DNA from: Aquimarina spinulae
Lineage (GTDB): Bacteria; Bacteroidota; Bacteroidia; Flavobacteriales; Flavobacteriaceae
Reading direction: 5' to 3'
Assembly: GCF_943373825.1 (NCBI RefSeq)
Contig: NZ_CALSBP010000001.1
Span: 496,001-560,000 of the forward strand
DNA: 64,000 bases
Of this stretch, positions 1 through 64,000 are shown one piece after another (the first letter of the stretch is position 1; each line of letters starts with the position of its first letter). The notes below the pieces were generated by a model. That model was given only the letters and a program-made list of their open reading frames with translations, did no database searches and was not told where the DNA came from. Made by a program: the position numbers and the translations under genes.

Positions 1-1061
1 AGTAGTTGTTTTTTTACTTGTTGTTTTTCTTCCTTAGATAAATCCCGCATAGTAGATTGCCCTAATAAAATCATTAGATCTTTACTTTCAGAGATTTCTT
101 TAATTAATCTTTTTTTATTCCTTAATATCAATATACTTACCGTTCGCGAGGTTTGCTGGTAAAAATGTAATGCAGGATTCGAGTAATTAAAAAATGAAAT
201 ATCTTCTTTATGTTCATTAATAAACGATTGTACCAAATCAATCGATTCTGCTATTACCGTATGAGGTAGCTCAAGCTCTGTACCAAGAGCTAGCATAAAA
301 CTCTGCTCTCCAGTATCTACTTCTCTATCATTCCAAACAGCTAAACTGGTAAGGTCCAGGATGTATTTTTTTTCAATTTCATCGGTATATGGATCTAATT
401 CTATATAATCAAAACTAGCTTCTTCTTCGGTAGAAATATTAGTATACCGTACAGAAGAAGAGAATAGCTTAACCAAAAGCTTGTCATATTCATCTTGCTC
501 TTTTTTAGAGTTTAGAGCAAGAAAAACAGTATTTGTTAAGGTTTCCTCTAATTTGGCAGCATACCCAAAAGGATCCTTATCATGTATAAGAAAATACTCA
601 AAAGCTAATACATCAATAAATAATAATGCATTTGTTAATAGATGACTAAAGTTTTTCTTAAAAACAGATTCATTGGTTTGTATACGGGCATGTATAATTT
701 TTTCGAGCTTTTCACTTTTATTTCCAGAGAGGATATTCCCTAAAGAAAAAATAGATTTTTTGGTATCTAAAAAATCATAGAACTGTATAAGTGCTTCAAT
801 ACAATCATTTTTATTAGCATTTTCGATCGTATCATAGTAGGTAATCACAAGTGCAGCGAATAAATTGATCTTTGTTTTTTCTTCTTCAGAATAAACAATA
901 TCAGAATCATTAACTACAATAATATCTACAGAAGTACCATAGATAAAACCTACTCGTCTTAAATCGAGATATAGCTTATCAAATGACCATTGAGGCAAAT
1001 TAGGGTCGTCATCGAGATCTCTTAAGAATTTTTCGATCCAACCCGAAGTTGAAGGATTCAT
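1..1061 (-). CDS. LETM1-related biofilm-associated protein (3' end outside window)
   Basis: I translated this reading frame by hand from an ATG at 1061. It stays open for 353 codons to the window edge, so the C-terminus is missing. The product is acidic, mostly helical and lacks a signal peptide. The last visible residues (MRDLSKEEKQQVKKQLL) look like the start of a LETM1 ribosome-binding-like domain, which ends the flavobacterial LETM1-related biofilm-associated family of roughly 390-400 residues. Assignment rests on that tail and on the N-terminal motif SGWIEKFLRD. The biochemical role is not established. It stands alone and is divergent from the oxygenase gene downstream. Confidence 0.72.
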   Translation of the reverse strand, partial: MNPSTSGWIEKFLRDLDDDPNLPQWSFDKLYLDLRRVGFIYGTSVDIIVVNDSDIVYSEEEKTKINLFAALVITYYDTIENANKNDCIEALIQFYDFLDTKKSIFSLGNILSGNKSEKLEKIIHARIQTNESVFKKNFSHLLTNALLFIDVLAFEYFLIHDKDPFGYAAKLEETLTNTVFLALNSKKEQDEYDKLLVKLFSSSVRYTNISTEEEASFDYIELDPYTDEIEKKYILDLTSLAVWNDREVDTGEQSFMLALGTELELPHTVIAESIDLVQSFINEHKEDISFFNYSNPALHFYQQTSRTVSILILRNKKRLIKEISESKDLMILLGQSTMRDLSKEEKQQVKKQL

Positions 1062-1353
1062 TGATTAATGATTTATTACAAAGTTAATTTTATTTTGGTG
1101 AAATGCTATTTTGAAAAGTTATTAAAATATGTAAAGAAAAATGAAATTTCTATGATTTTTTTTGATATCAAAACAAATCTTGTACGGCATGTCAAAAGAT
1201 AGCAAAATTGTATCAGAATACAGGTGGATTAGGCTGTGTTAGAACATTTATATTAATAACAACGCAAGAAACGGGTTTTAAGAATCTGATAATAATAAGA
1301 GTTTTATGGTTTCAGAGAAACGTATTAATAAAAACGTGTAAAAACGCAAAAAA

Positions 1354-2067
1354 GTGAAAGAAATACAAGATAAAATAGAAACTATAGATTGGCAAATAGT
1401 AACCGATAGAATAAATAGAAGAGGATATGCTATTATCCCAGGATTTCTTTCAGAAAATCAATGCAGGAAAATGGTAGATCAATACGATAATCCGAAAGGT
1501 TATCGTAAAACAGTAGTGATGGAACGATACAGGTTTGGCCTGGGAGAGTACAAATATTTTGATTACCCGCTACCAGAACTCGTACAGGCTATTAGAGAAA
1601 ATATATATCCAAAGCTTACTCCAATTGCTAATTTATGGATGAAAGTATTAAAAATAGATAAGATCTTTCCTAAAACACTTCAAGAATTAAAGGCATTATG
1701 CCATTCGAATGATCAACTAAAACCGACGCCGTTGATTTTGAAATATGGAGTAGGAGGGTTTAATACGCTACATCAGGATATGTATGGAGACGTGTATTTT
1801 CCTCTCCAAACTGTTTTGTTTTTAAACGAACCAGATAAAGATTATACAGGGGGAGAATTTGTAATAACACAACAAACTCCAAGAGCCCAGTCTAAAGCTA
1901 TTGTTTTAAGACCTAAAAAAGGAGATATGCTTATTTTTACAACTAATTTTAAACCTGTAAAAGGAACAAAAGGATATTATAGGGTAAATATGAAACATGG
2001 AGTGAGTGAGTTACATAGTGGTAAGAGATATACCTTAGGAGTAATTTTTCATGATGCGGTTAGTTAG
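1354..2067 (+). CDS. 2OG-Fe(II) oxygenase family protein
   Basis: A 237-residue cytoplasmic protein with the double-stranded beta-helix metal site of 2-oxoglutarate/Fe(II) dioxygenases. H140 and D142 form the HxD pair (LHQD), H215 is the distal histidine and R225 is the probable 2OG-binding arginine. The start is GTG at 1354; I see no better ATG upstream in frame. It is followed after 3 bp by an Ada-type zinc-domain gene and then by AlkB, so the three probably form one operon. The neighbours suggest a role linked to alkylation damage, but the substrate cannot be read from the sequence; a prolyl hydroxylase-like activity is equally possible. Confidence 0.82.
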   Translation: MKEIQDKIETIDWQIVTDRINRRGYAIIPGFLSENQCRKMVDQYDNPKGYRKTVVMERYRFGLGEYKYFDYPLPELVQAIRENIYPKLTPIANLWMKVLKIDKIFPKTLQELKALCHSNDQLKPTPLILKYGVGGFNTLHQDMYGDVYFPLQTVLFLNEPDKDYTGGEFVITQQTPRAQSKAIVLRPKKGDMLIFTTNFKPVKGTKGYYRVNMKHGVSELHSGKRYTLGVIFHDAVS

Positions 2068-2070
2068 AAA

Positions 2071-2316
2071 ATGATACGACACAAGGAAATAGGAAATATA
2101 GACTTACGAAAAAAAATAAAGCAAAAAGAAATTTGCTTTGGTGGTAACCGAAAACTTAAAATTTATGGAACTTTGAAATGCCGGTCGGGAAAGAGAATGA
2201 AACGAGAAAATCGAATATTTTTTTGGTCAGAAGATGAAGCAAAGAGTCATGGGTATAGACCCTGCGGGCATTGTATGAAAGATGAATATAAAAAATGGAA
2301 GAATGGATTTGTTTAG
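2071..2316 (+). CDS. Ada-type metal-binding domain protein
   Basis: An 81-residue stand-alone protein resembling the N-terminal zinc domain of Ada. It has LKCRSGKRM, a basic stretch, then RPCGHCM. Cysteines visible are C22, C37, C65 and C68. C37 aligns with the second cysteine of Ada's CxxxC, while the position of the methyl-accepting Ada Cys38 is occupied by a non-cysteine residue (within IYGTL). The protein therefore probably binds DNA or metal but may not act as a phosphotriester methyl acceptor. It lies between the 2OG oxygenase and alkB with 3-bp spacing upstream and overlap downstream, indicating translational coupling. Confidence 0.8.
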   Translation: MIRHKEIGNIDLRKKIKQKEICFGGNRKLKIYGTLKCRSGKRMKRENRIFFWSEDEAKSHGYRPCGHCMKDEYKKWKNGFV

Positions 2317-2920
2317 TCATATTATAGATCATGAAAAAAATATATTGCCTCATGATGGTATTGTAAATTATTATGGGAGATTGATGTCATCACAGCAAGC
2401 CAATCATTATTTTAATCGCTTACTAGAAAATATTGAATGGAAAAATGATGAGGCTATTATTTATGGTAAACGAATCATAACCAAACGTAAAGTAGCTTGG
2501 TATGGAGAAAAACCATTTGAATATACATACTCAAATACTACAAAATTAGCATTCCCCTGGATACCAGAATTGTTAGAGTTAAAAGAGCTTATCGAACAAA
2601 AAACTGGTGAAACATTTAATTCTTGCTTGCTTAATTTGTATCATACAGGTAGCGAAGGAATGGCTTGGCATAGTGATGCAGAAAAGGATCTTAAAAAGAA
2701 AGCAGCAATTGCATCATTAAGTTTTGGAGCAGAACGAAAATTTGCCTTTAAGCATAAAATTACAAAAGAAAAAAGAGCATTGGTTTTAGAAAATGGGAGC
2801 TTGTTAATAATGAAGGATACAACACAGACTAATTGGTTGCATCGTTTGCCTCCTACAAAAAAGATAAGCACACCACGGATTAATTTAACTTTTAGAACTA
2901 TAATTGAAAAAGATATATAA
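2303..2920 (+). CDS. alkB: Alpha-ketoglutarate-dependent dioxygenase AlkB
   Basis: An AlkB-family DNA/RNA dealkylase of about 205 residues that oxidatively removes alkyl groups from bases. The Fe(II) ligands are H123 and D125 (WHSD) and H180 (WLHRLP), and the C-terminal R192 and R198 match the RxxxxxR 2OG and substrate signature. I chose the ATG at 2303 (MDLFSH...) because homologues usually begin at this point. An in-frame ATG at 2282 would add seven residues and lengthen the overlap with the upstream Ada-domain gene, which ends at 2316. It is the last gene of the repair trio and is followed immediately by a strong bidirectional terminator. Confidence 0.92.
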   Translation: MDLFSHIIDHEKNILPHDGIVNYYGRLMSSQQANHYFNRLLENIEWKNDEAIIYGKRIITKRKVAWYGEKPFEYTYSNTTKLAFPWIPELLELKELIEQKTGETFNSCLLNLYHTGSEGMAWHSDAEKDLKKKAAIASLSFGAERKFAFKHKITKEKRALVLENGSLLIMKDTTQTNWLHRLPPTKKISTPRINLTFRTIIEKDI

Positions 2921-2960
2921 AACAAAAAGAGGCTATTATATAATAACCTCTTTTTGTTTT
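2921..2960. terminator. Bidirectional Rho-independent terminator
   Basis: A near-perfect inverted repeat: AACAAAAAGAGG on the left arm pairs with CCTCTTTTTGTT on the right, with further pairing of TATTA and TAATA toward the loop. A/T runs on both sides let it work for alkB on the plus strand and sodC on the minus strand, which converge here. Confidence 0.85.
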
Positions 2961-2973
2961 ATAAGATAAGTTT

Positions 2974-3573
2974 TTATTGTATAATACCGCCACAACTCAC
3001 TCTGCTACCAGCAGCACCAGAAGGTTGAGAAGTAAAATCATCTATACCTTGATGTACGATAATTGCTTTACCCACAATATTCTTTTTATCATCATCACAA
3101 CCAATACACCATTCATTAGTAGCAAAAGTGATATTACCATTACCACTTGCATCAGCTTTAAAATTTCCTATATCTCCCTTATGGTATCCTTCTTTTGCAC
3201 CCCATTTTCCATGTGATTCCATAGTTGGATTCCAATGTCCTCCTGTAGATTTACCATCAGCCGATGTACAATCTGCTTTTTCATGAATATGGATAGCATG
3301 CTCTCCTTCATCTAGGCCCGTTAATTCTGCTACCATATTTACCATACCTTCAGATTCGGTAAAAATAACTTTACCCGAAACCTTACTATCACTTTTTGGT
3401 TCTAGAGCAAACTCTATAGTCTTTGTGATATTTTCTTCTTCTTTTTCCTGATCCGTAATAGTATCTACATTTTCTTTAGTATTCTCCTGATCTGTAGCTT
3501 CTTTCTTTTCTCCTTTACAACCAAATACAGCTATTGACAAGAAAGCTAAGACTACCAATTTTAACGTTTTCAT
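2974..3573 (-). CDS. sodC: Cu/Zn superoxide dismutase family lipoprotein
   Basis: A 199-residue exported superoxide dismutase. The signal peptide ends in a lipobox with C19 (VFGCK), followed by an acidic low-complexity linker to about residue 50 and then the SOD fold. Copper ligands H95 and H97 lie in HIHEKADC. Further metal histidines are H113 (GGHWNP), H121, H131 and H174 (IVHQG). C102 and C194 form the conserved disulfide, and the C-terminal GAAGSRVSCG motif includes the active-site arginine R191. It should detoxify superoxide at the cell envelope. It is convergent with alkB and shares its terminator. Confidence 0.93.
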   Translation of the reverse strand: MKTLKLVVLAFLSIAVFGCKGEKKEATDQENTKENVDTITDQEKEEENITKTIEFALEPKSDSKVSGKVIFTESEGMVNMVAELTGLDEGEHAIHIHEKADCTSADGKSTGGHWNPTMESHGKWGAKEGYHKGDIGNFKADASGNGNITFATNEWCIGCDDDKKNIVGKAIIVHQGIDDFTSQPSGAAGSRVSCGGIIQ

Positions 3574-3677
3574 AATTTTATGATTTGTATGTCGTTTACA
3601 AACGTAATATAATGCAGTTTTAGTTTATGACAAAAAAAATTGAATAAGAAATCCCAAAGCACTATGAAATAGGTAAA

Positions 3678-4160
3678 CTATATTCTTTTTATGAGTTCTT
3701 TATTATCCCGTATACCTCGTTTTAGATTTTCGGTAATAATTAGAGCTTTATCAATTCGGGATTGAGAGTTTTTTATTTTTAGGATATAGTAAATTAAGCT
3801 TCGCTTTTTCCCATCGGTTAAAGATTCGAAGATCTCAAAAGCTTCCAGGTCACTTTGTAAAACAGCATCAAATTCTTCTGGCATTTCTACTCCGTATTTG
3901 GTAGTGTCTTCGTGTAATGTAACTTCAAAAAAATCTGTAGGAAAAACTCCCAATTTCTTTTGATTTTGTTTGTTAAAAGTAATGTGGTAATTGTTTTTCC
4001 ATTTTTGTAAAGCCGCATGATATTGTACCGACACCGTATTAAAAGTAATTTCTACAATCACCCTTTTATGCCCTTCTTCTATAAGGTATTGTGCAATTTT
4101 ATTGGGTATAATAATGCTATGACTAGAATAGAGTGAAGTTTTAAAAATATGAGTTTTCAT
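3678..4160 (-). CDS. YdeI/OmpD-associated family protein
   Basis: A 160-residue soluble protein with an N-terminal DUF1905-type half (residues about 5-95) and a C-terminal helical half carrying MPEEFDAVLQSD and ESLTDGKKRSLIYYI, typical of the YdeI/OmdA 'bacteriocin-protection' family. No signal peptide is visible. The molecular function is unknown in this family. It is a single gene with no operon partner and is separated from the M36 peptidase gene by 414 bp of AT-rich DNA. Confidence 0.8.
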   Translation of the reverse strand: MKTHIFKTSLYSSHSIIIPNKIAQYLIEEGHKRVIVEITFNTVSVQYHAALQKWKNNYHITFNKQNQKKLGVFPTDFFEVTLHEDTTKYGVEMPEEFDAVLQSDLEAFEIFESLTDGKKRSLIYYILKIKNSQSRIDKALIITENLKRGIRDNKELIKRI

Positions 4161-4574
4161 TGCTTTTAAATTTACCGAAAAAATAAAACAAAGTTTGTTT
4201 TATTTTTAGAATATCTTGTTTAATGTTTTTGTAATAGTGTTAGTCAAATTTGATATTTAGTAAAGATAACTAACGTTAGTTTTAGAAAAAAATGATACTA
4301 AATTCGACGCTTTTTCCGTAATGCCGAAAAGGGATTCATATCCTTCTCTTTTTTTAGGTAATTTTTCTGGCAAAAAATATTTTAATCATAGAACGTGTAT
4401 TCATAATAGCTAAGCAAAGTATTATGAATAACAAAAAGTACTATACTGTAGATATTAAACATATTTCAATATAATTGTTAAATTTTGGGTGTTTGATGAG
4501 GTATTCTCATTTGTTTTTATAGATGCTTTAATTTTTTGTTAATTTTATAGGACACAAACTCAAAATTTTATTTT
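4161..4574. other. Intergenic region, no gene seen
   Basis: AT-rich DNA between two divergent genes with no open frame that resembles a protein. It holds a perfect 14-bp palindrome, AACTAACGTTAGTT, at 4268-4281, a possible operator, and presumably the promoters of both flanking genes. A precise promoter cannot be assigned by eye. Confidence 0.4.
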
Positions 4575-7500
4575 ATGAAAAATGGTTACTCGTTTGTCAT
4601 TCTATTATTATTAATAGGACAAACAATTCTTGCACAGAACTCGAACGCTCTCGTTCGAAATCACTTTAGTGATATTGCTAAAAATGAATCCTCAAAAACG
4701 TTCAATACTGATTTTTCAGAATGGAGAATAACAGATGAGGTTCCTTCATTAAAACCTGGTATTACACATGTATATGTTAATCAACTTTATAATGGGATTT
4801 CTATTGTTGATGGAGCATATAAGTTAACGGTTAAAAATGGTAAAATTACTTATGAAATTGATCAATTTATTAAAGGAGTAAAATCAAAAGTAACTTCTAC
4901 CAAAACATCTTCTACAGAAATTTCGGCAATAAATGCCGTTATACGAGCGCATAACTTGCCTTCTGCTAAAAGATTATCTAAAACTGTAAGTAAATCTAAT
5001 GGAAACGATGTTTCGCAATTCATGGATTCTGGAATTACAGGTGATAACGAACCTATTCAGGTTAGAAAAGTATATAAACTATACAATAATGAATTACGCC
5101 TAAGCTGGAATGTGACTCTCTATGAGAAAAACGGACATAACTGGTGGAATAGTTTTGTAGATGCTGCTACAGGTGAAATTATATATGAAGATAACTGGGT
5201 AGTAAAATGTACTTTCGAAGGTGCTGATCATAAATCACATAATGATGAATCTGTACTTTTTGATACTAAGCCACTGGTAACAGCTGCAGAAGCACCAACG
5301 GCAGCTTTGGCACCAGATTCATATAATGTACTTGCAATGCCGGTAGAAAGTCCCATACATGGTAGTCGTTCTATAGTTACAAATCCGGCAAATGCTACAG
5401 CATCTCCTTTCGGATGGCATGATACTAACGGAAGTAACGGAGCAGAACACACCATTACAAGAGGTAATAATGTATGGGCACAGGATGATATTAACGGCAA
5501 TAATGGTACGGGTTCTTCTCCTAGTGGAGGATCAAGCCTTGACTTTGATTTTCCATTAAATCTTAATCAGGATCCAAGTAATTATAGAGATGCAGCTATA
5601 ACTAATTTATTTTACTGGAATAATATCATACATGATGTATTCTACCAATATGGTTTTAATGAAGCTAGTGGAAATTTTCAGGAAAATAACTATGGTAAAG
5701 GAGGAGCAGGAAGTGATTCTGTAAATGCAGATGCTCAAGATGGTAGTGTTACTTGTAATGATCCAAGAACTAATTGTATCAATAATGCAAATTTTGGTAC
5801 TCCGCCAGATGGAAGCAACCCAAGAATGCAAATGTTCTTATGGAATAAAACAAACCCTAAGAGAGATGGAGATTTTGATAATGGAATTATAGCTCATGAG
5901 TATGGACATGGTATTTCTACTCGATTGGTAGGAGGACCTTCTTCTAATGTTTTAGGAGGATCTGAACAAATGGGTGAAGGATGGTCTGACTTTTTTGGGT
6001 TAATATTGACCATGAAAGCAGGTGATGTAGGGACAGATGGAAGAGGTGTTGGGACTTATGCGCTGGGTCAACCAACTTCTGGAAACGGAATTCGACCAAC
6101 CCGATATTCTACAGATACATCTATTAATAGTACAGATTACGGAGATATAAATAATCTTCGTGTACCGCACGGAGTTGGTTATGCATTTGCAACAATTCTT
6201 TGGGATATGACCTGGGCTTTAATTGATCAGGAAGGTTTTGATGCCGATTTTTATAATGGAACTGGTGGGAATAATATTGCTATGGCCCTTGTTATCGAAG
6301 GATTAAAGAATACAGCTAATAACCCAGGATTTGTTTCGGGTAGAGATGGAATTCTTCAGGCAGATAAAGATCTGTATAATGAAAAATATAAATGTTTGAT
6401 TTGGAAAGCATTTGCAGCACGTGGAGTAGGGCAAGATGCTAACGAAAATAATAACGGTGGTTCTAATACTAATTCAGATCAAACGGTTTCTTTTGTTAAT
6501 CCTTGTGATGACCCAGGTCCAGGGCCTGGTAATTGTTCTGGTGATGTGACTTCATTTCCTTTTTCAGAAAGTTTCGAAACTAATTTAGGGCAATGGGCAC
6601 AAGCAACATCTGGAGATGACTTAAACTGGACAAGAAACTCTGGAACCACTCCTTCTACAGGAACAGGACCAAGTAGTGCTGCAGATGGTACATTCTACCT
6701 GTATGTTGAAGCTTCTGGTAACGGAACAGGATATCCTAATAAAAGAGCTATTTTAAATTCTCCTTGTTTAAACTTTAGTAGTTTAACAACTCCTAAACTT
6801 GGATTCCAATACCATATGGTAGGAAGTGCCATAAATACTTTGGTAGTCGAAGCGAGAACCGATAATACAGGAAACTGGACAAGCGTATTCTCTAAGACAG
6901 GTGCTCAGGGTACCGGTTGGAATACAGCAGATGTTGATCTATCAGCATATGCAGGTAACACAAGTGTACAATTACGATTTAATGTAGTTACAGGTAGTGG
7001 TACTAGTGGTTGGCAAAGTGATATCGCGATAGATGCGGTGAGTATTCAAAATGGTACAACAAACCCTCCAGTGTGTGATGCATTGAATTTTAATGATTTT
7101 ACAATCACAGCATTCTCTAATCAAGATAGTGCAGGTAATTTCTCAATCGTAAGTGGTGGAGCTGGATTATCGATGCAGAATAATACCTGGAAATATATTA
7201 GCCTTAACTATACTGTTACAGCAAATACAGTAATAGAGTTTGATTTTAGCAGTACTTCTCAAGGCGAAATCCACGCAGTTGGTTTTGAAAATGATAATTC
7301 ATTGACCTCTTCTAGATATTTTAAAGTACATGGAACTCAAAATTATGGAGTAACTAATTTTGATAATTATGCTAGCGGAACCAAGAAATATGTTATTCCT
7401 GTGGGTGACTTTTATACAGGTAGCATGGATCGTTTAGTATTTATCAATGATAACGACGCAGGAAGCGGAAATAACTCAATATTCTCTAATGTGAAGATTT

Positions 7501-7844
7501 ATGAAGGATCTTGTGGCGGAGCATTAGCAGCAGAAATGGTTGCAGGATTTGGAAATATGACACCTATCCTGGGTGATGAAGATGAAGGTGATGTATCAAC
7601 CATTAGAATCGCACCAAACCCATTGAAGAAAGGAAACTTACTTCGAGTGTTTGTTCCTAGTAAAGAAATATCAAATACATCGTATTCTGTTATAAATATT
7701 ATGGGACAAGTAGTTGGAGAAGGAAGGCTTAATAATAATGGTTTTATCAATCTTGATCGCTTGGGCGCTGGTATGTATATACTTAGAATCCAAAATTCTG
7801 AAAAGAAAGAAAAAGATACAATAAAACGTTTTATTATTGAATAA
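4575..7844 (+). CDS. Secreted M36 (fungalysin) metallopeptidase with T9SS sorting domain
   Basis: A 1089-residue exported zinc protease. Order of parts: signal peptide (1-20, ending LAQ), fungalysin/thermolysin propeptide (about 30-200), and an M36 catalytic domain with HEYGH at about residue 440 and the third zinc-ligand glutamate in MGEGWSDFF about 28 residues later. A MAM/adhesion-like domain follows at about 655-820, then another beta-sandwich, and finally a type A T9SS sorting domain from about 1015 (IAPNPLKKGNLLRV...). The last part directs export through the outer membrane and attachment or release at the surface. It probably degrades extracellular protein. It is monocistronic with its own terminator. 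Confidence 0.94.
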   Translation: MKNGYSFVILLLLIGQTILAQNSNALVRNHFSDIAKNESSKTFNTDFSEWRITDEVPSLKPGITHVYVNQLYNGISIVDGAYKLTVKNGKITYEIDQFIKGVKSKVTSTKTSSTEISAINAVIRAHNLPSAKRLSKTVSKSNGNDVSQFMDSGITGDNEPIQVRKVYKLYNNELRLSWNVTLYEKNGHNWWNSFVDAATGEIIYEDNWVVKCTFEGADHKSHNDESVLFDTKPLVTAAEAPTAALAPDSYNVLAMPVESPIHGSRSIVTNPANATASPFGWHDTNGSNGAEHTITRGNNVWAQDDINGNNGTGSSPSGGSSLDFDFPLNLNQDPSNYRDAAITNLFYWNNIIHDVFYQYGFNEASGNFQENNYGKGGAGSDSVNADAQDGSVTCNDPRTNCINNANFGTPPDGSNPRMQMFLWNKTNPKRDGDFDNGIIAHEYGHGISTRLVGGPSSNVLGGSEQMGEGWSDFFGLILTMKAGDVGTDGRGVGTYALGQPTSGNGIRPTRYSTDTSINSTDYGDINNLRVPHGVGYAFATILWDMTWALIDQEGFDADFYNGTGGNNIAMALVIEGLKNTANNPGFVSGRDGILQADKDLYNEKYKCLIWKAFAARGVGQDANENNNGGSNTNSDQTVSFVNPCDDPGPGPGNCSGDVTSFPFSESFETNLGQWAQATSGDDLNWTRNSGTTPSTGTGPSSAADGTFYLYVEASGNGTGYPNKRAILNSPCLNFSSLTTPKLGFQYHMVGSAINTLVVEARTDNTGNWTSVFSKTGAQGTGWNTADVDLSAYAGNTSVQLRFNVVTGSGTSGWQSDIAIDAVSIQNGTTNPPVCDALNFNDFTITAFSNQDSAGNFSIVSGGAGLSMQNNTWKYISLNYTVTANTVIEFDFSSTSQGEIHAVGFENDNSLTSSRYFKVHGTQNYGVTNFDNYASGTKKYVIPVGDFYTGSMDRLVFINDNDAGSGNNSIFSNVKIYEGSCGGALAAEMVAGFGNMTPILGDEDEGDVSTIRIAPNPLKKGNLLRVFVPSKEISNTSYSVINIMGQVVGEGRLNNNGFINLDRLGAGMYILRIQNSEKKEKDTIKRFIIE

Positions 7845-7864
7845 CTGATTTGTAGAGTAATACT

Positions 7865-7895
7865 AAAGACCGTTCGACAGAACGGTCTTTTTTTG
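7865..7895 (+). terminator. Rho-independent terminator of the M36 peptidase gene
   Basis: A perfect 11-bp stem, AAAGACCGTTC and GAACGGTCTTT, with a 4-nt loop, followed by a T run. It also faces the converging minus-strand gene and has an A run on that side, so it may act both ways. Confidence 0.88.
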
Positions 7896-7925
7896 TTTTA
7901 TAGATGTATTTAAAGATATTGATCT

Positions 7926-9137
7926 TTAAATTAAAGTGGTAATGACCTGCGTTTCGCTATGCAATGTTTTATGCACCGGACATTTATCTGCGATTTGTAG
8001 GATTCTGGTAATTTGTTTTTCGTCAAGATTTCCTTCAATCTTTATTTCTCTTTCGAAAGTATCGATTTTTGCTGTTGGATCTTCACAGTTTTCACAATCT
8101 ATCATATGAGATTTGCTATAACTGGTATGTACTTCTACATGCTGCAAATCCCATCCTTTTCTGGCAACATACATTTTTATAGTCATAGCTGTACAAGCCG
8201 ATAATCCGGCTGATACATACTCATATGGTGATGGCCCAAAATCATGGCCTCCTACACTTTCTGGTTCATCTGCAATCATATAATGGTTACCCACTTTCAT
8301 TTGTGTTGTATATCCTTCAGCATTTCCCAAACTGGCAACTACATGATGTTGGCTTTTAAGTTTTGGTTCTTCAGGAATCTCAATATATCGTGATGACCAT
8401 TCGGCAATAACATTTCCTGCATATACAGAATCTTCTTTTCGCATTAGTAAGTGATCTGCTCCATCTAGTGTTATAAAACTTTTTGGATGTTTTGCTGCAT
8501 GATAAATTTCTTCAGCATTTTTTACGCTTACAGTAGTGTCTTGAGGAGAATGCATAACCAAAAGCGCTTTATTTAAGTTTTTAGCAATCACAGGGAGTGA
8601 TTTGGTTTCCAGGTCATCTAAAAATTGTTTTTTTATTGTAAAATCTCTTCCGCTTAGGTTGATTGTGGCTTTTCCGTTTATTTGAATTTCTTCTAAACCG
8701 CTTTTTAGTAGATGAGCAACATGTTTTGGATTAGAAGGAGCCCCAATAGTTGCTACCGCTTTGATACTATCTATTTTTGCTGCTGCAAATATTGAAGCGG
8801 CACCACCAAGAGAATGCCCGACAAGCAAGGAAGGAGCTTTATACTCTTTTGCTAAAAAATGTGCTGCGGCTACTAGATCTTCAACATTACCAGAAAAGTT
8901 AGTATCCTCAAAATCACCTTCACTTTCTCCAAGTCCGGTAAAATCAAATCTCAATACACCAAACCCTTTAGAAATAAGTCCTCGACTTATATTTCGTACC
9001 GCGCCTAAGTTTTTATTACAAGTAAAACAATGCGCAAATAATGCAAAATTATGTGGATGCTGATCGGCAGGAAGCTCTAAACGCCCAGATAGTACTTGAC
9101 CTTCGGCATTGATAAAAGTAACTTTAGAAAGACTCAT
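7926..9137 (-). CDS. Bifunctional alpha/beta hydrolase/OsmC family protein
   Basis: A 403-residue fusion. Residues 1-255 are an alpha/beta hydrolase with nucleophile S109 in VGHSLGG. Residues about 270-403 are an OsmC/Ohr-like peroxiredoxin-type domain with the cysteine pair in SACTAM and KCPVHKTL. No signal peptide is present, so it is cytoplasmic. The fusion is widespread in Bacteroidota. A role in organic-peroxide or ester detoxification is inferred from OsmC relatives. It is convergent with the M36 peptidase gene. Confidence 0.92.
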   Translation of the reverse strand: MSLSKVTFINAEGQVLSGRLELPADQHPHNFALFAHCFTCNKNLGAVRNISRGLISKGFGVLRFDFTGLGESEGDFEDTNFSGNVEDLVAAAHFLAKEYKAPSLLVGHSLGGAASIFAAAKIDSIKAVATIGAPSNPKHVAHLLKSGLEEIQINGKATINLSGRDFTIKKQFLDDLETKSLPVIAKNLNKALLVMHSPQDTTVSVKNAEEIYHAAKHPKSFITLDGADHLLMRKEDSVYAGNVIAEWSSRYIEIPEEPKLKSQHHVVASLGNAEGYTTQMKVGNHYMIADEPESVGGHDFGPSPYEYVSAGLSACTAMTIKMYVARKGWDLQHVEVHTSYSKSHMIDCENCEDPTAKIDTFEREIKIEGNLDEKQITRILQIADKCPVHKTLHSETQVITTLI

Positions 9138-9205
9138 ATTAATGATAGTTTGTACTAAAGGTCGAATTTTTTGCTTTAAAATAACATTTTAAGTACTAAT
9201 AATTT

Positions 9206-9241
9206 AAACCTGTCATGAATTCGTAGGCTGACAGGTTTTTT
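9206..9241. terminator. Hairpin between two minus-strand genes
   Basis: A perfect 10-bp stem, AAACCTGTCA and TGACAGGTTT, around a 13-nt loop. The best T run is on the plus strand, but the hairpin sits just after the stop of the minus-strand VOC-domain gene and probably terminates it. Confidence 0.6.
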
Positions 9242-9254
9242 GATTTATACTTTT

Positions 9255-10124
9255 TTAATGCTGATCAACTAAAATAGGATTTCCATCAGGATCGGTAATC
9301 ATAAAAGATGCAGGTCCCTCGTTCTTATCTATACCATTAGACATTGTAACTGTAATTCCTTTTCCATTTACCTTTTTATGAATGTCACGAGCATTTTCGG
9401 AATTAAAAGTAAGCGTATTTTTAGGAAACATTCCCTGAAACAAACCAATTTTCGATTCTCCGTTTTTAAGGATAGCCCATTTTTGATCCAAATTGCCATC
9501 GATCATTGTAAAACCTAGTTTTTCATAAAAGTCTTTAGAAATTTTAATATCCTTTACTGCTAATGAAATTGAAAAAATACCGAGATCCATGATTCTTTTG
9601 TTTTTGGTTACATGCCAAATGTACGACCTTCTTTTTTTCCATGTTTTGTTGGGTTGAATGTCGAATGAAGTGGTGATAAGTTCACCTTCTTTTAAACTGG
9701 AAAGATGCTTGTGAATATTTTTATTACCATTAGGATTTGTAAATTCCTGAATCATTTCGGTTTGATTTTCTTCTTTTAGAGTCATAGGGCCGATTCCTAC
9801 TGTACCATCACTTCCATATTGAACAACAATACCCTGGTTTTTGGTAAAATCCCAATATTGACGAAACTCCCAAAAGATTCCTTGTTTTTTCCCTTTAATT
9901 AATCCGTAGAGTTTACCAGTGATACTTTGTTTTCCGATTCCCCATTCCCAATCCATACCGTATTGATCAAAGGGTTCATTGTTACTTTTATAGGTTTTAT
10001 TATCAGTAATCCAACTCCCAATGGATTGCTCCATATTTTTAACAAACCAATCTGGAATTTTTTGTTGAGAAAATATAGTATGGGTGGATATTAAAAATAT
10101 AAGTATTGTGATATATGCTTTCAT
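9255..10124 (-). CDS. Exported protein with C-terminal VOC (glyoxalase-like) domain
   Basis: A 289-residue protein with a signal peptide (1-19, cut after FSQ). Residues 20-170 form a beta-rich domain of the kind often annotated as DUF1579-like or calycin-like; this is a guess from pattern. Residues 178-289 are a vicinal-oxygen-chelate domain (FSISLAVKDIKISKDFYEKLG ... ITDPDGNPILVDQH). An exported VOC domain is uncommon because most are cytoplasmic. It lies 17 bp downstream of an SRPBCC gene in the same orientation, so the two are probably cotranscribed. The substrate is unknown. Confidence 0.7.
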   Translation of the reverse strand: MKAYITILIFLISTHTIFSQQKIPDWFVKNMEQSIGSWITDNKTYKSNNEPFDQYGMDWEWGIGKQSITGKLYGLIKGKKQGIFWEFRQYWDFTKNQGIVVQYGSDGTVGIGPMTLKEENQTEMIQEFTNPNGNKNIHKHLSSLKEGELITTSFDIQPNKTWKKRRSYIWHVTKNKRIMDLGIFSISLAVKDIKISKDFYEKLGFTMIDGNLDQKWAILKNGESKIGLFQGMFPKNTLTFNSENARDIHKKVNGKGITVTMSNGIDKNEGPASFMITDPDGNPILVDQH

Positions 10125-10141
10125 AATATTGCTTTTTGGTT

Positions 10142-10690
10142 TTATTTTTCAGCTAATTTCTGCCAGTTGTTTAATAAAAATTCGGTGTCTTTTTCTGCTT
10201 GCTCTGTTCCCATTGATAAAAAATATCCACTTAGAAAAGGGCTTTTGAATTCGTAAGCAAAATCCAGAAAGAGACGGGTTTGCATAGTGCTTATTGCTTC
10301 TAATTTCCAGGAACCGGATAATGATTTTAGAGGAAAAGGGTAATCTTCTTTTTGAGTATTCACAACAAACTGAAACTCTTTACCAGGATTCCATAATGTA
10401 CAAGTTTCTTCCCAACTACTTCCATCGGGTGCACTACAAACACGTTTCATCCCTAAACCTTCTCCTTCAACAATCTCTACATGATTAATATTGGGGGCTG
10501 TTACTTCGTGATAGCCACCCACATCAGAAATTATTTCCCAAACTTGATCTTTGGGAGCGTTAATGATTCGCTCGGCAGTAAAGTGCTGTACACCTTTGGC
10601 CTTTGGATATTGAACAAAACCATATACCAGTATAATAACAATATCAAGTACCAGAAATAAAGCTATTCCTTTTAAAATTTTACGTATCAT
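10142..10690 (-). CDS. SRPBCC (START/polyketide cyclase-like) family protein
   Basis: A 182-residue protein with one N-terminal membrane segment (residues about 7-25) followed by a START-like helix-grip domain (FTAERIINAPKDQVWEIISDVGGYHE). Such domains bind hydrophobic ligands. It is probably anchored to the inner membrane with the domain outside the cytoplasm. It is the first gene of a two-gene unit with the VOC protein and is divergent from an AraC-type regulator, which may control it. Confidence 0.8.
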   Translation of the reverse strand: MIRKILKGIALFLVLDIVIILVYGFVQYPKAKGVQHFTAERIINAPKDQVWEIISDVGGYHEVTAPNINHVEIVEGEGLGMKRVCSAPDGSSWEETCTLWNPGKEFQFVVNTQKEDYPFPLKSLSGSWKLEAISTMQTRLFLDFAYEFKSPFLSGYFLSMGTEQAEKDTEFLLNNWQKLAEK

Positions 10691-10844
10691 ATCTATTTTT
10701 TTAATTGTTTTTACATTATAAAAGTACCTAAGAAAATCATGGAAAGCCTTGAAAATAGGGTGCGCTCAATTAATTGAAACTCATCCGTTATATATTCTGC
10801 CTGATTCGGTTTTTCATTTAATTAAGTAGTACTATTTTTATACT

Positions 10845-11948
10845 ATGAATAGTATAGAGTCTTTTGCATTTATGATTACTTTTCTGTTAGGAGGGGTTAT
10901 TCTCGTTGGTGGTTTTGTTATTTTGGTAATTCTAAAAAGTATCTCACTTAAACAATCGAGATATTTTCTGGCCATAACTCTTTTTGGTCTCATACAGCAT
11001 TTATTTACTTACTTATTGTTTACTACTCAATTGATTAGGCAATGGCCACATATGTTAGGAATTGGATATCCATTGTTATTTTTGGTAGGCCCCTGTTTTT
11101 ATCTATTCGTGAGGAGTTATGCAGATTCTTCTTTTAAGTTAAAGAAAATAGACGTGATTCATATTTTACCTTTTTTAATAATGTTAATACTTCTTTTTCC
11201 CAGGTATTTAGGAAGTTCAAAAGAAAAACAAGAAATCATACAATATTATTACGATATTTTACCTGGTGGTGCAGTAGCCTTTTCTGATTGGTTGCAGGCA
11301 AGTTTACATTTGATTTTATTGTTGATATATTCGGTAGTAACTTTAGTAATGATATATAAAAAGGACAAAAAGAATAGCATTTTACTAAAACGATTTGGTG
11401 TATTGCTTACGATTTTGGCTTTTACCGAAATCATATTACAAACAGGTTTTTTACTTACAGGTGCTTCTGCAATAACGGCAGAGATTATTCTTTCTGGACT
11501 AATGTCGATAACCATATTATTATTAGGGTATTGGATCGTGGATATAAAGCAAATTCTTCCGGTATTGGAAGGGAAAAAATATAAAACATCACCATTATCT
11601 GAAACACGATCACGAGAAATACAACAACAAATACAGGCTTTTTTTGAAAATGAAGACTGGTATGTAATACCTAACTTTAAAATAGCAGATTTGTCAAAGA
11701 CTATTGATGTACCATCTCATCATATCTCACAAGTATTGAGTGAGAAAATGAATTCTAATTTTTATGAAATTATGAATCATCATCGTATTAAAAAGGCTAA
11801 AAAGATGCTGCAATCTGGTGCACTACAGAAAATATCAGTTCAAGCTATAGGAGAAGAGTGTGGATTTAGTAGTAAAACCAGTTTTTACAGAGCATTTAAA
11901 AAAGTAACTTCGATGACGCCAACAGAATATCTGGGTAAAGATTTTTAA
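10845..11948 (+). CDS. Membrane-bound AraC-family transcriptional regulator
   Basis: A 367-residue protein with six or seven hydrophobic helices over residues 8-230 and a C-terminal AraC/XylS helix-turn-helix domain over about 260-365 (ISQVLSEKMNSNFYEIMNHHRIKKAKKML ... CGFSSKTSFYRAFKKVTSMTPTEYL). Regulators of this layout are common in Flavobacteriia and are thought to sense a membrane or periplasmic signal. It is divergent from the SRPBCC/VOC unit, which is its most likely target. Confidence 0.88.
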   Translation: MNSIESFAFMITFLLGGVILVGGFVILVILKSISLKQSRYFLAITLFGLIQHLFTYLLFTTQLIRQWPHMLGIGYPLLFLVGPCFYLFVRSYADSSFKLKKIDVIHILPFLIMLILLFPRYLGSSKEKQEIIQYYYDILPGGAVAFSDWLQASLHLILLLIYSVVTLVMIYKKDKKNSILLKRFGVLLTILAFTEIILQTGFLLTGASAITAEIILSGLMSITILLLGYWIVDIKQILPVLEGKKYKTSPLSETRSREIQQQIQAFFENEDWYVIPNFKIADLSKTIDVPSHHISQVLSEKMNSNFYEIMNHHRIKKAKKMLQSGALQKISVQAIGEECGFSSKTSFYRAFKKVTSMTPTEYLGKDF

Positions 11949-12011
11949 ATAAAACACTGCTACAAATTAATTTTTAGTGATCTCAGAAAAGTAAAAGAGA
12001 ATATAATATCA

Positions 12012-13001
12012 CTAAGGTACCATGCTTTTTACTACAGCCCAGTTTCCTGTATCTTTAGATTCTTCAGAAGCCATTCCTATGGCTTGTAACTCTGCGACCA
12101 GATGTGCATTTGCAAAACTAGGATTCCCACTTTCTATTGCATCTAAAAAATGAGTAATCGATTCTCTCATTCCAGGCCAATCTGCATAAGGCTGCAATGC
12201 AGGGAAATATTCTATTAAAGATGTTTCTTTAGTTCTTAATTTCAGTTCTCCTGTTAAAATATCTATTTGGATATCTCCTTTACTGCCAATAATCTCTACC
12301 GTAATTACCAGTTTATCTACACTATCTATATTAACTTTTAGCTCACCCCAAATACCGTTATAATCAAAAAAACCAGAACTTCGACTTTGTCTTCTTCCAT
12401 TGGTTCCATAACCATCCATAATAAGAACCCGGTTTGGAGTGGCATTTAGTACTATGTTAAGGACATGAACATACCAGAGTGATAAGCGATTGATATTTGT
12501 TATATCCTGATCAGGTTCTGGTCCCCAATTAGATCTTAAATCAATAGTTGCAGTTTGGATTTTTCCAATAGCTTCATTTTTTATGAGTTCTGCAGCTTTT
12601 GCTATAACAGGAATAAGCCCTAGTTCTAAATCGGCATGTGTGATTTGTGAAGCATTTACTAACTTTTTTAGCACTTTGGGGATCAAATCTCTGGTATGCC
12701 CAATAGGAGGTTCATAAAAGATAGCTTTGCCAGAATCTAAGGCTTTCATCACAATTTTACCATGCAAGGCATCAGGTACAGCAATCATTATGGCATCGAT
12801 CGAAGGCGAATGTAGTAAATCTTCGTAATTGTTATATATATCTATGGTATCTCCAAATTGTGATTTGATAGCCGCGATGGTAGTATCACTTTTTGCAGAG
12901 ATGGCAACGATATTGGCCCTGCCATCATATGTAAGAGCAGGTATATAAGCATCTTTGACCCAGTTGCCATAGCCTATGATTCCTATCTTTATTTTAGACA
13001 T
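12012..13001 (-). CDS. Gfo/Idh/MocA family oxidoreductase
   Basis: A 329-residue NAD(P)-dependent oxidoreductase-like protein with an N-terminal Rossmann fold (IGIIGYGNWVKDAYIPAL) and a C-terminal alpha/beta dimer domain. The usual EKP motif, whose lysine often takes part in catalysis, reads E97-P98-P99 here, so the lysine is absent. Activity may be altered or lost. The gene overlaps the upstream SemiSWEET-like gene by 8 bp, and an acetyltransferase gene precedes that one by 1 bp. The context suggests small-molecule, perhaps sugar, metabolism. Confidence 0.85.
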   Translation of the reverse strand: MSKIKIGIIGYGNWVKDAYIPALTYDGRANIVAISAKSDTTIAAIKSQFGDTIDIYNNYEDLLHSPSIDAIMIAVPDALHGKIVMKALDSGKAIFYEPPIGHTRDLIPKVLKKLVNASQITHADLELGLIPVIAKAAELIKNEAIGKIQTATIDLRSNWGPEPDQDITNINRLSLWYVHVLNIVLNATPNRVLIMDGYGTNGRRQSRSSGFFDYNGIWGELKVNIDSVDKLVITVEIIGSKGDIQIDILTGELKLRTKETSLIEYFPALQPYADWPGMRESITHFLDAIESGNPSFANAHLVAELQAIGMASEESKDTGNWAVVKSMVP

Positions 13002-13290
13002 ACTTATTTTTTTTATTTTTCTTAAAAACTATGATACATAAACCGATTTGCAAGAATAATGCGAGGCTATTGGTTGTCCATAAAGCGATTGCTTCAAATC
13101 GAAGGCCATAGATAGCCCAAAATGAATACACAAATAGCCAACCCATAACATAGCCAGGTGAAAGACTACTAGATTGCTTTGATTTATATTCTTTAATAAT
13201 TTGAATAGCAGTTATAACGCAAACAAAAAAACCAATAGAAAAACCGATAATTTCAAATACTGATTCTGGTATAGATTGTAAAAAGTTCAT
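12994..13290 (-). CDS. SemiSWEET-like small membrane protein
   Basis: A 98-residue protein with three transmembrane helices (about 13-30, 45-62 and 70-90), the size and topology of bacterial SemiSWEET/PQ-loop sugar transporters, which work as dimers. SLSPGYVMGWLF resembles the PQ-loop region, although the proline-glutamine pair itself is not present. It is coupled to a sugar-type acetyltransferase upstream and a Gfo/Idh/MocA protein downstream, which fits a sugar-related unit. Transport has not been shown; the assignment is from topology and context. Confidence 0.65.
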   Translation of the reverse strand: MNFLQSIPESVFEIIGFSIGFFVCVITAIQIIKEYKSKQSSSLSPGYVMGWLFVYSFWAIYGLRFEAIALWTTNSLALFLQIGLCIIVFKKNKKNKYV

Positions 13291-13291
13291 T

Positions 13292-13867
13292 TTATATGGT
13301 TTTTATGATTGCACATGGATTTCCAAAAGCTAATGTATTATCAGGAATATCTTTGGTTACTACAGAACCTGCTCCTATGGTAACATTGTCACCGATAGTA
13401 ACTCCGGGTAATATAACGCTGTTTCCACCGATCCATACATTATCTCCAATTTTTACAGGACTCGTTAATGTGGTGAAGGGAGCATTACCAGATTTTTGTA
13501 TTCTATCAGAAGCTTTTACAGGATGCTTTGCAGTATATATCTGAACAAAAGGTGCAATTAATCCATTTTTTCCAATGGTTATTGTATTATCATCGATAAA
13601 CATGCAATTGGTATTTATTACTGTGTTTTCTCCCACAGAAATATGTACTCCATAATCACAAAAAAAAGGTGATTCGATCCATGCACCATCTCCAATATGG
13701 CCTAATAAATCTGATAGTGTTTGTTTTTTACCTTCAGTATCTGTAGAATCCAGAGCATTGTATACCTGCATTAATTTTCTTGCATTATGATACATTTCGA
13801 TTAATTCTGGATCTCTCGTATCATAGGATTCACCAGCCAACATTTTTTCTTTTTCGGTCATAGGCAT
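13292..13867 (-). CDS. Sugar O-acetyltransferase (maltose/galactoside type)
   Basis: A 191-residue left-handed beta-helix acetyltransferase of the Maa/LacA/NodL group. It starts MTEKEKMLAGESYDTRDPEL, the N-terminal signature of maltose acetyltransferases, and has hexapeptide repeats over about 60-185 (IGDNVWIGGNSVILPGVTIG). The catalytic histidine is in YTAKHPV. It transfers acetyl from acetyl-CoA to a sugar hydroxyl. It is the first gene of a tightly packed three-gene unit. Confidence 0.9.
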   Translation of the reverse strand: MPMTEKEKMLAGESYDTRDPELIEMYHNARKLMQVYNALDSTDTEGKKQTLSDLLGHIGDGAWIESPFFCDYGVHISVGENTVINTNCMFIDDNTITIGKNGLIAPFVQIYTAKHPVKASDRIQKSGNAPFTTLTSPVKIGDNVWIGGNSVILPGVTIGDNVTIGAGSVVTKDIPDNTLAFGNPCAIIKTI

Positions 13868-13929
13868 GTTTTCTTAAATTAAATAATGACCGTACAAAAT
13901 TAGCTTTGTTTGAGAAGAATATTTTTTAC

Positions 13930-14505
13930 CTATGTTAAAAAATGTTGTTTAGCTCTTAATCTACTTAAAGTAACTTGAGTAACTCCCAAAAAAGAGGCGA
14001 TATAGCCTAGCTTTACACGTTTAAATAAGTCAGATTTCTCTTTAGTAAAAGTATCATAACGTTCTTTGGCAGACTGTGTAGCCAGGGCAATGTGTCGTAA
14101 TTCTAGATCAAGAAATGCTTTTTGATGTGCTATTCTGGACCAATTCGCAATTTCAATATTGGTTTTGTATAATAAGTTTAATTCATGTACGGGAATAGCG
14201 TATATAATAGAATCTTCTAATAAATCTACATATTCGAATCCCGGTTTATTTTCGTAACAACTTAACATAGAAAATGCTAATTCTCCTTCTTTACTAAACC
14301 AGGTAGTAGCTTCTTCTCCATCAATAATACAATAAGAACGAGTCAACCCTTTTTCTATGAAATAATAATTCTTATCAACGATCCCACTTTTAATAAGTAC
14401 ATGCTTTTTAGGAAGATGTAGTTTTGTCATTTTACTGGTTAAAGTGGCTATAGAAGCATCGCTTACAGCATACATACTTTTTATACTAGATATAATTTTT
14501 TTCAC
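13930..14505 (-). CDS. Crp/Fnr-family transcriptional regulator
   Basis: A 191-residue protein with a cyclic-nucleotide-binding-like beta-barrel (about 20-120) and a short C-terminal helix-turn-helix (KLGYIASFLGVTQVTLSRLR). The effector is unknown. It lies 62 bp upstream of the acetyltransferase/SemiSWEET/Gfo unit in the same orientation and may regulate it. The winged helix is short, as is usual for the Bacteroidota members of this family. Confidence 0.87.
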   Translation of the reverse strand: MKKIISSIKSMYAVSDASIATLTSKMTKLHLPKKHVLIKSGIVDKNYYFIEKGLTRSYCIIDGEEATTWFSKEGELAFSMLSCYENKPGFEYVDLLEDSIIYAIPVHELNLLYKTNIEIANWSRIAHQKAFLDLELRHIALATQSAKERYDTFTKEKSDLFKRVKLGYIASFLGVTQVTLSRLRAKQHFLT

Positions 14506-14681
14506 GTCCTTAAGATATAGTTCTTATTTCCAAAAGTAAGAATTTAGTATTATCCCTTACCTTATTTTGTATAATAAACGAATTCGGTATATCCCTTTTA
14601 CCGTTTTGAACTGAAGTAGTTTTGATCAAAGACCTTTCAATTGTTAAAAACTATAAGTTGTATAGAGAGATTAGTTTGTGT

Positions 14682-15368
14682 TTATGTAGATTTCACATAG
14701 CTTTGAAAGGCTACTTTATAGGATTGTCCGATTGATAATTTAGTACCATTAATTGTTACCGAATGAGAATCAAAAGCCGAAATATGATTTACATTAATAA
14801 TTGTTGATTTATGAATCTGGATAAACTTATTTCCTAATTCATCCAGGGCATTTTTAATTGATTGCCTGGCGAGAATATTTTTATCTTTAGTCATATAGCT
14901 TATATAATTACCATCTTTTTGAAGATATAAAATATCATCGATATTGGTTTTAAATTGTTGTTGGCCACTTTTTATATAGATGATGTCATTAGCTACTTCT
15001 TCTGATTTTGGTTCTTCAATAGTATCTTTAATTTTAAGTACTGCTTTCAGAAAACGTTCAAATGAAATGGGTTTTAATAAATAATCAGCAACCTGATATT
15101 CATAACTCTCTACGGCATACTCAGAATACGCTGTGGTTAATATAATTTTAGGAGATTTTTCTAGTGTTTTTATAAAAGAAATCCCCGATAATTGAGGCAT
15201 ATTAATATCCAGAAATATTAAATCTACATCGCACTCTTTTAAAAATACCAATGCTTCAATAGGATTTCTAAAACTACGAATGCATTCTACAAAAGATAAC
15301 TTTTTGATATAACCTTGTAATAGCTCTATAGCATTAGGTTCATCATCTATAATTACAGTGGTAATCAT
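14682..15368 (-). CDS. LytTR-type response regulator
   Basis: A 228-residue response regulator. The receiver domain covers 1-120, with the phosphorylatable aspartate in DLIFLDINMPQLSG and the conserved lysine in LLKP. A LytTR DNA-binding domain covers about 130-228 (LYLQKDGNYISYMT ... IQIHKSTIINVNHI). It overlaps the kinase gene by 4 bp, so the pair is translationally coupled. The pair is divergent from the serine hydrolase at 16.65 kb. Confidence 0.93.
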   Translation of the reverse strand: MITTVIIDDEPNAIELLQGYIKKLSFVECIRSFRNPIEALVFLKECDVDLIFLDINMPQLSGISFIKTLEKSPKIILTTAYSEYAVESYEYQVADYLLKPISFERFLKAVLKIKDTIEEPKSEEVANDIIYIKSGQQQFKTNIDDILYLQKDGNYISYMTKDKNILARQSIKNALDELGNKFIQIHKSTIINVNHISAFDSHSVTINGTKLSIGQSYKVAFQSYVKST

Positions 15369-16441
15369 ATAGTAAGATTAATTTTTAATAGTATATAAAA
15401 GATATGCTCATCTTCTTTGATATCCAAACTATATTGATTAGGATAGATTAGGTTCAAGCGTTTTTTTACATTTTCTAAACCGATACCAGAGTATTTTTTT
15501 TCGAATTCGGTTTTTTTAAGATGATGTTTTGAGTTTTTAACTTCAAAATGTAGTAGGTTATCTTTAAACTCGAGTTTGATACGAATAAAAGATTTGGTCT
15601 GGATATCAAGACCATGTTTAAACGCATTCTCGACAAATGGAATTAACAGGGTAGGCGCAATTTTTGGGTCTTCATCATTTGTTTCTGTAATCAATGAAAT
15701 TTCAAAAGGATCTTCTGTACTATATTTTAATTTTTGAAGAGCAATATAGTTTTCTATAAATTCAATTTCTTTTGAAAGTAATACTTGTTCTGCTTGAGTA
15801 TCATAAATCATAAAGCGTAAAAGATCAGATAGTTTTGTTATCCCTGAAGAAGTCTCGGCATTTTCTGAACGTTCTGATATCGCTAATAAATTGTTTAATG
15901 CATTAAACATAAAGTGTGGATTGATCTGTGATTGCATCAATTGCAATTCGGCACTGATCTTTTCTTTTTCTAAAGCTTGTTGATGCGTTTCCATTTTTAG
16001 TTGATGTCTTATCATTCCATAGACCACTGCAGCAATAATAAAAAAGAGGTTATAAAATATAAAAAATCGTATCATCATAGTGTGAAACGTCGTATTCTGA
16101 AGATATACAACTCCCAACTCAATTAACAGAAGATCAGCTAAACCTAAAAGGAGTAAACTAGAAAAAACCAGGTACTTTTTAGACGAATAGTATCTTGGAG
16201 TTAAGTAAAAAGTAACGATATAAAAGAAAGGAATAATGCTTATCATTCCTATAAAATTGGGGAGAATAAAAATCCCCATTTCTATGGTTTCCTGTATAAC
16301 GACTCCATCTACATCTTCTACTGTATTTTCAACTATTCCTACCTCTGTGGTCAATAGTAAAATGGCAATAGAAGCAATCCAGAATAGAATATTCAGGAAA
16401 ACCTCGATCCATCGTTGTAAAGTTATTTGTTGTATACTCAC
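15365..16441 (-). CDS. LytS-like sensor histidine kinase
   Basis: A 358-residue membrane kinase with four predicted transmembrane helices (residues about 15-150), a short coiled segment, and a His_kinase (PF06580-type) domain. The phosphoacceptor histidine is in QINPHFMFNALNNL, and the N box is FVENAFKHGLD. There is no separate extracellular sensor domain apart from an acidic loop between the first helices. It is the partner of the LytTR regulator encoded directly downstream. Confidence 0.92.
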   Translation of the reverse strand: MSIQQITLQRWIEVFLNILFWIASIAILLLTTEVGIVENTVEDVDGVVIQETIEMGIFILPNFIGMISIIPFFYIVTFYLTPRYYSSKKYLVFSSLLLLGLADLLLIELGVVYLQNTTFHTMMIRFFIFYNLFFIIAAVVYGMIRHQLKMETHQQALEKEKISAELQLMQSQINPHFMFNALNNLLAISERSENAETSSGITKLSDLLRFMIYDTQAEQVLLSKEIEFIENYIALQKLKYSTEDPFEISLITETNDEDPKIAPTLLIPFVENAFKHGLDIQTKSFIRIKLEFKDNLLHFEVKNSKHHLKKTEFEKKYSGIGLENVKKRLNLIYPNQYSLDIKEDEHIFYILLKINLTI

Positions 16442-16649
16442 AATTCAAATGTATAGATAATTGTTGAACCAATTCTGTAAAAGTGATATACTCTTAATTT
16501 ATGGTACAAAACAAAAAAATAAGGTAGGAATACGTTTGATAACCTGAGTTTTGATATATATAACTTAGTTTTTACCTAGGTAACATTTTGTTGTAAACTA
16601 CTGATAACCCTTTTAATATTGTCATTCAAAATCATTAAAAAAAGAACAG

Positions 16650-18089
16650 ATGAAACATGTATTTAAAATGATAGTACTGATAAGTTTTCTACTATCCTGT
16701 AAACAAGAACCGACAATAGCACAGGAGGTAGTTAGTAGTGCTACTGTAACTAGTAAAGAAAAATTATCAGACTATCTCAATGAATTAGAAAAATCAGGAT
16801 TTTCTGGAAGTATTTTGGTCGCTCAGAAAGGAAAAGTACTTCTAGAAAAAGGATATGGATATGCTAATCGAAAAAGCAAAATCAAAAGTACCCCTGAAAC
16901 AGTTTTCGATATTGGTTCGATCACCAAGCAATTTACGGGAGCTGCTATTTTAAAATTAGAAATGCAGGGTAAACTTTCTGTTGAAGACAACCTTTCTAAA
17001 TATATAACTAATGTACCCGATGATAAAAAAGATATCACCTTACATCATTTACTTACACATTCTTCTGGATTTCAATCAGCAATAGGAGATGATTATGAAG
17101 GTACCTCTACTCAAGAGTTTATCGCAGAAGCTTTTAAAAGAAAATTAGTATTCAGACCAGGAACCAAGTTTACATATTCTAATGTGGGGTATAGTTTCTT
17201 AGGTATTATCATTGAGAAAGTTTCGGGAATGTCTTATGAAGAGTATTTGATGAAACACTTATGGAAACCCTCTGGGATGCACCAAACCGGATATAAAAAA
17301 CCTTTGTTTAAAGATATAGCAGTTGGATATCGCAAAAATAACCATTGGGGAAAGCCTACAGATAAAAAATGGGATGTAGATGGGCCATACTGGCACTTAA
17401 AAGCAAATGGAGGAGTACTATCTACTACACAAGATATGTATAAATGGCACCAGGCATTGCTAGGAGATAAAATTCTGGACGCTACAACAAAAACCAAGTA
17501 CTATAGTAAACATATTGAAGAAGGAGAGGGGGCAGGATCATATTATGGATATGGATGGGCTATTTTCCCTACACCCCGTAATACCGAATTGATTGCTCAT
17601 AATGGAGGTAATGGAATTTTCTTTGCCGATATGTGGCGTTATCTTGATGAAGATATCACCATTGTTATAATGACGAATGCCGTGCAACGCAAATTCGAAA
17701 ATATTACTTCTCAGATTGCAGGAATACTTTTAAAACCTGATTTCAATCCTACTGTTAATGAACAATCAAAGGGAACAATAACCGGAGAAATGGCAGATCA
17801 ATTAGTAAATGAATTTATGAAGATAATGAATCAAAATAATCAGGGTATCTGGAAATCTTTTATAGAAAACAGAATGACTCCAATGTTTAAAAAATCTTTT
17901 TCAATAGAGAAACATGTAGCAATGTTTAAACAATTGCATGAAGATCTTAAAGGAGGAAATATCGTACAAATCACGGTGAATGAGAATGAATTAGCTCTAG
18001 GTGTTGAAACTAAAAATGGGGTAGAACAGATTCTATTTGATGTTGTCCCTAATGCAAAAGGAGAATTAAGAATAGAAGGGATACGATAA
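16650..18089 (+). CDS. Serine hydrolase, beta-lactamase class C/PBP-like lipoprotein
   Basis: A 479-residue exported protein with a lipobox at FLLSCKQ (C17). The catalytic domain is intact: S90-I-T-K93 is the SxxK motif, YSNVGY supplies the tyrosine, and HNGGNG is the third motif. A helical/beta tail of about 100 residues follows (from about 380), resembling the DUF-like tails seen on peptidase-like relatives. The substrate, peptide or ester, is unknown. It is divergent from the LytS/LytTR pair at 14.7-16.4 kb, which is a likely regulator. It contrasts with the SxxK-less homologues at 38-45 kb. Confidence 0.9.
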   Translation: MKHVFKMIVLISFLLSCKQEPTIAQEVVSSATVTSKEKLSDYLNELEKSGFSGSILVAQKGKVLLEKGYGYANRKSKIKSTPETVFDIGSITKQFTGAAILKLEMQGKLSVEDNLSKYITNVPDDKKDITLHHLLTHSSGFQSAIGDDYEGTSTQEFIAEAFKRKLVFRPGTKFTYSNVGYSFLGIIIEKVSGMSYEEYLMKHLWKPSGMHQTGYKKPLFKDIAVGYRKNNHWGKPTDKKWDVDGPYWHLKANGGVLSTTQDMYKWHQALLGDKILDATTKTKYYSKHIEEGEGAGSYYGYGWAIFPTPRNTELIAHNGGNGIFFADMWRYLDEDITIVIMTNAVQRKFENITSQIAGILLKPDFNPTVNEQSKGTITGEMADQLVNEFMKIMNQNNQGIWKSFIENRMTPMFKKSFSIEKHVAMFKQLHEDLKGGNIVQITVNENELALGVETKNGVEQILFDVVPNAKGELRIEGIR

Positions 18090-18122
18090 GAATTTAATAT
18101 TCTTTTCTAATAACTAAAATTG

Positions 18123-18191
18123 ATCAATCCAGACCTATCAGAGATGTTTGAAAATATTTATTTAAGTGTACTTCGATAGGTTTGGATTGAT
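18123..18191. repeat. Long imperfect inverted repeat
   Basis: Left arm 18123-18143 and right arm 18171-18191 match at 18 of 21 positions, starting ATCAATCCA on the left and ending TGGATTGAT on the right, with a 27-nt loop. It lies between two converging genes, so it may serve as a bidirectional terminator, or it may be a dispersed palindromic element. Confidence 0.6.
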
Positions 18192-18308
18192 AATTAATGG
18201 CTTAACAGTTCTATAAGTAAAATGTAATGTATAAAAGATCAAATTTCGATTAAATTCTAATCCCTTCAATTACTATAAATAGTGTTGCCTTTTGATTTCT
18301 TCTTTATT

Positions 18309-19685
18309 TTAATTTTTATCGATTATTTTTAGCAATTCTTCTAATATTTCGTCGTCTTCATCCAATAAATGGTCTTTAATTTTGATTTCTGGGATCACAC
18401 CTTGATCTTTATTTTCGCCACTAACACGTTCAATTCGACCTTTGGGGATATCTACTTTTATACCAGTTTTAGGTAGTTTATAACTAAAAATTGAGGCGTA
18501 GAGGTTAGCATATTCTCCTGTTTCTTCACCTACGATTGTTCCAAAGCCATAATCTTGTATTTGAGCGGCGGTTACGGTAGATTGTGAATACGATTGCCGA
18601 TTTACTAACACATAAATATTACCCTTAAATCTTTTTGACTTAGGTTGAGGCTCGTATAGATCAAAATCATAATCGTAAATTTTACCATTTTTGTGTTGAA
18701 ACACCGATTTCCAAAAAGCTTTAGTTGTGTCTTTGGTCTGCTGCACGTGTTCTTTTAGTAATTTACTGGTTTTAAGCTGAAAGCGAGAAGACCATTTGAA
18801 AGGTTTGTCTGCAATATAGGACACCAAATAGTCACTAAATGAATCATCTCCACCTGGGTTGTTTCTTAAATCTATAACGAGGTTTTTAGATTGCTTTGCA
18901 TTGATTTCAACAAAGGCCGAATCGATAAACCGACGATATTTGTCTTCATTGCCACCAAAGTTTCCAGGATTGATATAAGAAACATTAGGCATGAATCTAA
19001 ACGACCTTTTGCGGTTTATGATGTCTTCTCTTTTCATCTCAAAATCATCGATGGTTTTTATGGATTTAAGTGTATGATTTTCAATACGGCCATTTTGACA
19101 AATTTTGATTTCAAATTTATCGACTCCCCCAAAAACTCGCCAATAATATCTGGGTAATGTTAAGAATTCAATTTGAGCGTTTTTAAAATAAGATCGCTCT
19201 GCCGAAATTTGTGGATAAATCTTTTCTAACACCTCTTCTATTTTAAGACCATTAATACTTAATAACTCTGTACCAATTTTAATAGTTTTATTTACAGACC
19301 AATCTTTTCTAACTAATGTCTTTCCATTTTCAAAAGCAACTTCAAGAGGAAAAATTGTTCCGCCAGATTTAGCATATCTCATATAGGATTGAACCGGAAA
19401 TGGTATTCTTGTATGTCCATTATTGATTTTTGAAACAACTTGTTGAAATAAATTTGTAGCTTCTAAAAAGTTTAAAGAGTCTTTCTTAATTTTGTTCTTA
19501 ACATTGTTGTATGTTACCTCAAAATCTTTTTTAGTTGTGTATGCATATAAGTTAAAATGGGTGTCTTCTAAAGATTTTTTTAATACTCTTAGATCTTCTA
19601 AAACTTGATTTTTTGAGAATTTAGTTTGACCAAAAGTAGTAAAAAAGTACAGTGATAAAAGAACTATTAGATAAATTGATTTCAT
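18309..19685 (-). CDS. S41 family peptidase (C-terminal processing protease-like)
   Basis: A 458-residue exported protein with a signal peptide (1-19, ending TFGQ). It has an N-terminal helical region, a PDZ-like segment (GTELLSINGLKIEEVLEKIYP) and an S41 core with DLRNNPGGDDSFSDYL and the nucleophile in NRQSYSQSTVTAA. The fold and motifs fit tail-specific proteases. Similar secreted S41 proteins are common in flavobacteria, and their targets are mostly unknown. It is a single gene, downstream of an AraC regulator gene on the same strand. Confidence 0.88.
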   Translation of the reverse strand: MKSIYLIVLLSLYFFTTFGQTKFSKNQVLEDLRVLKKSLEDTHFNLYAYTTKKDFEVTYNNVKNKIKKDSLNFLEATNLFQQVVSKINNGHTRIPFPVQSYMRYAKSGGTIFPLEVAFENGKTLVRKDWSVNKTIKIGTELLSINGLKIEEVLEKIYPQISAERSYFKNAQIEFLTLPRYYWRVFGGVDKFEIKICQNGRIENHTLKSIKTIDDFEMKREDIINRKRSFRFMPNVSYINPGNFGGNEDKYRRFIDSAFVEINAKQSKNLVIDLRNNPGGDDSFSDYLVSYIADKPFKWSSRFQLKTSKLLKEHVQQTKDTTKAFWKSVFQHKNGKIYDYDFDLYEPQPKSKRFKGNIYVLVNRQSYSQSTVTAAQIQDYGFGTIVGEETGEYANLYASIFSYKLPKTGIKVDIPKGRIERVSGENKDQGVIPEIKIKDHLLDEDDEILEELLKIIDKN

Positions 19686-19819
19686 TTAGTTTTGTATTTA
19701 GAAGCTTTTTAAAAAGATTTTAAATTTCTCCTTGTAAGGGAGGAACCAAAAATCTTAATTTTACGAATGTATTACTAATTCAAGCTGCAAAACTAAGGCT
19801 CAAGAAAACTCTAATCGTC

Positions 19820-20959
19820 CTAATGCTTCTTTTCGGACTCATTTTTTAGTTTTTTAAGATATTGACTTGGAGTTAGTTGGGTTGTTTTCTTGAAAACAAG
19901 ATTAAAAGTAGACTTTGAATTAAAACCACATTCATAAGCAAGCCCTAATAACGATAGTTTATTTTGATCTGAAGATTTTAAACGTTCTATAAATGCTACA
20001 ATACGATAAGAGTTAACCAAATCATAAAAATTTTGAGAACAGTTTTGATTAATTTTTAATGAAACTTGCTTAGGTTTCATTTGTAACAATTCAGAGAGCT
20101 TAGTTAAATTTAGGTCAGGATTTAAGTAAGGCTTTTTATGTTGCATTAACTCTTCCAATTTTTGTACAAACTGCTGGTCTTTTTCTACTAATTGTTTATT
20201 TGGTATTTTTTTTATTACTTCTAAATCCAAAGATGATTTATATTTTCTTAAATATCCCTTAAAACCTATCCAGCTGCATAGTATGGCCAATCCTACAAAT
20301 GTGGGAAGAAAATAATACTCTTTTAAATTTCTATCAAAAATAAATCGATCTATTTCTGTAATTATATTCCATAAAATAAAAAAGGAAGCATAAATAATTA
20401 TTGGAGTTTTTAACCAATTGTGTGAACGCTTATCTAATTTGGAATAATATTCCTTTAGTAAATTTTGATGTTTATAAAGTAATCTTAAAGAGATAATGCT
20501 ATAGCTAATAATTGAAATGACTCCTATCCATTGCTCGGTCAAATATGCATAACTAACAGTTGGCATAGGGGTAGAATACAATCCATCTGCGCCATTTCTG
20601 TATATAGATGTTCTATAAAAGATAAATTCTAATATAAGTGGTAGAAAATGAATAGCATCTTTTCTAGAAAATTTAAAAGATGGGGTAGTTACACTTTTAG
20701 TATAAAAATATAATGCAGGACCAATACCGTATAGCATTTCTAGTTGAATATACCTAAAAACCCCAAGCATGTCATTATCTTTTAAAATATTAACCAGAAC
20801 TATGTTTAACGCCATTATGGCGTAAAAAAAAGTTAACATTGCTAAAAACTTGTGGGCTAAAGTTCTGGGGCGTTTTAAAAAAATAAGCACACTTAATACT
20901 ATGGCCTGAAGAGCAAAAACAGATATAATAGTAAATAAAACGGAATTTGAAGTAATCAT
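19820..20959 (-). CDS. Membrane-bound AraC-family transcriptional regulator
   Basis: A 379-residue protein with about seven hydrophobic helices in residues 5-235 and a C-terminal AraC HTH domain (about 265-375; NLTKLSELLQMKPKQVSLKIN ... ECGFNSKSTFNLVFKKTTQLTPSQYL). It has the same architecture as the gene at 10.8 kb. It precedes the S41 protease gene by about 130 bp and may regulate it. It is also the last conserved-looking chromosomal gene before the cassette-like array. Confidence 0.87.
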   Translation of the reverse strand: MITSNSVLFTIISVFALQAIVLSVLIFLKRPRTLAHKFLAMLTFFYAIMALNIVLVNILKDNDMLGVFRYIQLEMLYGIGPALYFYTKSVTTPSFKFSRKDAIHFLPLILEFIFYRTSIYRNGADGLYSTPMPTVSYAYLTEQWIGVISIISYSIISLRLLYKHQNLLKEYYSKLDKRSHNWLKTPIIIYASFFILWNIITEIDRFIFDRNLKEYYFLPTFVGLAILCSWIGFKGYLRKYKSSLDLEVIKKIPNKQLVEKDQQFVQKLEELMQHKKPYLNPDLNLTKLSELLQMKPKQVSLKINQNCSQNFYDLVNSYRIVAFIERLKSSDQNKLSLLGLAYECGFNSKSTFNLVFKKTTQLTPSQYLKKLKNESEKKH

Positions 20960-21177
20960 CTACATTATTAATTTTTTTAGCTGATTCTTTAACTAAATTA
21001 ATCTATTTCTTGTTATACTAAGCCTGCCGTAGCATCTCTATGCTTTTGTTTTCAAATATCTTCGATGAGTTTAATGTTGATAATTAGGATGATACACTCT
21101 ACGGGTGTAGTTACACTATTCTATTCAACATTTTGTTGCCTGTACTTCTTTCTTGAAAGGAAAATAAATAGGAAACT

Positions 21178-21915
21178 CTATTTTTTATGAGCAATAATAA
21201 CATAAGTCGGAAAAGCATATGATTTTTTCTTAATAATTTTTCTGATTTCAAAATTATTTATTTGAAGAAATATTTCAATTTCATTTATGGTAAAAGTTCG
21301 TATTATCGAATTGTCTTTTCCGATTTTAATTAATTTCTTTCCTTCTTTTTTATAATAATTTGATTCCCAAATAAAATCCATTCCTTGTTTTAAATTTAGG
21401 TTCCATTTACTTTTTCGAACATAGTACATGTTATCATAACTTGCTTCGTGTGTTATTTCTTTTCCTTCAGAAATTTCTGGTATGAATTTATTAGCATCAA
21501 TAAAATCAAAACAAAATACCCCTCCTTTTTCTAAATTATTATGAATGCTTTTTAAGGTAGAATCTACATCTTGATTGCTGAGTAGATAACTAATAGTCCT
21601 TCCTGTCATTATTATGCTTTCCACTGGTTTTTCAAGTTTAAAAGAACGCATATCTCCTTTTATATATATACAATCAGGGTTTTTTATTTTGGCTATCTCC
21701 AGCATTTCTTCATTTAAATCAAAGCCCAAATATTCAAATCCATTTTTTTTAAAATATGTTGTCAGGTTCCCAGTTCCGCTACCTATTTCTAAAAGGCTTT
21801 TTTTGTTATATTTCCTAAGTACTTCACTATAAAACTCATATTCACCTTTATAATCAATAAAAGTAGCATACATTGCTTCATAAACTTTTGCTAAATCAGA
21901 ATACAGCCTATTCAT
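21178..21915 (-). CDS. Class I SAM-dependent methyltransferase
   Basis: A 245-residue Rossmann-fold methyltransferase with motif I at E43-N50 (EIGSGTGN), the acidic ribose-binding residue in YLGFDLNEEML, and the post-I GDMRSF segment. The substrate is unknown; the closest pattern is the Methyltransf_25 type acting on small molecules. It is the most downstream gene of the minus-strand array. A GTTGCC-type half-site at 21135-21140 follows its stop, but I could not find a convincing partner arm there. Confidence 0.85.
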   Translation of the reverse strand: MNRLYSDLAKVYEAMYATFIDYKGEYEFYSEVLRKYNKKSLLEIGSGTGNLTTYFKKNGFEYLGFDLNEEMLEIAKIKNPDCIYIKGDMRSFKLEKPVESIIMTGRTISYLLSNQDVDSTLKSIHNNLEKGGVFCFDFIDANKFIPEISEGKEITHEASYDNMYYVRKSKWNLNLKQGMDFIWESNYYKKEGKKLIKIGKDNSIIRTFTINEIEIFLQINNFEIRKIIKKKSYAFPTYVIIAHKK

Positions 21916-22025
21916 TTATGTTGAAATTGTTTATGAGTTTTTTGGTATTATGTTCATTTTTAAAGCCCACTTAAAGACTGGAACCACAAAATTGAATCAG
22001 TTGTAAATTAAAAACTTTGCGAACT

Positions 22026-22096
22026 GCATAAAGTTAAGGGAATTCTCGATTAAGCACAAGATTTTGTATTAATTATAGGGCACTGTGTTGTGTGCA
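22026..22096 (-). repeat. attC-like site (degenerate)
   Basis: It follows the stop of the ZipA-like gene by 12 bp. On the plus strand the right arm is GTTGTGTGC (22087-22095), and the left arm GCATAAAG is only a rough match. Inner arms CTCGATTAAGCAC and GTATTAATTATAG share an ATTAA core, and the latter closely matches the inner arm of the site at 28.3 kb. Confidence 0.4.
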
Positions 22097-22108
22097 GTAC
22101 TTATTTCC

Positions 22109-23194
22109 TTAATACAGCGTTAGTGAATTGTCAGAACCCGGAATTATTCCGTTATCAGTCATTTTTTTTATTAATTCAGCCAATTGTATTAATTCTAATT
22201 GTTCATTAAAAGGTTCTCCGTTTCTATTTATGATTTGCCCACCTAATCTTGTTTGACAGTATTTTATTGAATTAATTAAAACTCTATAAACATTCATTGG
22301 GTCTGCACTTCTCGGAATAGAAAAACCAAATACTAAATTAGTAGGATTCATCTTTCCGTTTTTTATTTGTTCAGGAAGGAAGTAACCAGGTTCGGTTGAA
22401 GTCCAAACGCTAAAGTGTTGGTCAGACGCATATTCTGAACTATTATTCCAGTGAAATAAATCTCCATCTCCCCAATTAAGACCTAAACTTTGTAAAACAT
22501 CCCAAACTTCTCTACCATCATACGTGCTTTGGTTTTGCAGTCCAATAAGAATGTCTTTGTCAAATAAACCATTTAGTTTTATTAACTGCTTACTTTTTTC
22601 AATTGCTGATTCTTTGGATTCTGTTTCCTTAATCTCAAAATCCAATGAGTGCTTTTCAAGTCTTTTCTTTAATTCATGAATATATTTTTCTAATTTTTTA
22701 TGGTCGTAATTCGGGTTTTCTTCATTGAAAACGTCAAGAAGACTAATTGCGATTTGAATTTGGTCATATGTTTCTGGTGTTCCTCCTGCAAGAGCATAAG
22801 TCCATCTGTTATCTTCTGGAGAATGTCCGAATATTGTTGAAGAAAAATTTGTTCGCCATTCTAAATCAAATAACTCATATAATTTCTCCTGTTTGATTAT
22901 TTTTCCGCTTGGTATTACTAGGTCAATAATCCATTCTCTACTCGAATCAGCTTTATACTCGACTTCCTCTTCTTTATTTTCAATTTCAGGAATTTGAAGT
23001 TGTTTTTCGTCCAATATGTGAGACATATCTTCAGAAGATTTATTAAGACCTAGCTTTTCAATTCTGTCTGCACTTTGAGATGCAGTAGATATGAAGAATT
23101 CATCTTGATTTGGTTCAGATTTTGTTTTTCTTGTCAAGAAGAAAATCACTCCGATTACTATAATTCCAATGATTAAGTATGTCATTTTATTCAT
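22109..23194 (-). CDS. Membrane-anchored ZipA C-terminal-domain-like protein
   Basis: About 361 residues from the ATG at 23194 (MNKMTYLII). A GTG nine codons upstream would place the start inside the attC-like site, so I rejected it. One N-terminal transmembrane helix (about 5-20) is followed by an acidic linker to about 100. Residues from about 220 resemble the ZipA FtsZ-binding domain: LGLNWGDGDLFHW, a short HFSVW strand, PGYF, then VFGFSIPRSADPMNVYRVL and RLGGQIINRNGEPF. The anchor, linker and domain order matches ZipA of Gammaproteobacteria, which is not normally part of the Bacteroidota divisome. It may target FtsZ or be an immunity-type protein. Confidence 0.62.
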   Translation of the reverse strand: MNKMTYLIIGIIVIGVIFFLTRKTKSEPNQDEFFISTASQSADRIEKLGLNKSSEDMSHILDEKQLQIPEIENKEEEVEYKADSSREWIIDLVIPSGKIIKQEKLYELFDLEWRTNFSSTIFGHSPEDNRWTYALAGGTPETYDQIQIAISLLDVFNEENPNYDHKKLEKYIHELKKRLEKHSLDFEIKETESKESAIEKSKQLIKLNGLFDKDILIGLQNQSTYDGREVWDVLQSLGLNWGDGDLFHWNNSSEYASDQHFSVWTSTEPGYFLPEQIKNGKMNPTNLVFGFSIPRSADPMNVYRVLINSIKYCQTRLGGQIINRNGEPFNEQLELIQLAELIKKMTDNGIIPGSDNSLTLY

Positions 23195-23217
23195 TTTGTT
23201 CGAGAGTTTCTCGTATT

Positions 23218-23308
23218 GCACACAACGTGTTTGTATATGGTTAGTTGCGGGGGTTTGCTCGTAAGTAGTCTATAATCAATTAATTATTTTGGACACTTTG
23301 TTATGTGC
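23218..23308 (-). repeat. attC-like site between ZipA-like and SUKH genes
   Basis: Outer arms GCACACAACGTGT (23218-23230) and ACACTTTGTTATGTGC (23293-23308) are complementary apart from a 3-nt bulge. The inner arm ATGGTTAGTTG pairs imperfectly with CAATTAATTAT. The right arm begins 3 bp after the upstream gene's stop codon. The core reads GTTATGTGC rather than the classic GTTRRRY. Confidence 0.6.
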
Positions 23309-23311
23309 TTT

Positions 23312-23953
23312 TTATTTATTTTTAGATAATCTTAATGAGTTATATTTTTCCAGATAGTTATTCCAATCAAAATCAGGAAATAATTGAGGCATATGAGATT
23401 TAAAATCCTTAATCAAATCACTTTCAAAACTTTCATATTGAATATCCAGTAAAATCAATGGCCAGTTTTTGTAGGCTCTTGATTCATATAACATTGTGAT
23501 ATATCCCTCAAAATTTATATCCAAACTTTTGGTTGATCGTTCTCCCCAAGTATGGGTATAAATTGACTCCCAAGTTCCTGTTTCATTGTCAATAATGAAT
23601 CCACAACTAAATTCAGGTGAAACATTGTCAAATGGATGATAAAACTCCAAGAGCTCATTAAATTCTAAATCGTCTCGTTCAAAGACTTGTCCTTCCCAAC
23701 TTCCGACAATAGTTTCAAAATCAATAAATTCAAGATTTCCATAAGCTTGTTCAATATTATTGGCTTTCCAGTTTATTTCTAAACCATTAGTTTTATTATA
23801 CATTTCCTGAAAACTTTTATCAAACATAGATAATCGGCTAAGAAGAGATTTCTTTTCCATTGGGATCATATATCTGAAACCAAGTTCTAAGAGATTGTTC
23901 TTTTTTGCTTTGTAGAGTTTAATTTCTAGATTTTCATAAAATTTAAGAGCCAT
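23312..23953 (-). CDS. SMI1/KNR4 (SUKH) family protein
   Basis: A 213-residue soluble protein. The central segment FQEMYNKTNGLEINW ... LEFIDFETIVGSW and the later FSCGFIIDNETGTWESIYTHTWGERS fit the SUKH fold, whose bacterial members often act as immunity proteins against nuclease toxins of polymorphic toxin systems. No toxin gene lies beside it. It is one unit of the minus-strand cassette-like array, with an attC-like site starting 3 bp after its stop codon. Confidence 0.72.
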   Translation of the reverse strand: MALKFYENLEIKLYKAKKNNLLELGFRYMIPMEKKSLLSRLSMFDKSFQEMYNKTNGLEINWKANNIEQAYGNLEFIDFETIVGSWEGQVFERDDLEFNELLEFYHPFDNVSPEFSCGFIIDNETGTWESIYTHTWGERSTKSLDINFEGYITMLYESRAYKNWPLILLDIQYESFESDLIKDFKSHMPQLFPDFDWNNYLEKYNSLRLSKNK

Positions 23954-24153
23954 ATTATTCTGTTATATCTAATTATTTTACCTTAAAACTTCAAGTTTAT
24001 TTAAAAGTAGATAAAATGTTCTTATTTATTCTAATTGATTCTGACTAGCGTCAATTTTTGATGTTGAAAATTAGCTATTTATTTTTTTGTTTTCCACTCA
24101 TTTTTCTCAATCTACGTTAGCATAGTACTAAAGGCTTTTGAGAGCTATGAGGG

Positions 24154-24208
24154 TGCACATAACGTTTGGCTAAACAGCGTTTTAATGTGGTTTAGGTTTT
24201 GTTAAGCA
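24154..24208 (-). repeat. attC-like site between two SUKH genes
   Basis: A compact 55-bp site. The outer arms TGCACATAAC (24154-24163) and GTTAAGCA (24201-24208) pair through TAAC/GTTA. The inner arms CTAAAC (24170-24175) and GTTTAG (24190-24195) pair perfectly and are offset by spacers of 6 and 5 nt. It follows the upstream gene's stop by 11 bp. About 200 bp of untranslated DNA separates it from the next gene start, possibly the remains of a lost unit. Confidence 0.65.
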
Positions 24209-24219
24209 TAGTTATTTAC

Positions 24220-25005
24220 TTATTTAAATTTATTAAATTTTAAAATTATATTATTTAATCTTTCTCTATGTATTGGGCTTTCGGAAAAATGTTTTTCAAG
24301 CTCTTTTATATGTTTATTTATTTTTAGATACTTTTTAGAAAAGCTAGCTTTAGGAATAAATGCAATATACCAATGCCCAACAAATCCAAATAAAAGGAAA
24401 TAATGAATAAATTCTACAAAATCAATACTCATAGGATATATACCCTCTCCAGTCCCACTTCTCCCAGATAAAAGATACATTTGATATCCATTTTTATTTT
24501 TGCTTTTCAAATCAATAACGATATCATCATCATAACCAAAGATAGGAGCAATCTTCTTTACTCTTCTAAGTATGTTTGCTTTTTTTACTTCTTCTAAAGT
24601 ATTAAAACCCTCAAAATCCTCTGGAGAATATAGTTTCCCAAAAAAAGGATTTTCTTTCTTTAAATAATAATCTTGTAGATCGAAATCATCATTGTATTTT
24701 GAAAGATTTAAGTTATCAGGAAAAGGAGTAGCTTCTTCTTTGAATTTATCAAACATTTCATTAAGCGAGCAAATTTTGGCCTCATCAATATTTCTAGACC
24801 TTCCTTGTAGAGTATAGGTTATACCATTGTGTTTTGAGTAAAAGTTATTTATATCTTCAGGAAAATCTGAATACTTTTCACTAAGAAGTTCAAGCTGCTT
24901 TTTGTTTTTAGATTTAAAACTAATGTATATTTTTTTTATACCTACTTCATAGAGGTAATCTTTTCCCCAAGGCTTAAATTTATTTTTTTTTAAATTTTTT
25001 TTCAT
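24220..25005 (-). CDS. SMI1/KNR4-like (SUKH) protein
   Basis: A 261-residue, very lysine-rich soluble protein. LLSEKYSDFPEDINNFYSKHNG is the typical SUKH N-terminal helix pair, followed by the LNEMF helix and a beta core ending in DFVEFIHYFLLFGFVGHW. The bacterial family is linked to immunity against secreted toxins. It is a second SUKH protein directly upstream of the first, but the two sequences are not close copies. AT content and lysine codon use look higher than in the flanking chromosome. Confidence 0.65.
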   Translation of the reverse strand: MKKNLKKNKFKPWGKDYLYEVGIKKIYISFKSKNKKQLELLSEKYSDFPEDINNFYSKHNGITYTLQGRSRNIDEAKICSLNEMFDKFKEEATPFPDNLNLSKYNDDFDLQDYYLKKENPFFGKLYSPEDFEGFNTLEEVKKANILRRVKKIAPIFGYDDDIVIDLKSKNKNGYQMYLLSGRSGTGEGIYPMSIDFVEFIHYFLLFGFVGHWYIAFIPKASFSKKYLKINKHIKELEKHFSESPIHRERLNNIILKFNKFK

Positions 25006-25025
25006 CTCATTTATTTTCTATAGTA

Positions 25026-25078
25026 TGTCTAACAGTTTGTACATAGTTTGTTGCAATACGCTTTAGTATGCGTTATGA
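25026..25078 (-). repeat. attC-like site
   Basis: TCTAAC (core TAAC 25030-25033) and GTTATGA (core GTTA 25072-25075) are the outer arms. The right arm lies 4 bp after the stop codon of the upstream gene, and the left arm is 20 bp before the next start. The inner pairing is weaker than at the other sites. Confidence 0.45.
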
Positions 25079-25082
25079 AATG

Positions 25083-25886
25083 TTATATTTTACTAAAATA
25101 CCATCTATCCTGAGGAGCTGGTGAGTTTGGAATCAATTTTGCTTCCCAACCAAAATAAATAGAAATTTGCTTAATTCGTTCTTCATACTTTCCTGGATAA
25201 TTATTCCAACCAGGCCATAATTCGATTTGGTTTCCAGAAAAAAAGTAGTTGTTATATGTTGGATTATTCTCTGATGCTAAATTCTTGAAAAAGTCTTCAA
25301 TCCAAATTTCAGGATCTATATATTCTAAAGGAATCCACCCAGAGAATGCTATAGGATAAAATTCGGTCCTGCCTTTAATCATTAGCTTAATACTTTCTTT
25401 ATCATGATCAATTTCTTGTATTTTGATAAAAAAATTGATTCCAGGAAAATGATAAGAGTCGTATACATCGATCCAAAATTCTCCATCTTTAGATTTTTGT
25501 CCTTTACAATCAATTTCAGATCCTTTCAGCCTATAGTTTTTATCATTGAAAAATAAACTTTCATTGTATTCACTAATCAGTAAACCAGAATCTCCTGATA
25601 CAGTAATCTGTGTTTCATCGAGCCATTTGATTAATTTATCTTCAACTTTATTCTTCCCCAATATATCAATCAAACAATCCGAATTACATGAATAATGAGT
25701 AGCACAGCCATTCGTCATTATTTTGAATGAGACCAATTGATGACATTTTTTGTCTAATCTTTTAATGATTTTAACCTTTTTTGTTTTTGTATTGAACCCA
25801 AAATGACCTATATATAACAAATTATCGGATAAAATATCAGGCGGACGAATCTTATCTTTTGAAGTTATTTCAGGAATTTTATTCAT
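25083..25886 (-). CDS. Hypothetical protein of the cassette-like array
   Basis: A 267-residue soluble protein that I do not recognise. It has no signal peptide or membrane helix. It is rich in aromatic residues in its second half (WIPLEYIDPEIWIEDFF, FGWEAKLIPNSPAPQDRWYF) and has cysteines clustered at about 59-75 (NGCATHYSCNSDC), which could be structural or metal-binding. Its position among SUKH and ankyrin genes suggests an immunity or stress role, but this is only context. Confidence 0.6.
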   Translation of the reverse strand: MNKIPEITSKDKIRPPDILSDNLLYIGHFGFNTKTKKVKIIKRLDKKCHQLVSFKIMTNGCATHYSCNSDCLIDILGKNKVEDKLIKWLDETQITVSGDSGLLISEYNESLFFNDKNYRLKGSEIDCKGQKSKDGEFWIDVYDSYHFPGINFFIKIQEIDHDKESIKLMIKGRTEFYPIAFSGWIPLEYIDPEIWIEDFFKNLASENNPTYNNYFFSGNQIELWPGWNNYPGKYEERIKQISIYFGWEAKLIPNSPAPQDRWYFSKI

Positions 25887-25966
25887 ATTCTAATTTAATT
25901 GTGGTTTCAACTCCAGTAAAGACTGTCAAATCTTAAGAACCTTGATTTTTATGTGAATCAATTATT

Positions 25967-26016
25967 ATTAAAGATAGAGTCAAAACAGTATCTGCAAATA
26001 GGGAGCTATCTTTAAT
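25967..26016. repeat. Inverted repeat after the ankyrin gene
   Basis: A perfect 11-bp inverted repeat, ATTAAAGATAG (25967-25977) and CTATCTTTAAT (26006-26016), begins 1 bp after the stop codon. It occupies the place where the other units carry an attC-like site, but lacks the TAAC/GTTA core. It could be a divergent site or a simple terminator. Confidence 0.45.
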
Positions 26017-26017
26017 T

Positions 26018-26632
26018 TTATTGTTTTTCAAGGTTAAATAATTCCGAAATATTCAAAAGCCCCAAATCTATAGCGTATTGTTGGGCTTCAATAAATATAT
26101 CTTTAGGAGGGATATTATTTAATATCATTCTCACCAGAACTTCAGCCTCAATCCCAACAGCCCCAATAATCGGATGATACGTCCCATTGGTTGGGTTTGT
26201 GATGGCACCATTCTTAATTAAGTATTCTGCTTGTAGCATGTACTTTTCTGATTGGTCATTTTTCCCAGTGTTTGGGTGCAGTAAATGCTGTAGAGCTGTT
26301 AAACCCTCCTTATCTTCAATATTAATATTTGCCCCATGTTTTACAAGTATTTCAACACACCTAGTATTTTTTGCTCTTTTTGGTAGAAGATGTATGGGGG
26401 CATAATTATACTTATTATTATTCTCATTAATCATGGCTTCATTACTTGCTAAACACTCTAAAATATTAGGAATATTATCATACACACACCAGTGTAGCAT
26501 GCTCCAAGCTTTTTTTGATGTTTTATAGTTTACATCTGCACCATCATGAATTAAGGATTGTACTTTCTTTAAGTGGTTATCACTTTTGCCCCACTTTATT
26601 GTATCGTAAAGTTCTTTGCTTAATTTTTTCAT
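26018..26632 (-). CDS. Ankyrin repeat protein
   Basis: A 204-residue cytoplasmic protein with about four ankyrin repeats in residues 20-150 (LIHDGADVNYKTSKKAWSMLHW, NKYNYAPIHLLPKRA, LVKHGANINIEDKEGLTALQHLL, YLIKNGAITNP). These repeats mediate protein binding; the partner is unknown. It is one unit of the minus-strand array. Small ankyrin proteins often occur next to toxins or catalases, but neither is present here. Confidence 0.85.
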   Translation of the reverse strand: MKKLSKELYDTIKWGKSDNHLKKVQSLIHDGADVNYKTSKKAWSMLHWCVYDNIPNILECLASNEAMINENNNKYNYAPIHLLPKRAKNTRCVEILVKHGANINIEDKEGLTALQHLLHPNTGKNDQSEKYMLQAEYLIKNGAITNPTNGTYHPIIGAVGIEAEVLVRMILNNIPPKDIFIEAQQYAIDLGLLNISELFNLEKQ

Positions 26633-26645
26633 TAGAGTTAAATTT

Positions 26646-26710
26646 GCTTCAATGATTTCGCTAAACTGTGTTTTACTGCATTTTTAATACCGTTTGTACC
26701 TTGTTATAAC
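26646..26710 (-). repeat. attC-like site
   Basis: The right arm GTTATAAC (26703-26710) starts 4 bp after the upstream gene's stop codon. The left side GCTTCAATG then ATTTC and GCTAAAC (26660-26666) closely resembles the left half of the site at 24.16 kb (GTTTG then GCTAAAC), although the left core is mutated from TAAC to AATG. The left inner arm GCTAAAC matches CGTTTGTACC on the right in part. Confidence 0.5.
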
Positions 26711-26714
26711 TGGA

Positions 26715-27149
26715 TCATTGTTTTCGGGTGAACTCAGAAATAACATTGCACCAGTCTTCAGTTCTAGTTTTTATATCCTCTTCAATATCAAATCTTGAAT
26801 AATAAGCTGAAATTAGGATTTTATTATTTTCGTTTGATACGAAATAAGCAGAGATTTTATGGTTTTCACTTTTATTTATTACAATAATCCGTTTGTAATC
26901 TTGATACTCTTCAAGTTCAAGATACCTATTACTTATCGAAATCTCCAGTGACAAAGATTCTTTGTCAGAAAGTAATCTTTTTGAAAGTTTTATTTGTTCG
27001 CCCTGGACTTTAATATAATCTGCAATAGTATTAAAATACTTTGCTAGCAAGCAATTTTTTTCTTGTTCATTGGATTCAGTCTTCATTTTGTTAACATTGG
27101 GTCCAAATGTTAATGTACTTATAAGTAGATATAAAAATACGTTCATCAT
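26715..27149 (-). CDS. Small exported hypothetical protein
   Basis: A 144-residue protein with a probable short signal peptide (MNVFLYLLISTLTFG). The rest is a mixed helical and beta sequence with no recognised motif and no cysteine cluster. Two adjacent ATG codons could start it, and I kept the outer one. An attC-like site begins 4 bp after its TGA stop, and another ends 11 bp before its start. Function unknown. Confidence 0.6.
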   Translation of the reverse strand: MMNVFLYLLISTLTFGPNVNKMKTESNEQEKNCLLAKYFNTIADYIKVQGEQIKLSKRLLSDKESLSLEISISNRYLELEEYQDYKRIIVINKSENHKISAYFVSNENNKILISAYYSRFDIEEDIKTRTEDWCNVISEFTRKQ

Positions 27150-27160
27150 TTTTTTAGCTT

Positions 27161-27256
27161 GTTTGTAACGTCTCGACTATGAGTAGTTGAGTAGGCTAGC
27201 ACTTAACTTTGTAAGTACACAATGACCACAGCAATTAGTTATCCTTTGTTAGTAAC
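27161..27256 (-). repeat. attC-like site
   Basis: Outer arms GTTTGTAAC (27161-27169) and GTTAGTAAC (27248-27256) pair at 7 of 9 positions. The left half continues GTCTCGACTATGAGTAGT, nearly the same as the left half of the 28.1-kb site. It begins 4 bp after the lipoprotein gene's stop and ends 11 bp before the next start. Confidence 0.65.
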
Positions 27257-27260
27257 AGTA

Positions 27261-28037
27261 CTATTTTTCTATATACTCTATTTTTAAAAGCATCGGCTCT
27301 TGAGTAGTAACATTTTCCCATTCGGTTAATATAGAAATTGGCAAACCATTTTCATTATAGATGTAACTTAATTTTGTTTTACCATTATCATAAATAGTCA
27401 TATTATTAGACGAAATATTTCTTTCCAATATTCCAATACCTCCCATTTTTGGTATTAAATCAATTTGAATAATGTAGTCTAAATTAAAGGACGGCTTTTT
27501 ATTAATGTCGTATGAATATCTACTAATTTCCTCTGAAATATTACCAGTTGTTGGGTCTGTATAATAATGAGTTACTTTGTGTACATTACCATTGTTATCA
27601 TATTCATATAAATTTAAAGGAGAAGAATTATCCGGAAAAAGGTGTTTCAATCGCCCATTTGAATAATATTCATAGTTAACATGACTTAGAATATTTCCAT
27701 TTTTTAATACTTCACTTCTGATAATTCTATTTAAATCATTATAATAGATAAGTATACTGTTACTAAATTCAGGAAAAGTATAGTCTATATATTTAACTTC
27801 ATTTACTTTGTTATTAATGTAATTAAATATTAAGTCAGAAGAATTTCCTGTTTCTGGATCAATAAAAATTCTTCTTGTCAATTGGTTTTCTTCGTTATAA
27901 ATATATTCTGCCAAGAATCTATTTTGATAATCAAAAACTTTACTAACTAAAAATTCTTTATTTTCATCAATATTAGGACCATCATCATTTTGACAACTAA
28001 TAAAAAGAGTTAAAAATATAATGGTAATCTTTTTCAT
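27261..28037 (-). CDS. Lipoprotein with RHS/YD-like beta repeats
   Basis: About 258 residues from the ATG at 28037 (MKKITIIFLTLFISCQND); a TTG three codons upstream is a poorer start. The lipobox cysteine is in LFISCQ. The mature protein consists of repeated strands such as IYNEENQLTRRIFIDPETGN and YEYDNNGNVHKVTHYYTDPTTGN, the pattern of YD/RHS-like or DUF4595-type repeats of Bacteroidota surface lipoproteins. It is probably periplasmic or outer-membrane anchored. Its start overlaps a short upstream frame that looks like a truncated membrane protein. Confidence 0.72.
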   Translation of the reverse strand: MKKITIIFLTLFISCQNDDGPNIDENKEFLVSKVFDYQNRFLAEYIYNEENQLTRRIFIDPETGNSSDLIFNYINNKVNEVKYIDYTFPEFSNSILIYYNDLNRIIRSEVLKNGNILSHVNYEYYSNGRLKHLFPDNSSPLNLYEYDNNGNVHKVTHYYTDPTTGNISEEISRYSYDINKKPSFNLDYIIQIDLIPKMGGIGILERNISSNNMTIYDNGKTKLSYIYNENGLPISILTEWENVTTQEPMLLKIEYIEK

Positions 28038-28113
28038 AAATATCAATTAATAAAAAATAGTTAACCCAAATCCAAGCTATGAAAATTGCAATGATTATAT
28101 AAAATATCAACAT
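27997..28113 (-). pseudogene. Possible truncated PrsW-like N-terminus
   Basis: A 38-codon frame from ATG 28113 encodes one membrane helix (MLIFYIIIAIFIAWIWVNYF) then LLIDIYEKD, which recalls the first residues of PrsW-type intramembrane proteases. It stops at 27997 after running into the lipoprotein gene in another frame. It sits directly after the attC-like site at 28.13 kb, so it could be the remains of an earlier unit, or a small membrane peptide. The assignment is from memory of the family pattern and is weak. Confidence 0.3.
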
Positions 28114-28130
28114 AATATTTGGGTGCTTAC

Positions 28131-28324
28131 TGCTAACGTCTCGGCTATGATTAGTACGGGATTAAAAAGCAATTAATTTCCGATTAAGGACTTAGCCAAA
28201 ACTTTTTATTTTGTTTTTATTTTTTCATTTTAAAGCCAAATCAAAAGATTTGGCGGACTTAGCTGATATGCCAACTTTATATCTTAAACAGCCAAACCCG
28301 TATTAATTATAGCCATTGTTAGCA
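28131..28324 (-). repeat. attC-like site, best example in the array
   Basis: Outer arms TGCTAAC (28131-28137) and GTTAGCA (28318-28324) are perfect complements. Inner arms GGCTATGATTAGTACGGG (28143-28160) and CCCGTATTAATTATAGCC (28297-28314) pair at 16 of 18 positions. Spacers are 5 nt and 3 nt, giving the offset seen in integron attC sites. The 136-nt centre contains another perfect hairpin, GCCAAATC/GATTTGGC (28235-28254). The site starts 6 bp after the stop codon of the first cassette-like gene. Confidence 0.72.
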
Positions 28325-28330
28325 ACTGGT

Positions 28331-28816
28331 TTATATTGCTTCGTATTTAGTTCCAACAAATTTCAATTTCTTAATTCCACCATTTAAGCAGTCCGCAGAA
28401 TTTGTCTTCCATATTTTTAATTCTACAAATGAGTTATTCTTTTCGATAATTCTATAAGTTCCAATTCTAAAGTTCATCTTAAGTCTTAAAAAAAATATTT
28501 TTAATCTTGACTTTTCTTCTATTATCTTTTCTCCATTAATAAATTCCATATAATCAAATCGGTCGATATTTTCTCCAATTATCTTTTGAACATTATTTTT
28601 GTCTAAATAATAGATGTTTTTGGTAGTCAATAATATTTTTTCTTTTCTACTAAATTTTATTAAAACGACTTCTAATTCATTACTTTCAAGCTTTAATTTC
28701 TCTTCAAGTAAATTGTTTGAATTATCGAAAAACCTGATTCCTCTAGAATGTCGATAATATTTAATTTTCAATAGTATCTGTTTTCGTATGTCTTCTTTTT
28801 TCTTTCTGATTTTCAA
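28331..28816 (-). CDS. Hypothetical protein, first unit of the cassette-like array
   Basis: A 161-residue basic, lysine-rich protein with no recognised domain. The start is an unusual TTG at 28816, because there is no ATG until residue 90 (YMEF). The N-terminus has amphipathic basic helices, and the middle has beta strands (KEKILLTTKNIYYLDKNNVQKIIG) that could form a PH-like barrel. It has no signal peptide. It is the most upstream gene of the array, next to the leader repeat shared with 55.7 kb. Confidence 0.5.
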   Translation of the reverse strand: MKIRKKKEDIRKQILLKIKYYRHSRGIRFFDNSNNLLEEKLKLESNELEVVLIKFSRKEKILLTTKNIYYLDKNNVQKIIGENIDRFDYMEFINGEKIIEEKSRLKIFFLRLKMNFRIGTYRIIEKNNSFVELKIWKTNSADCLNGGIKKLKFVGTKYEAI

Positions 28817-28848
28817 AAGAGTGTTTTTTAAGTCGGATACTTGTTGCC

Positions 28849-28979
28849 AACAATGTTATATGCGCAATAGTACACATATACCTACTTATACGTATTTATA
28901 AACGTTTGTAAATATTTGTTTTAGTGTGATGCTATACAATAAAGATACCGCCAAATATGCAGAATAAAAATATATGCGT
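28849..28979. repeat. Leader repeat, copy 1
   Basis: About 130 bp similar to 55670-55795. Shared blocks include GCAATAGTACACATATAC, CGTTTGTAAATATTTGT and the TAAAGATA region, at roughly 75-80% identity by eye. Both copies lie just upstream of a minus-strand gene start and contain a GTTATAT core (28856) like those of the attC-like sites. It may be an attI-like or promoter-bearing leader. Confidence 0.65.
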
Positions 28980-29099
28980 CATGATATACCTCTGGTTTGT
29001 GACGAATAGTTGTAAAAAAGGGATGATTTTAATGGTATAGATCTATAAAATTATGATTATAGCATGTAGTAAAGCTATCGGTGTACTTCTATTGTAATT

Positions 29100-30281
29100 T
29101 TAAATGTCTTCGATTGGTTTGGTATTACCACTGGCAATATGCTCTAATGTACCTAAATATTCAATGTTGATTATGCGATTAAATCTTTTTTGATATTGTT
29201 TTTTGGGAAGAAGTCTCAATAATAAAAGGAGTAGTTTTTTTTGAAAACTAGTATTTGTCATTGACATTTTACCAATTTTCCAGGATTGTTTCACAATATA
29301 TTTAACTTTTTTAGATCTTATGTTTTGGTATTCAGAAAAAGCAGTATTGGTATTGTTTTTAAGACAAAGCCCCAAAGTGTATGCATCTTCGATAGCTTGG
29401 CAAGCTCCCTGTGCAAGATTTGGTGTAGTAGCATGAATAGCATCACCAATAAAAACAGTATTGTTTTTAAACCAGTTTTTATAACTAGGATTTATATCTA
29501 CCAGTTCATTTTGAAGGATATCACTTTCGGTTGTTTTGTTTAGCATATCCAACACTATAGGAGCAAAATTTTGATAGGTTTCTAATAGATACGATTTTAA
29601 AGATGTCGACACACCTTTATTAAAATTCTTTTTTTCCTGTACAGCTAACCAGAATATTTTGGTATCGTTTAACGGTAAGAATAAGAACCGTAATGTTCCT
29701 TCAAAAAGCTCATAATACGTGTGTTTTAGATCAGAGTTAATATCAAAATCAGTAATTCCTCTCCAAATTATTTGATGGGTATGTCTTATTCTAATTTCGG
29801 GAAAAATAGACTTTCTAATCGTAGAGTTAATTCCATCAGAAGCAATTAAAGTATCAAATTCTATAGCGGTATGATCCTTAAATGTAATCTTTACGCTTTC
29901 TTCGTTTTCAATACTTTTAACTTCTTTGCCTAGCTCATACGAGTTTTGATCTAATTTGCTGGAGATAACGTCTATGATTGATGCTCTGTGAATGCAATAA
30001 ACCTCTTCTGGGAAAGGAACTGTTTTTAGAATTTTTAATTTTTTGGTGGCAAGTATTGTTCTTTTTAACAAATGCCCTTTTGTTCTTAATTCTTCACCTA
30101 TATTAAGTTTGTCAAATATTTTTAGGGCATTAGATGCAAGTCCGATGCCTGCTCCGACTTCTTTAAATTCATTAGATTTTTCGAAGAGTTTAAAATCCTG
30201 GTTATTCTTTTTTAGAGTTAGAGCCATTGTTAAGCCTCCGATTCCTCCGCCGACAATTGCAATCTTATCTTTTGTATCCAT
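29100..30281 (-). CDS. FAD-dependent monooxygenase (PHBH-type)
   Basis: About 393 residues from the ATG at 30281 (MDTKDKIAIVGGGIGG), chosen because family members begin just before the FAD-binding GxGxxG; an upstream ATG at 30335 would add 18 residues. It has the Rossmann FAD motif, a middle substrate domain, and the GDAIHATTPNLAQGACQAIEDA motif that binds FAD ribose. It hydroxylates an unknown, probably aromatic, substrate using NAD(P)H and oxygen. TetX-like or ubiquinone-type relatives are alternatives. It is a single gene with no pathway neighbours. Confidence 0.88.
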   Translation of the reverse strand: MDTKDKIAIVGGGIGGLTMALTLKKNNQDFKLFEKSNEFKEVGAGIGLASNALKIFDKLNIGEELRTKGHLLKRTILATKKLKILKTVPFPEEVYCIHRASIIDVISSKLDQNSYELGKEVKSIENEESVKITFKDHTAIEFDTLIASDGINSTIRKSIFPEIRIRHTHQIIWRGITDFDINSDLKHTYYELFEGTLRFLFLPLNDTKIFWLAVQEKKNFNKGVSTSLKSYLLETYQNFAPIVLDMLNKTTESDILQNELVDINPSYKNWFKNNTVFIGDAIHATTPNLAQGACQAIEDAYTLGLCLKNNTNTAFSEYQNIRSKKVKYIVKQSWKIGKMSMTNTSFQKKLLLLLLRLLPKKQYQKRFNRIINIEYLGTLEHIASGNTKPIEDI

Positions 30282-30450
30282 TTTTGGATCTCTTATTTTA
30301 GCCATAGTACTGATAATGTCTTTTATATGGTACATTTGTATCTCGAAGGGAGAGAAAATGGACTATACAAATTACTAATTATTTTTTATTTACTCGATGG
30401 CATAAACTAGTAACTTTACAATACCAAACAACGTTCAGTTAGAGTGAATA

Positions 30451-30494
30451 GGGCAATAGAATACTCTTAGTAATCTTATAGTATTCTATTGCCC
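30451..30494. terminator. Strong hairpin downstream of the surface-protein genes
   Basis: A perfect 15-bp stem, GGGCAATAGAATACT and AGTATTCTATTGCCC, with a 14-nt loop, 37 bp after the stop of the minus-strand gene at 30531. The T run is better on the plus strand, but the position indicates that it ends the minus-strand unit. Confidence 0.75.
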
Positions 30495-30530
30495 ATTTGT
30501 TTTATATAGGTTTGTTAAAAGAATAAAATC

Positions 30531-31619
30531 CTACCAGAAATAATATTCTATTAATACCATACCAGGATTACCTGCTGCAGAATTGACCTCAAATACGTCA
30601 ACACCATCACTTCCTGATCCAAAAACACCAAATGGCCCAATCTTACCGCTTTTATCGTCTGAGCCCGATAGACAACTACCACAACCACCGGCACCACCTG
30701 TTGCAGTTACTAATGAACCAACAGAACTGGTACCTCCTGGGTTTCCTGGACAACCATTGGTCCATGGGATCGAACAAGTAGCGGGAACCCCACCAGTACC
30801 TACAGTAACTGCTAATGTAGCTCCTGGTGTAACGGCTACGATTTGATTTCTTACATAGTTTCCTGCTTCACCACCAGCTCCAAACTCTCCTCCCGGGCCT
30901 CGAGAACCACCAGATCCACCACCGCCAATCATGGTTACCCTAATTGAGGTCACGTCTGAAGGTACTGTAAATGTACCACTGGTTTTAAATAGTTGTCGCT
31001 CTAAGGCTATAGTTGTCAGGCTAGATAGATCGGTTGTAATTGTTCCTCCTGCATCTGTGATTTCGAGATTTGTCCCGTTAAGAGCAACACTAGTATTTAA
31101 TTCGTTAGTTGTAGAGCTATCACTTAAATCAGAAATTTGACTTTCTGTGATAGTAATTCCTGTAGATTTGTCCCAGGCAGTAAAAGTTGGGTCTGTTTCG
31201 TTTAGGGTACCGGTTACATTTTCTGCTGTTTTAGCATGCAAAGCATAAGGCACACTCATTAGTTGACTTGTACCGGTAATGGTATAATTGGTTCCTCCTT
31301 CCGGATCTGTCTCAGTTTTTATAAAATAGGGGCCACCGCTCCAATTGATGGTAGAAAAATCGTCTGAAGTAGCTCCTGTACCAATTTCTAAACTTACCAA
31401 ACCATTAACATTTGTCGAGGGGGTATGTGTTTCTGTATATACGGCGGTTCCGCTTACACTACCTTGCAAAATACTAATTTGCATACCTACTGGTTTTTGG
31501 GTTACAAGAGCGTTATCGGCATCTCTTACTACGGCCTGATAACTCATTTTTTCTGGACTTTGAGCCCATGATATTGTAGTTAATACAATTCCAATTAATA
31601 GAGTAATTTTTTTCTTCAT
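30531..31619 (-). CDS. Secreted glycine-rich surface protein (tail-fibre-like N-terminus)
   Basis: A 362-residue exported protein. The signal peptide (1-19, ending SWAQ) is followed by the module PEKMSYQAVVRDADNALV, seen at the start of many Bacteroidota fibre-like adhesins, then a threonine/serine-rich linker (140-205). The C-terminal domain is very rich in glycine (IRVTMIGGGGSGGSRGPGGEFG ... GNPGMVLIEYYF), typical of phage-tail or adhesin tips. There is no T9SS tail of its own; the small protein encoded upstream does have one. It probably functions at the cell surface. Confidence 0.75.
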   Translation of the reverse strand: MKKKITLLIGIVLTTISWAQSPEKMSYQAVVRDADNALVTQKPVGMQISILQGSVSGTAVYTETHTPSTNVNGLVSLEIGTGATSDDFSTINWSGGPYFIKTETDPEGGTNYTITGTSQLMSVPYALHAKTAENVTGTLNETDPTFTAWDKSTGITITESQISDLSDSSTTNELNTSVALNGTNLEITDAGGTITTDLSSLTTIALERQLFKTSGTFTVPSDVTSIRVTMIGGGGSGGSRGPGGEFGAGGEAGNYVRNQIVAVTPGATLAVTVGTGGVPATCSIPWTNGCPGNPGGTSSVGSLVTATGGAGGCGSCLSGSDDKSGKIGPFGVFGSGSDGVDVFEVNSAAGNPGMVLIEYYFW

Positions 31620-31632
31620 ACTTTGGTTGTTA

Positions 31633-32118
31633 TTAATTCTTTATTATTTTAAATTTTGTTACTTCTCTATCTCCCATTAATATTTCCATAAAATAAGTCG
31701 CATTGGGTAGGCTACTGGTATTGATAGCGGTAGTTGTTGTAGCAATTGTATTGCTTGCTACCACTTTACCATGCGAATCATACAATTGATAACTCAACGC
31801 TTCTGAGGTATTTTGCACTTGTAGGTTAAGTATGTCTGTTGTGGGATTGGGATAAGCTGAATATGTAATGCTTATAGTTTCGTCATTTTCATCATTATCA
31901 CTAATGCTGTAAATTTCATAGGGTTGTTGTACCCCCTGGGTTACACTTTTGTCGTTTCCAGTATGAGTAGAATAAACGATTTGTCCCAGGCTGTAACTAG
32001 CAGAGCCTCCTGTACCGGTAGTTTCACCACCTGCTGGGATTAGACTTTCTTGCGCATGTAGTCCTCCTAGTCCTAAAAGGAGAAACACTGCCCGTAGCAT
32101 GTTTTTTTTGTGTTTCAT
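31633..32118 (-). CDS. Small secreted protein with T9SS type A sorting domain
   Basis: A 161-residue protein with a signal peptide (1-22, ending LHAQ), a short glycine/threonine-rich region (GGETTGTGGSASYSLGQIVYSTH), then a type A T9SS sorting domain over about 85-161 (AYPNPTTDILNLQVQNTSE ... GDREVTKFKIIKN). The layout is the common short 'GGE...SLGQ' surface protein of flavobacteria. It lies 13 bp upstream of the glycine-rich protein gene, so both are cotranscribed, and it may help anchor that protein. Confidence 0.88.
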   Translation of the reverse strand: MKHKKNMLRAVFLLLGLGGLHAQESLIPAGGETTGTGGSASYSLGQIVYSTHTGNDKSVTQGVQQPYEIYSISDNDENDETISITYSAYPNPTTDILNLQVQNTSEALSYQLYDSHGKVVASNTIATTTTAINTSSLPNATYFMEILMGDREVTKFKIIKN

Positions 32119-32626
32119 AAGCTATTTATATTTAATTTATTATGTGGGGTAGTTTTATGGGGTTTACCTCGAAATCTGAAAACTATTTTTTGCAGAATGC
32201 CTTGTATACTTCTATTAGGTGTTTGATTGTAAGGGAGTATAGTGATAACTTCCATTCGATTTTGAAGGTATGTTGTTGGTTGTTAGTCTTTTATTTAAAA
32301 ACCTGCATAAATTGGTAATGTTAACGACAACCAAAGTAGTTAAATGGAGAGAAATTTCCTATCAAAAAAATAAAAAATAACAAATTAAGATCGATAATTG
32401 GTTGATAAAATACGATAAAAGAAAATAAAATGTGTAGAATTTGTTTTTATGAATAACATCATAGATGCTTTTTTATCGATCAGAAGTAGAGGAAGTCTCT
32501 CCCGGGCAATGGGTATTGCTTTATGAAAAAAGATTTTATGAACCCAATGATACATTTAAAGTGCAAATCCATACCATCGAGATATTATTACAAATATTTG
32601 AGTAAGATAAGTAGGAAAACCTATAG
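32119..32626. other. Intergenic region with one small open frame
   Basis: AT-rich DNA with no convincing gene. A 46-codon plus-strand frame at 32465-32605 (MLFYRSEVEEVSPGQW...) is better composed than its surroundings and could be a gene fragment, but it has no clear ribosome-binding site and I recognise no family. Confidence 0.35.
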
Positions 32627-33529
32627 TTATTGGTTTATAAAATAATCCCAGGCTGCTTTCGAAATATCAGATACCATTTTCTCATTAGTTTCAAAGTTTT
32701 CTACTGATTCTGTGACAAAAACACTTATGATAAAGTATTTTCCATTAGGAAGAAAAACAATTCCAATGTTGTTTACTGCGGCAGTTATCCCTGTTTCTTT
32801 ATGTACTCCCGACCAGCCTGTTTTATGCGCTACTATTGTTTCTTTAGGTAATTGCCCTCTTAATCTGTTCTTACCTGTTTTGGTTCCTTTCATTACACTC
32901 CACACAAATTCATGGCCTTCTTTAGAAAGTAGATTGTTATTGTTTTTATAAAATGTTGCCAGGATCTTGTTCGCTTCTTTTGGTGTTGTCCAGTTTAAAA
33001 ACTGTAGATCCCAATTATTTTGCATGGTTTCTTCGTTTATTTTTACAGAAAAATCTTTAAAACCGAGCTTAGAAAAATAATGTTCAACAGCTTGAGGTTC
33101 GCCAAGAAGTTTTAGTAGTACATCACAGCCTGCATTATCACTTAAAGCAACTGTATATTTTATAATTTCTGCTATGGTAAGTGTAGCTCCTTCTGGATAT
33201 TTTTTTCGTATGGGACTCCATAGTCCAGGCAATAACTCACTTTTCTTGATATCAATTTTTTGCTCGAGAGAAAGGTTGCCTTTATCTATTTCAGATAAAA
33301 TAGTTAATGCAATTGGAAACTTAAATACGCTTTGCATTGGGAAGTGTCTTTGTCCATTGATGCTTAACGAGTCTTTAGTTTCCATTCCATTGATTGCAAC
33401 TCCAACTACTGCATTTTTAGAATTTATAATATCCTCAATTTTCTGTTTTAATGTTTCAATCTTTTGCGAATATCCTTGTGCAAAAATGATTAAAAAAATT
33501 AAGAATGTTATAGATCTTTTTTTTACCAT
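32627..33529 (-). CDS. Class A beta-lactamase, subclass A2-like
   Basis: A 300-residue exported enzyme with a signal peptide (1-21). All class A motifs are present: S67-V-F-K70, S130-D131-N132, the omega-loop glutamate in NEETMQNN (E166/E167) followed by LQFLNWTTP, and K236-T-G. The FLNW motif and general spacing fit the A2 group found in Bacteroidota (PER/CepA/CfxA-like). It hydrolyses penicillins or cephalosporins in the periplasm; the spectrum cannot be read from sequence. No mobile element borders it, so it is probably a resident chromosomal gene. Confidence 0.92.
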   Translation of the reverse strand: MVKKRSITFLIFLIIFAQGYSQKIETLKQKIEDIINSKNAVVGVAINGMETKDSLSINGQRHFPMQSVFKFPIALTILSEIDKGNLSLEQKIDIKKSELLPGLWSPIRKKYPEGATLTIAEIIKYTVALSDNAGCDVLLKLLGEPQAVEHYFSKLGFKDFSVKINEETMQNNWDLQFLNWTTPKEANKILATFYKNNNNLLSKEGHEFVWSVMKGTKTGKNRLRGQLPKETIVAHKTGWSGVHKETGITAAVNNIGIVFLPNGKYFIISVFVTESVENFETNEKMVSDISKAAWDYFINQ

Positions 33530-33810
33530 AATTTTTCTTTTGCTTTTAGCTAACGTTAACTATTTGTCATAGCAGGGCAAAATGTTGCCTTGCTGTCGAC
33601 AAATCTATGCGCCGTAGCAAATATACAAGAACCTTTGAGTTATCGCTTAACTGGTATGATCATATAAATGGTGTTGTCGCCCGTTATTTTTTGTTTTTAT
33701 ACAGTTCATATTGCCTCCCAGTCATAGTCTCCTTGATGGGAGTCACCTGTATTCGAGGCAATTCTAAATAAGAGTTTTCTACCCTTTGTGTATCATTTCA
33801 ATATTCTTTT

Positions 33811-34097
33811 GAGCAACGCAGTATGAAGCGATATAGCCAATGTCAATATCAATATTAATGATTTCATTGTCTTTATCTTTTCTTTCTTTGTGTTTGCAAT
33901 TTATAATTTCAACCCGCCAGCTGTTATCTGCGCTTCGTCTGGCCCAAAGCAATGCTTTGCCCTACTAAAAAGGTTTACTTCTAGCAACATCAATAGGCAC
34001 TTCATTCAAAAGGTAAATCGTTACCTTTTTCAATCTGTCCTCTATACGTTCTGCTCTATTTGGGTCTAAGATTCTCAATAACCTGTGTAGATACCCA
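33811..34097 (-). pseudogene. Collapsed duplicate: tail and signal peptide of PD40 genes
   Basis: This 287-bp stretch matches 36024-36304 almost base for base. On the minus strand it begins with the last residues of a PD40 gene (WVSTQVIENLRPK then stop at 34056-34058), continues with the same spacer, and ends with a decayed signal peptide (ILTLAISLHTA). It is therefore a partial duplication of a gene junction, not a functional gene. The rest of 33530-34216 holds nothing recognisable. Confidence 0.75.
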
Positions 34098-34216
34098 ATA
34101 CCAGTAGTAAAGTCAAAAAAATGGATAAGATTTTTACATATTTCATATTCTTTTTTTTAATTGATTATCAAGATTTTATCTATTTTTTAACAGAGTTCTT
34201 TGTCAGTTGCTGGCTC

Positions 34217-35149
34217 TTAATCGACCAATGTTCCTTCATATACAGTATCATATTTGTTAAAATCAGTATCATTCCCTCCAATCATATAAATCTTACCATT
34301 GAGTGTAGTAATACCTCCTATCTGTATTGGTTTGGGTAAATTGGTTGATTTAATCCATGTATTGTTTGTTGTATCATAAATATATACACTTGAAACGGCT
34401 TTTTCATCTTTGTTTTGTCCACCGGGGAAAATAATTTTATCATTTATAACCGCACTACCAAGCAAAATAGAAATCCAAACAGGACAATTCTTTTTCGTTT
34501 CCCATGTATCAGAAAGTGTATCATACTTCCATAAAACATCGCCACAAAGCACATAAATATTGTTCCGGACAGCAGAAATTATTGGATCTCCACAAGGCGT
34601 AGGTAGAGGGGATAAGGTTTGCCATGAATTTGATTTTGGATTATAAACTTCGTTATTTTCGGTTTTTACGATTTTATTTGTCCTGCTAGACTTAGCTATT
34701 CCGCCCATAACATAGATTTTATCATTAACTACGCATGAAGTGTTGTGTTGTCTTCCTGTTGGCATTGGCGCCAATACATTCCATGTGTTGTTTAAAGGAT
34801 TATAGGCTTCTAGTCTGTCTAGAGGTTTTCCTGCTCCTCCTGCTCCTCCAATAGCATAAATTAATCCATCTATTTCTACTAAATTTACATTCCATCCCCG
34901 AGTAATCATATTTGTTGTTTTCTTCCACGTATCCTCAACGACATTATATTCATAAACTCCCGAAATTTTAGAATGTGCCTCCATAAAATAGATATTATTA
35001 TTGCAGCTTACTGCTGCTCCTCTCATAGGTTGAGGAAGCTTTGCCTTTTCCTTCCATTCTATTTTTTGAGCATATACTCCTGAAAAAATGAATCCTATTA
35101 GTAGAAATAAAATAACTCTTCTTTTTTTCATTATTGTTTTGTTTTTCAT
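34217..35149 (-). CDS. Secreted kelch-repeat beta-propeller protein
   Basis: A 310-residue exported protein (signal peptide 1-27 ending VYAQ, with a second possible start at M7). It has five or six kelch blades, each with a double glycine and a conserved tryptophan: IYAIGGAGG ... NTWNVLAPMP, IYVMGGIAKSS ... NSWQTLSPLP, IIFPGGQN ... NTWIKSTNLP, IYMIGGND. The propeller should bind protein or glycan outside the cytoplasm. It is the last gene of the minus-strand secreted cluster, 29 bp after a PD40 gene. Confidence 0.88.
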   Translation of the reverse strand: MKNKTIMKKRRVILFLLIGFIFSGVYAQKIEWKEKAKLPQPMRGAAVSCNNNIYFMEAHSKISGVYEYNVVEDTWKKTTNMITRGWNVNLVEIDGLIYAIGGAGGAGKPLDRLEAYNPLNNTWNVLAPMPTGRQHNTSCVVNDKIYVMGGIAKSSRTNKIVKTENNEVYNPKSNSWQTLSPLPTPCGDPIISAVRNNIYVLCGDVLWKYDTLSDTWETKKNCPVWISILLGSAVINDKIIFPGGQNKDEKAVSSVYIYDTTNNTWIKSTNLPKPIQIGGITTLNGKIYMIGGNDTDFNKYDTVYEGTLVD

Positions 35150-35178
35150 GGTTTTTATTATTTTCTATACGTTCTGCC

Positions 35179-36084
35179 CTATTTGGGTCTTAGATTCTCT
35201 ATAACCTTAGCATCAACCCAATGTCTTTTACCTACATAATAAGTTCTTCCATCTTCCTTTTCTATCCATTCTCCTCTAGTAAAAAATAAGTATTTCCCAT
35301 CTTGTGTCACCATGGGTGAGCTTTCTTGCATTTCACTATTAATCGCTTGCCCCATATTCATTGAAGGTGACCAAGAGTTCTCTTTATCTTTTTGTTTAAA
35401 ACTGATATAGAGATCTGCTTGCCCATATCCACCTTCTCGTCTAACATCCCAAATTAAATAAGATTCATCTGGCGCAATAAAGGGATGAGCTATGTATTCC
35501 CCTGTATTAATATCGGCATTCATTCTTACTGGATTTTCATACTTGCCGTCTACAAATGGACAATAATAAAGAGAGCCGTTTATGTTCATGTCTTCTTTTT
35601 TATATACAGCATAATAATAAGTTCCATTGGATGAAATAGACCAACCATGTGCTTGGTCTTTTAAAAATTCACCTGTACTTTTGGGCTCTGACCAACCAGT
35701 GTCTGTCCGTTTTCTATACTCCTTACCAACGTACATCGTATTGCCATCCTCAGAGAATCTTGGCCATTTTAGTTCGGTTTCAGATTCGTTCCCCCAACTA
35801 TTATTTTCATATCGAATAACAAAAAATGTGCGTTTTTCATATTTCCCATTTTTCCTAGTGAAATAGAATTCCTTCATATCTTGCGAAAACCTGCCACCTT
35901 CAAAAAGCCCTTCTGGAGAAAGAATTTTAGGAGCAAATAATTCAGGTGTTAATCCCGGTGGTTTTTGACCAAAATAACGATCTTCAAATACTGGAAAGCT
36001 AGAAGCGTTTTCCTTATTACCTTGAGCAAAGGCAGTATGAAGCGATATAGCTAGTGTCAATATAAATAATTTCATTGTTTTCAT
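35179..36084 (-). CDS. Secreted PD40-type beta-propeller protein
   Basis: A 301-residue exported protein (signal peptide ending TAFAQ) with WD40-like PD40 blades: FSQDMKEFYFTRK, FSEDGNTMYVGKE, IAPDESYLIWDVRR, VTQDGKYLFFTRG. It is clearly paralogous to the gene at 36264-37130, with the same N- and C-terminal motifs (PPGLTPE.FAP, VIENLRPK). It is probably periplasmic or surface-located and binds a ligand or partner. A decayed partial copy of its junction with the neighbouring gene lies at 33.8-34.1 kb. Confidence 0.85.
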   Translation of the reverse strand: MKTMKLFILTLAISLHTAFAQGNKENASSFPVFEDRYFGQKPPGLTPELFAPKILSPEGLFEGGRFSQDMKEFYFTRKNGKYEKRTFFVIRYENNSWGNESETELKWPRFSEDGNTMYVGKEYRKRTDTGWSEPKSTGEFLKDQAHGWSISSNGTYYYAVYKKEDMNINGSLYYCPFVDGKYENPVRMNADINTGEYIAHPFIAPDESYLIWDVRREGGYGQADLYISFKQKDKENSWSPSMNMGQAINSEMQESSPMVTQDGKYLFFTRGEWIEKEDGRTYYVGKRHWVDAKVIENLRPK

Positions 36085-36304
36085 GTTTTCTTTCTTTGTG
36101 TTTGCAATTTATAATTTCAACCCGCCAGCTGGTATCTGCGCTTCGTCTGGCCCAAAGCAATGCTTTGTCCTACTAAAAAGGTCTACTTCCAGCAACATCA
36201 ACAGGCACTTCATTCAAAAGGTAAATCGTTACCTTTTTCAATCTGTTCTCTATACGTTCCGTCCTATTTGGGTCTAAGATTCTCAATAACCTGAGCATCT
36301 ACCC
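36024..36304. repeat. Duplicated PD40 gene junction, parent copy
   Basis: It spans the signal peptide of one PD40 gene, the 179-bp spacer, and the last codons of the next PD40 gene. It is repeated as a decayed copy at 33811-34097. Both spacers contain the short palindromic stretch GGTAAATCGTTACC. Confidence 0.7.
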
Positions 36305-37130
36305 AAAATATATCCCCATCTGTGTCTGCTCTATTAAAGAAAAAATATTTTCCGTCTGGAGTTACGTATCCTCCAGATTCCCAAGAACTAGTATTAATTT
36401 TATCTCCCATATTGATTGCTACTCCCCAAGAACCATCTTGCTGTCGAAAACTGATATACAGGTCAGAATCACCATATCCACTGTCTTTTTCACTATCCCA
36501 GATTAAATAGGACTCATCTGGCGCAATGAAGGGATGGGCTGTCCATTTTCCTGTGTTGACCACTGGCCCCATCTTCTTTGGCACTTGGCGTTTGCCGTCC
36601 TTGAGCGTTGATATGCGGATTACATCGTTGTTTTTATAATCGTCAAAAACAAAGGTGCCTTTGGTGGATGCCGACAAGCGCATAATACCCCAGTCTTCCC
36701 TGTCAAACATGGGGCCAAGACTTTTCACGGCTGACCAACCAGTCTCGGTACGCTCCATATATTTGCTACCCAAGTGCATGGTTTTACCATCGGGAGCTAA
36801 GATGGGTCGACCTACCCTGGGGCCCACCACAGACTCGCTCCATCGGTTATTTTCGGATTTAAAAACAACTAACAGCCATTTTTTATTTTTGACATCTTTC
36901 CTAGTAAAATAGAACTCTTTCATGTCGGGTGTGAAGAAAGCGCTAAGGTCACGATGCTCTGTCGAAACAATTCCAGGAGCGAAAACTTCAGGTGTTAAGC
37001 CAGGTGGATTTTGCCCAAGATAGGGTCCCTCTAAGAGTGGAAAACTAGGATCGTTTTCCATATTTTCTTGAGCAAAGGCAATATGAAACGATATAGCTAA
37101 TGTCAATATTAATAATTTCATTGTTTTCAT
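36264..37130 (-). CDS. Secreted PD40-type beta-propeller protein
   Basis: A 288-residue exported protein (signal peptide ending IAFAQ) with PD40 blades such as FTPDMKEFYFTRK, LAPDGKTMHLGSK, IAPDESYLIWDSEK and VTPDGKYFFFNRA. It is a paralogue of the next gene downstream. It starts 5 bp after the stop of the SxxK-containing serine hydrolase, implying cotranscription and a shared function with it. The binding partner is unknown. Confidence 0.85.
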   Translation of the reverse strand: MKTMKLLILTLAISFHIAFAQENMENDPSFPLLEGPYLGQNPPGLTPEVFAPGIVSTEHRDLSAFFTPDMKEFYFTRKDVKNKKWLLVVFKSENNRWSESVVGPRVGRPILAPDGKTMHLGSKYMERTETGWSAVKSLGPMFDREDWGIMRLSASTKGTFVFDDYKNNDVIRISTLKDGKRQVPKKMGPVVNTGKWTAHPFIAPDESYLIWDSEKDSGYGDSDLYISFRQQDGSWGVAINMGDKINTSSWESGGYVTPDGKYFFFNRADTDGDIFWVDAQVIENLRPK

Positions 37131-37135
37131 GTTTT

Positions 37136-38329
37136 CTATTTTTTAATAAAAGCTGGGAGAACTCTTGTCGCTGTTAGTGATACTGAGCTATCAACAGGAC
37201 GATGAGTAGTGGTCACAACAACGAGATCAAGCGCTTCGATTACATAGATATTTTGTCCGCTACCGCCTCTAGCCGATTTACTGAGGTAGCTTTTATCGCC
37301 TGTGGAAAAATCGGCCTGCCACCAGAAATAGCCATAAGCCGTGTCGGAAACACCACTGGTAGTGTCATCATACTCATCACTTTGATTGACAATTTTACTG
37401 GTAGATCTTGCAATAAAAGTTTCTGGAACAAGCTGTTCGCCATTCCATTTACCTTTATTGATGACCAAGGTGCCCCATTTGACCATATCGCGTGATGTCA
37501 TGCTCGAGCGACTTCCCGAGCTTGGCAGGCCACTAACACTTGTCTCCCAGCCATAATTCGTGATGCCCATTTTATCAAGAAGTTCATTTTTGATAAAATC
37601 TTTAGCAGTGCCTGGCACGACGGCGTCAATGACTTGCATCACCAATATTGGATCGAATTGATATTTAAAACTCTGAGAATCTGCAGTAATAGGCGCACTA
37701 TGCTCGAGGTAAGCCTGAACTTGTCCCTGGCCTTTTAACATAGTTGGGGTTTTCTCAAATTCCTCTCTCTGTTCTTTACTGATGCGGATACCAGAACGCA
37801 TAGTCAACGCCTTGTGTAGCGTGATTTTTTCTGCACCCTCAACAAATTTTGTTGAGTCCAGGTCTTTGAGAAAGCTAACTAACGGTTTGTCTAGATCGGC
37901 CATGGACAGATACCCCAACTGGATAGCACGACCGAGTGCCAAACTGGTGTAAGCTTTAGTCGCTGATGCTTGTGGGTGCGGTAGATTGATACGACCACGT
38001 GAATAATAGGATTCAAAGATTAGCTTACCCTTATGGGCAATAAGAAAGCTGTCGAAATTACCATATTTATGGTCGGCGATCTCTTGCGCTAGGGTAAGAA
38101 TCATCGCTTTATTGCCACCATCGATGCCTAATTTACCCACGCGGATACCGTCTTTTTTATCGGTTGGCGCTACATCGATAAAGGCTTTTTTGAGTTCAGG
38201 AATATCTCTGAATGAGAGTGTGGCTTCGGCAGCTGTAGCTTCTGGAGCGAGGTTATCTTTTTGTTGAGCAAAGCTATTTTGTGTTAGTACAAGAAGAATT
38301 AAAAGTAGTAGTCCTGTTTTGTTTTTCAT
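37136..38329 (-). CDS. Secreted serine hydrolase with intact SxxK
   Basis: A 397-residue exported class C beta-lactamase-like protein (signal peptide ending SFAQ). The SxxK motif is S122-A-T-K125 (HPQASATKAYTSLALG). The C-terminal SARGGSGQNIYVI stands where HxG/GxGGQ normally occurs. The tyrosine motif is less clear (FKYQFDPILVMQ). Among the five serine-hydrolase homologues of this cluster it is the only one that keeps the nucleophile and general base. It may provide the catalytic activity while the others bind. Its sequence is somewhat richer in G+C than its neighbours. Confidence 0.85.
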   Translation of the reverse strand: MKNKTGLLLLILLVLTQNSFAQQKDNLAPEATAAEATLSFRDIPELKKAFIDVAPTDKKDGIRVGKLGIDGGNKAMILTLAQEIADHKYGNFDSFLIAHKGKLIFESYYSRGRINLPHPQASATKAYTSLALGRAIQLGYLSMADLDKPLVSFLKDLDSTKFVEGAEKITLHKALTMRSGIRISKEQREEFEKTPTMLKGQGQVQAYLEHSAPITADSQSFKYQFDPILVMQVIDAVVPGTAKDFIKNELLDKMGITNYGWETSVSGLPSSGSRSSMTSRDMVKWGTLVINKGKWNGEQLVPETFIARSTSKIVNQSDEYDDTTSGVSDTAYGYFWWQADFSTGDKSYLSKSARGGSGQNIYVIEALDLVVVTTTHRPVDSSVSLTATRVLPAFIKK

Positions 38330-38389
38330 GATTTATAAATATTTTTTAAGGTCTAGATATTTGATGTACTGTATCCTTTGTAGATCATT

Positions 38390-39664
38390 TTATTCAAGAT
38401 CAAACAGTCCAGATTTGGAAAGCTGTCGAGAAATGACATGAAGTTGATTGCTTTGACGATCAGTATTGGCAGTTCCGAAATATGCAATAACCAAATCTTT
38501 CGAAGGTGATATATAAAGCCCTTGACCTCCATGTGCACCTTTATAAAAATCGCCATCCTCGTATACTGCAGCCCATTGATAACTGCTATATTTCTTTTCT
38601 TTTGGATCCCGTGACTTATTGAGGTTTTTATTTACATTCCGAATTTTTGATAAATGTGCATCAGAAATTATTGGATTGGCACCCTTTCTACCACTAGGGG
38701 TAAAAGCAAAACCAAATCTAGCAAGGTCTCGAAGTGTTGTTGACATACCATCGGCATATGAAATAGAGGTCCCATTAGTATTGGTTCCTAAAAGGGCACT
38801 ATATTCTGATCCTATCTTTCTCCATATTTCCTGTTCCACAAAATCTTGAAAGGTAAGACCACTAATTTTTTCGATTAGTAGCGTTAATACCATAGCATCA
38901 GCATTCGACCATTGGTACTCCGTTCCTGAAGGCTTGATTGATTTCGCAGTAGCTAAATCTTTAATTGGGTCAAAACTTACCTCATAGGTCTCCAATGGGA
39001 CACGATCTATTCCGGAACTCATAGAAAGAATATCAATTACTGAAACACCTTCCCAACCTGAACCCTTAAGAGCATCAAAATAGTAATCAATAAGTTTGCT
39101 AGTATCGATTAAACCTCTATCTTCCAAAATTGCAATTGAAGTACTCACAAAGACTTGGGTTATTACCATATTAATATGCAAATCGGTTGGGAACATTCTC
39201 GGATAGCCCTCAAAGACGATTTTTCCTTTATGAATTATAATTAACCCATTAACTTCTACTTGCTGCACATAGTCATTTAATGATAACCCACCTCCTTTTT
39301 TTAAATCTGTTGTGGTAATAAAATTTTTTACATCATCTCTTGGCGCTTCTTCAAGAATTTTTGGTGTATCTGATCTAAGTATGCGTGAGTGTTCCTTTAT
39401 TTGGGAGAAGTTTAAATAAAAATACCGTTCCAAATCGCCGTATTCGGTCCAATTGCCTCCTTCGTAAATACGTTTATGGAATGCATAAATTTCTTCTTTT
39501 GTAAATCCGGAATAATTATACGTTTCATATTTTGGACTTGTAGTGCTTAAGACATTAGAGTTCTTTTTTGGCTCGTTTTTACATGAAAGAAAAAGAAGCA
39601 TTAAAAGTAATAGTCCTGTTGTTGTTTTTATAGTTTTTACTTGTTTCAAATTATTAGTTACCAT
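38390..39664 (-). CDS. Serine hydrolase-like pseudoenzyme, SxxK lost
   Basis: About 424 residues. I start it at the ATG at 39664 because a strong Shine-Dalgarno (AAGGAAGG) lies just upstream; an ATG at 39694 would overlap the previous gene. It has a lipobox at FLSCKN. The fold is that of PBP-like serine hydrolases, with EDRGLIDTS and HGGQGLYISPSKDLVIA intact, but the SxxK site reads V-I-T-Q (INMVITQVFVS), losing both Ser and Lys. The tyrosine motif is WSN rather than YSN. It is probably catalytically inactive and acts by binding. It lies inside the secreted cluster. Confidence 0.8.
   Translation of the reverse strand: MVTNNLKQVKTIKTTTGLLLLMLLFLSCKNEPKKNSNVLSTTSPKYETYNYSGFTKEEIYAFHKRIYEGGNWTEYGDLERYFYLNFSQIKEHSRILRSDTPKILEEAPRDDVKNFITTTDLKKGGGLSLNDYVQQVEVNGLIIIHKGKIVFEGYPRMFPTDLHINMVITQVFVSTSIAILEDRGLIDTSKLIDYYFDALKGSGWEGVSVIDILSMSSGIDRVPLETYEVSFDPIKDLATAKSIKPSGTEYQWSNADAMVLTLLIEKISGLTFQDFVEQEIWRKIGSEYSALLGTNTNGTSISYADGMSTTLRDLARFGFAFTPSGRKGANPIISDAHLSKIRNVNKNLNKSRDPKEKKYSSYQWAAVYEDGDFYKGAHGGQGLYISPSKDLVIAYFGTANTDRQSNQLHVISRQLSKSGLFDLE
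39633..39659. repeat. 27-bp exact direct repeat, left copy
   Basis: Identical to 46418-46444. It encodes the start region NNLKQVKT of two otherwise different proteins. The pair brackets the three tandem pseudoenzyme genes. Confidence 0.7.
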
Positions 39665-39686
39665 TTTTCCTTCCTTTTTAATAGTT

Positions 39687-41516
39687 TCATTCACTTTTTT
39701 GTAATTCGGTAAGCTTATGTCTGGTACCGTTATTTTGAGGATTTAATTCAAGTGATTTAGTATAATTTAAAATTGCCAGATCAGTTTCTCCGGTTTTCAT
39801 ACAAGCTTCTGCATAACTATCGTATACTTTATAACTATCTGGATAGAGCATCATATTCACTTTGAAAACATCTTGTGATAATTTCATTCTATCCTCATGG
39901 AAAAAATCATAGCCTAGATCATTTAAATAGTTTTGAGTAACTGTAAGATAAGTTGGGTCATGTTCTTTTAAGGCCCTATATGCATTAAGTGCCTTGTCAA
40001 AATCACCTTCAAGAAGGAATTCTACTGGTTCTTTTTTATCAATATTCATCTTAATAAAAGTTGAAGTTATTGCTCCATCGTTTCTATTTAGGTAAAGTAA
40101 ATTCACTGTTTCATTTTCAGTATCAGGTTTGAATTGCATAAGTCGACTAGAATTTCTTCTAACAAAACTACTATCTGATACTTTGACTAGTTCCTCAGCT
40201 TCTAGGTCAAGTATATTTTTATAGAGGAGTTGATTGTCCTTTTGAAAAACTTGAACAATCCTACCATTGGAGATATATCTACCAGTAATTTTATCGACTA
40301 AAGACTGTTCAACTTCTATTTTTTTATGTATTGGAACAAACTTATCCCAATCATACGCCAGGGCTACAGAGCGCATCACTTCTGCATTAAACTCCGGAAA
40401 AGTAGAATTAGTGAACACTACCACACCATACCCTTTATCTCTATGAGCCATAATCTCTGCATAAAAACCTGTATTCCATCCGTGATGTCTTAAATAGATT
40501 TCATCATTTCTATTAAAAAGTTGAAACCCTAAGCCCAATGTAAATGACCAACTAGAATTACGCACTCCATATGGTGTCCCCATTAGTGCTGTCAGATCTT
40601 TTGATAATCCTTTGGTACGCTTACCTTTTAGGGTTTGCTGTACGTTGGTTATAAATTTTGCATAGTCCTCGGCAGTTGTCCATAATCCAGTTGAAGCCAA
40701 TGCAGGATCAATCTTTCTTCCTCCTTTTACCTTAGAACCATCTTTTAAATAACCTGTTGCTACCTTAGTTAATTGCTCTGTAGTAAGTGATAAGTTAAAC
40801 GTACTGTTGTTCATTTCTAAGGGTTTAAGCACTAATTCATTCATAACATCTGGGAATGTTTTCCCTTCAACATCTAGTATCATTTGCTGAATAGGCACAT
40901 AGCTTGCATATGCAAAACGAACACTTTCGCCAGGCTCTTTATTTACTGTAATGGGCTCATTTTTAGCTGGAGAAATCCCGTTTAAAATCTCTAAAAGTGT
41001 TGGGGTTTTTTCATTTATATTGTATGATCCCGTTCCACGCGGATGTATTCCAGCAGAGTGATTCAAAAGGTTTTTTATAGTAACTTTCTTTTCTTTGGTA
41101 AATTCATTTTCTGGTACTTTCCAGGATGTTAGATAACTGTTGACATTTTCATCTAAGTCTAATTTATTTTGTTCTACAAGACGTAATGCACCGTAGGCTG
41201 TTACCGGCATACTAGTTGCTGCTGCCTGAAAAAGCGTTTCTTTTGTTACAGGAATTTTACTTTCTTTATCCACGACACCGTAACCCTTTGCCCAAGCAAT
41301 TTCACCATTATGTATGACTGCAATACTCACACCCGGAATGCCATAGTGTTTCATACGTTCTTCTATAGACCATGTCGAATCACCGGCTATGTATACCCGA
41401 GTTGTGAGACCAATTTCTACCTTTTTAATGATATCAATTGTAGTATCGGTATTTGATTCTTCTGCACAGGATTGAAAAAGAATTATGGTTAAAAGAACCG
41501 AGATCATATTTTTCAT
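39687..41516 (-). CDS. Serine hydrolase-like pseudoenzyme lipoprotein with TPR tail (copy 1)
   Basis: A 609-residue lipoprotein (LFQSCAEES, C17). Residues 35-370 are a class C beta-lactamase/PBP-like domain, 390-490 a beta-rich segment, and 500-609 TPR-like helices (AYRALKEHDPTYLTV ... YAEACMKTGETDLAILNYTKSLELNPQN). The nucleophile region reads TLFQAAATSMP: A100-T-S-M103 replaces S-x-S-K. The tyrosine position is F in RFAYASY. The HG motif (RHHGWNTGF) remains. It is most likely inactive. It is one of three tandem paralogues and is intact in frame despite loss of the active site, which implies selection for another role. Confidence 0.85.
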   Translation of the reverse strand: MKNMISVLLTIILFQSCAEESNTDTTIDIIKKVEIGLTTRVYIAGDSTWSIEERMKHYGIPGVSIAVIHNGEIAWAKGYGVVDKESKIPVTKETLFQAAATSMPVTAYGALRLVEQNKLDLDENVNSYLTSWKVPENEFTKEKKVTIKNLLNHSAGIHPRGTGSYNINEKTPTLLEILNGISPAKNEPITVNKEPGESVRFAYASYVPIQQMILDVEGKTFPDVMNELVLKPLEMNNSTFNLSLTTEQLTKVATGYLKDGSKVKGGRKIDPALASTGLWTTAEDYAKFITNVQQTLKGKRTKGLSKDLTALMGTPYGVRNSSWSFTLGLGFQLFNRNDEIYLRHHGWNTGFYAEIMAHRDKGYGVVVFTNSTFPEFNAEVMRSVALAYDWDKFVPIHKKIEVEQSLVDKITGRYISNGRIVQVFQKDNQLLYKNILDLEAEELVKVSDSSFVRRNSSRLMQFKPDTENETVNLLYLNRNDGAITSTFIKMNIDKKEPVEFLLEGDFDKALNAYRALKEHDPTYLTVTQNYLNDLGYDFFHEDRMKLSQDVFKVNMMLYPDSYKVYDSYAEACMKTGETDLAILNYTKSLELNPQNNGTRHKLTELQKSE

Positions 41517-41584
41517 ATAATGATTTTTTTATTGAATGATTGATTATTAAAAGGCTTTACTTTAATTATATGTTGAATAAAAAT

Positions 41585-41710
41585 ATAGCATAATCCATGT
41601 TTAATACCTTAAATAGGATAAACACAACAATTAAATGATAAAACCATTTCGTCATTGATATACCGCTTTTATAAAGAAATTATGAAGATTTGTAGGTGTA
41701 GATCGTATAT
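41585..41710. repeat. Copy of an upstream regulatory region
   Basis: About 125 bp of spacer upstream of pseudoenzyme copy 1 that match 50545-50672 at roughly 75-80% by eye, for example CATTTCGTCATTGATATA against CATTTCATCATTGATATA. The 50.5-kb copy lies between the divergent esterase and histidine kinase genes, so the sequence is probably a promoter or regulator-binding region. Confidence 0.6.
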
Positions 41711-41732
41711 ATATATTAGATTAAAGTTGGCT

Positions 41733-43568
41733 TCATTCACTTTTTTGTAGTTCATTAAGCTCATGCCTGGCATGGTTATTTTGAGGATTTAATTCAAGTG
41801 ATTTAGTATAATTTAAAATTGCCATATCAATTTCTCCAATTTTTGCGCAGGCTTCTGCATAACTGTCGTATACTTTATAACTATCTGGATAGAGCATCAT
41901 ATTCACTTTGAAAACATCTTGTGATAATTTCATTCTATCCTTATGGAAAAAACTATAGCCTAGATCATTTAGATAGCCTTCAGTAACTGTAGGATAAGTT
42001 GGGTCATGTTCTTTTAAGGCCCTATATGCATTAAGTGCTTTGTCAAAGTCACCTTCAAGAAGGAATTCTACGGGTTCTTTTTTACCTGTATTCATCTTAA
42101 CAAAAGTTGAAGCTATGGTTCCATCGTTTCTATTAAGATAAAGTAAATTGAGCGTTTTATTTTCAGAATTTGGCTTGAATTGCATAAGTCGACTAGAATT
42201 TCTTTTAACAAAAATGCTATCCGAGACTTTGACTAGTTCTTCTGCTTTTACATCAAGTATATTTTTATAGAGCAGTTGATTGTCCTTTTTAAAAATTTCT
42301 AGAATCCTGCCATTGGCCAGATATCTACCAGTAATTTTATCGACTAAAGATTGTTCAATTTCTATTTTTTTATGTACCGGAACATAATTATCCCAATCAT
42401 ATGCCAGGGCTACAGCGCGAATCACTTCAGCATTGAAAGCTGGAAAAGTGGAATTAGTGAACACTACCACGCCATAACCTTTGTCTCTATGAGCCACAAT
42501 CTCAGCATAAAAACCTCTATTCCATCCATGATGCCTTAAGTAGATTTCATCGTTTTTATTAAGAAGTTGAAACCCTAACCCCCATGTAAATGACCAACCA
42601 GAATTACGCACTCCATATGGTGTACCCATTAATGCTGTCATATCTTTTGATAATCCTTTAGTATTCTTACCTTTTAGGGTTTGCTGTATATTGGTTATAA
42701 ATTTTGCATAGTCCTCGGGAGTTGTCAATAATCCAAATGAAGCCATTGCAGGATAGATATTTCTTCTACCTTTTACCATAGAACCATCTTGCAAATAACC
42801 TGTTGCTACCTTCGTTAACTGCTCTGTGATAAGCGATTGGTTAAACGTACTGTTTTTCATTTCTAAGGGCTGTAACACGAGTTCATGCATGATCTCTGGG
42901 AATGTTTCCCCCTCAACATCCAGCATCATTTGTTGAATAGGCACATAGTGTTCATATTCAAAACGAATACTTTCACCAGGCTCTTTATTTACGGTAATTG
43001 GCTCGTTTTTAGCTGGATAAATTCCATTTAGTATCTCTACAAGTGTTGGAGTTTTTTCATTTATATTATATCTATATCCTCCTATTCTACGAGGATATAT
43101 TCCAGCAGAATGATTTAAAAGATTTCTTATTGTTACTTTCTTTTCTTTAGTAAATTCATTTTCCGGTACTTTCCAAGATTTTAAGGAGCTGTTAATATTT
43201 TCATCTAAGCCTACTTTATTTTGTTCTACAAGACGTAATGCGCCATATGCCGTTACAGGAATACTCAATGCTGATGCTTGGAAAAGTGTTTGTGTCGTTA
43301 CCGGGGTTTGACTTTCCTTATCCATCACACCGTACCCTTTTGTCCATGCAATTTCACCATTATGTATGACTGCAATACTCACACCCGGAATGCCATAGTG
43401 TTCCATACGTTCTTCTATAGACCATGTCGAATCACCGGCTATGTATACCCGAGTTGTGAGACCAGTTTCTACCTTTTTAACTAAATCAATGGTAGTATCA
43501 GTATTTGATTCTTCTGCACATGATTGAAAAAGAATTAGGATGAAGAGAACTGAGATACTGTATTTCAT
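41733..43568 (-). CDS. Serine hydrolase-like pseudoenzyme lipoprotein with TPR tail (copy 2)
   Basis: A 611-residue paralogue of the neighbouring genes with very high similarity in the N-terminal 80 and C-terminal 200 residues. The lipobox is LFQSCAEES. The SxxK site reads A100-L-S-I103 (TLFQASALSIP), and the tyrosine motif is RFEYEHY. RHHGWNRGF keeps the third motif. The TPR tail is the same. Loss of both catalytic residues differs in detail from copy 1, so the active site decayed separately or was relaxed before the duplicates diverged. It is predicted to be a binding protein at the envelope. Confidence 0.85.
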   Translation of the reverse strand: MKYSISVLFILILFQSCAEESNTDTTIDLVKKVETGLTTRVYIAGDSTWSIEERMEHYGIPGVSIAVIHNGEIAWTKGYGVMDKESQTPVTTQTLFQASALSIPVTAYGALRLVEQNKVGLDENINSSLKSWKVPENEFTKEKKVTIRNLLNHSAGIYPRRIGGYRYNINEKTPTLVEILNGIYPAKNEPITVNKEPGESIRFEYEHYVPIQQMMLDVEGETFPEIMHELVLQPLEMKNSTFNQSLITEQLTKVATGYLQDGSMVKGRRNIYPAMASFGLLTTPEDYAKFITNIQQTLKGKNTKGLSKDMTALMGTPYGVRNSGWSFTWGLGFQLLNKNDEIYLRHHGWNRGFYAEIVAHRDKGYGVVVFTNSTFPAFNAEVIRAVALAYDWDNYVPVHKKIEIEQSLVDKITGRYLANGRILEIFKKDNQLLYKNILDVKAEELVKVSDSIFVKRNSSRLMQFKPNSENKTLNLLYLNRNDGTIASTFVKMNTGKKEPVEFLLEGDFDKALNAYRALKEHDPTYPTVTEGYLNDLGYSFFHKDRMKLSQDVFKVNMMLYPDSYKVYDSYAEACAKIGEIDMAILNYTKSLELNPQNNHARHELNELQKSE

Positions 43569-43705
43569 ATTAATAATTTTTTTATTGAAAGATTGATTAC
43601 TAAGTGGCTTTTGGCTTTACATAAATCAAATGTTGGATAAAACTATAGCATAATCCATGTTTAACACTAGCCGTAAATCACTATTAAATTAGATTAAAGT
43701 TGGTT

Positions 43706-45526
43706 TCATTCACTTTTTTGTAATTCGTTAAGCTTATGTCTGGTACCGTTATTTTGAGGGTTTAATTCAAGTGATTTAGTATAATTTAAAATTGCCAGAT
43801 CAATTTCTCCAATTTTCACACAGGCTTCTGCATAACTTTCGTATACTTTGAAACTATCTGGGTAGAGCATCATATTCACTTTAAAAACATCTTGTGCTAA
43901 TGTCATTCTATCCTCACGGAAAAAACTATATCCCAGATCATTCAAATAGTCTTCAGTAACTGTAGGATAAGTTGGGTCATGTTCTTTTAAGGCCCTATAT
44001 ACATTAAGTGCTTTGTCAAAGTCACCTTCAAGAAGGAATTCTACTGGTTCTTTTTTATCAGAATTCATCTTAACAAAAGTTGAAGCTATTGTTCCATCGC
44101 TACTATTAATATAAAGTAAATTGAGCGTTTCATTTTCAGAATTTGGCTTGAATTGCATAAGTCGACTAGAATTTCTTCTAACAAAACTACTATCTGAGAC
44201 TTTGACTAGTTCTTCTGCTTCTACGTCAAGGATATTTTTATAGAACAGTTGATTGTCCTTTTGAAAAACTTCTACAATCCTACCATTGGCCAGATATCTA
44301 CCAGTAATTTCATCTACTAAAGACTGTTCAATTTCCATTTTTTTATGTACAGGGAAATAATTATCCCATTCATAAGCAAGGGCAACAGAACGAAACACTT
44401 CAAAAACAAAAGATGGAAGAGGGGTATTGGTTAACACAACTACACCATATCCATTGTCTCTATGAGCCGTCATTCTACTATAAAACCCTGTACTCCATCC
44501 GTGGTGTTCAAAGTAGACTTCATCCTTCTTATTGTAAATTGAAAAGCCCAGTCCATATTGTCCATAACGATTTTTTGCAGATGGTGTAAGCATTAATTCT
44601 GTCATATCTTTTGATAATCCTTTGTTACTCTCATCTTTTAGGTTTTGTTGTATGTTGACTACAAATTTTGCAAGATCCTCTGCAGTTGTCCATAATCCGT
44701 TTGAAGCCAATTCTGGATAGATATGTCTTTTACCTTTTACCATAGAACCATCTCGTAAATAACCCGTTGCTGCTATCGGTAATTGCTCTGGGCTAAGAGA
44801 TTGATTAAACCTACTGTTGTTCATTTCTAAAGGCTGGAGCACTAATTCATTCATTAGCTCTGGGAATTTTTTACCTTCAACATCCATCATCATTTGTTGA
44901 ATGATCGTATAGCCACCAGCTGAAATCCAAAGATTTTCATTAAGTGCTTTATCTACGATGATTGGATTTGAATTGGCTGGGGAAGCTCCATTTAATATTT
45001 CTATAAGTGTGGGTACAGGAGAACTTTTACTATATCCTTGAAAATCGTGCACGTTTATTCCAGCAGAATGACTCAAAAGGTTTTTTATGGTGACTTTCTC
45101 TTCTTTGGTAAATTCACTATCAGGCAATTTCCAGGATTTTAAATAACTGTTAATATCTTCACTTAAAGTTACTTTATTTTGGTCTACAAGACGTAATGCA
45201 CCATATGCAGTTAAAGACATACCAATTGTTGATACCTGGAATAGTGTTTTATCAGTCACAGGAACTTTGCTTTTGGTATCCATTACACCGTATCCTTTTG
45301 CCCAGGCAACTTTACCATTATGTATTACCGCAATACTCACACCCGGAATGCCATAGTGTTTCATACGTTCTTCTATAGACCATGTTGAATCACCGACTAT
45401 ATGTACCCGAGTTGTAAGACCAGTTTCTACCTTTTTAATTAAATCAATGGTAGTATCAGTATTTGATTCTTCTGCACAGGATTGAAAAAGAATTAGGATA
45501 AAGAGAATTGTGATACTATTTTTCAT
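43706..45526 (-). CDS. Serine hydrolase-like pseudoenzyme lipoprotein with TPR tail (copy 3)
   Basis: A 606-residue third paralogue, the most divergent over residues 90-360. The SxxK site reads T100-I-G-M103 (TLFQVSTIGMS), and the tyrosine motif is replaced by WISAGGY. HHGWSTGF is retained. The N-terminal lipoprotein region (LFQSCAEES) and the TPR tail are close to the other copies, a sign of recent gene conversion or duplication at the ends. It begins 23 bp downstream of the PD40 lipoprotein gene, so it is probably the second gene of the transcript. Confidence 0.85.
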   Translation of the reverse strand: MKNSITILFILILFQSCAEESNTDTTIDLIKKVETGLTTRVHIVGDSTWSIEERMKHYGIPGVSIAVIHNGKVAWAKGYGVMDTKSKVPVTDKTLFQVSTIGMSLTAYGALRLVDQNKVTLSEDINSYLKSWKLPDSEFTKEEKVTIKNLLSHSAGINVHDFQGYSKSSPVPTLIEILNGASPANSNPIIVDKALNENLWISAGGYTIIQQMMMDVEGKKFPELMNELVLQPLEMNNSRFNQSLSPEQLPIAATGYLRDGSMVKGKRHIYPELASNGLWTTAEDLAKFVVNIQQNLKDESNKGLSKDMTELMLTPSAKNRYGQYGLGFSIYNKKDEVYFEHHGWSTGFYSRMTAHRDNGYGVVVLTNTPLPSFVFEVFRSVALAYEWDNYFPVHKKMEIEQSLVDEITGRYLANGRIVEVFQKDNQLFYKNILDVEAEELVKVSDSSFVRRNSSRLMQFKPNSENETLNLLYINSSDGTIASTFVKMNSDKKEPVEFLLEGDFDKALNVYRALKEHDPTYPTVTEDYLNDLGYSFFREDRMTLAQDVFKVNMMLYPDSFKVYESYAEACVKIGEIDLAILNYTKSLELNPQNNGTRHKLNELQKSE

Positions 45527-45549
45527 ATTTATAAAATCTTAACAGCTGT

Positions 45550-46449
45550 TTATTTAATGATTTTTAACCATGCAGCCTGTCCTCCATTGGATATAATTTT
45601 TTTTACTGAAGAGCCATCCTTATTCATACTATAAATCGTAGATATTCCATCCGTTTTTGAAATAAAGATTAGTTGAGAACCATCAGGTGACCAGGATGGC
45701 ATAGAATCACGAACATCATTATATGTCAATCGCTTTTGATTAGAGCCATTTATATCCATGACATAAATTTCAAAGTTTCCATCTCTATCAGACATAAAGG
45801 CAATTTGCTTACCATCAGCAGAAACATCTGGATGCCATTCTTTAGCACCATTATGTGTTAGCTGAATGATATTTTTTCCATCAATGTCTGCTATACTTAT
45901 AGCACTACTCTTATCTTCGAATTCCCAAGAAAAGACAATTTTACCGTCTGGAGTAAAATAAGGGTTACTCCCTTTTAGTGACTTTATTTGAGTTTGTTCA
46001 CTACCATCTGAATTCATGATCCAAATTTCGGGATGCCAAACCCCTTCAGCATCTTTATACTCTCTTGCAAAAACAATTTTTGTTCCATCTGGAGACCAAT
46101 CAGGAGCATTATCCCATTTATTTTTTGCATGAGTTAATCGTTTTCTATTCGTGCCATCACTATTCATTGTATGAATAGACCAAGTCTTTTTGTCATCATA
46201 TTTTGCATAAAAAGCAATACGTTTTCCATCAGGAGACCAAGCTAGGTAGCCACCTTTCTCATTTGTACTTTTAATATTTGATTTACCTTCAGTATTTTTT
46301 TGATAAATTTCTATAATGCCTGATGATAATGATGTATAACCAATTGTACAAGATTTTGATTTGTCACTTTCCTGACAAAAAGCAATCAAGCCAAGTAACA
46401 AAGTCACAAAGGTTAAGGTTTTTACTTGTTTCAAATTATTAGTTTTCAT
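45550..46449 (-). CDS. TolB-like PD40 beta-propeller lipoprotein
   Basis: A 299-residue exported protein; the hydrophobic N-terminus ends LIAFCQE, a probable lipobox. It has six TolB/PD40 blades: LAWSPDGKRIAFYAK, PDWSPDGTKIVFARE, PYFTPDGKIVFSW, PDVSADGKQIAFMSDRDGN, PSWSPDGSQLIFISK and a final NGGQAAWLK. It is probably the first gene of the minus-strand cluster, divergent from a LytS/LytTR pair. The N-terminus (NNLKQVKT) is shared with the pseudoenzyme at 38.4-39.7 kb. It may form a scaffold with the hydrolase-like proteins. Confidence 0.88.
   Translation of the reverse strand: MKTNNLKQVKTLTFVTLLLGLIAFCQESDKSKSCTIGYTSLSSGIIEIYQKNTEGKSNIKSTNEKGGYLAWSPDGKRIAFYAKYDDKKTWSIHTMNSDGTNRKRLTHAKNKWDNAPDWSPDGTKIVFAREYKDAEGVWHPEIWIMNSDGSEQTQIKSLKGSNPYFTPDGKIVFSWEFEDKSSAISIADIDGKNIIQLTHNGAKEWHPDVSADGKQIAFMSDRDGNFEIYVMDINGSNQKRLTYNDVRDSMPSWSPDGSQLIFISKTDGISTIYSMNKDGSSVKKIISNGGQAAWLKIIK
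46418..46444. repeat. 27-bp exact direct repeat, right copy
   Basis: Identical to 39633-39659; see that entry. It lies in the first codons of the PD40 lipoprotein gene. Confidence 0.7.
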
Positions 46450-46705
46450 ATTTTCTTCCTTTTGTATATTTAGAGCGTCTCTTCAGGTTAAGTCAATTTT
46501 TTTTTGCAACTATCAGGATACAAAGTGATTTGGAATAGACTCTTTTGTCAGTGTCAATGTATTTTTCATGGTTTTTTATCGTACAAAAGTTGTATTTTTC
46601 TCTCATGAATTCAATGCAAAATTTGCCAACTGCTCTATGTATTAATGAACTACTCAAAGAAATTATCTGATAATGATTAGCTTAGATCTGTAAAACCACT
46701 TCAAA

Positions 46706-48382
46706 ATGAACTTGAGATTTTTGCCTTGTTTTCTTCTAGTATTGCTACTTGTGACCTCTTGCTCTCAAAGTTCTATTTACAAGAAATACGAGACTGTATT
46801 GCAGGTTGGAGATCAACAAGAATGGGCTTCGAAGAACTTGAATGATCAGGACTGGAGAAAACGCATAAGATTAGTGCCAGATGGTAAGGTTTTCTGGTCC
46901 AGAACTAAAATTGATATTTTAAAGACCTCGGAATCATTACACCCATATGGTATTCAGTTACATGCCTATGGAGAGTATGAGGTTTTTTGGGATGGAGTAT
47001 TGATTGGGAAAAATGGTAACCCCGGACAAGAAGCAATACTTGGCCCTGAAGGTAAAATGTGGGTTACTTTTAGTATTCCTACTCATCTAACAGAAGAGGG
47101 AGAACATCTATTGGCACTACGATCAAGTCTTTATTATTTTCCAGATCATACAAGAATAAAGGTGCTAGAGATAGACTATTATGATGATATATTAATCGAC
47201 CGGTTGATAGAATCTTCCTATATGCATCTTTTTGCAGGAGCCTTTCTTATCGCCTCTTTCTATTTTCTGTTTCTGTTTCTAAGCGATAAAAAGGAATATA
47301 CCACACTAATTTTCAGCATTAGCTGTTTTCTCTTTTTTATTCTGATCTTGACGGAGTTCAGTAAAGCATATGTACCGATTCATTACAGTCTTCATGTCAT
47401 ACGTCTTCAGATCATAAGTTTTCTAATGTTCGGAATCTCTTTTTTGATTCCGTTCTATTTTTCAATGCAGTTTCCTTTCCCCAAACGAAAATTACTACTG
47501 ACTATTTATACGGGCGTTCTATTATTCTTTTTCCTATCAAAACATGTCATCGAATTAACTACCAATAATATGGCTTTGAGCATGTGGGTTTTTTCATTTG
47601 GAATTGTGGTGTTTGGGGTTTATAAAAAGATGAAAGGTGCTCGTCTCGTACTGTTGACCCTTCTACTATCCGTGCCTATAGGTTTTGTCACTCCCTTTAA
47701 CAAAAGCCTATTTGCAGGTTTCAGTCTTATCCTTCTGGGTATGTTTTATTTACTCTCTCTCAGAATCAAAGAACAACGCCTGGCTTATGAAAATTCTTTA
47801 GTTCAATCCACGCGCTTGCGCCTAGAACTACTTAAAAAGAATATTCAACCTCATTTTTTAATGAACACCTTGACATCATTGATAGATTGGGTGGAAGAAG
47901 CACCTCAGAAAGGAGTTTTGTTTATAGAAGCGTTAGCCAAAGAATTTGATCTTTTTAACCAGATAGAAAATCAAACATTGATCCCCATTTCACAAGAAAT
48001 AGAACTATGTCTTACGCATCTTGAGATTATGGAGTACCGGAAAGAAATAAACTATTCCTGGGAAGATGAAGGCATAGACGCTGAGCAAAAAATACCTCCT
48101 GCAATTCTTCACACCCTACTGGAAAATGGAATTACACACAGTTTACCTCTAGAAGATAATAGTATTAAATTTAAACTTATTTTTGAATCGAATAGCCATT
48201 ATAAGTGTTATACATTTTTAACGTTTGCTGCTGTTGAGGAGCGAGCAACAAATAATGGAGAAGAAGGTACAGGACTGAAATACATAAAGGCTCGACTTAC
48301 AGAGAGTTATCATTCGAAATGGGGTTTTACCTCTGAACCAACAAATCATGGTTGGAAAAACACCTTAAAAATTTATTCCTGA
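46706..48382 (+). CDS. 7TMR-DISM-like sensor histidine kinase (LytS type)
   Basis: A 558-residue kinase. It has a signal/lipobox-like N-terminus (LLVTSCSQ), an extracellular jelly-roll sensor over about 30-165 (ASKNLNDQDWRKRI ... GEYEVFWDGVLIGKNGNPGQE), seven or more membrane helices over about 170-360, then a His_kinase domain with the phosphoacceptor in NIQPHFLMNTLTSL and the N box in ILHTLLENGITHS. The sensor resembles 7TMR-DISMED2 carbohydrate-like modules. It is divergent from the secreted cluster, so it may sense an envelope ligand and control that cluster through the LytTR regulator 4 bp downstream. Confidence 0.88.
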   Translation: MNLRFLPCFLLVLLLVTSCSQSSIYKKYETVLQVGDQQEWASKNLNDQDWRKRIRLVPDGKVFWSRTKIDILKTSESLHPYGIQLHAYGEYEVFWDGVLIGKNGNPGQEAILGPEGKMWVTFSIPTHLTEEGEHLLALRSSLYYFPDHTRIKVLEIDYYDDILIDRLIESSYMHLFAGAFLIASFYFLFLFLSDKKEYTTLIFSISCFLFFILILTEFSKAYVPIHYSLHVIRLQIISFLMFGISFLIPFYFSMQFPFPKRKLLLTIYTGVLLFFFLSKHVIELTTNNMALSMWVFSFGIVVFGVYKKMKGARLVLLTLLLSVPIGFVTPFNKSLFAGFSLILLGMFYLLSLRIKEQRLAYENSLVQSTRLRLELLKKNIQPHFLMNTLTSLIDWVEEAPQKGVLFIEALAKEFDLFNQIENQTLIPISQEIELCLTHLEIMEYRKEINYSWEDEGIDAEQKIPPAILHTLLENGITHSLPLEDNSIKFKLIFESNSHYKCYTFLTFAAVEERATNNGEEGTGLKYIKARLTESYHSKWGFTSEPTNHGWKNTLKIYS

Positions 48383-48386
48383 GAAT

Positions 48387-49082
48387 ATGAACATTTTAAT
48401 CGTTGAAGATGAATCAAGAATAGCCAAAAGAATTGAACGAATGACACGTGATATTTTTGGCGATGCCTTACAATCGCTAACCCATATTAACAGACTCCAC
48501 AAGGCATTGGCGTATATTGAAACTCATTCATTGGATCTCGTTCTTCTGGATCTGAATCTTAATGGTGAGAATGGTTTTGATCTGCTTACTACAGTAGTTT
48601 CTCAATCCTTTCATACAATAGTTATTTCCGCCTACAAAGATCAGGCAATTACTGCTTTTGAATATGGGGTTTTAGATTTTGTACCTAAACCATTTAACAG
48701 AGATCGGTTGAAGCAGGCTTTCAATCGGACTATCACAAAAGAAAAACCAGAAAATAAAATCAAATATTTAGCTGTAAAAGGAAGACACAGGATACAGCTC
48801 ATACCTATTGAAGATTTGCTTTACATAAAAGGAGCTGGTGTCTATACCGAACTCTTTCTTGCAAATGGAAAAAAAGAATTACATGATAAATCGCTCGAAA
48901 AGCTAGAACAACTGTTATCGCCTACTTTTGAACGTATTCATAAATCATACTTAATGAAGATGTCTGAAATAAAGGAAATTGTCGTAAAATCCGGCAGCAA
49001 ATATATGGCCGAGTTAAAAAATGGAGAACTTATCCCTATTGGAAGAACAAAGTACAAAGATATAAAAGCGAAGTGGCTTTAA
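48387..49082 (+). CDS. LytTR-type response regulator
   Basis: A 231-residue regulator with a receiver domain (DLVLLDLNLNGENG contains the phosphorylation site; VPKPF the conserved lysine) and a C-terminal LytTR DNA-binding domain (YIKGAGVYTELFLANGKKELHDKSLEKLEQ ... IHKSYLM). It pairs with the kinase ending 4 bp upstream. The likely target is the divergent secreted cluster starting at 46449. Confidence 0.93.
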   Translation: MNILIVEDESRIAKRIERMTRDIFGDALQSLTHINRLHKALAYIETHSLDLVLLDLNLNGENGFDLLTTVVSQSFHTIVISAYKDQAITAFEYGVLDFVPKPFNRDRLKQAFNRTITKEKPENKIKYLAVKGRHRIQLIPIEDLLYIKGAGVYTELFLANGKKELHDKSLEKLEQLLSPTFERIHKSYLMKMSEIKEIVVKSGSKYMAELKNGELIPIGRTKYKDIKAKWL

Positions 49083-49092
49083 ACATCTTATT

Positions 49093-49220
49093 GATGTATA
49101 CCCGAGTTGTGAGACCATTTTCTACTTTTTTAATTAAATCTACTGTAGTATCAATATTTGATTTTTTTGCACAGGATTGAAAAAAAATGATGAGAAGGAA
49201 GATTGTACACTTTTTTTCAT
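49093..49220 (-). pseudogene. 5' fragment of a fourth pseudoenzyme paralogue
   Basis: Minus-strand translation gives FQSCAKKSNIDTTVDLIKKV and then ENGLTTRVYI, nearly identical to residues 13-43 of the three 606-611 aa paralogues. The signal-peptide part is frame-shifted, and the gene stops abruptly after about 43 codons. It is a remnant of a deleted fourth copy. Confidence 0.82.
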
Positions 49221-49290
49221 TACTAATACTTTTTTAAGAAATTCTTCTTTTGATTTCATTTATGTTCAGTCGTTAAGGAGTTTGATGCTT

Positions 49291-49350
49291 CTATAGATCT
49301 TCTTCGGATCTGAGGTGCTCAAAAACCTGAGTGCTCACCCAGTAGATCTT
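49291..49350 (-). pseudogene. 3' fragment of a PD40 gene
   Basis: Minus-strand translation gives IYWVSTQVFEHLRSEEDL and stop, matching the last residues of the PD40 genes (IFWVDAQVIENLRPK). Only the tail remains. It lies beside the fragment of a pseudoenzyme gene, so both may come from one deletion of a duplicated cluster. Confidence 0.6.
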
Positions 49351-49369
49351 TGATGAGCAAATCCAGATT

Positions 49370-50509
49370 TTAATTTTTGAGTCTTTGAAGCCATCTTTTA
49401 GCAAGTGAAAAATCCGGATCAATTGTCAGTGCTTTTTCGAACATGACCCTAGCACTTTCTAGCTGACCTTGAGCTTTGCGCACAAGACCCATTCCGAAAT
49501 AAGATTCCTTCCCTTCAGGGTACACTTCTAAGGAATATTGAAAGATTTCTTCTGCGGCAATTAAATTCTTACTTCGTATCGTGTGAAAACCAAGGTTAAA
49601 TATGACCGATATAGGTGTCTTGATTTCATACCCGTATCGTTTTGATAACCTATCGAAATGTTGTGTTACTTTATCCAATGATTCCAGATTTTCACCGGGA
49701 TTGAAGGGATTGAAGTCGGGATATAACGTAAGAAGAAACAGTGTGAAATCCATCGCTGGTACATGACCCTGGTTCTCCAATTCATCCACTTTATAGGTAA
49801 AACTTTCTGGTTTATTCTCAGTTAAAACACGAGTGAATTCAGAAACGTGATTTGTTAATCCCTCATCATCGCTGTAAATGATGTGTAGAAATCTGTTTTT
49901 CGAAAGCGTTTTTAACGAACCTGATTTTATTTTTTGTTGAAGCACTTCTGGTATAACCATAAGGGATGGACTACTTGCAAAGTAGCCATTAAACAGAAGG
50001 GGGTTGTTGAGTAGCGTGTAAACAGTGAAAAAGCCACTGTTAGAACCGCCAAAAAGGACTCTGAATGGAGCTGTCCGGTATTTATTATCAACGTGCGGCA
50101 TCAGCTCTGTCTCAAAAAAATTAATATAATTATCCGGAATTGTTGTGTCTTGATTTTCCCTTGTTGGCAACAAAATACGATTTCCTTCGGGTAAATCTAT
50201 TCCAATAAGTATCATCTCAGGAATTTGTCCCTCGCCCATGTAGTCTAGTGTAGAAGCTAACATGGCGAACCGAGCTCGGTAATCTGAACCCAACATATAC
50301 AGCACGGGATAGCTTTTCCTGGAACTATCGTAGTTCTCAGGTAAATGGATTGATAGTGGAATAGTTTTGTTTAACACTTTTGACTGAAGTGAAGATATTT
50401 CGCCTAAGGTAACTACTGGTTCATCAGGGTCGTTTTCTGCCTTTTCCTGAGCAAAGACAGTGTTTAACACTATAATACATATTAATGTTAATAATTTAGT
50501 AATTTTCAT
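49370..50509 (-). CDS. Exported esterase-like alpha/beta hydrolase with TPR tail
   Basis: A 379-residue exported protein (signal peptide ending VFAQ) of the esterase D/Fes family: SIHLPENYDSSRKSYPVLYML, the nucleophile elbow FGGSNSGFF (S156; the usual GxSxG second glycine is serine), and the catalytic histidine in QGHVPAMDF. A short TPR tail covers about 310-379 (SYFGMGLVRKAQGQLESARVMFEKALTIDPDF). It may cleave siderophore or acyl esters. It is divergent from the LytS/LytTR pair at 50.7-52.4 kb, which probably controls it. Confidence 0.87.
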   Translation of the reverse strand: MKITKLLTLICIIVLNTVFAQEKAENDPDEPVVTLGEISSLQSKVLNKTIPLSIHLPENYDSSRKSYPVLYMLGSDYRARFAMLASTLDYMGEGQIPEMILIGIDLPEGNRILLPTRENQDTTIPDNYINFFETELMPHVDNKYRTAPFRVLFGGSNSGFFTVYTLLNNPLLFNGYFASSPSLMVIPEVLQQKIKSGSLKTLSKNRFLHIIYSDDEGLTNHVSEFTRVLTENKPESFTYKVDELENQGHVPAMDFTLFLLTLYPDFNPFNPGENLESLDKVTQHFDRLSKRYGYEIKTPISVIFNLGFHTIRSKNLIAAEEIFQYSLEVYPEGKESYFGMGLVRKAQGQLESARVMFEKALTIDPDFSLAKRWLQRLKN

Positions 50510-50544
50510 ATTTACTCTATTTTTATTACTTGCAATACTAAATT

Positions 50545-50672
50545 ATCGTATAACTTATGTTTAACAACATAAATATGATAAACGCAAAAGTTAAATGACA
50601 AAATCATTTCATCATTGATATATAGCTTTTGTAAGAAATTATAGTAACTGCTGGGTATAGATAGTATCTTTA
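50545..50672. promoter_or_regulatory. Divergent promoter region shared with 41.6 kb
   Basis: This sequence lies between the esterase and the histidine kinase and is repeated at 41585-41710. Conservation of spacer DNA between two loci suggests that it carries binding sites for the same regulator, perhaps a LytTR protein, or that it was simply copied during module duplication. Confidence 0.45.
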
Positions 50673-50694
50673 TACCCTTTTAAGAAAAACATAT

Positions 50695-51693
50695 ATGTTT
50701 AATAGGTCCATAAAGAATACCATACTCATTAATATAGGAGCCTTCTTGCTGGTTTTTATGCTTGAAACATTGAGTAATTTGTTTTTTAAAGATAATTTTG
50801 AGACTAGTTATTTATTTTACGCACATGGACTTAATTATACTTTTATGATTATGGGTTTCATTTGGGTAAATCATTTTATTCTTATTCCTTTTTTCCTAGA
50901 TAAGAAAAGGTATTTTATATATGGAATACTACTCATAGGGAGTTTACTTATTTTTTCCTACTTAAGAACAAATAATTGGTCTGGCACTTCTAAAATATTC
51001 TTCTTTCTTCTTTATACAACAGGAGCTGGTATGGCTGTTTTTTTCTTAAGAAGAAACATGATCATCCAAAAAGAAAATGAGGAGAAAGAAAAATTGCAAA
51101 AAGAAATGGAGCTTACCTATTTAAAAGAGCAGGTGAATCCTCATTTTTTGTTTAATTCATTAAATAGTATTTATTCACTAGCTAGACAGCAATCGCCAGA
51201 AACTCCTGATGTTGTAATGCAGCTCTCAGAATTAATGAGGTATCAATTAGAGAGTTCTAAAAAAAACACCGTTTTATTAAAAGAAGAGTTGGAGTTTATA
51301 GAAAATTATTTGTTACTTGAAGAAAAAAGACTAAGTAAACGTTGTACTATTGAATTTTTAATTAGTGGAAATTTATTAGAGTTAAGGATTGCTCCAATGC
51401 TACTCATCCCATTTGTTGAAAATGCTGTGAAACATGGCGCACAAAGTACGAATGAACACAGTACAATTGATGTTTCTGTCTCTATAAAAAACACCACCCT
51501 CTATTTTTGTGTAGTTAATTCTAAGCCTCGTATGGTTCCTGCATCCAAAAGAGAAGGACTGGGTCTTGAAAATGTGAGAAGACGTTTAAATCTATTATAT
51601 CCTAATTCTTACGTATTAAAAATTGATGATGTAGAAAAACTATATCGTGTAAATTTGTCTATCGATTTAACAGCTTCAATAGTAAAAAAATAG
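50695..51693 (+). CDS. LytS-like sensor histidine kinase
   Basis: A 332-residue membrane kinase with four transmembrane helices (residues about 10-120), a coiled linker (NEEKEKLQKEMELTYLKEQ), and a His_kinase domain with the histidine in VNPHFLFNSLNSIY and the N box in FVENAVKHGAQ. It has no large extracellular domain. The response regulator gene starts 3 bp after its stop. Confidence 0.92.
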   Translation: MFNRSIKNTILINIGAFLLVFMLETLSNLFFKDNFETSYLFYAHGLNYTFMIMGFIWVNHFILIPFFLDKKRYFIYGILLIGSLLIFSYLRTNNWSGTSKIFFFLLYTTGAGMAVFFLRRNMIIQKENEEKEKLQKEMELTYLKEQVNPHFLFNSLNSIYSLARQQSPETPDVVMQLSELMRYQLESSKKNTVLLKEELEFIENYLLLEEKRLSKRCTIEFLISGNLLELRIAPMLLIPFVENAVKHGAQSTNEHSTIDVSVSIKNTTLYFCVVNSKPRMVPASKREGLGLENVRRRLNLLYPNSYVLKIDDVEKLYRVNLSIDLTASIVKK

Positions 51694-51696
51694 TTA

Positions 51697-52392
51697 ATGA
51701 TTAAAATTGGTATCATAGATGATGAAATACTAGCACGTAAAGTGTTAGAAGATTATTGCTCTAAAATTGACAACTTTGAATTAGTATTAAGTACGGGGAA
51801 TCCACTTGAATTTGTTAATTTCACTCAGCAAAATGAAGTTGATCTCATTTTTCTTGATATAGAAATGCCAGAACTTAATGGCATGGAAATTTTACGTTCT
51901 ATGATAAACCCACCTAAAGTTATTTTAACTACGGCTTATTCTGAGTATGCATTAGAAAGTTATAATTATGGAGTGGTAGATTATTTATTGAAACCTGTAA
52001 AAATTGAACGCTTTTTGAAAGCAATAAACAAAGTTTCAACTTCAAAAATAATTGAACCGAAAAAAAATAGTGGAAATGAAGAACTTCAAATAAAACATGA
52101 TGGAATGCCCGTTAATATTTCGTTTAAATCAATTCTGTACATTCAAAGTTTTGGGAATTATTTGAAAATTTTTACAGATTCAAGAATGTATCTGATCTCT
52201 GAAACACTTACTAATATCACTACCTTATTATCTGAAAATTTCCAACGCACACATAAATCATACATTTCCAATTTAGATAGAGTTACAAAAGCAACCAGAA
52301 CATATGTATTAATTGAAAATAATGAAGTCCCTGTGAGTGCTACGTATAAGGTTATTGTTTTTGAAAAATTGAAAATTTTATCAAAGTCATAA
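51697..52392 (+). CDS. LytTR-type response regulator
   Basis: A 231-residue regulator. The receiver phosphorylation site is in DLIFLDIEMPELNG and the lysine in YLLKPVK. The LytTR domain is C-terminal (ILYIQSFGNYLKIFTDSRMYLISETLTNITT ... THKSYISNLDRV). It is cotranscribed with the kinase upstream. The divergent esterase gene is a likely target. Confidence 0.93.
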   Translation: MIKIGIIDDEILARKVLEDYCSKIDNFELVLSTGNPLEFVNFTQQNEVDLIFLDIEMPELNGMEILRSMINPPKVILTTAYSEYALESYNYGVVDYLLKPVKIERFLKAINKVSTSKIIEPKKNSGNEELQIKHDGMPVNISFKSILYIQSFGNYLKIFTDSRMYLISETLTNITTLLSENFQRTHKSYISNLDRVTKATRTYVLIENNEVPVSATYKVIVFEKLKILSKS

Positions 52393-52463
52393 TATAGTTT
52401 ATTCTAGTTCTAGGGTATAATTCTTAGTCATCGGGTTGTAATAGGATTGCGTTGTTATACATG

Positions 52464-52529
52464 GATAGCATAGATTTGCAATCCGTGCTTTTAAAATTCA
52501 AAATAAATGTAAAACAACAATCACTAAAT
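52464..52529. repeat. 65-bp direct repeat with REP-like palindrome, left copy
   Basis: It matches 54738-54802: GATAGCATAGATTTGCAATC followed by CCGTGCTTTTAAAATTC and ACAACAATCACTAA against the equivalent bases of the right copy. It includes an imperfect palindrome around ATTTGCAAT. The two copies border a block of three minus-strand genes. Confidence 0.75.
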
Positions 52530-53018
52530 ATGCTGTTGTAGATTTATGTATGCTAAATATGAATGGTACGTATGAATTGAAGCAAAAAGTATAGATGCTA
52601 AAATATAAATCAAACTTATCCTTGGAATAGGAATAATTGATTGTGTACCAATCATTGCAATTCCAATAAAAATAAAGATGGTTGTATATGCAGGAGCCAT
52701 AAACCCTATTAAACTTCTACTCCATAAACTATCACTAAAGTAAATCTGTAAAATCCAAGATAAAAAATAAATTAGAAGAGCACCTAAGTAAACTACTAAT
52801 CCTATTTTTTGAGTTTTAGTTTGAAAAGAAAGTATCATTAATAGTGGGAGAAGGAAGATGATTATTCTTAGAATATTTTCAGTTATATTTAGCCAAAATG
52901 GAATGTCATCCCAAATATCTTTAGATGTATAGCCTTTGGGAAGATATCTATAAAAAGCTATATTCCATATAAATAAGGGTAATACAAGTAAAAAGCAATT
53001 AAGTAAGTACTTTGACAT
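52524..53018 (-). CDS. Hypothetical four-helix membrane protein
   Basis: A 164-residue protein with four clear hydrophobic helices (about 4-22, 45-68, 72-92, 100-125) and a fifth at 130-150. It has no motif that I recognise, and no signal peptide separate from helix 1. It is downstream of a mog gene on the same strand. Its stop codon lies inside the left 65-bp repeat. Function unknown. Confidence 0.65.
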   Translation of the reverse strand: MSKYLLNCFLLVLPLFIWNIAFYRYLPKGYTSKDIWDDIPFWLNITENILRIIIFLLPLLMILSFQTKTQKIGLVVYLGALLIYFLSWILQIYFSDSLWSRSLIGFMAPAYTTIFIFIGIAMIGTQSIIPIPRISLIYILASILFASIHTYHSYLAYINLQQHI

Positions 53019-53116
53019 TTTTTTAGGTTTAACTTCAGTTTATTTTGTCAACTTTTGAATCACTTTAAAAATAATCTTTCCTCAAAACACAAAAAAGGCA
53101 TTGCGTTTACACAGTG

Positions 53117-53665
53117 TTAACTGTTGGTTTTTATCTTATTCTTTGGTCTAAATGGCTTTATAATATCTTCATTACATTCTAAAAATGGTCCATCCATTAA
53201 ATCTATACAATATGGAACAGCTGGAAAAACGGCACTCAAACACTCTCTTATTGATTTTGGTTTTCCAGGAAGATTAATTATTAAACTTGATTTTCTTAGG
53301 CCGGCAGTTTGTCTTGAGAGGATAGCAGTAGGTACATATTTTAATGATTCTGATCTCATAAGCTCTCCAAATCCAGGCATCATGCGATCACATACGGCTT
53401 CGGTAGCTTCTGGTGTGACATCTCTTTTAGAAGGACCTGTACCTCCTGTCGTAATTACTAAACAGCAATTTTGATTATCAACCATATCAATGATTGTTTT
53501 TTCTATCAAATCTTGTTCATCTGGAATAATTTCGTGCAAATCTGTCCATTCAGAATTCAAATATTCATTTAGAGTATCTATAATTGCTTTTCCACTCTCA
53601 TCTTCATAAACCCCAGCACTAGCTCTATCGCTAACTGTAATAATTCCTATTTTGGTTTTCAACAT
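53117..53665 (-). CDS. mog: Molybdopterin adenylyltransferase (MogA/MoaB family)
   Basis: A 182-residue protein that activates molybdopterin by adenylylation for molybdenum insertion. Motifs: ITVSDRASAGVYEDESG near the N-terminus, TTGGTGPSKRDVTPEAT (about 92-108), and INLPGKPKSIRECLSAVFPAVPYCIDL. These match MogA rather than MoeA. No other molybdenum cofactor gene lies in the window. It is 65 bp downstream of a G3E GTPase gene in the same orientation, so metal handling may be the shared theme. Confidence 0.88.
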   Translation of the reverse strand: MLKTKIGIITVSDRASAGVYEDESGKAIIDTLNEYLNSEWTDLHEIIPDEQDLIEKTIIDMVDNQNCCLVITTGGTGPSKRDVTPEATEAVCDRMMPGFGELMRSESLKYVPTAILSRQTAGLRKSSLIINLPGKPKSIRECLSAVFPAVPYCIDLMDGPFLECNEDIIKPFRPKNKIKTNS

Positions 53666-53730
53666 ATCTTTACTATAAGCTTCTTTGTTTATAATTATTG
53701 GCTTAAGCTAACGACTTGTACAAACCTTTT

Positions 53731-54678
53731 TTAATAAGGTTTATATTTTGTTGTAGCGTGTTTAAATTCATTTTCATTCTGTTGTAATAGGCTCATTTTG
53801 ATTGCTTTTTCAAGTAGTTTAGGTTCACTCCCAGGGCCTATAGTTAGAAGTTTTGATCCTGTTATTGGGACTCCATTAAACGGTCTAACATGTACTTCAC
53901 CATTTGGAGTTCGTTCAAAATAGGTGTACCCTTCTTCATTTCCAATTTGAGTACAGCCTTTCACACGTAGAATACTCTTTGGAAGTGTATTACAAATATC
54001 ATAAATGCAATTTGAATTCGGTAAACTTGGCAGATCAGTAGAGCAGGAAGACCAATGCGTTTTAAGATGTTCAAACTTTTGAGCATTGTTTTTAGATGGG
54101 GAGAGTTTAGGAATAAGTGAAACATCAATCTTATCCATGTTTATGATTTCTGCTAATGGGTTGAGTTTATGTAATTCTTTAACTACAAAGGTTAGCCTGT
54201 CCAATGGTATATTTTCAATATGCGTTAATACAATCAAAGAAGATACCTGAATCTGATTTGCTTCAAGTTCATTATGTTCTCCTCTTTTTTGCCAATTTTT
54301 AACATCAACAACCGATATTTGAACAGGTGGTAGAAACCGATCGTTGAGACCAACTCCAAGAAAGCTCATGAGTGAACAGGCATCAGAAGTACCGTTAGCT
54401 TCGATAAGCGTAATTCCATTAGTTCGCTTAGGAATTCTATTGACAAAATCTCTAAGTTCATTTATGCCACTACAACAAATACAACTACCACTAAGTGCCC
54501 TAACTTGTTTAGGTTCTATTTGCTCGATAAATTGTTGGGCATCAAGATTTGCATTTTCATAATCATTAAGAATAATAAAAGGCTTCCAACCTTTGTCAAT
54601 ATAACCGATCATCAAGTGTTTTAATAATGTGGTTTTTCCTGCTCCCAAAAAACCAACAACTGTAATAATAGCTTCCAT
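53731..54678 (-). CDS. CobW/COG0523-type G3E GTPase, putative metallochaperone
   Basis: A 315-residue protein with Walker A at VGFLGAGKTTLLKHL (8-22) and the metal-binding C-x-C-C motif in SGSCICCSG (about 65-73), typical of CobW/ZigA/YeiR metal chaperones. The G4 motif NKxD is changed to T-H-I-E (VLTHIENI), so guanine specificity may be weakened. A shortened C-terminal CobW-C-like region (GYTYFERTPNGEVHVRPF) follows. It presumably delivers a metal, possibly zinc, to a client. It is grouped with mog in the repeat-bordered block. Confidence 0.82.
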   Translation of the reverse strand: MEAIITVVGFLGAGKTTLLKHLMIGYIDKGWKPFIILNDYENANLDAQQFIEQIEPKQVRALSGSCICCSGINELRDFVNRIPKRTNGITLIEANGTSDACSLMSFLGVGLNDRFLPPVQISVVDVKNWQKRGEHNELEANQIQVSSLIVLTHIENIPLDRLTFVVKELHKLNPLAEIINMDKIDVSLIPKLSPSKNNAQKFEHLKTHWSSCSTDLPSLPNSNCIYDICNTLPKSILRVKGCTQIGNEEGYTYFERTPNGEVHVRPFNGVPITGSKLLTIGPGSEPKLLEKAIKMSLLQQNENEFKHATTKYKPY

Positions 54679-54737
54679 GTCTTTTCAGTACGTGTTTTTA
54701 TTATTTTTCGTATACACTATACAAATATTCCTATTCT

Positions 54738-54802
54738 GATAGCGTGGATTTATAATCCATGCTTTTAAAATTTAAAATAAATTTAAAACAACAATTTCTA
54801 AT
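54738..54802. repeat. 65-bp direct repeat with REP-like palindrome, right copy
   Basis: Begins GATAGCGTGGATTTATAATC and continues with TTTTAAAATTTAAAATAAA, like the left copy at 52464-52529. The core GGATTTATAATCC is palindromic, and an inverted copy of the core follows at 54941-54966. Confidence 0.75.
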
Positions 54803-54856
54803 TTATGATCTAAATCTGGATAATTTTTAGCAGAACAAAAAAAATAAAAAATAATC

Positions 54857-54884
54857 ACATCTATAACTGGATTATTATAGATGT
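54857..54884. repeat. Short hairpin
   Basis: Perfect 10-bp arms ACATCTATAA and TTATAGATGT with an 8-nt loop, just downstream (in minus orientation) of the terminator at 54.9 kb. Confidence 0.55.
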
Positions 54885-54890
54885 ACTTTA

Positions 54891-54923
54891 ACAAAAAAAA
54901 CAGTCACAATAAGTGATTGTTTT
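54891..54923 (-). terminator. Rho-independent terminator of the orphan gene
   Basis: On the minus strand: AAAACAATCAC, loop TTATT, then GTGACTGTTTT with one mismatch, followed by a run of eight T. It is about 90 bp after the stop of the gene at 55011. Confidence 0.75.
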
Positions 54924-54940
54924 GATATTCTGGTATGTTT

Positions 54941-54990
54941 CATGGATTATAAATCCACGCCATCGGGGTTACAAATCCGCGTTATCGGAC
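54941..54990. repeat. Inverted REP-like copies
   Basis: CATGGATTATAAATCCACGC is the reverse complement of the palindromic core at 54739-54760. It is followed directly by a second, diverged unit, TTACAAATCCGCGTTATCGG. Paired inverted units of this type resemble REP elements mobilised by REP-associated tyrosine transposases; no transposase is present here. Confidence 0.6.
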
Positions 54991-55010
54991 TACTCGATTG
55001 TAGCACGTTT

Positions 55011-55652
55011 TCATTTCAGTCGATTAAACAATTTATTCTCATTTAAGTGATCAATAAACTCCTCACAAATTACATTGAGTTTTATAATCGCAAGATTATT
55101 ATTTGATTTGTGATTTATATTGTCATTATCTGGTTTTGTTGTCAAGTCGTATTTGTCAAAATTTTTATCAAATTCAGTTGAGTCTTGATAAAACCAATAG
55201 TATCTTAATGGTGAGTGACTTTGCGAAGAAGAGAACGAGTATGTTTTTCCGTTCGCAATACTGTCAGGTTTCATTTTATACCTCTGTACTTCTTGGTTTT
55301 TTAATTTGGTAAAATTTGATTTATAGAAATCCATAATTTTTGATCCCGATAGTTTTGTGCAATTGAACCCACCACAATTATCATACTTTTTTATCCACGT
55401 ATCGTTTCCGCTTTTCCAAAATCCGTACATCGTAAAATAATATCCGTTTTCATTGCAACTGTTTGGGTCTTTTAAATCAATGATTCGAACAGTTCCATAA
55501 GTTATGTGTTTGACCATAAAAAAATCCGAAATATTTTCTTTTTTCATTTCCGATTTAAATTCCGCAATTAATAATTCCGTCGGATCGTTTTTTTCTTGTC
55601 CGAATGACAGATTAAAAATCAGAAGTAGAACGATTATTAGTGATTTCCCCAT
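55011..55652 (-). CDS. Exported hypothetical protein, orphan cassette-like unit
   Basis: A 213-residue protein with a signal peptide (1-18, ending LSFGQ). The rest has aromatic-rich strands (GYYFTMYGFWKSGNDTWIKKYDNCGGFNC) and two cysteines in CGGFNC that could form a disulfide. I do not recognise the family. Its upstream region is the second copy of the leader repeat found at the start of the 21-29 kb array, so it may be a relocated member of the same gene pool. No clear attC-like site follows; REP-like repeats lie there instead. Confidence 0.6.
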   Translation of the reverse strand: MGKSLIIVLLLIFNLSFGQEKNDPTELLIAEFKSEMKKENISDFFMVKHITYGTVRIIDLKDPNSCNENGYYFTMYGFWKSGNDTWIKKYDNCGGFNCTKLSGSKIMDFYKSNFTKLKNQEVQRYKMKPDSIANGKTYSFSSSQSHSPLRYYWFYQDSTEFDKNFDKYDLTTKPDNDNINHKSNNNLAIIKLNVICEEFIDHLNENKLFNRLK

Positions 55653-55669
55653 TTTCTTTAATGTGTTAC

Positions 55670-55795
55670 AACAACGTTATATATGCAATAGTACACATAT
55701 ACCCGTTTGTACTTATTTATAATCGTTTGTAAATATTTGTATGTATTATACAGTAAAGATATCACGAAATATCTGAAACAAAAACATATATATAA
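55670..55795. repeat. Leader repeat, copy 2
   Basis: About 125 bp similar to 28849-28979, beginning 17 bp upstream of the orphan gene's start. The shared order of blocks is CAATAGTACACATATAC, CGTTTGTAAATATTTGT, TAAAGATA and AAACATATATA. Confidence 0.65.
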
Positions 55796-56062
55796 CCATA
55801 CATCAACCATTTTGTTTTAATTAAAAATATACCCCACAATTATATATTTAAGAATCACTATAAATTATATTATAATCACCAGATTATACTTAATAAAAAT
55901 CATATGATATTTTAGTATCATCATAGTGTTGGTTGTTGTGTCTTATATGGTGATAATTTATTTGTTAATGGTAACTTTTAAATAAACTATGGAGATCAAC
56001 ACATCTATTGCGGGGATCAATGAGAATAGTATATCATACTTTTCTGTATGAGCTAATATATC

Positions 56063-56734
56063 CTATAAATCGATCCGGATTGCTTTTAAAATATACTTGC
56101 CGGTATCTCGTATTTCGTCTACAGCTTCTTTTAAATGCGTATATGACTGGTTTCTTATTTTTACAACATCACTGCTCTGTTTTATGGCACTATTTACCTG
56201 GGCGAGTAGTTATGCCATCTCTCTAGAAAGTTGTTCGGCATGATCTAATTTCTGTAGATCAAAATTTATACTTTTTAGCTTGGGTATATTAGATTTTCCC
56301 AAAACACTAAGACTATTAAGATCCTGTATCAAATCTGCATAGCTTTTTCCTTTAGCAATATCTCTAATAGCACTTATAAGTTCTTTATGATTACGAAATG
56401 TATACCTAAAACCGGCTAATACCTCTTTACGTAACTCATATGCTATCGGGAGTTTTTGTTTCCATTCTGTTTGAAATTCTTCCTGGCCGTTTTTTCTTCT
56501 TATCCATAAGGATTACGCATATCGTAACGCTCCTGTACGTTTTGTGAGATCACCTACATAACGCTGCCAATCAAAGTTGATGTTAAGAAAATCTTCTTTA
56601 TCCTCCTGTACCCATAGATATAAATCTTCAGCTTCCTAAAGATATACATCTATTAAGATATTGGCGATCTTAATATTTGCAGATGGGATCGCTTGTAGTA
56701 TTGCAAGTTTATTTTCATAATTGTGTTTAGACAT
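56063..56734 (-). pseudogene. Hypothetical gene broken by three in-frame stops
   Basis: A minus-strand frame from ATG 56734 (MSKHNYENKLAILQAIP) reads without any frameshift for 224 codons but has internal stops: TAG after IDVYL, TAA after ALRYA and TAA after REMA. The sequence between stops is protein-like and helical (WKQKLPIAYELRKEVLAGF, KEAVDEIRDTGKYILKAI). Coding-like sequence continues beyond the TAG at 56063 (DILAHTEKYDILFSLIP) to about 55960. I do not recognise the family. It is a recent pseudogene. The open frame at 56008-56226 on the plus strand is its shadow. Confidence 0.75.
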
Positions 56735-56750
56735 CACACAGGTTTTTAGC

Positions 56751-57323
56751 TTAACTTAGAACATTAAGAAGTGTTTCTGTAGATACAATTGTAGCGAATT
56801 CATCTTTTAAACTTGCTATTGCAGTATCATGGATTAATTGTGCACTATATTCTTGTCCATTAGCACCTGTCTTATTAAAAGTAGCAACAGCATCTTCAAT
56901 CAAATAAGTTTTAAATCCAAAATTACCAGCCATCCTGGTAGTGGTCGATACACAGTGATCTGTAGTTAATCCTATAATAACCAGCGTATCTATATTGTTG
57001 TGCTCTAATTGTTCTTTAAGATCAGTTCCTATAAAAGCACTATTCACATCCTTTTCGATAATGGGTTCATGTGCTAGCGGAGTATTAAAATCCATAAAAT
57101 CATTACCTACATTACCTTTGGCCAGGGGAGAAGCAGGGGTAGTAGAGCAGTGTTTTACATGAAATACAGGAAGATCATGGGTCCTCCAAAATACTAGGAG
57201 CTTTCCCATATTGGTTTCTGCATCAGGATTGTTACGCTCTCCACCCCAATACGCAGTATCTTCAAACCCTTTCTGAATATCTATTAGCAATAATGCCGGA
57301 GTATTATCTTTTGAAATCTGCAT
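56751..57323 (-). CDS. Isochorismatase-family cysteine hydrolase
   Basis: A 190-residue cytoplasmic enzyme with the catalytic triad of the family: D17 in LLIDIQKGF, the lysine/histidine region FHVKHCSTTP, and the nucleophile cysteine in GLTTDHCVSTTTRMAGNFGF. Members hydrolyse isochorismate, nicotinamide or other amides; which one cannot be decided here. The start codon overlaps the stop of the upstream DUF2490 gene by one base (TAATG), so the two are translationally coupled. Confidence 0.9.
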   Translation of the reverse strand: MQISKDNTPALLLIDIQKGFEDTAYWGGERNNPDAETNMGKLLVFWRTHDLPVFHVKHCSTTPASPLAKGNVGNDFMDFNTPLAHEPIIEKDVNSAFIGTDLKEQLEHNNIDTLVIIGLTTDHCVSTTTRMAGNFGFKTYLIEDAVATFNKTGANGQEYSAQLIHDTAIASLKDEFATIVSTETLLNVLS

Positions 57324-58012
57324 TAGTTTTTTTCCTTTTTTCTAAAGTCAGTATTATAGATTACTCCTAACTGTAATCGATCATAATTAACACCGGTAAA
57401 ATGATTTTTGAGATATCCCAGCTGTATGCTAAAATTAGATTTTACATTATACCCTACAGCACCGTATAATCTATTTTGACCAAAAATGGGCTCTTGTAGA
57501 TTGATAAATACTTCGTCATAAACATTTAGAAACCATTTTTGATTAATTGGGTAAGTGAGTTGTAAACGATATCGTGCTCTATGCTCGGTAAAATCATCAT
57601 TCTGCGTACTGATAAATCGTTGTTCGAGACGGTATCGATGTTCGAATTTAAATTTTCCTACAGTATTCGTCAAAATAAACTGTTCGAAGATTCGATGCTC
57701 ATTTGTGTTTTCTTCACCAGGAGTATCTTCAAATGTACCATCGGTGCTAATAAATCCGTATCCCAGAGTGGCTATTGCTTTATCGCTCATATGGTAATTT
57801 AATCCTGTTCTTAGTAGTAATTGATTAAAACTTGAAGCAACTTCATAAAATCGAAATTGCGCTTCAGAATGGATACTAAGTTTATCACTTACACGATTTG
57901 TCCCAAAATACATGTACCAGGCTCCCAACTCATTTTCGCCATTGTCCTGGGCATTAGAAAAATTAAATGTTGCAAATACTAATAGAAAGAGAAATAAGAT
58001 CTTTGTGTTCAT
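57323..58012 (-). CDS. DUF2490 outer-membrane beta-barrel-like protein
   Basis: A 229-residue exported protein (signal peptide ending SNAQ) with the DUF2490 pattern: ELGAWYMYFGTNRVSDKLSI near the N-terminus, alternating aromatic strands (FKFEHRYRLEQRFIS, EHRARYRLQLTYPI), and a final strand LGVIYNTDFRKK. It probably forms a small outer-membrane barrel. It is coupled to the isochorismatase-like gene and lies about 100 bp upstream of, and in the same orientation as, a LytTR regulator gene end. Confidence 0.85.
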   Translation of the reverse strand: MNTKILFLFLLVFATFNFSNAQDNGENELGAWYMYFGTNRVSDKLSIHSEAQFRFYEVASSFNQLLLRTGLNYHMSDKAIATLGYGFISTDGTFEDTPGEENTNEHRIFEQFILTNTVGKFKFEHRYRLEQRFISTQNDDFTEHRARYRLQLTYPINQKWFLNVYDEVFINLQEPIFGQNRLYGAVGYNVKSNFSIQLGYLKNHFTGVNYDRLQLGVIYNTDFRKKEKN

Positions 58013-58118
58013 AATGTAGAATACGTTTTTGAGTTTTTTCCAAAATTAATAAAGTAATTCTGTTGAAAATCTAATTTAATGTGAAAACTGGCACAAATTT
58101 AAAATAAACTATTATCCT

Positions 58119-58829
58119 TTATAACTTTCTTTTGCTAATCATTTCAAAAAAAGCTTTGCGATAGGTATCACTTATCGGTAATGTTTTATTATGAATATAA
58201 ACATGAAGAGAATCTGTCTTGATAATGTGATTGATAGAAACGATGTAGGATTTATGTACCTTAATAAAGGTAGTAGAAGGGAGGGTGCTTTCTATATGTT
58301 TTAAAGTGCTATAGGTAATAATTTGATTATTTAATAAATGAATCGCTACATAGTTTTTTAACCCTTCTATATATAGGATGTCGTTTAGATACACTTTTTC
58401 ATAGTTGTTTTTACCGTCTGTTTTGATAAATACGTATTCCTTTGTAGCTGTAGTAGTATGAGAAAACTCTTCTTTTTGTTTCACCTTAAGAACGGCCTGG
58501 TAAAAACGATCAAATTCGAAAGGTTTTAGTAAATAATCCACGGCATTGAGGTCATATCCTTCTATAGCAAATTGCGGATAGGCCGTAGTAAAAATAATCT
58601 GTACTTTATCTTTGATGATTTTTGATAATTGAATACCAGATAAATCTGGCATCTGAATGTCTAGAAAAACTAAATCAATAGCATCACTTTCGATATGTTT
58701 TAGTGCCTCGAGAGCTTTTGTAGTACTAGCAATACACTCTAAAAAAGAAACTTTTTCTACATAATTTTCTAACAAACGTATCGCAGGCGGTTCATCATCT
58801 ACAATAAGGCAACGTAATGATGTATTCAT
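58119..58829 (-). CDS. LytTR-type response regulator
   Basis: A 236-residue regulator with the phosphorylation aspartate in DLVFLDIQMPDLSG and the lysine in YLLKPFEF, followed by a LytTR domain (LYIEGLKNYVAIHLLNNQIITYSTLKHIESTL ... VHKSYIVSINHI). It overlaps the kinase gene by 4 bp (ATGA). The downstream DUF2490/isochorismatase pair on the same strand may be in the same transcript or a target. Confidence 0.93.
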   Translation of the reverse strand: MNTSLRCLIVDDEPPAIRLLENYVEKVSFLECIASTTKALEALKHIESDAIDLVFLDIQMPDLSGIQLSKIIKDKVQIIFTTAYPQFAIEGYDLNAVDYLLKPFEFDRFYQAVLKVKQKEEFSHTTTATKEYVFIKTDGKNNYEKVYLNDILYIEGLKNYVAIHLLNNQIITYSTLKHIESTLPSTTFIKVHKSYIVSINHIIKTDSLHVYIHNKTLPISDTYRKAFFEMISKRKL

Positions 58830-59869
58830 AATGGTATTTTTAAATAGGCCTCAAAATAAGGCTTTTCTTCTTTACGGTATACTACGAAATCATTTTTGAA
58901 AAGAGCAGTTAACCTCTTATGAATACTTGCATATCCTATTCCTTGGTCTACATATTTTTCTGAAGTAGCAATTTTGTTTATAGTGCTGATTTCAATAGCA
59001 TTTGGATGAATGGTAATGGTAATATTTGCTCTGGAAGAGGTATCATTAACAATCCCGTGTTTAAAAACATTCTCGATAAAATGAATCAATAACATGGCAG
59101 GTATTTCTTGATCTGTTATAGTACCATTTACCTGGTAATCTACTGCCAGATTATCTTCATAACGCTTTTGAAAAAAGTAAATATAATCTGCAATAAACTT
59201 AAGATCCTTTTTCAATAGTATTTTATCCTGTTGGGTCTCATAGGTCACAAATCGTAATAAATCTGAAAGTCTGTGAATATCTGCTGCAATTTTAGGCTGA
59301 CTTTCTATAAGTAATTCTGAGTAAAAGCTGTTGAGTGTATTAAAAAGGAAATGCGGCCCTAATTGCGATTTAAGTAACCTTAATTCGGCCTTTTTATTTT
59401 CGATTTTTAATTGATGGATTGCTTCTTTATGATCTACAAATCGAAAAAAAAGATATATGGCCGTACTAAACAACAAACTTTTAGAGGCATAGTACGAGTT
59501 GTCAAATACATAATACCCAAAATGACGAAAGTTATCTCCGTAATTATGAAACCCGGTAATAGAATAGAGTATCACTTCTTCTAACAAATAGCGAATGCCT
59601 GCATATAGAAACGCCAATAGAATTATACCAAGGCAGTATTGTACAATACGTTTTCGCGACAGCATAAGCGGGCATAATACTTTATAATTAATCACATAAA
59701 TGCTGAAAAAAGTAATATACATTGTGATTCCGAATAAGAATATAGGGTATTCAAAATAGTCTGCCCAACTTGTTTTCTGCTTGTAGATATAATCTCCGTA
59801 GATATCCATTATAATAATTAGCACGCCAAGCAGCATATGGTATCTCCAACGGTATTTAAATACGATCAT
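58826..59869 (-). CDS. LytS-like sensor histidine kinase
   Basis: A 347-residue kinase with four transmembrane helices (about 8-25, 38-60, 70-92, 125-150), a coiled linker, and a His_kinase domain with the histidine in LGPHFLFNTLNSFY and the N box in FIENVFKHGIV. It is the partner of the LytTR regulator encoded downstream. Like the other three pairs in the window, it lacks a PAS or periplasmic ligand domain apart from short loops. Confidence 0.92.
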   Translation of the reverse strand: MIVFKYRWRYHMLLGVLIIIMDIYGDYIYKQKTSWADYFEYPIFLFGITMYITFFSIYVINYKVLCPLMLSRKRIVQYCLGIILLAFLYAGIRYLLEEVILYSITGFHNYGDNFRHFGYYVFDNSYYASKSLLFSTAIYLFFRFVDHKEAIHQLKIENKKAELRLLKSQLGPHFLFNTLNSFYSELLIESQPKIAADIHRLSDLLRFVTYETQQDKILLKKDLKFIADYIYFFQKRYEDNLAVDYQVNGTITDQEIPAMLLIHFIENVFKHGIVNDTSSRANITITIHPNAIEISTINKIATSEKYVDQGIGYASIHKRLTALFKNDFVVYRKEEKPYFEAYLKIPL

Positions 59870-60071
59870 GATTCAAAAATAATATTTTGAATATGTAATC
59901 TATACGTTTCTGGTTACAAAGGCCTTTTTCTTTATACAAAACCGGTAAACCATACAACCAAATATTAAATAGTGCTGTTATCCCTTTTTTGTCAGGTAGA
60001 TATCCAGAGAAGTGTAAACCTGTGATCTGTTATACCAGTATCGTCTTTTTTTGCTTTAAAATCGAAAAACA

Positions 60072-61367
60072 ATGAAATCACTTATTACCCTAGGTACTAT
60101 TGTACTGTTACTATTCTTTTCTTGTAAAGAGAAACCAGTAGATACTGTTGCGGCCAAAGCAGAGAAAATAAGTCCGACACCCGTTATAGATGCATCGTAT
60201 ATCGCTACAAAGACAGCGTATTTTACAGTTGCAGATACTGCTATTGTTGGAGAAGGCCGTGCAATACTAGAGCGTATTATTTCTAAATCACAGTTTGTGA
60301 TGTTTGGAGAACGCCACGGATCAAAAGCTACCTCGCAATTGATTACAAAACTCATCCCCATGTTACACGAAGCTGGATTTAATCATACCGCTTTTGAAGT
60401 AGGTCCGTACTCGGCAAAAAAATTGGTGACCCTTACTACACCGCCATCAGCTACAGTAAAGAACCTCAAACAGTTTATCACACAATATGCTCTCGAAGAA
60501 GATCATCAAATTCCGATCCCTTTCTTTGATGGTCTAGAAGATGCCTATTTTCTTCAGGCAATTCGCGAACGTAATATGAACATCTGGGGACTCGATCAAG
60601 AGTACTACTCATCTACATTATTTTTTGTGGATGAGCTACTCACTTTTGTTACCGATACTCCAGACTATGCTATTATCAAATCAGAAAAGGAACAGGCTTC
60701 TAAAATTATTGCCTCCTGGTATACAAAAGATAATGTACCAGGTGCAGAAATTAAGCTTTTTGAAGAAATCCAAAAAGAACCTGCTGTGCAACAATATTTA
60801 AATCGCTTTCGCGGAAATGAGAACACCAAAAAGATAATTAAAGACTTAGAAATTAGTTGGGATATTTATACTCGTTGGCGAGAAGATTCGCATGCAGACC
60901 GCATAAGCTATATGCGTAATAACTTTTTAACACATTACAACAAAGCATTACAAGCAGAATCAAATCCTAAAGTATTCCTGAAATTCGGAAATCTACATGC
61001 TTCAAAAATTTTAACGAATGGTTGCTATGACCTGGGAGATCTGGTTACTCAACTTGCCAAAGAACGGGGTGGTAAAGCCACTATCATAAATACATGGCAC
61101 CGTTTTTATACTAATGAAAAAGGAGAAGAATTAGATTACTTAGAAAAATACGCTTCTTACTATAAACGTCTGCGAGATTTTATGAGCCTGGCAAAACGGG
61201 ATCAATGGACCATTATTGATTTAGAAACCATACGTAGTGACATTAGAGAAGGGCGTATAAGATTACCGGTAAATGGTGATTACCATAAGATGAAGAGTTT
61301 GATCGATGGGTATGATTATCAACTCATTCTACCGATAGACAAAAGAGTAACCCCAAACAAAAACTAG
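60072..61367 (+). CDS. EreA/ChaN-like lipoprotein
   Basis: A 431-residue exported protein with a lipobox at LFFSCKEK (C18). It has the GERHGS motif at 79-84 and the glutamate at 109 in FEVGPYS, which are the paired catalytic or metal-site signatures of the erythromycin esterase/ChaN/TIKI superfamily; further conserved parts are WGLDQEYYSS and FLKFGNLHASK. Erythromycin resistance should not be assumed, since most such lipoproteins have unknown substrates. It is divergent from the LytS/LytTR pair at 58-60 kb. Confidence 0.78.
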   Translation: MKSLITLGTIVLLLFFSCKEKPVDTVAAKAEKISPTPVIDASYIATKTAYFTVADTAIVGEGRAILERIISKSQFVMFGERHGSKATSQLITKLIPMLHEAGFNHTAFEVGPYSAKKLVTLTTPPSATVKNLKQFITQYALEEDHQIPIPFFDGLEDAYFLQAIRERNMNIWGLDQEYYSSTLFFVDELLTFVTDTPDYAIIKSEKEQASKIIASWYTKDNVPGAEIKLFEEIQKEPAVQQYLNRFRGNENTKKIIKDLEISWDIYTRWREDSHADRISYMRNNFLTHYNKALQAESNPKVFLKFGNLHASKILTNGCYDLGDLVTQLAKERGGKATIINTWHRFYTNEKGEELDYLEKYASYYKRLRDFMSLAKRDQWTIIDLETIRSDIREGRIRLPVNGDYHKMKSLIDGYDYQLILPIDKRVTPNKN

Positions 61368-61372
61368 TGCAC

Positions 61373-61489
61373 ACCAGAGTTCGAGGTAAGAAAATGATGT
61401 CAATTCGAGTGGTCTGATACTTCGACATGGCTCAGTACAGGTTGGAAGATTGTATCGAGAATAGTGATTTTCTTATGTTGAACTCCGGT
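61373..61489. repeat. Dispersed flavobacterial inverted repeat
   Basis: Left arm ACCAGAGTTC then GTAAGAAAAT and right arm ATTTTCTTA then GAACTCCGGT pair imperfectly over about 35 bp. The centre carries ACTTCGACATGGCTCAGTAC, a motif I associate with repeats scattered through flavobacterial genomes. No coding function is seen. It may fold into a long RNA hairpin that ends the upstream transcript. Confidence 0.6.
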
Positions 61490-61529
61490 TACAATACACT
61501 TAATTCAATACCTTAAAAATAATACCATT

Positions 61530-62366
61530 ATGCGTAACCTCATTTTAATTTTAATTACTGTATTTGCCCTATGTTTATCCTGTAAAGCTCAGGATCAAAA
61601 ACCTGTTATTAGTGTTTTGGGTATGATGCATTTACATAACCCGGGAGCCGATGAAGTAAATATGGATATGGGTAATATTCATTCTAATAAAAGACAGGCA
61701 GAATTAAAAGAACTTATTAATTTGATCGCTAAGTTTAAACCAACCAAGATTGCTATAGAATCGTCTTTAGGGGAGATCTTATGGAGCCAGATTTATTATA
61801 CCAAGTATCTAAATGGAGTATTAGAAAAAGAAATAAGTGAAGAAGATAAGTGGAGAATGTCTAGCGAAACCGTCCAGGTATCTTACCCCTTGGCAAAACA
61901 AATGGGGCATAATAAATTGTATCCTATAGATGCACATACAGAGTTTGATACAGCTCCTGTTATCGTCTATGCAGAACAAAATAATCAAGATGTACAATTA
62001 GCCGAGTTTAAAGCGCTAATTAGTAGTATGCAAAAGGATGTAGAATCCATATCCAAAGGCTCTGTTTTAGACATTGTAAGATTTGCCAATTCTGAAGATT
62101 TTGATAAAAATTACAATCAAAAATTTTACCTGAAACACCTGATTTCTTTTGGTAAAGGGGATAATTATATGGGTACCGATGTGGTTGCAAAATGGTACTT
62201 TAGAAATTTAAAGATCTTTACTAACCTTAATAGAATTGTTACTCCTAAGGATAGAGTTTTAGTCATTTATGGTGCAGGCCATAAAGATATCCTGGTTGAC
62301 CTTATTAAAGATAGAGCTGATTGGGAGTATTATAATATCAATACATTACTGTATTTTAAAAAATAA
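61530..62366 (+). CDS. DUF5694 (TraB/TIKI-like) lipoprotein
   Basis: A 278-residue exported protein with a lipobox in LCLSCKAQ. VISVLGMMHLHNPGADEVNMD carries the histidine-containing first motif, KFKPTKIAIESS the glutamate motif, and LVIYGAGHKDIL the third histidine motif of the TraB/GumN/TIKI-like superfamily, matching DUF5694. It is probably a metal-dependent hydrolase or binding protein of the periplasm; the substrate is unknown. It follows another member of the broad superfamily, which is a notable pairing. Confidence 0.78.
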   Translation: MRNLILILITVFALCLSCKAQDQKPVISVLGMMHLHNPGADEVNMDMGNIHSNKRQAELKELINLIAKFKPTKIAIESSLGEILWSQIYYTKYLNGVLEKEISEEDKWRMSSETVQVSYPLAKQMGHNKLYPIDAHTEFDTAPVIVYAEQNNQDVQLAEFKALISSMQKDVESISKGSVLDIVRFANSEDFDKNYNQKFYLKHLISFGKGDNYMGTDVVAKWYFRNLKIFTNLNRIVTPKDRVLVIYGAGHKDILVDLIKDRADWEYYNINTLLYFKK

Positions 62367-62469
62367 TATACTTCGCAAAGGGTTTACCATAAGCAAAGAA
62401 GGTATTAAATATAATATGTTAATGCAATTTGTAAATAATGCTTTGTAACCTTTTTGGGATGGTTTTAAG

Positions 62470-62500
62470 TTTGTAACTTAGTGACACACAAACTATTTTG
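62470..62500 (+). promoter_or_regulatory. Possible Bacteroidota-type promoter
   Basis: TTTG at 62470-62473 and TATTTTG at 62494-62500 are separated by 20 bp, close to the -33 TTTG and -7 TAnnTTTG pattern of Bacteroidota sigma-ABfr promoters, though one base short in the -7 element. It lies 74 bp before the metalloprotease start. Confidence 0.35.
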
Positions 62501-62573
62501 AATTTTTACTGAGGACGGTTTATGGGGCCAGAATCATAACTAAGTAAAGGTTCAAAATCTTAAAACCAAAAAA

Positions 62574-64000
62574 ATGAAACGTATATTAACAATCGCCATT
62601 GCCTTTTTTACGGTAATGAGCTTTGCACAAACTCAACCACAAAAACCCAGTGAACTAGTAGCCCAGCAAAAATCATCGGGCTCAAATTTTGAAAACACCG
62701 AACTTTTTACCGCAACTGCTAAAAAAAGTAATTTACAAATTCCGAAACAACTTAAGGACTATGTATTGCTTTCTTTAGATCAAAGTAAGATGAAATCTTT
62801 ACAAGGTAATTTCCCGAATACGATGAACTTAAGTATTCCGGGGCAGAAAGCAGCAATGTCACTAGACCTTGTTAAAGTAAGCATTAGAACAGACGATTTT
62901 TCGGCTATAGACATGCCTTCGGGCAAGATGCTTTCTCGTGATAACATAGCGCACTATCGTGGTGTAGTAAAAGGCCAGTCTAACTCTCTGGTAGCTCTAA
63001 GTTTTTATGAAGATAAGGTATCTGGTTTTATTAGTATCGATGGTCAGAACGGTAATTTGGTAGTTGGACCAGTGAAAAATAGTAAGAGCCATATCCTCTA
63101 TAAAGATAAGGAAATTAGTTATTTATATGATTTTTCTTGCCAGGTAGAAGATGATATAGAAAAAGGAGGATACACTATTGAAGAATTAGCTGATAACCCA
63201 CAAAGTAAAGCAGCTGCAAAATGTGTAAAAATATTCTTTGATATATGTACAGATATTGTAAGTGATAAGGGAGGCGCTCAGGCAGCTTCTAATTATATCG
63301 AAGCTGTATTTAATCAAGTAGCAGCGCTATATGCCAATGATCAGATTTCTCTTAAATTATCGGGTACCAAAGCCTGGACCTCTAATCAGCCTTTTAGCAA
63401 TAACAGTCTGGATAGCTATATCAGCTATAAAAACCAAAATGGTCTTAATGGAGATTTAGGTCATATGGTAAATTATAGTTTTGGAGGAGGACTAGCCGGA
63501 GGAATCGGAACACTGTGTAACTCATCAAGAAAAGCTGCAGTTTCTGGTATCAAAGGTAGCTATCAAAATATACCTACCTATTCTTTTGATGTATTCTTAA
63601 TATCTCATGAGGTAGGACATAATGTAGGATCACGACATACACATGCATGTGTATGGAATGGTAATAATACTGCAATAGATGGTTGTGCCGGTAGAACAGA
63701 AGGAAACTGTGCATTACCAGGAAACCCTGCCGGAGGAGGAACTATCATGAGTTATTGTCCGCAAACCAGTGTTGGAGTAAATTTCAATAAAGGATTTGGT
63801 TCACAACCTGCTAATGTAATCCGCAATTATATTGCAGGATCAAGTTGTTTACAATCTTGTGATGGTGGTGGATGTAATACAGGAGATGCTATATCGGTAA
63901 CATTTACCAATAATACAGATTGTACCTTACAGTATTTCCAGAACAATTCTTTACAGGGATCTGCCAATGCCGGAGGTTCATATAATGCAAATACTACAGT
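62574..64000 (+). CDS. Secreted zinc metalloprotease, reprolysin-like (3' end outside window)
   Basis: I translated this frame by hand from ATG 62574; it is open for 475 codons to the window end. The signal peptide (1-19) ends SFAQ. A propeptide-like region covers about 25-215, and the catalytic domain begins near CVKIFFDICTD. The zinc motif is HEVGHNVGSRHTH (H345, E346, H349, H355), followed by the Met-turn GGTIMSYC. This HExxHxxGxxH arrangement is that of M12B/reprolysin-like metzincins, common with T9SS tails in flavobacteria. The sequence after about 430 starts a further domain; a T9SS tail is expected beyond the window. Confidence 0.9.
   Translation, partial: MKRILTIAIAFFTVMSFAQTQPQKPSELVAQQKSSGSNFENTELFTATAKKSNLQIPKQLKDYVLLSLDQSKMKSLQGNFPNTMNLSIPGQKAAMSLDLVKVSIRTDDFSAIDMPSGKMLSRDNIAHYRGVVKGQSNSLVALSFYEDKVSGFISIDGQNGNLVVGPVKNSKSHILYKDKEISYLYDFSCQVEDDIEKGGYTIEELADNPQSKAAAKCVKIFFDICTDIVSDKGGAQAASNYIEAVFNQVAALYANDQISLKLSGTKAWTSNQPFSNNSLDSYISYKNQNGLNGDLGHMVNYSFGGGLAGGIGTLCNSSRKAAVSGIKGSYQNIPTYSFDVFLISHEVGHNVGSRHTHACVWNGNNTAIDGCAGRTEGNCALPGNPAGGGTIMSYCPQTSVGVNFNKGFGSQPANVIRNYIAGSSCLQSCDGGGCNTGDAISVTFTNNTDCTLQYFQNNSLQGSANAGGSYNANTT

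Follow-up and report, generated by a model that had tools for sequence, protein, structure and literature searches.

The block at 21178–28851 of the window (the whole 64,000-nucleotide stretch of Aquimarina spinulae DNA that was analysed) is very probably an integron-like cassette array of Bacteroidota, situated at an attI-like site without an adjoining integrase. Its nine genes all lie on the minus strand, in agreement with the single orientation given in the preliminary description, and the cassette array is genuine, although in part decayed. The strong evidence for the cassette system comes from related arrays rather than from the window array. The system appears to be a variant of the integron kind whose enzyme is Xer/XerA-like and not IntI. 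A wider reading, to which we give slightly better than even chances, is that Bacteroidota have a major integron class of their own, with a non-IntI recombinase and with strand identity residing in two wobble pairs (A·C on the top strand) and not in bulges; this class would fill a niche nearly empty of IntI in the class Bacteroidia, build the rAID immunity arrays of the human gut, and be the source of a truncated integrase that lies next to tet(X3) on plasmids of Acinetobacter.

The window array and its turnover

The features are listed in Table 1. A site had been described after most stop codons, and an AAC half-site does lie at most about 25 nt past the stop in seven of the nine genes; it is absent from the first 40 nt past the stop of both the ankyrin-repeat gene, which has no recognisable site behind it, and the methyltransferase gene. 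Most sites are degraded, and that of cassette B, where a short ORF precedes the gene, is partly decayed. The site singled out as the best (28131–28324) agrees with its earlier description (7/7 outer pairing, 5- and 3-nt spacers), its inner helix having six pairs, an A·C, four pairs, an A·C and six pairs on the top strand (16/18), and 18 pairs without a break on the bottom strand. When the intergenic stretches were folded as single strands, a clear excess over dinucleotide shuffles was obtained only for the stretch with this site (bottom strand, z −3.06) and for that after gene 23312 (bottom strand, z −3.02); the remaining seven folded no better than the shuffles. The attI-like palindrome was read by eye, the attI scan having chosen another as best. 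No Rfam family exceeded its gathering threshold in the window, and a GCTAAC...GTTAGC pattern, searched over the genome, was rejected, with fewer matches than its control (2 vs 7 per strand).

Table 1. Features of the window array and the array recombinase (window positions, except for the last row, which lies on contig C3).
Feature	Position	Strand	Remarks
attI-like insertion point	28851..28881	-	imperfect palindrome TATATGTG-8nt-CGCATATA, 5 nt, then G of G^TT; crossover 28851/28850
cassette A	28137..28850	-	gene 28331-28816 (161 aa, no Pfam family) + attC
attC-like site, intact	28131..28324	-	unbroken 18-bp inner helix, bottom strand; dispersed repeat in genus-mates
cassette B	27169..28136	-	gene 27261-28037 (258 aa, no Pfam family); boundaries by inspection
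cassette C gene	26715..27149	-	144 aa, no Pfam family; R'' present, weak hairpin
ankyrin-repeat gene	26018..26632	-	Pfam Ank_2, 3.7e-11
cassette D gene	25083..25886	-	267 aa, no Pfam family; weak site
cassette E	24163..25005	-	gene 24220-25005 + site; boundary 24163/24162
cassette F	23226..24162	-	gene 23312-23953 (213 aa, no Pfam family); own ends AGCACATAAC / GTTATGTGCA
cassette G	22089..23225	-	ZipA_C-domain gene (ZipA_C, 3.2e-14); own ends TGCACACAAC / GTTGTGTGCA
methyltransferase gene, array end, no site	21178..21915	-	Pfam Methyltransf_25, 1.1e-12
array recombinase	C3:620779-621906		375-aa tyrosine recombinase, own attI and own array

The contents are mixed: Pfam supports the methyltransferase, ZipA_C and ankyrin assignments made earlier, five genes have no family, and the SUKH assignment of the cassette E gene fell below the cut-off (SMI1_KNR4, E 0.019, 16 bits vs 25.4). 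Since the circular form of a cassette would join its R'' and R', pairing between its own ends supports units of one gene plus site. This own-end test, in which the 3′ half-site of a cassette is compared with the 5′ end of the same cassette, gave a modest signal in the window array alone (38.0 vs 29.9 ± 3.3, with 1.04% of 20,000 permutations as high), and in its strict form one of nine genes passed. Cassette A pairs AGTTGCTAAC with GTTGGCAACA at 5.5/7, with G·T scored half.

Comparison with one genome of the same species and two genus-mates left the cassette reading of the preliminary description standing: the genomes do not carry the same genes, and G^TT marks the left breakpoint. The segment is common to the same-species genome and a genus-mate up to ATTG^TT at the array head, and then diverges. 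In the same-species genome the switch to unrelated cassettes falls at the predicted G^TT at the heads of both the window array and the array of the integrase locus; at the latter, the pair carries 9.4 kb vs 29.9 kb of cassettes with no common blastn match above 250 bp, i.e., cassette turnover between two genomes of one species is fast. The right-hand breakpoint relative to genome G348 falls within similar attCs, with no single sharp point, and at cassette E the same-species genome has a different gene with a related site. Genus-mate G297 carries the cassette G unit in a different array (82% over 1154 aligned nt; one edge falls at GTT, the other shortly beyond AAC), where R' and R'' are kept and the site interior is different; this genome also keeps the methyltransferase gene, with other neighbours. 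Of the 32 genus-mates searched, 28 contain complete or partial copies of the intact site (70–94% identity), bounded close to query positions 781 and 970. A group II intron was seen to split the R'' of a first cassette near the G/TT point.

The recombinase and the arrays behind its relatives

A search of the whole genome yielded no IntI over the cut-off and a tyrosine recombinase of another type (Table 1), which reached 192.2 bits with the integron-integrase model TIGR02249 (cut-off 265) and 224 bits with NCBIfam NF040815 (cut-off 220). The earlier reading as an integrase-less attC-like array is thus correct in that neither the array's flanks nor the rest of the window hold an integrase or other recombinase gene, and incomplete in that the genome encodes, on another contig, a recombinase that is not IntI and has its own attI and array; the other reading offered, a cassette system with its own, then unseen, recombinase, is the better of the two. 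The best sequence relatives of the enzyme in the PDB are XerA (5hxy) and a XerC-like protein (4a8e), and two Xer-like genes are found in the genome besides it. The spacing from Arg to HxLRH is 89 in 19/19 recombinases labelled array-bearing, against an Arg-to-His spacing of 131 in 9/10 canonical IntI (those with a motif match), and the array recombinases are without the IntI-specific insertion of ~42 residues near patch III. Eight N-terminal stretches matched no Pfam family over the cut-off, that of locus L078 giving sub-cut-off matches to SAM-like core-binding domains; a likeness to the HARP domain found no support. A divergent Zn-ribbon gene adjoins 11 of 13 close recombinases and is found at 10 of the 35 named loci; the wider family is common (182/295 genomes of the class), so that only high-scoring members beside recombinases are informative as a marker.

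In several Flavobacteriaceae and in Rufibacter, arrays follow genes for related enzymes, though not at every locus. A single clade for all array-bearing recombinases did not emerge: in a fast tree of weak resolution the label requires 12 changes, and only the close 19-row clade has SH-aLRT 96. Phages gave no relative at E 1e-40, and genus-mates G295 and G297 carry attC-like arrays with the recombinase absent at E 1e-60. Across 12 arrays, 33 of 135 genes showed own-end pairing (permutation mean 4.9, maximum 14 in 5000 permutations), against 4/123 when the identical 3′ ends were compared with the next gene's 5′ end, and 0/125 in control genes. At the 35 named loci, 44/162 downstream same-strand genes passed, with at least one at 13 loci; 12 loci had downstream genes and no strict cassette (including L091, 0/10, and L122, 0/8), and 10 more had no downstream gene in the stretch examined. 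In 15 loci, chosen after the results for the 35 had been seen, 42/123 downstream genes passed vs 2/146 upstream genes. Among further attC-like repeat stretches, the strict test gave none at L182, L183, L186 and L188, one per strand at L184 and one at L187. The integron trait of own-end complementarity with a G^TT crossover is present, though not at all loci. An attI beside the integrase with cassettes inserted there, also an integron trait, is likewise found, its palindrome being seen at 14/27 integrase loci (one doubtful), with none found by the scan at about half.

Hairpin design, proposed mechanism and rival explanations

The bottom strand was predicted to be more stable in 37/41 sites; in control stretches (n=125) bottom was favoured in 54 and top in 64. 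Shuffled sites also lean to the bottom strand (27 bottom and 13 top among 41; their gain averages 0.8 kcal/mol, against 3.2 for real sites), and the strand bias is therefore partly compositional. In 63 of 77 wobble pairs the A is in L'' and the C in L', most commonly at positions 7 and 12. On the bottom strand, 14 ungapped base pairs with at most one miss are predicted in 24/41 sites, bulges having been examined in these 24 only, whereas canonical sites in the same test break in 5/10 where the new sites carry wobbles. The predicted hairpins carry paired wobbles (A·C/T·G) where canonical attC have bulged bases. Relative to the consensus RYYYAAC/GTTRRRY, position −3 is a pyrimidine in 41/41 sites and −4 is A in 18/41; the AAC and GTT themselves are fixed by the selection of the 41 sites.

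In the mechanism that we propose, each cassette would consist of one gene and its attC-like site, the bottom strand of which would fold into an outer R stem that contains AAC/GTT and, beyond a spacer, an L helix. The two A·C positions of the top strand become T·G in the bottom-strand L helix according to the folding predictions, and may act as the strand signal. An Xer/XerA-like recombinase, with an extra N-terminal domain and without the IntI insertion, would cleave at G^TT and link the hairpin with a double-stranded attI behind its own stop codon, where the geometry observed is often a palindrome, a few nt and G^TT. Cassettes would then stack downstream of the integrase in its own direction, and the window array would be, or once have been, a trans substrate of the enzyme on C3.

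That the block is instead a classical CALIN, with ordinary integron cassettes that a canonical IntI located elsewhere supplies and mobilises, is suggested by its one gene per unit, single orientation, AAC/GTT cores and repeated dispersed sites. A passage in PMC9668308 defines a CALIN as two or more attC spaced by under 4 kb with no integrase nearby; the window array has no recombinase in its stretch and only one intact hairpin. This explanation is quite unlikely given a genome that lacks IntI over the cut-off, the wobbles where canonical sites break, a different recombinase ahead of arrays in several genera, and the distribution of IntI, which occurs in 105 genomes of the phylum with only one (G142) listed in the window's class.

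Ordinary intergenic hairpin repeats (terminators or REP-like), with gene turnover by homologous recombination between them, would agree with the membership of the intact site in a dispersed repeat family and with the seven stretches that fold no better than shuffles. Such exchange would neither give unit-specific complementarity between 3′ and 5′ own ends nor set breakpoints at G^TT next to the attI palindrome, which makes this account highly improbable. Less credible still, indeed exceedingly improbable, is recombination of the sites by the host XerCD with the linked recombinase incidental: Xer proteins are the nearest relatives of the new enzyme with solved structures and the genome carries two Xer-like genes, but it is the third recombinase that the arrays immediately follow, in many cases across an attI-like palindrome, and cassette ends are nearly absent upstream at those loci (2/146 genes).

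Relation to known systems

The integron-like system proposed here shares with IntI integrons (including sedentary chromosomal integrons and CALINs) the gene-plus-attC cassettes, G^TT crossover, own-end pairing, a predicted bottom-strand hairpin, an integrase-linked attI and turnover. It differs in its enzyme, which is below the TIGR02249 cut-off, lacks the ~42-aa insertion, and carries an additional N-terminal domain, in many cases with a Zn-ribbon gene beside it; in its hairpins, with predicted paired wobbles instead of bulged bases; and in its arrays, which are downstream of the integrase and codirectional. In the chromosomal integrons of Treponema, the integrase is likewise transcribed toward attI with cassettes in the same direction, as stated in a passage of PMC3607928, but these are intI integrons by that description, on which the comparison is based. 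XerA, XerC and XerD are the best PDB sequence relatives, in keeping with the NF040815 match, and differ from the new enzyme in that it is array-linked, has the extra domain and is followed by an attI-like site.

Integron surveys search for IntI. If the reading is true, a second widespread integron type would alter the census of cassette systems and the genes they carry, and would provide a test of whether hairpin recombination requires the IntI insertion and bulged bases, or substitutes suffice. A passage of the IntegronFinder 2.0 paper gives one complete Bacteroidetes integron outside Chlorobi and Ignavibacteriae, in Salinibacter (PMC9024848). Among the open-licence PMC papers listed (25 of 233 in one search), no title or abstract opening describes an integron of such kind in Bacteroidia; the founding rAID paper may contain an earlier comparison with integrons.

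The rAID arrays resemble the new arrays in their tyrosine recombinase, codirectional short genes and conserved intergenic motifs, as outlined in a 2025 preprint (PMC12247911), which also calls rAID biogenesis "an area of active research". The layout with a recombinase upstream of such genes and motifs is seen in the C3 array and not in the window array, which has no adjoining recombinase. The content of rAIDs, largely orphan immunity genes (of the T6SS), contrasts with the mixed genes of the window and flavobacterial arrays, the window array offering a single sub-cut-off SUKH match. The core is A^TT in the three rAID-type arrays vs G^TT in flavobacterial arrays, "rAID-type" being a label from array anatomy. 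The integron-like system is a candidate mechanism for building rAID arrays, and its relatives in several Bacteroidota may account for the assembly of toxin-immunity gene arrays in gut Bacteroides. The rAID-type arrays of P. distasonis, B. ovatus and Mediterranea sit behind relatives of the array recombinase, and these three arrays of gut Bacteroidales passed the own-end test in 7/8, 8/14 and 7/12 genes, each value being reached in 0/5000 permutations.

Cassettes and sites in the window

The nine co-oriented genes of the preliminary description are on the minus strand, between two flanking genes that were named from their own sequence (FAD monooxygenase and AraC-type), and from the sequence comparisons that follow this block is very probably a cassette array of an integron-like system of Bacteroidota. 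Pfam searches of the nine genes recovered the methyltransferase, ZipA_C domain and ankyrin repeats expected from that description, with the SUKH gene represented only by a match below the cut-off, while five of the nine had no Pfam family at E 0.05. The proposed repeats after most stop codons were borne out in part: an AAC half-site closely follows the stop in seven of the nine genes and the first site is a full hairpin, but most other sites are degraded, and seven of the nine intergenic stretches folded no better than shuffles. The inner helix of the first site, which had been singled out as the best, was confirmed to have on the top strand six pairs, an A.C, four pairs, an A.C and six pairs, so that on the bottom strand all 18 positions pair without a break.

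Coordinates of features in the window, elsewhere in the genome (G000) and in compared sequences
Feature	Position	Remarks
Nine-gene array	window 21178-28851	minus strand
AraC-type gene	window 19820-20959	flank
First hairpin site	window 28131-28324	full hairpin
Segment ending at attI-like point	window 28849-29044	~196 bp
FAD monooxygenase gene	window 29100-30335	flank
Array recombinase	C3:620779-621906	375 aa; best PDB matches XerA and XerC-like chains
End of sequence shared with G348	C3:620598	three bases beyond the G of G^TT
Zn-ribbon gene	G000:C3:621999-622367	122 aa; upstream of and divergent from the recombinase
Lower-scoring Zn-ribbon relative	C2:3130525-3130839
Long array of a genus-mate	G297:C1:752000-801000	L201, L179, L202
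Truncated recombinase relative	L269 (NZ_CP041297.1) 4052-4717	Acinetobacter indicus plasmid
Intron reverse transcriptase gene	L270 18732-20048	Chryseobacterium sp. SNU WT5 plasmid

The array had been called integrase-less, and no recombinase lies beside it, but in the whole 6.24-Mb genome, of which the window is C1:496001-560000, five tyrosine recombinases exceeded the Pfam cut-off; two were taken for XerC and XerD from length and match, and another heads its own array and may act, or have acted, on the window array. This enzyme is just over the cut-off of NCBIfam NF040815 and under that for IntI (192 vs 265 bits), and small genes in the same orientation, with sites of the window type, form an array directly downstream. 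A divergent Zn-ribbon gene adjoins 11 of the 13 close relatives read (all except L047 and L053) and was present at 10 of 35 named loci. Lower-scoring Zn-ribbon relatives occur in many Bacteroidia genomes.

Cassette ends and turnover

In an integron, a cassette's 5′ end has at one time been linked to the 3′ end of the same cassette. Each gene was therefore tested for pairing between the ten bases up to and including the AAC behind it and ten bases starting with GTT in front of it, a pass being 6 of 7 informative positions paired, by criteria that we set ourselves. In 12 arrays, flanking genes counted in, 33 of 135 genes passed, whereas 5000 permutations of partners within arrays averaged 4.9 passes and never exceeded 14; only 4/123 of the 3′ ends passed with the next gene's 5′ end, and none of 125 control genes elsewhere. 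The window array alone was weaker (1/9; permutation fraction 0.0104). When 35 of the 80 named loci were tested, 44 of 162 downstream same-strand genes passed, spread over 13 loci; twelve loci had downstream genes with zero passes (e.g., L091, 0/10, and L122, 0/8), and ten had no downstream gene in the stretch. For 15 of these loci, selected after this result was seen, passes numbered 42/123 downstream, vs 2/146 upstream and 1/35 downstream on the opposite strand. Cassette-rich loci were found in Seonamhaeicola aphaedonensis (6/8), Rufibacter sp. (9/16), Algibacter onchidii (6/12) and Flavobacterium enshiense (7/13). Ten canonical IntI loci from the phylum together had nine passing genes: five upstream divergent, three upstream same-strand and one downstream. 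In the genus-mate G297 a long array includes 54 minus-strand genes, 17 of which are cassettes by the strict own-end test, and no array recombinase was found there at E 1e-60.

Comparison with one other genome of the species (G348) upheld the expected strain differences, cassette content at the window locus differing from ATTG^TT onward: the two sequences match through the attI-like palindrome to that point and diverge beyond, and agreement resumes from the site before cassette F. The first G348 cassette there has the R″ GCACGCTAAC and the 5′ end GTTAGCGTGC. In the genus-mate G295, which has no array at the monooxygenase locus, the attI-like segment lies at another place and yet another sequence follows the same point. 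At the integrase locus the sequence common to G348 and G000 spans the Zn-ribbon gene, the recombinase and attI; the cassettes beyond, 9.4 kb in G000 and 29.9 kb in G348, have no common blastn match over 250 bp, and their far flank is 98.7% identical. The ZipA-like cassette also turns up in G297, in another array, with edges at GTT and AAC and a different site interior, and the site at query 781-970 was found whole or partial in 28 of 32 genus-mates searched; the VCRs of Vibrio are likewise dispersed repeated sites. G295 and G323 have, at other places, full or partial copies of the segment that ends at the attI-like point; the G295 copy that was read is not obviously followed by cassettes.

An attI-like palindrome follows the recombinase stop at 14 of 27 loci (L049 doubtful), with arms of 7-14 bp that vary by locus, ATAAAC being common to several, and G^TT within about 8 nt; the 8-bp version at the C3 locus was seen by reading and missed by the scan. 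The right arm of the palindromes appears similar to the L box of the sites.

The hairpin and its wobbles

The hairpin was analyzed in 41 sites from arrays in which both neighbouring cassettes were known; an own-end pairing of at least 5.5 was the condition of selection, so their R pairing cannot count as separate evidence. The inner helix, which played no part in the selection, had 9.8 of 12 positions paired in the top-strand reading and 11.0 in the bottom, compared with 7.5 for top-strand arms taken from different genomes. The bottom reading paired better in 31 sites and the top in three, and the bottom strand was predicted to fold more stably in 37, the top in three, with one equal; the Wilcoxon p of 2.8e-7 takes the sites to be more independent than they are, because those within one array are related. 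Compared with 30 mononucleotide shuffles per site, and with the chosen R stem counted in, all 41 had z < -2. Base composition accounts for part of this strand difference, about 0.8 of 3.2 kcal/mol, as shuffled sites gave 27 vs 13; 125 stretches after other genes gave 54 vs 64 (p 0.55).

The difference is largely due to wobbles, 63 of 77 of which have, on the top strand, A in L″ opposite C in L′; helix positions 7 (17) and 12 (19) are the commonest. The pattern of exactly six pairs, a wobble, four pairs and a wobble occurs in eleven sites, and the first window site is alike. In the same test canonical sites break at position 7 in 5/10 cases, the place expected for a bulged base, whereas the sites studied here often have a wobble there. 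According to PMC3053210, the alpha-I2 helix of IntI touches the second extrahelical base; the array recombinases have ~42 residues fewer there (catalytic Arg to HxLRH, 89 vs 131), and we infer that the losses of this helix and of the bulged bases may be coupled.

Relatives, gut arrays and plasmids

Among 295 class genomes, G000 and 11 others had a full-length relative at 52% identity or more and one a partial relative, and many had more distant ones; in the genus, matches at E 1e-60, some of them partial, came from 28/37 genomes. Of 395 phylum genomes, 105 had an IntI over the cut-off, one of them listed in the window's class, whose share of the 395 is not given. In a quick tree the close recombinases formed one supported clade without IntI, and a single clade for all array-bearing enzymes was not seen. 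Six draft contigs (L048, L051, L052, L055, L057, L062) stop no more than a few kb beyond the recombinase, as they would if assembly failed at repeated attC sites, and arrays may be under-counted in drafts.

Recombinase relatives also head codirectional genes on plasmids of Parabacteroides distasonis and Bacteroides ovatus and in Mediterranea, with SMI1/KNR4, Tdi1 and other immunity genes among the contents of the two annotated plasmids' arrays. These three arrays fail the own-end test with GTT (0/8, 0/14, 2/12), while with ATT 7/8, 8/14 and 7/12 pass, reached by none of 5000 permutations; as the core was changed after viewing the first array's intergenic sequences, a fair test is given by the other two. 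The arrays fit recombinase-associated acquired interbacterial defence (rAID) of gut Bacteroidales as described in PMC12247911, and from this fit and the ATT passes we propose that rAID arrays may be built by this integron-like mechanism. We lean narrowly towards a reading in which Bacteroidota would have an integron class of their own, with a non-IntI recombinase, a wobble-marked hairpin, a role as builder of rAID arrays and a tet(X3)-linked truncated integrase. Because some named loci have no cassettes and part of the strand bias is compositional, our confidence is slightly lower both in this and in the integron-like reading of the window.

Acinetobacter accounts for 50 of 108 plasmid records with a recombinase match. 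On the A. indicus plasmid an N-truncated relative, 52.5% identical across query residues 143-376, lies directly upstream of tet(X3), which suggests a Bacteroidota cassette origin for this region.

L057 carries a group II intron that encodes reverse transcriptase and maturase domains and has, in Rfam, two group II matches over the gathering score and one at 39.3 vs 40. It lies on the bottom strand and splits the R″ of the first cassette near the G/TT point, its other end being past the contig; group IIC-attC introns have the same insertion behaviour. A group II intron reverse transcriptase gene also lies within the array of the Chryseobacterium plasmid, whose heading recombinase is annotated as a site-specific tyrosine recombinase/integron integrase.
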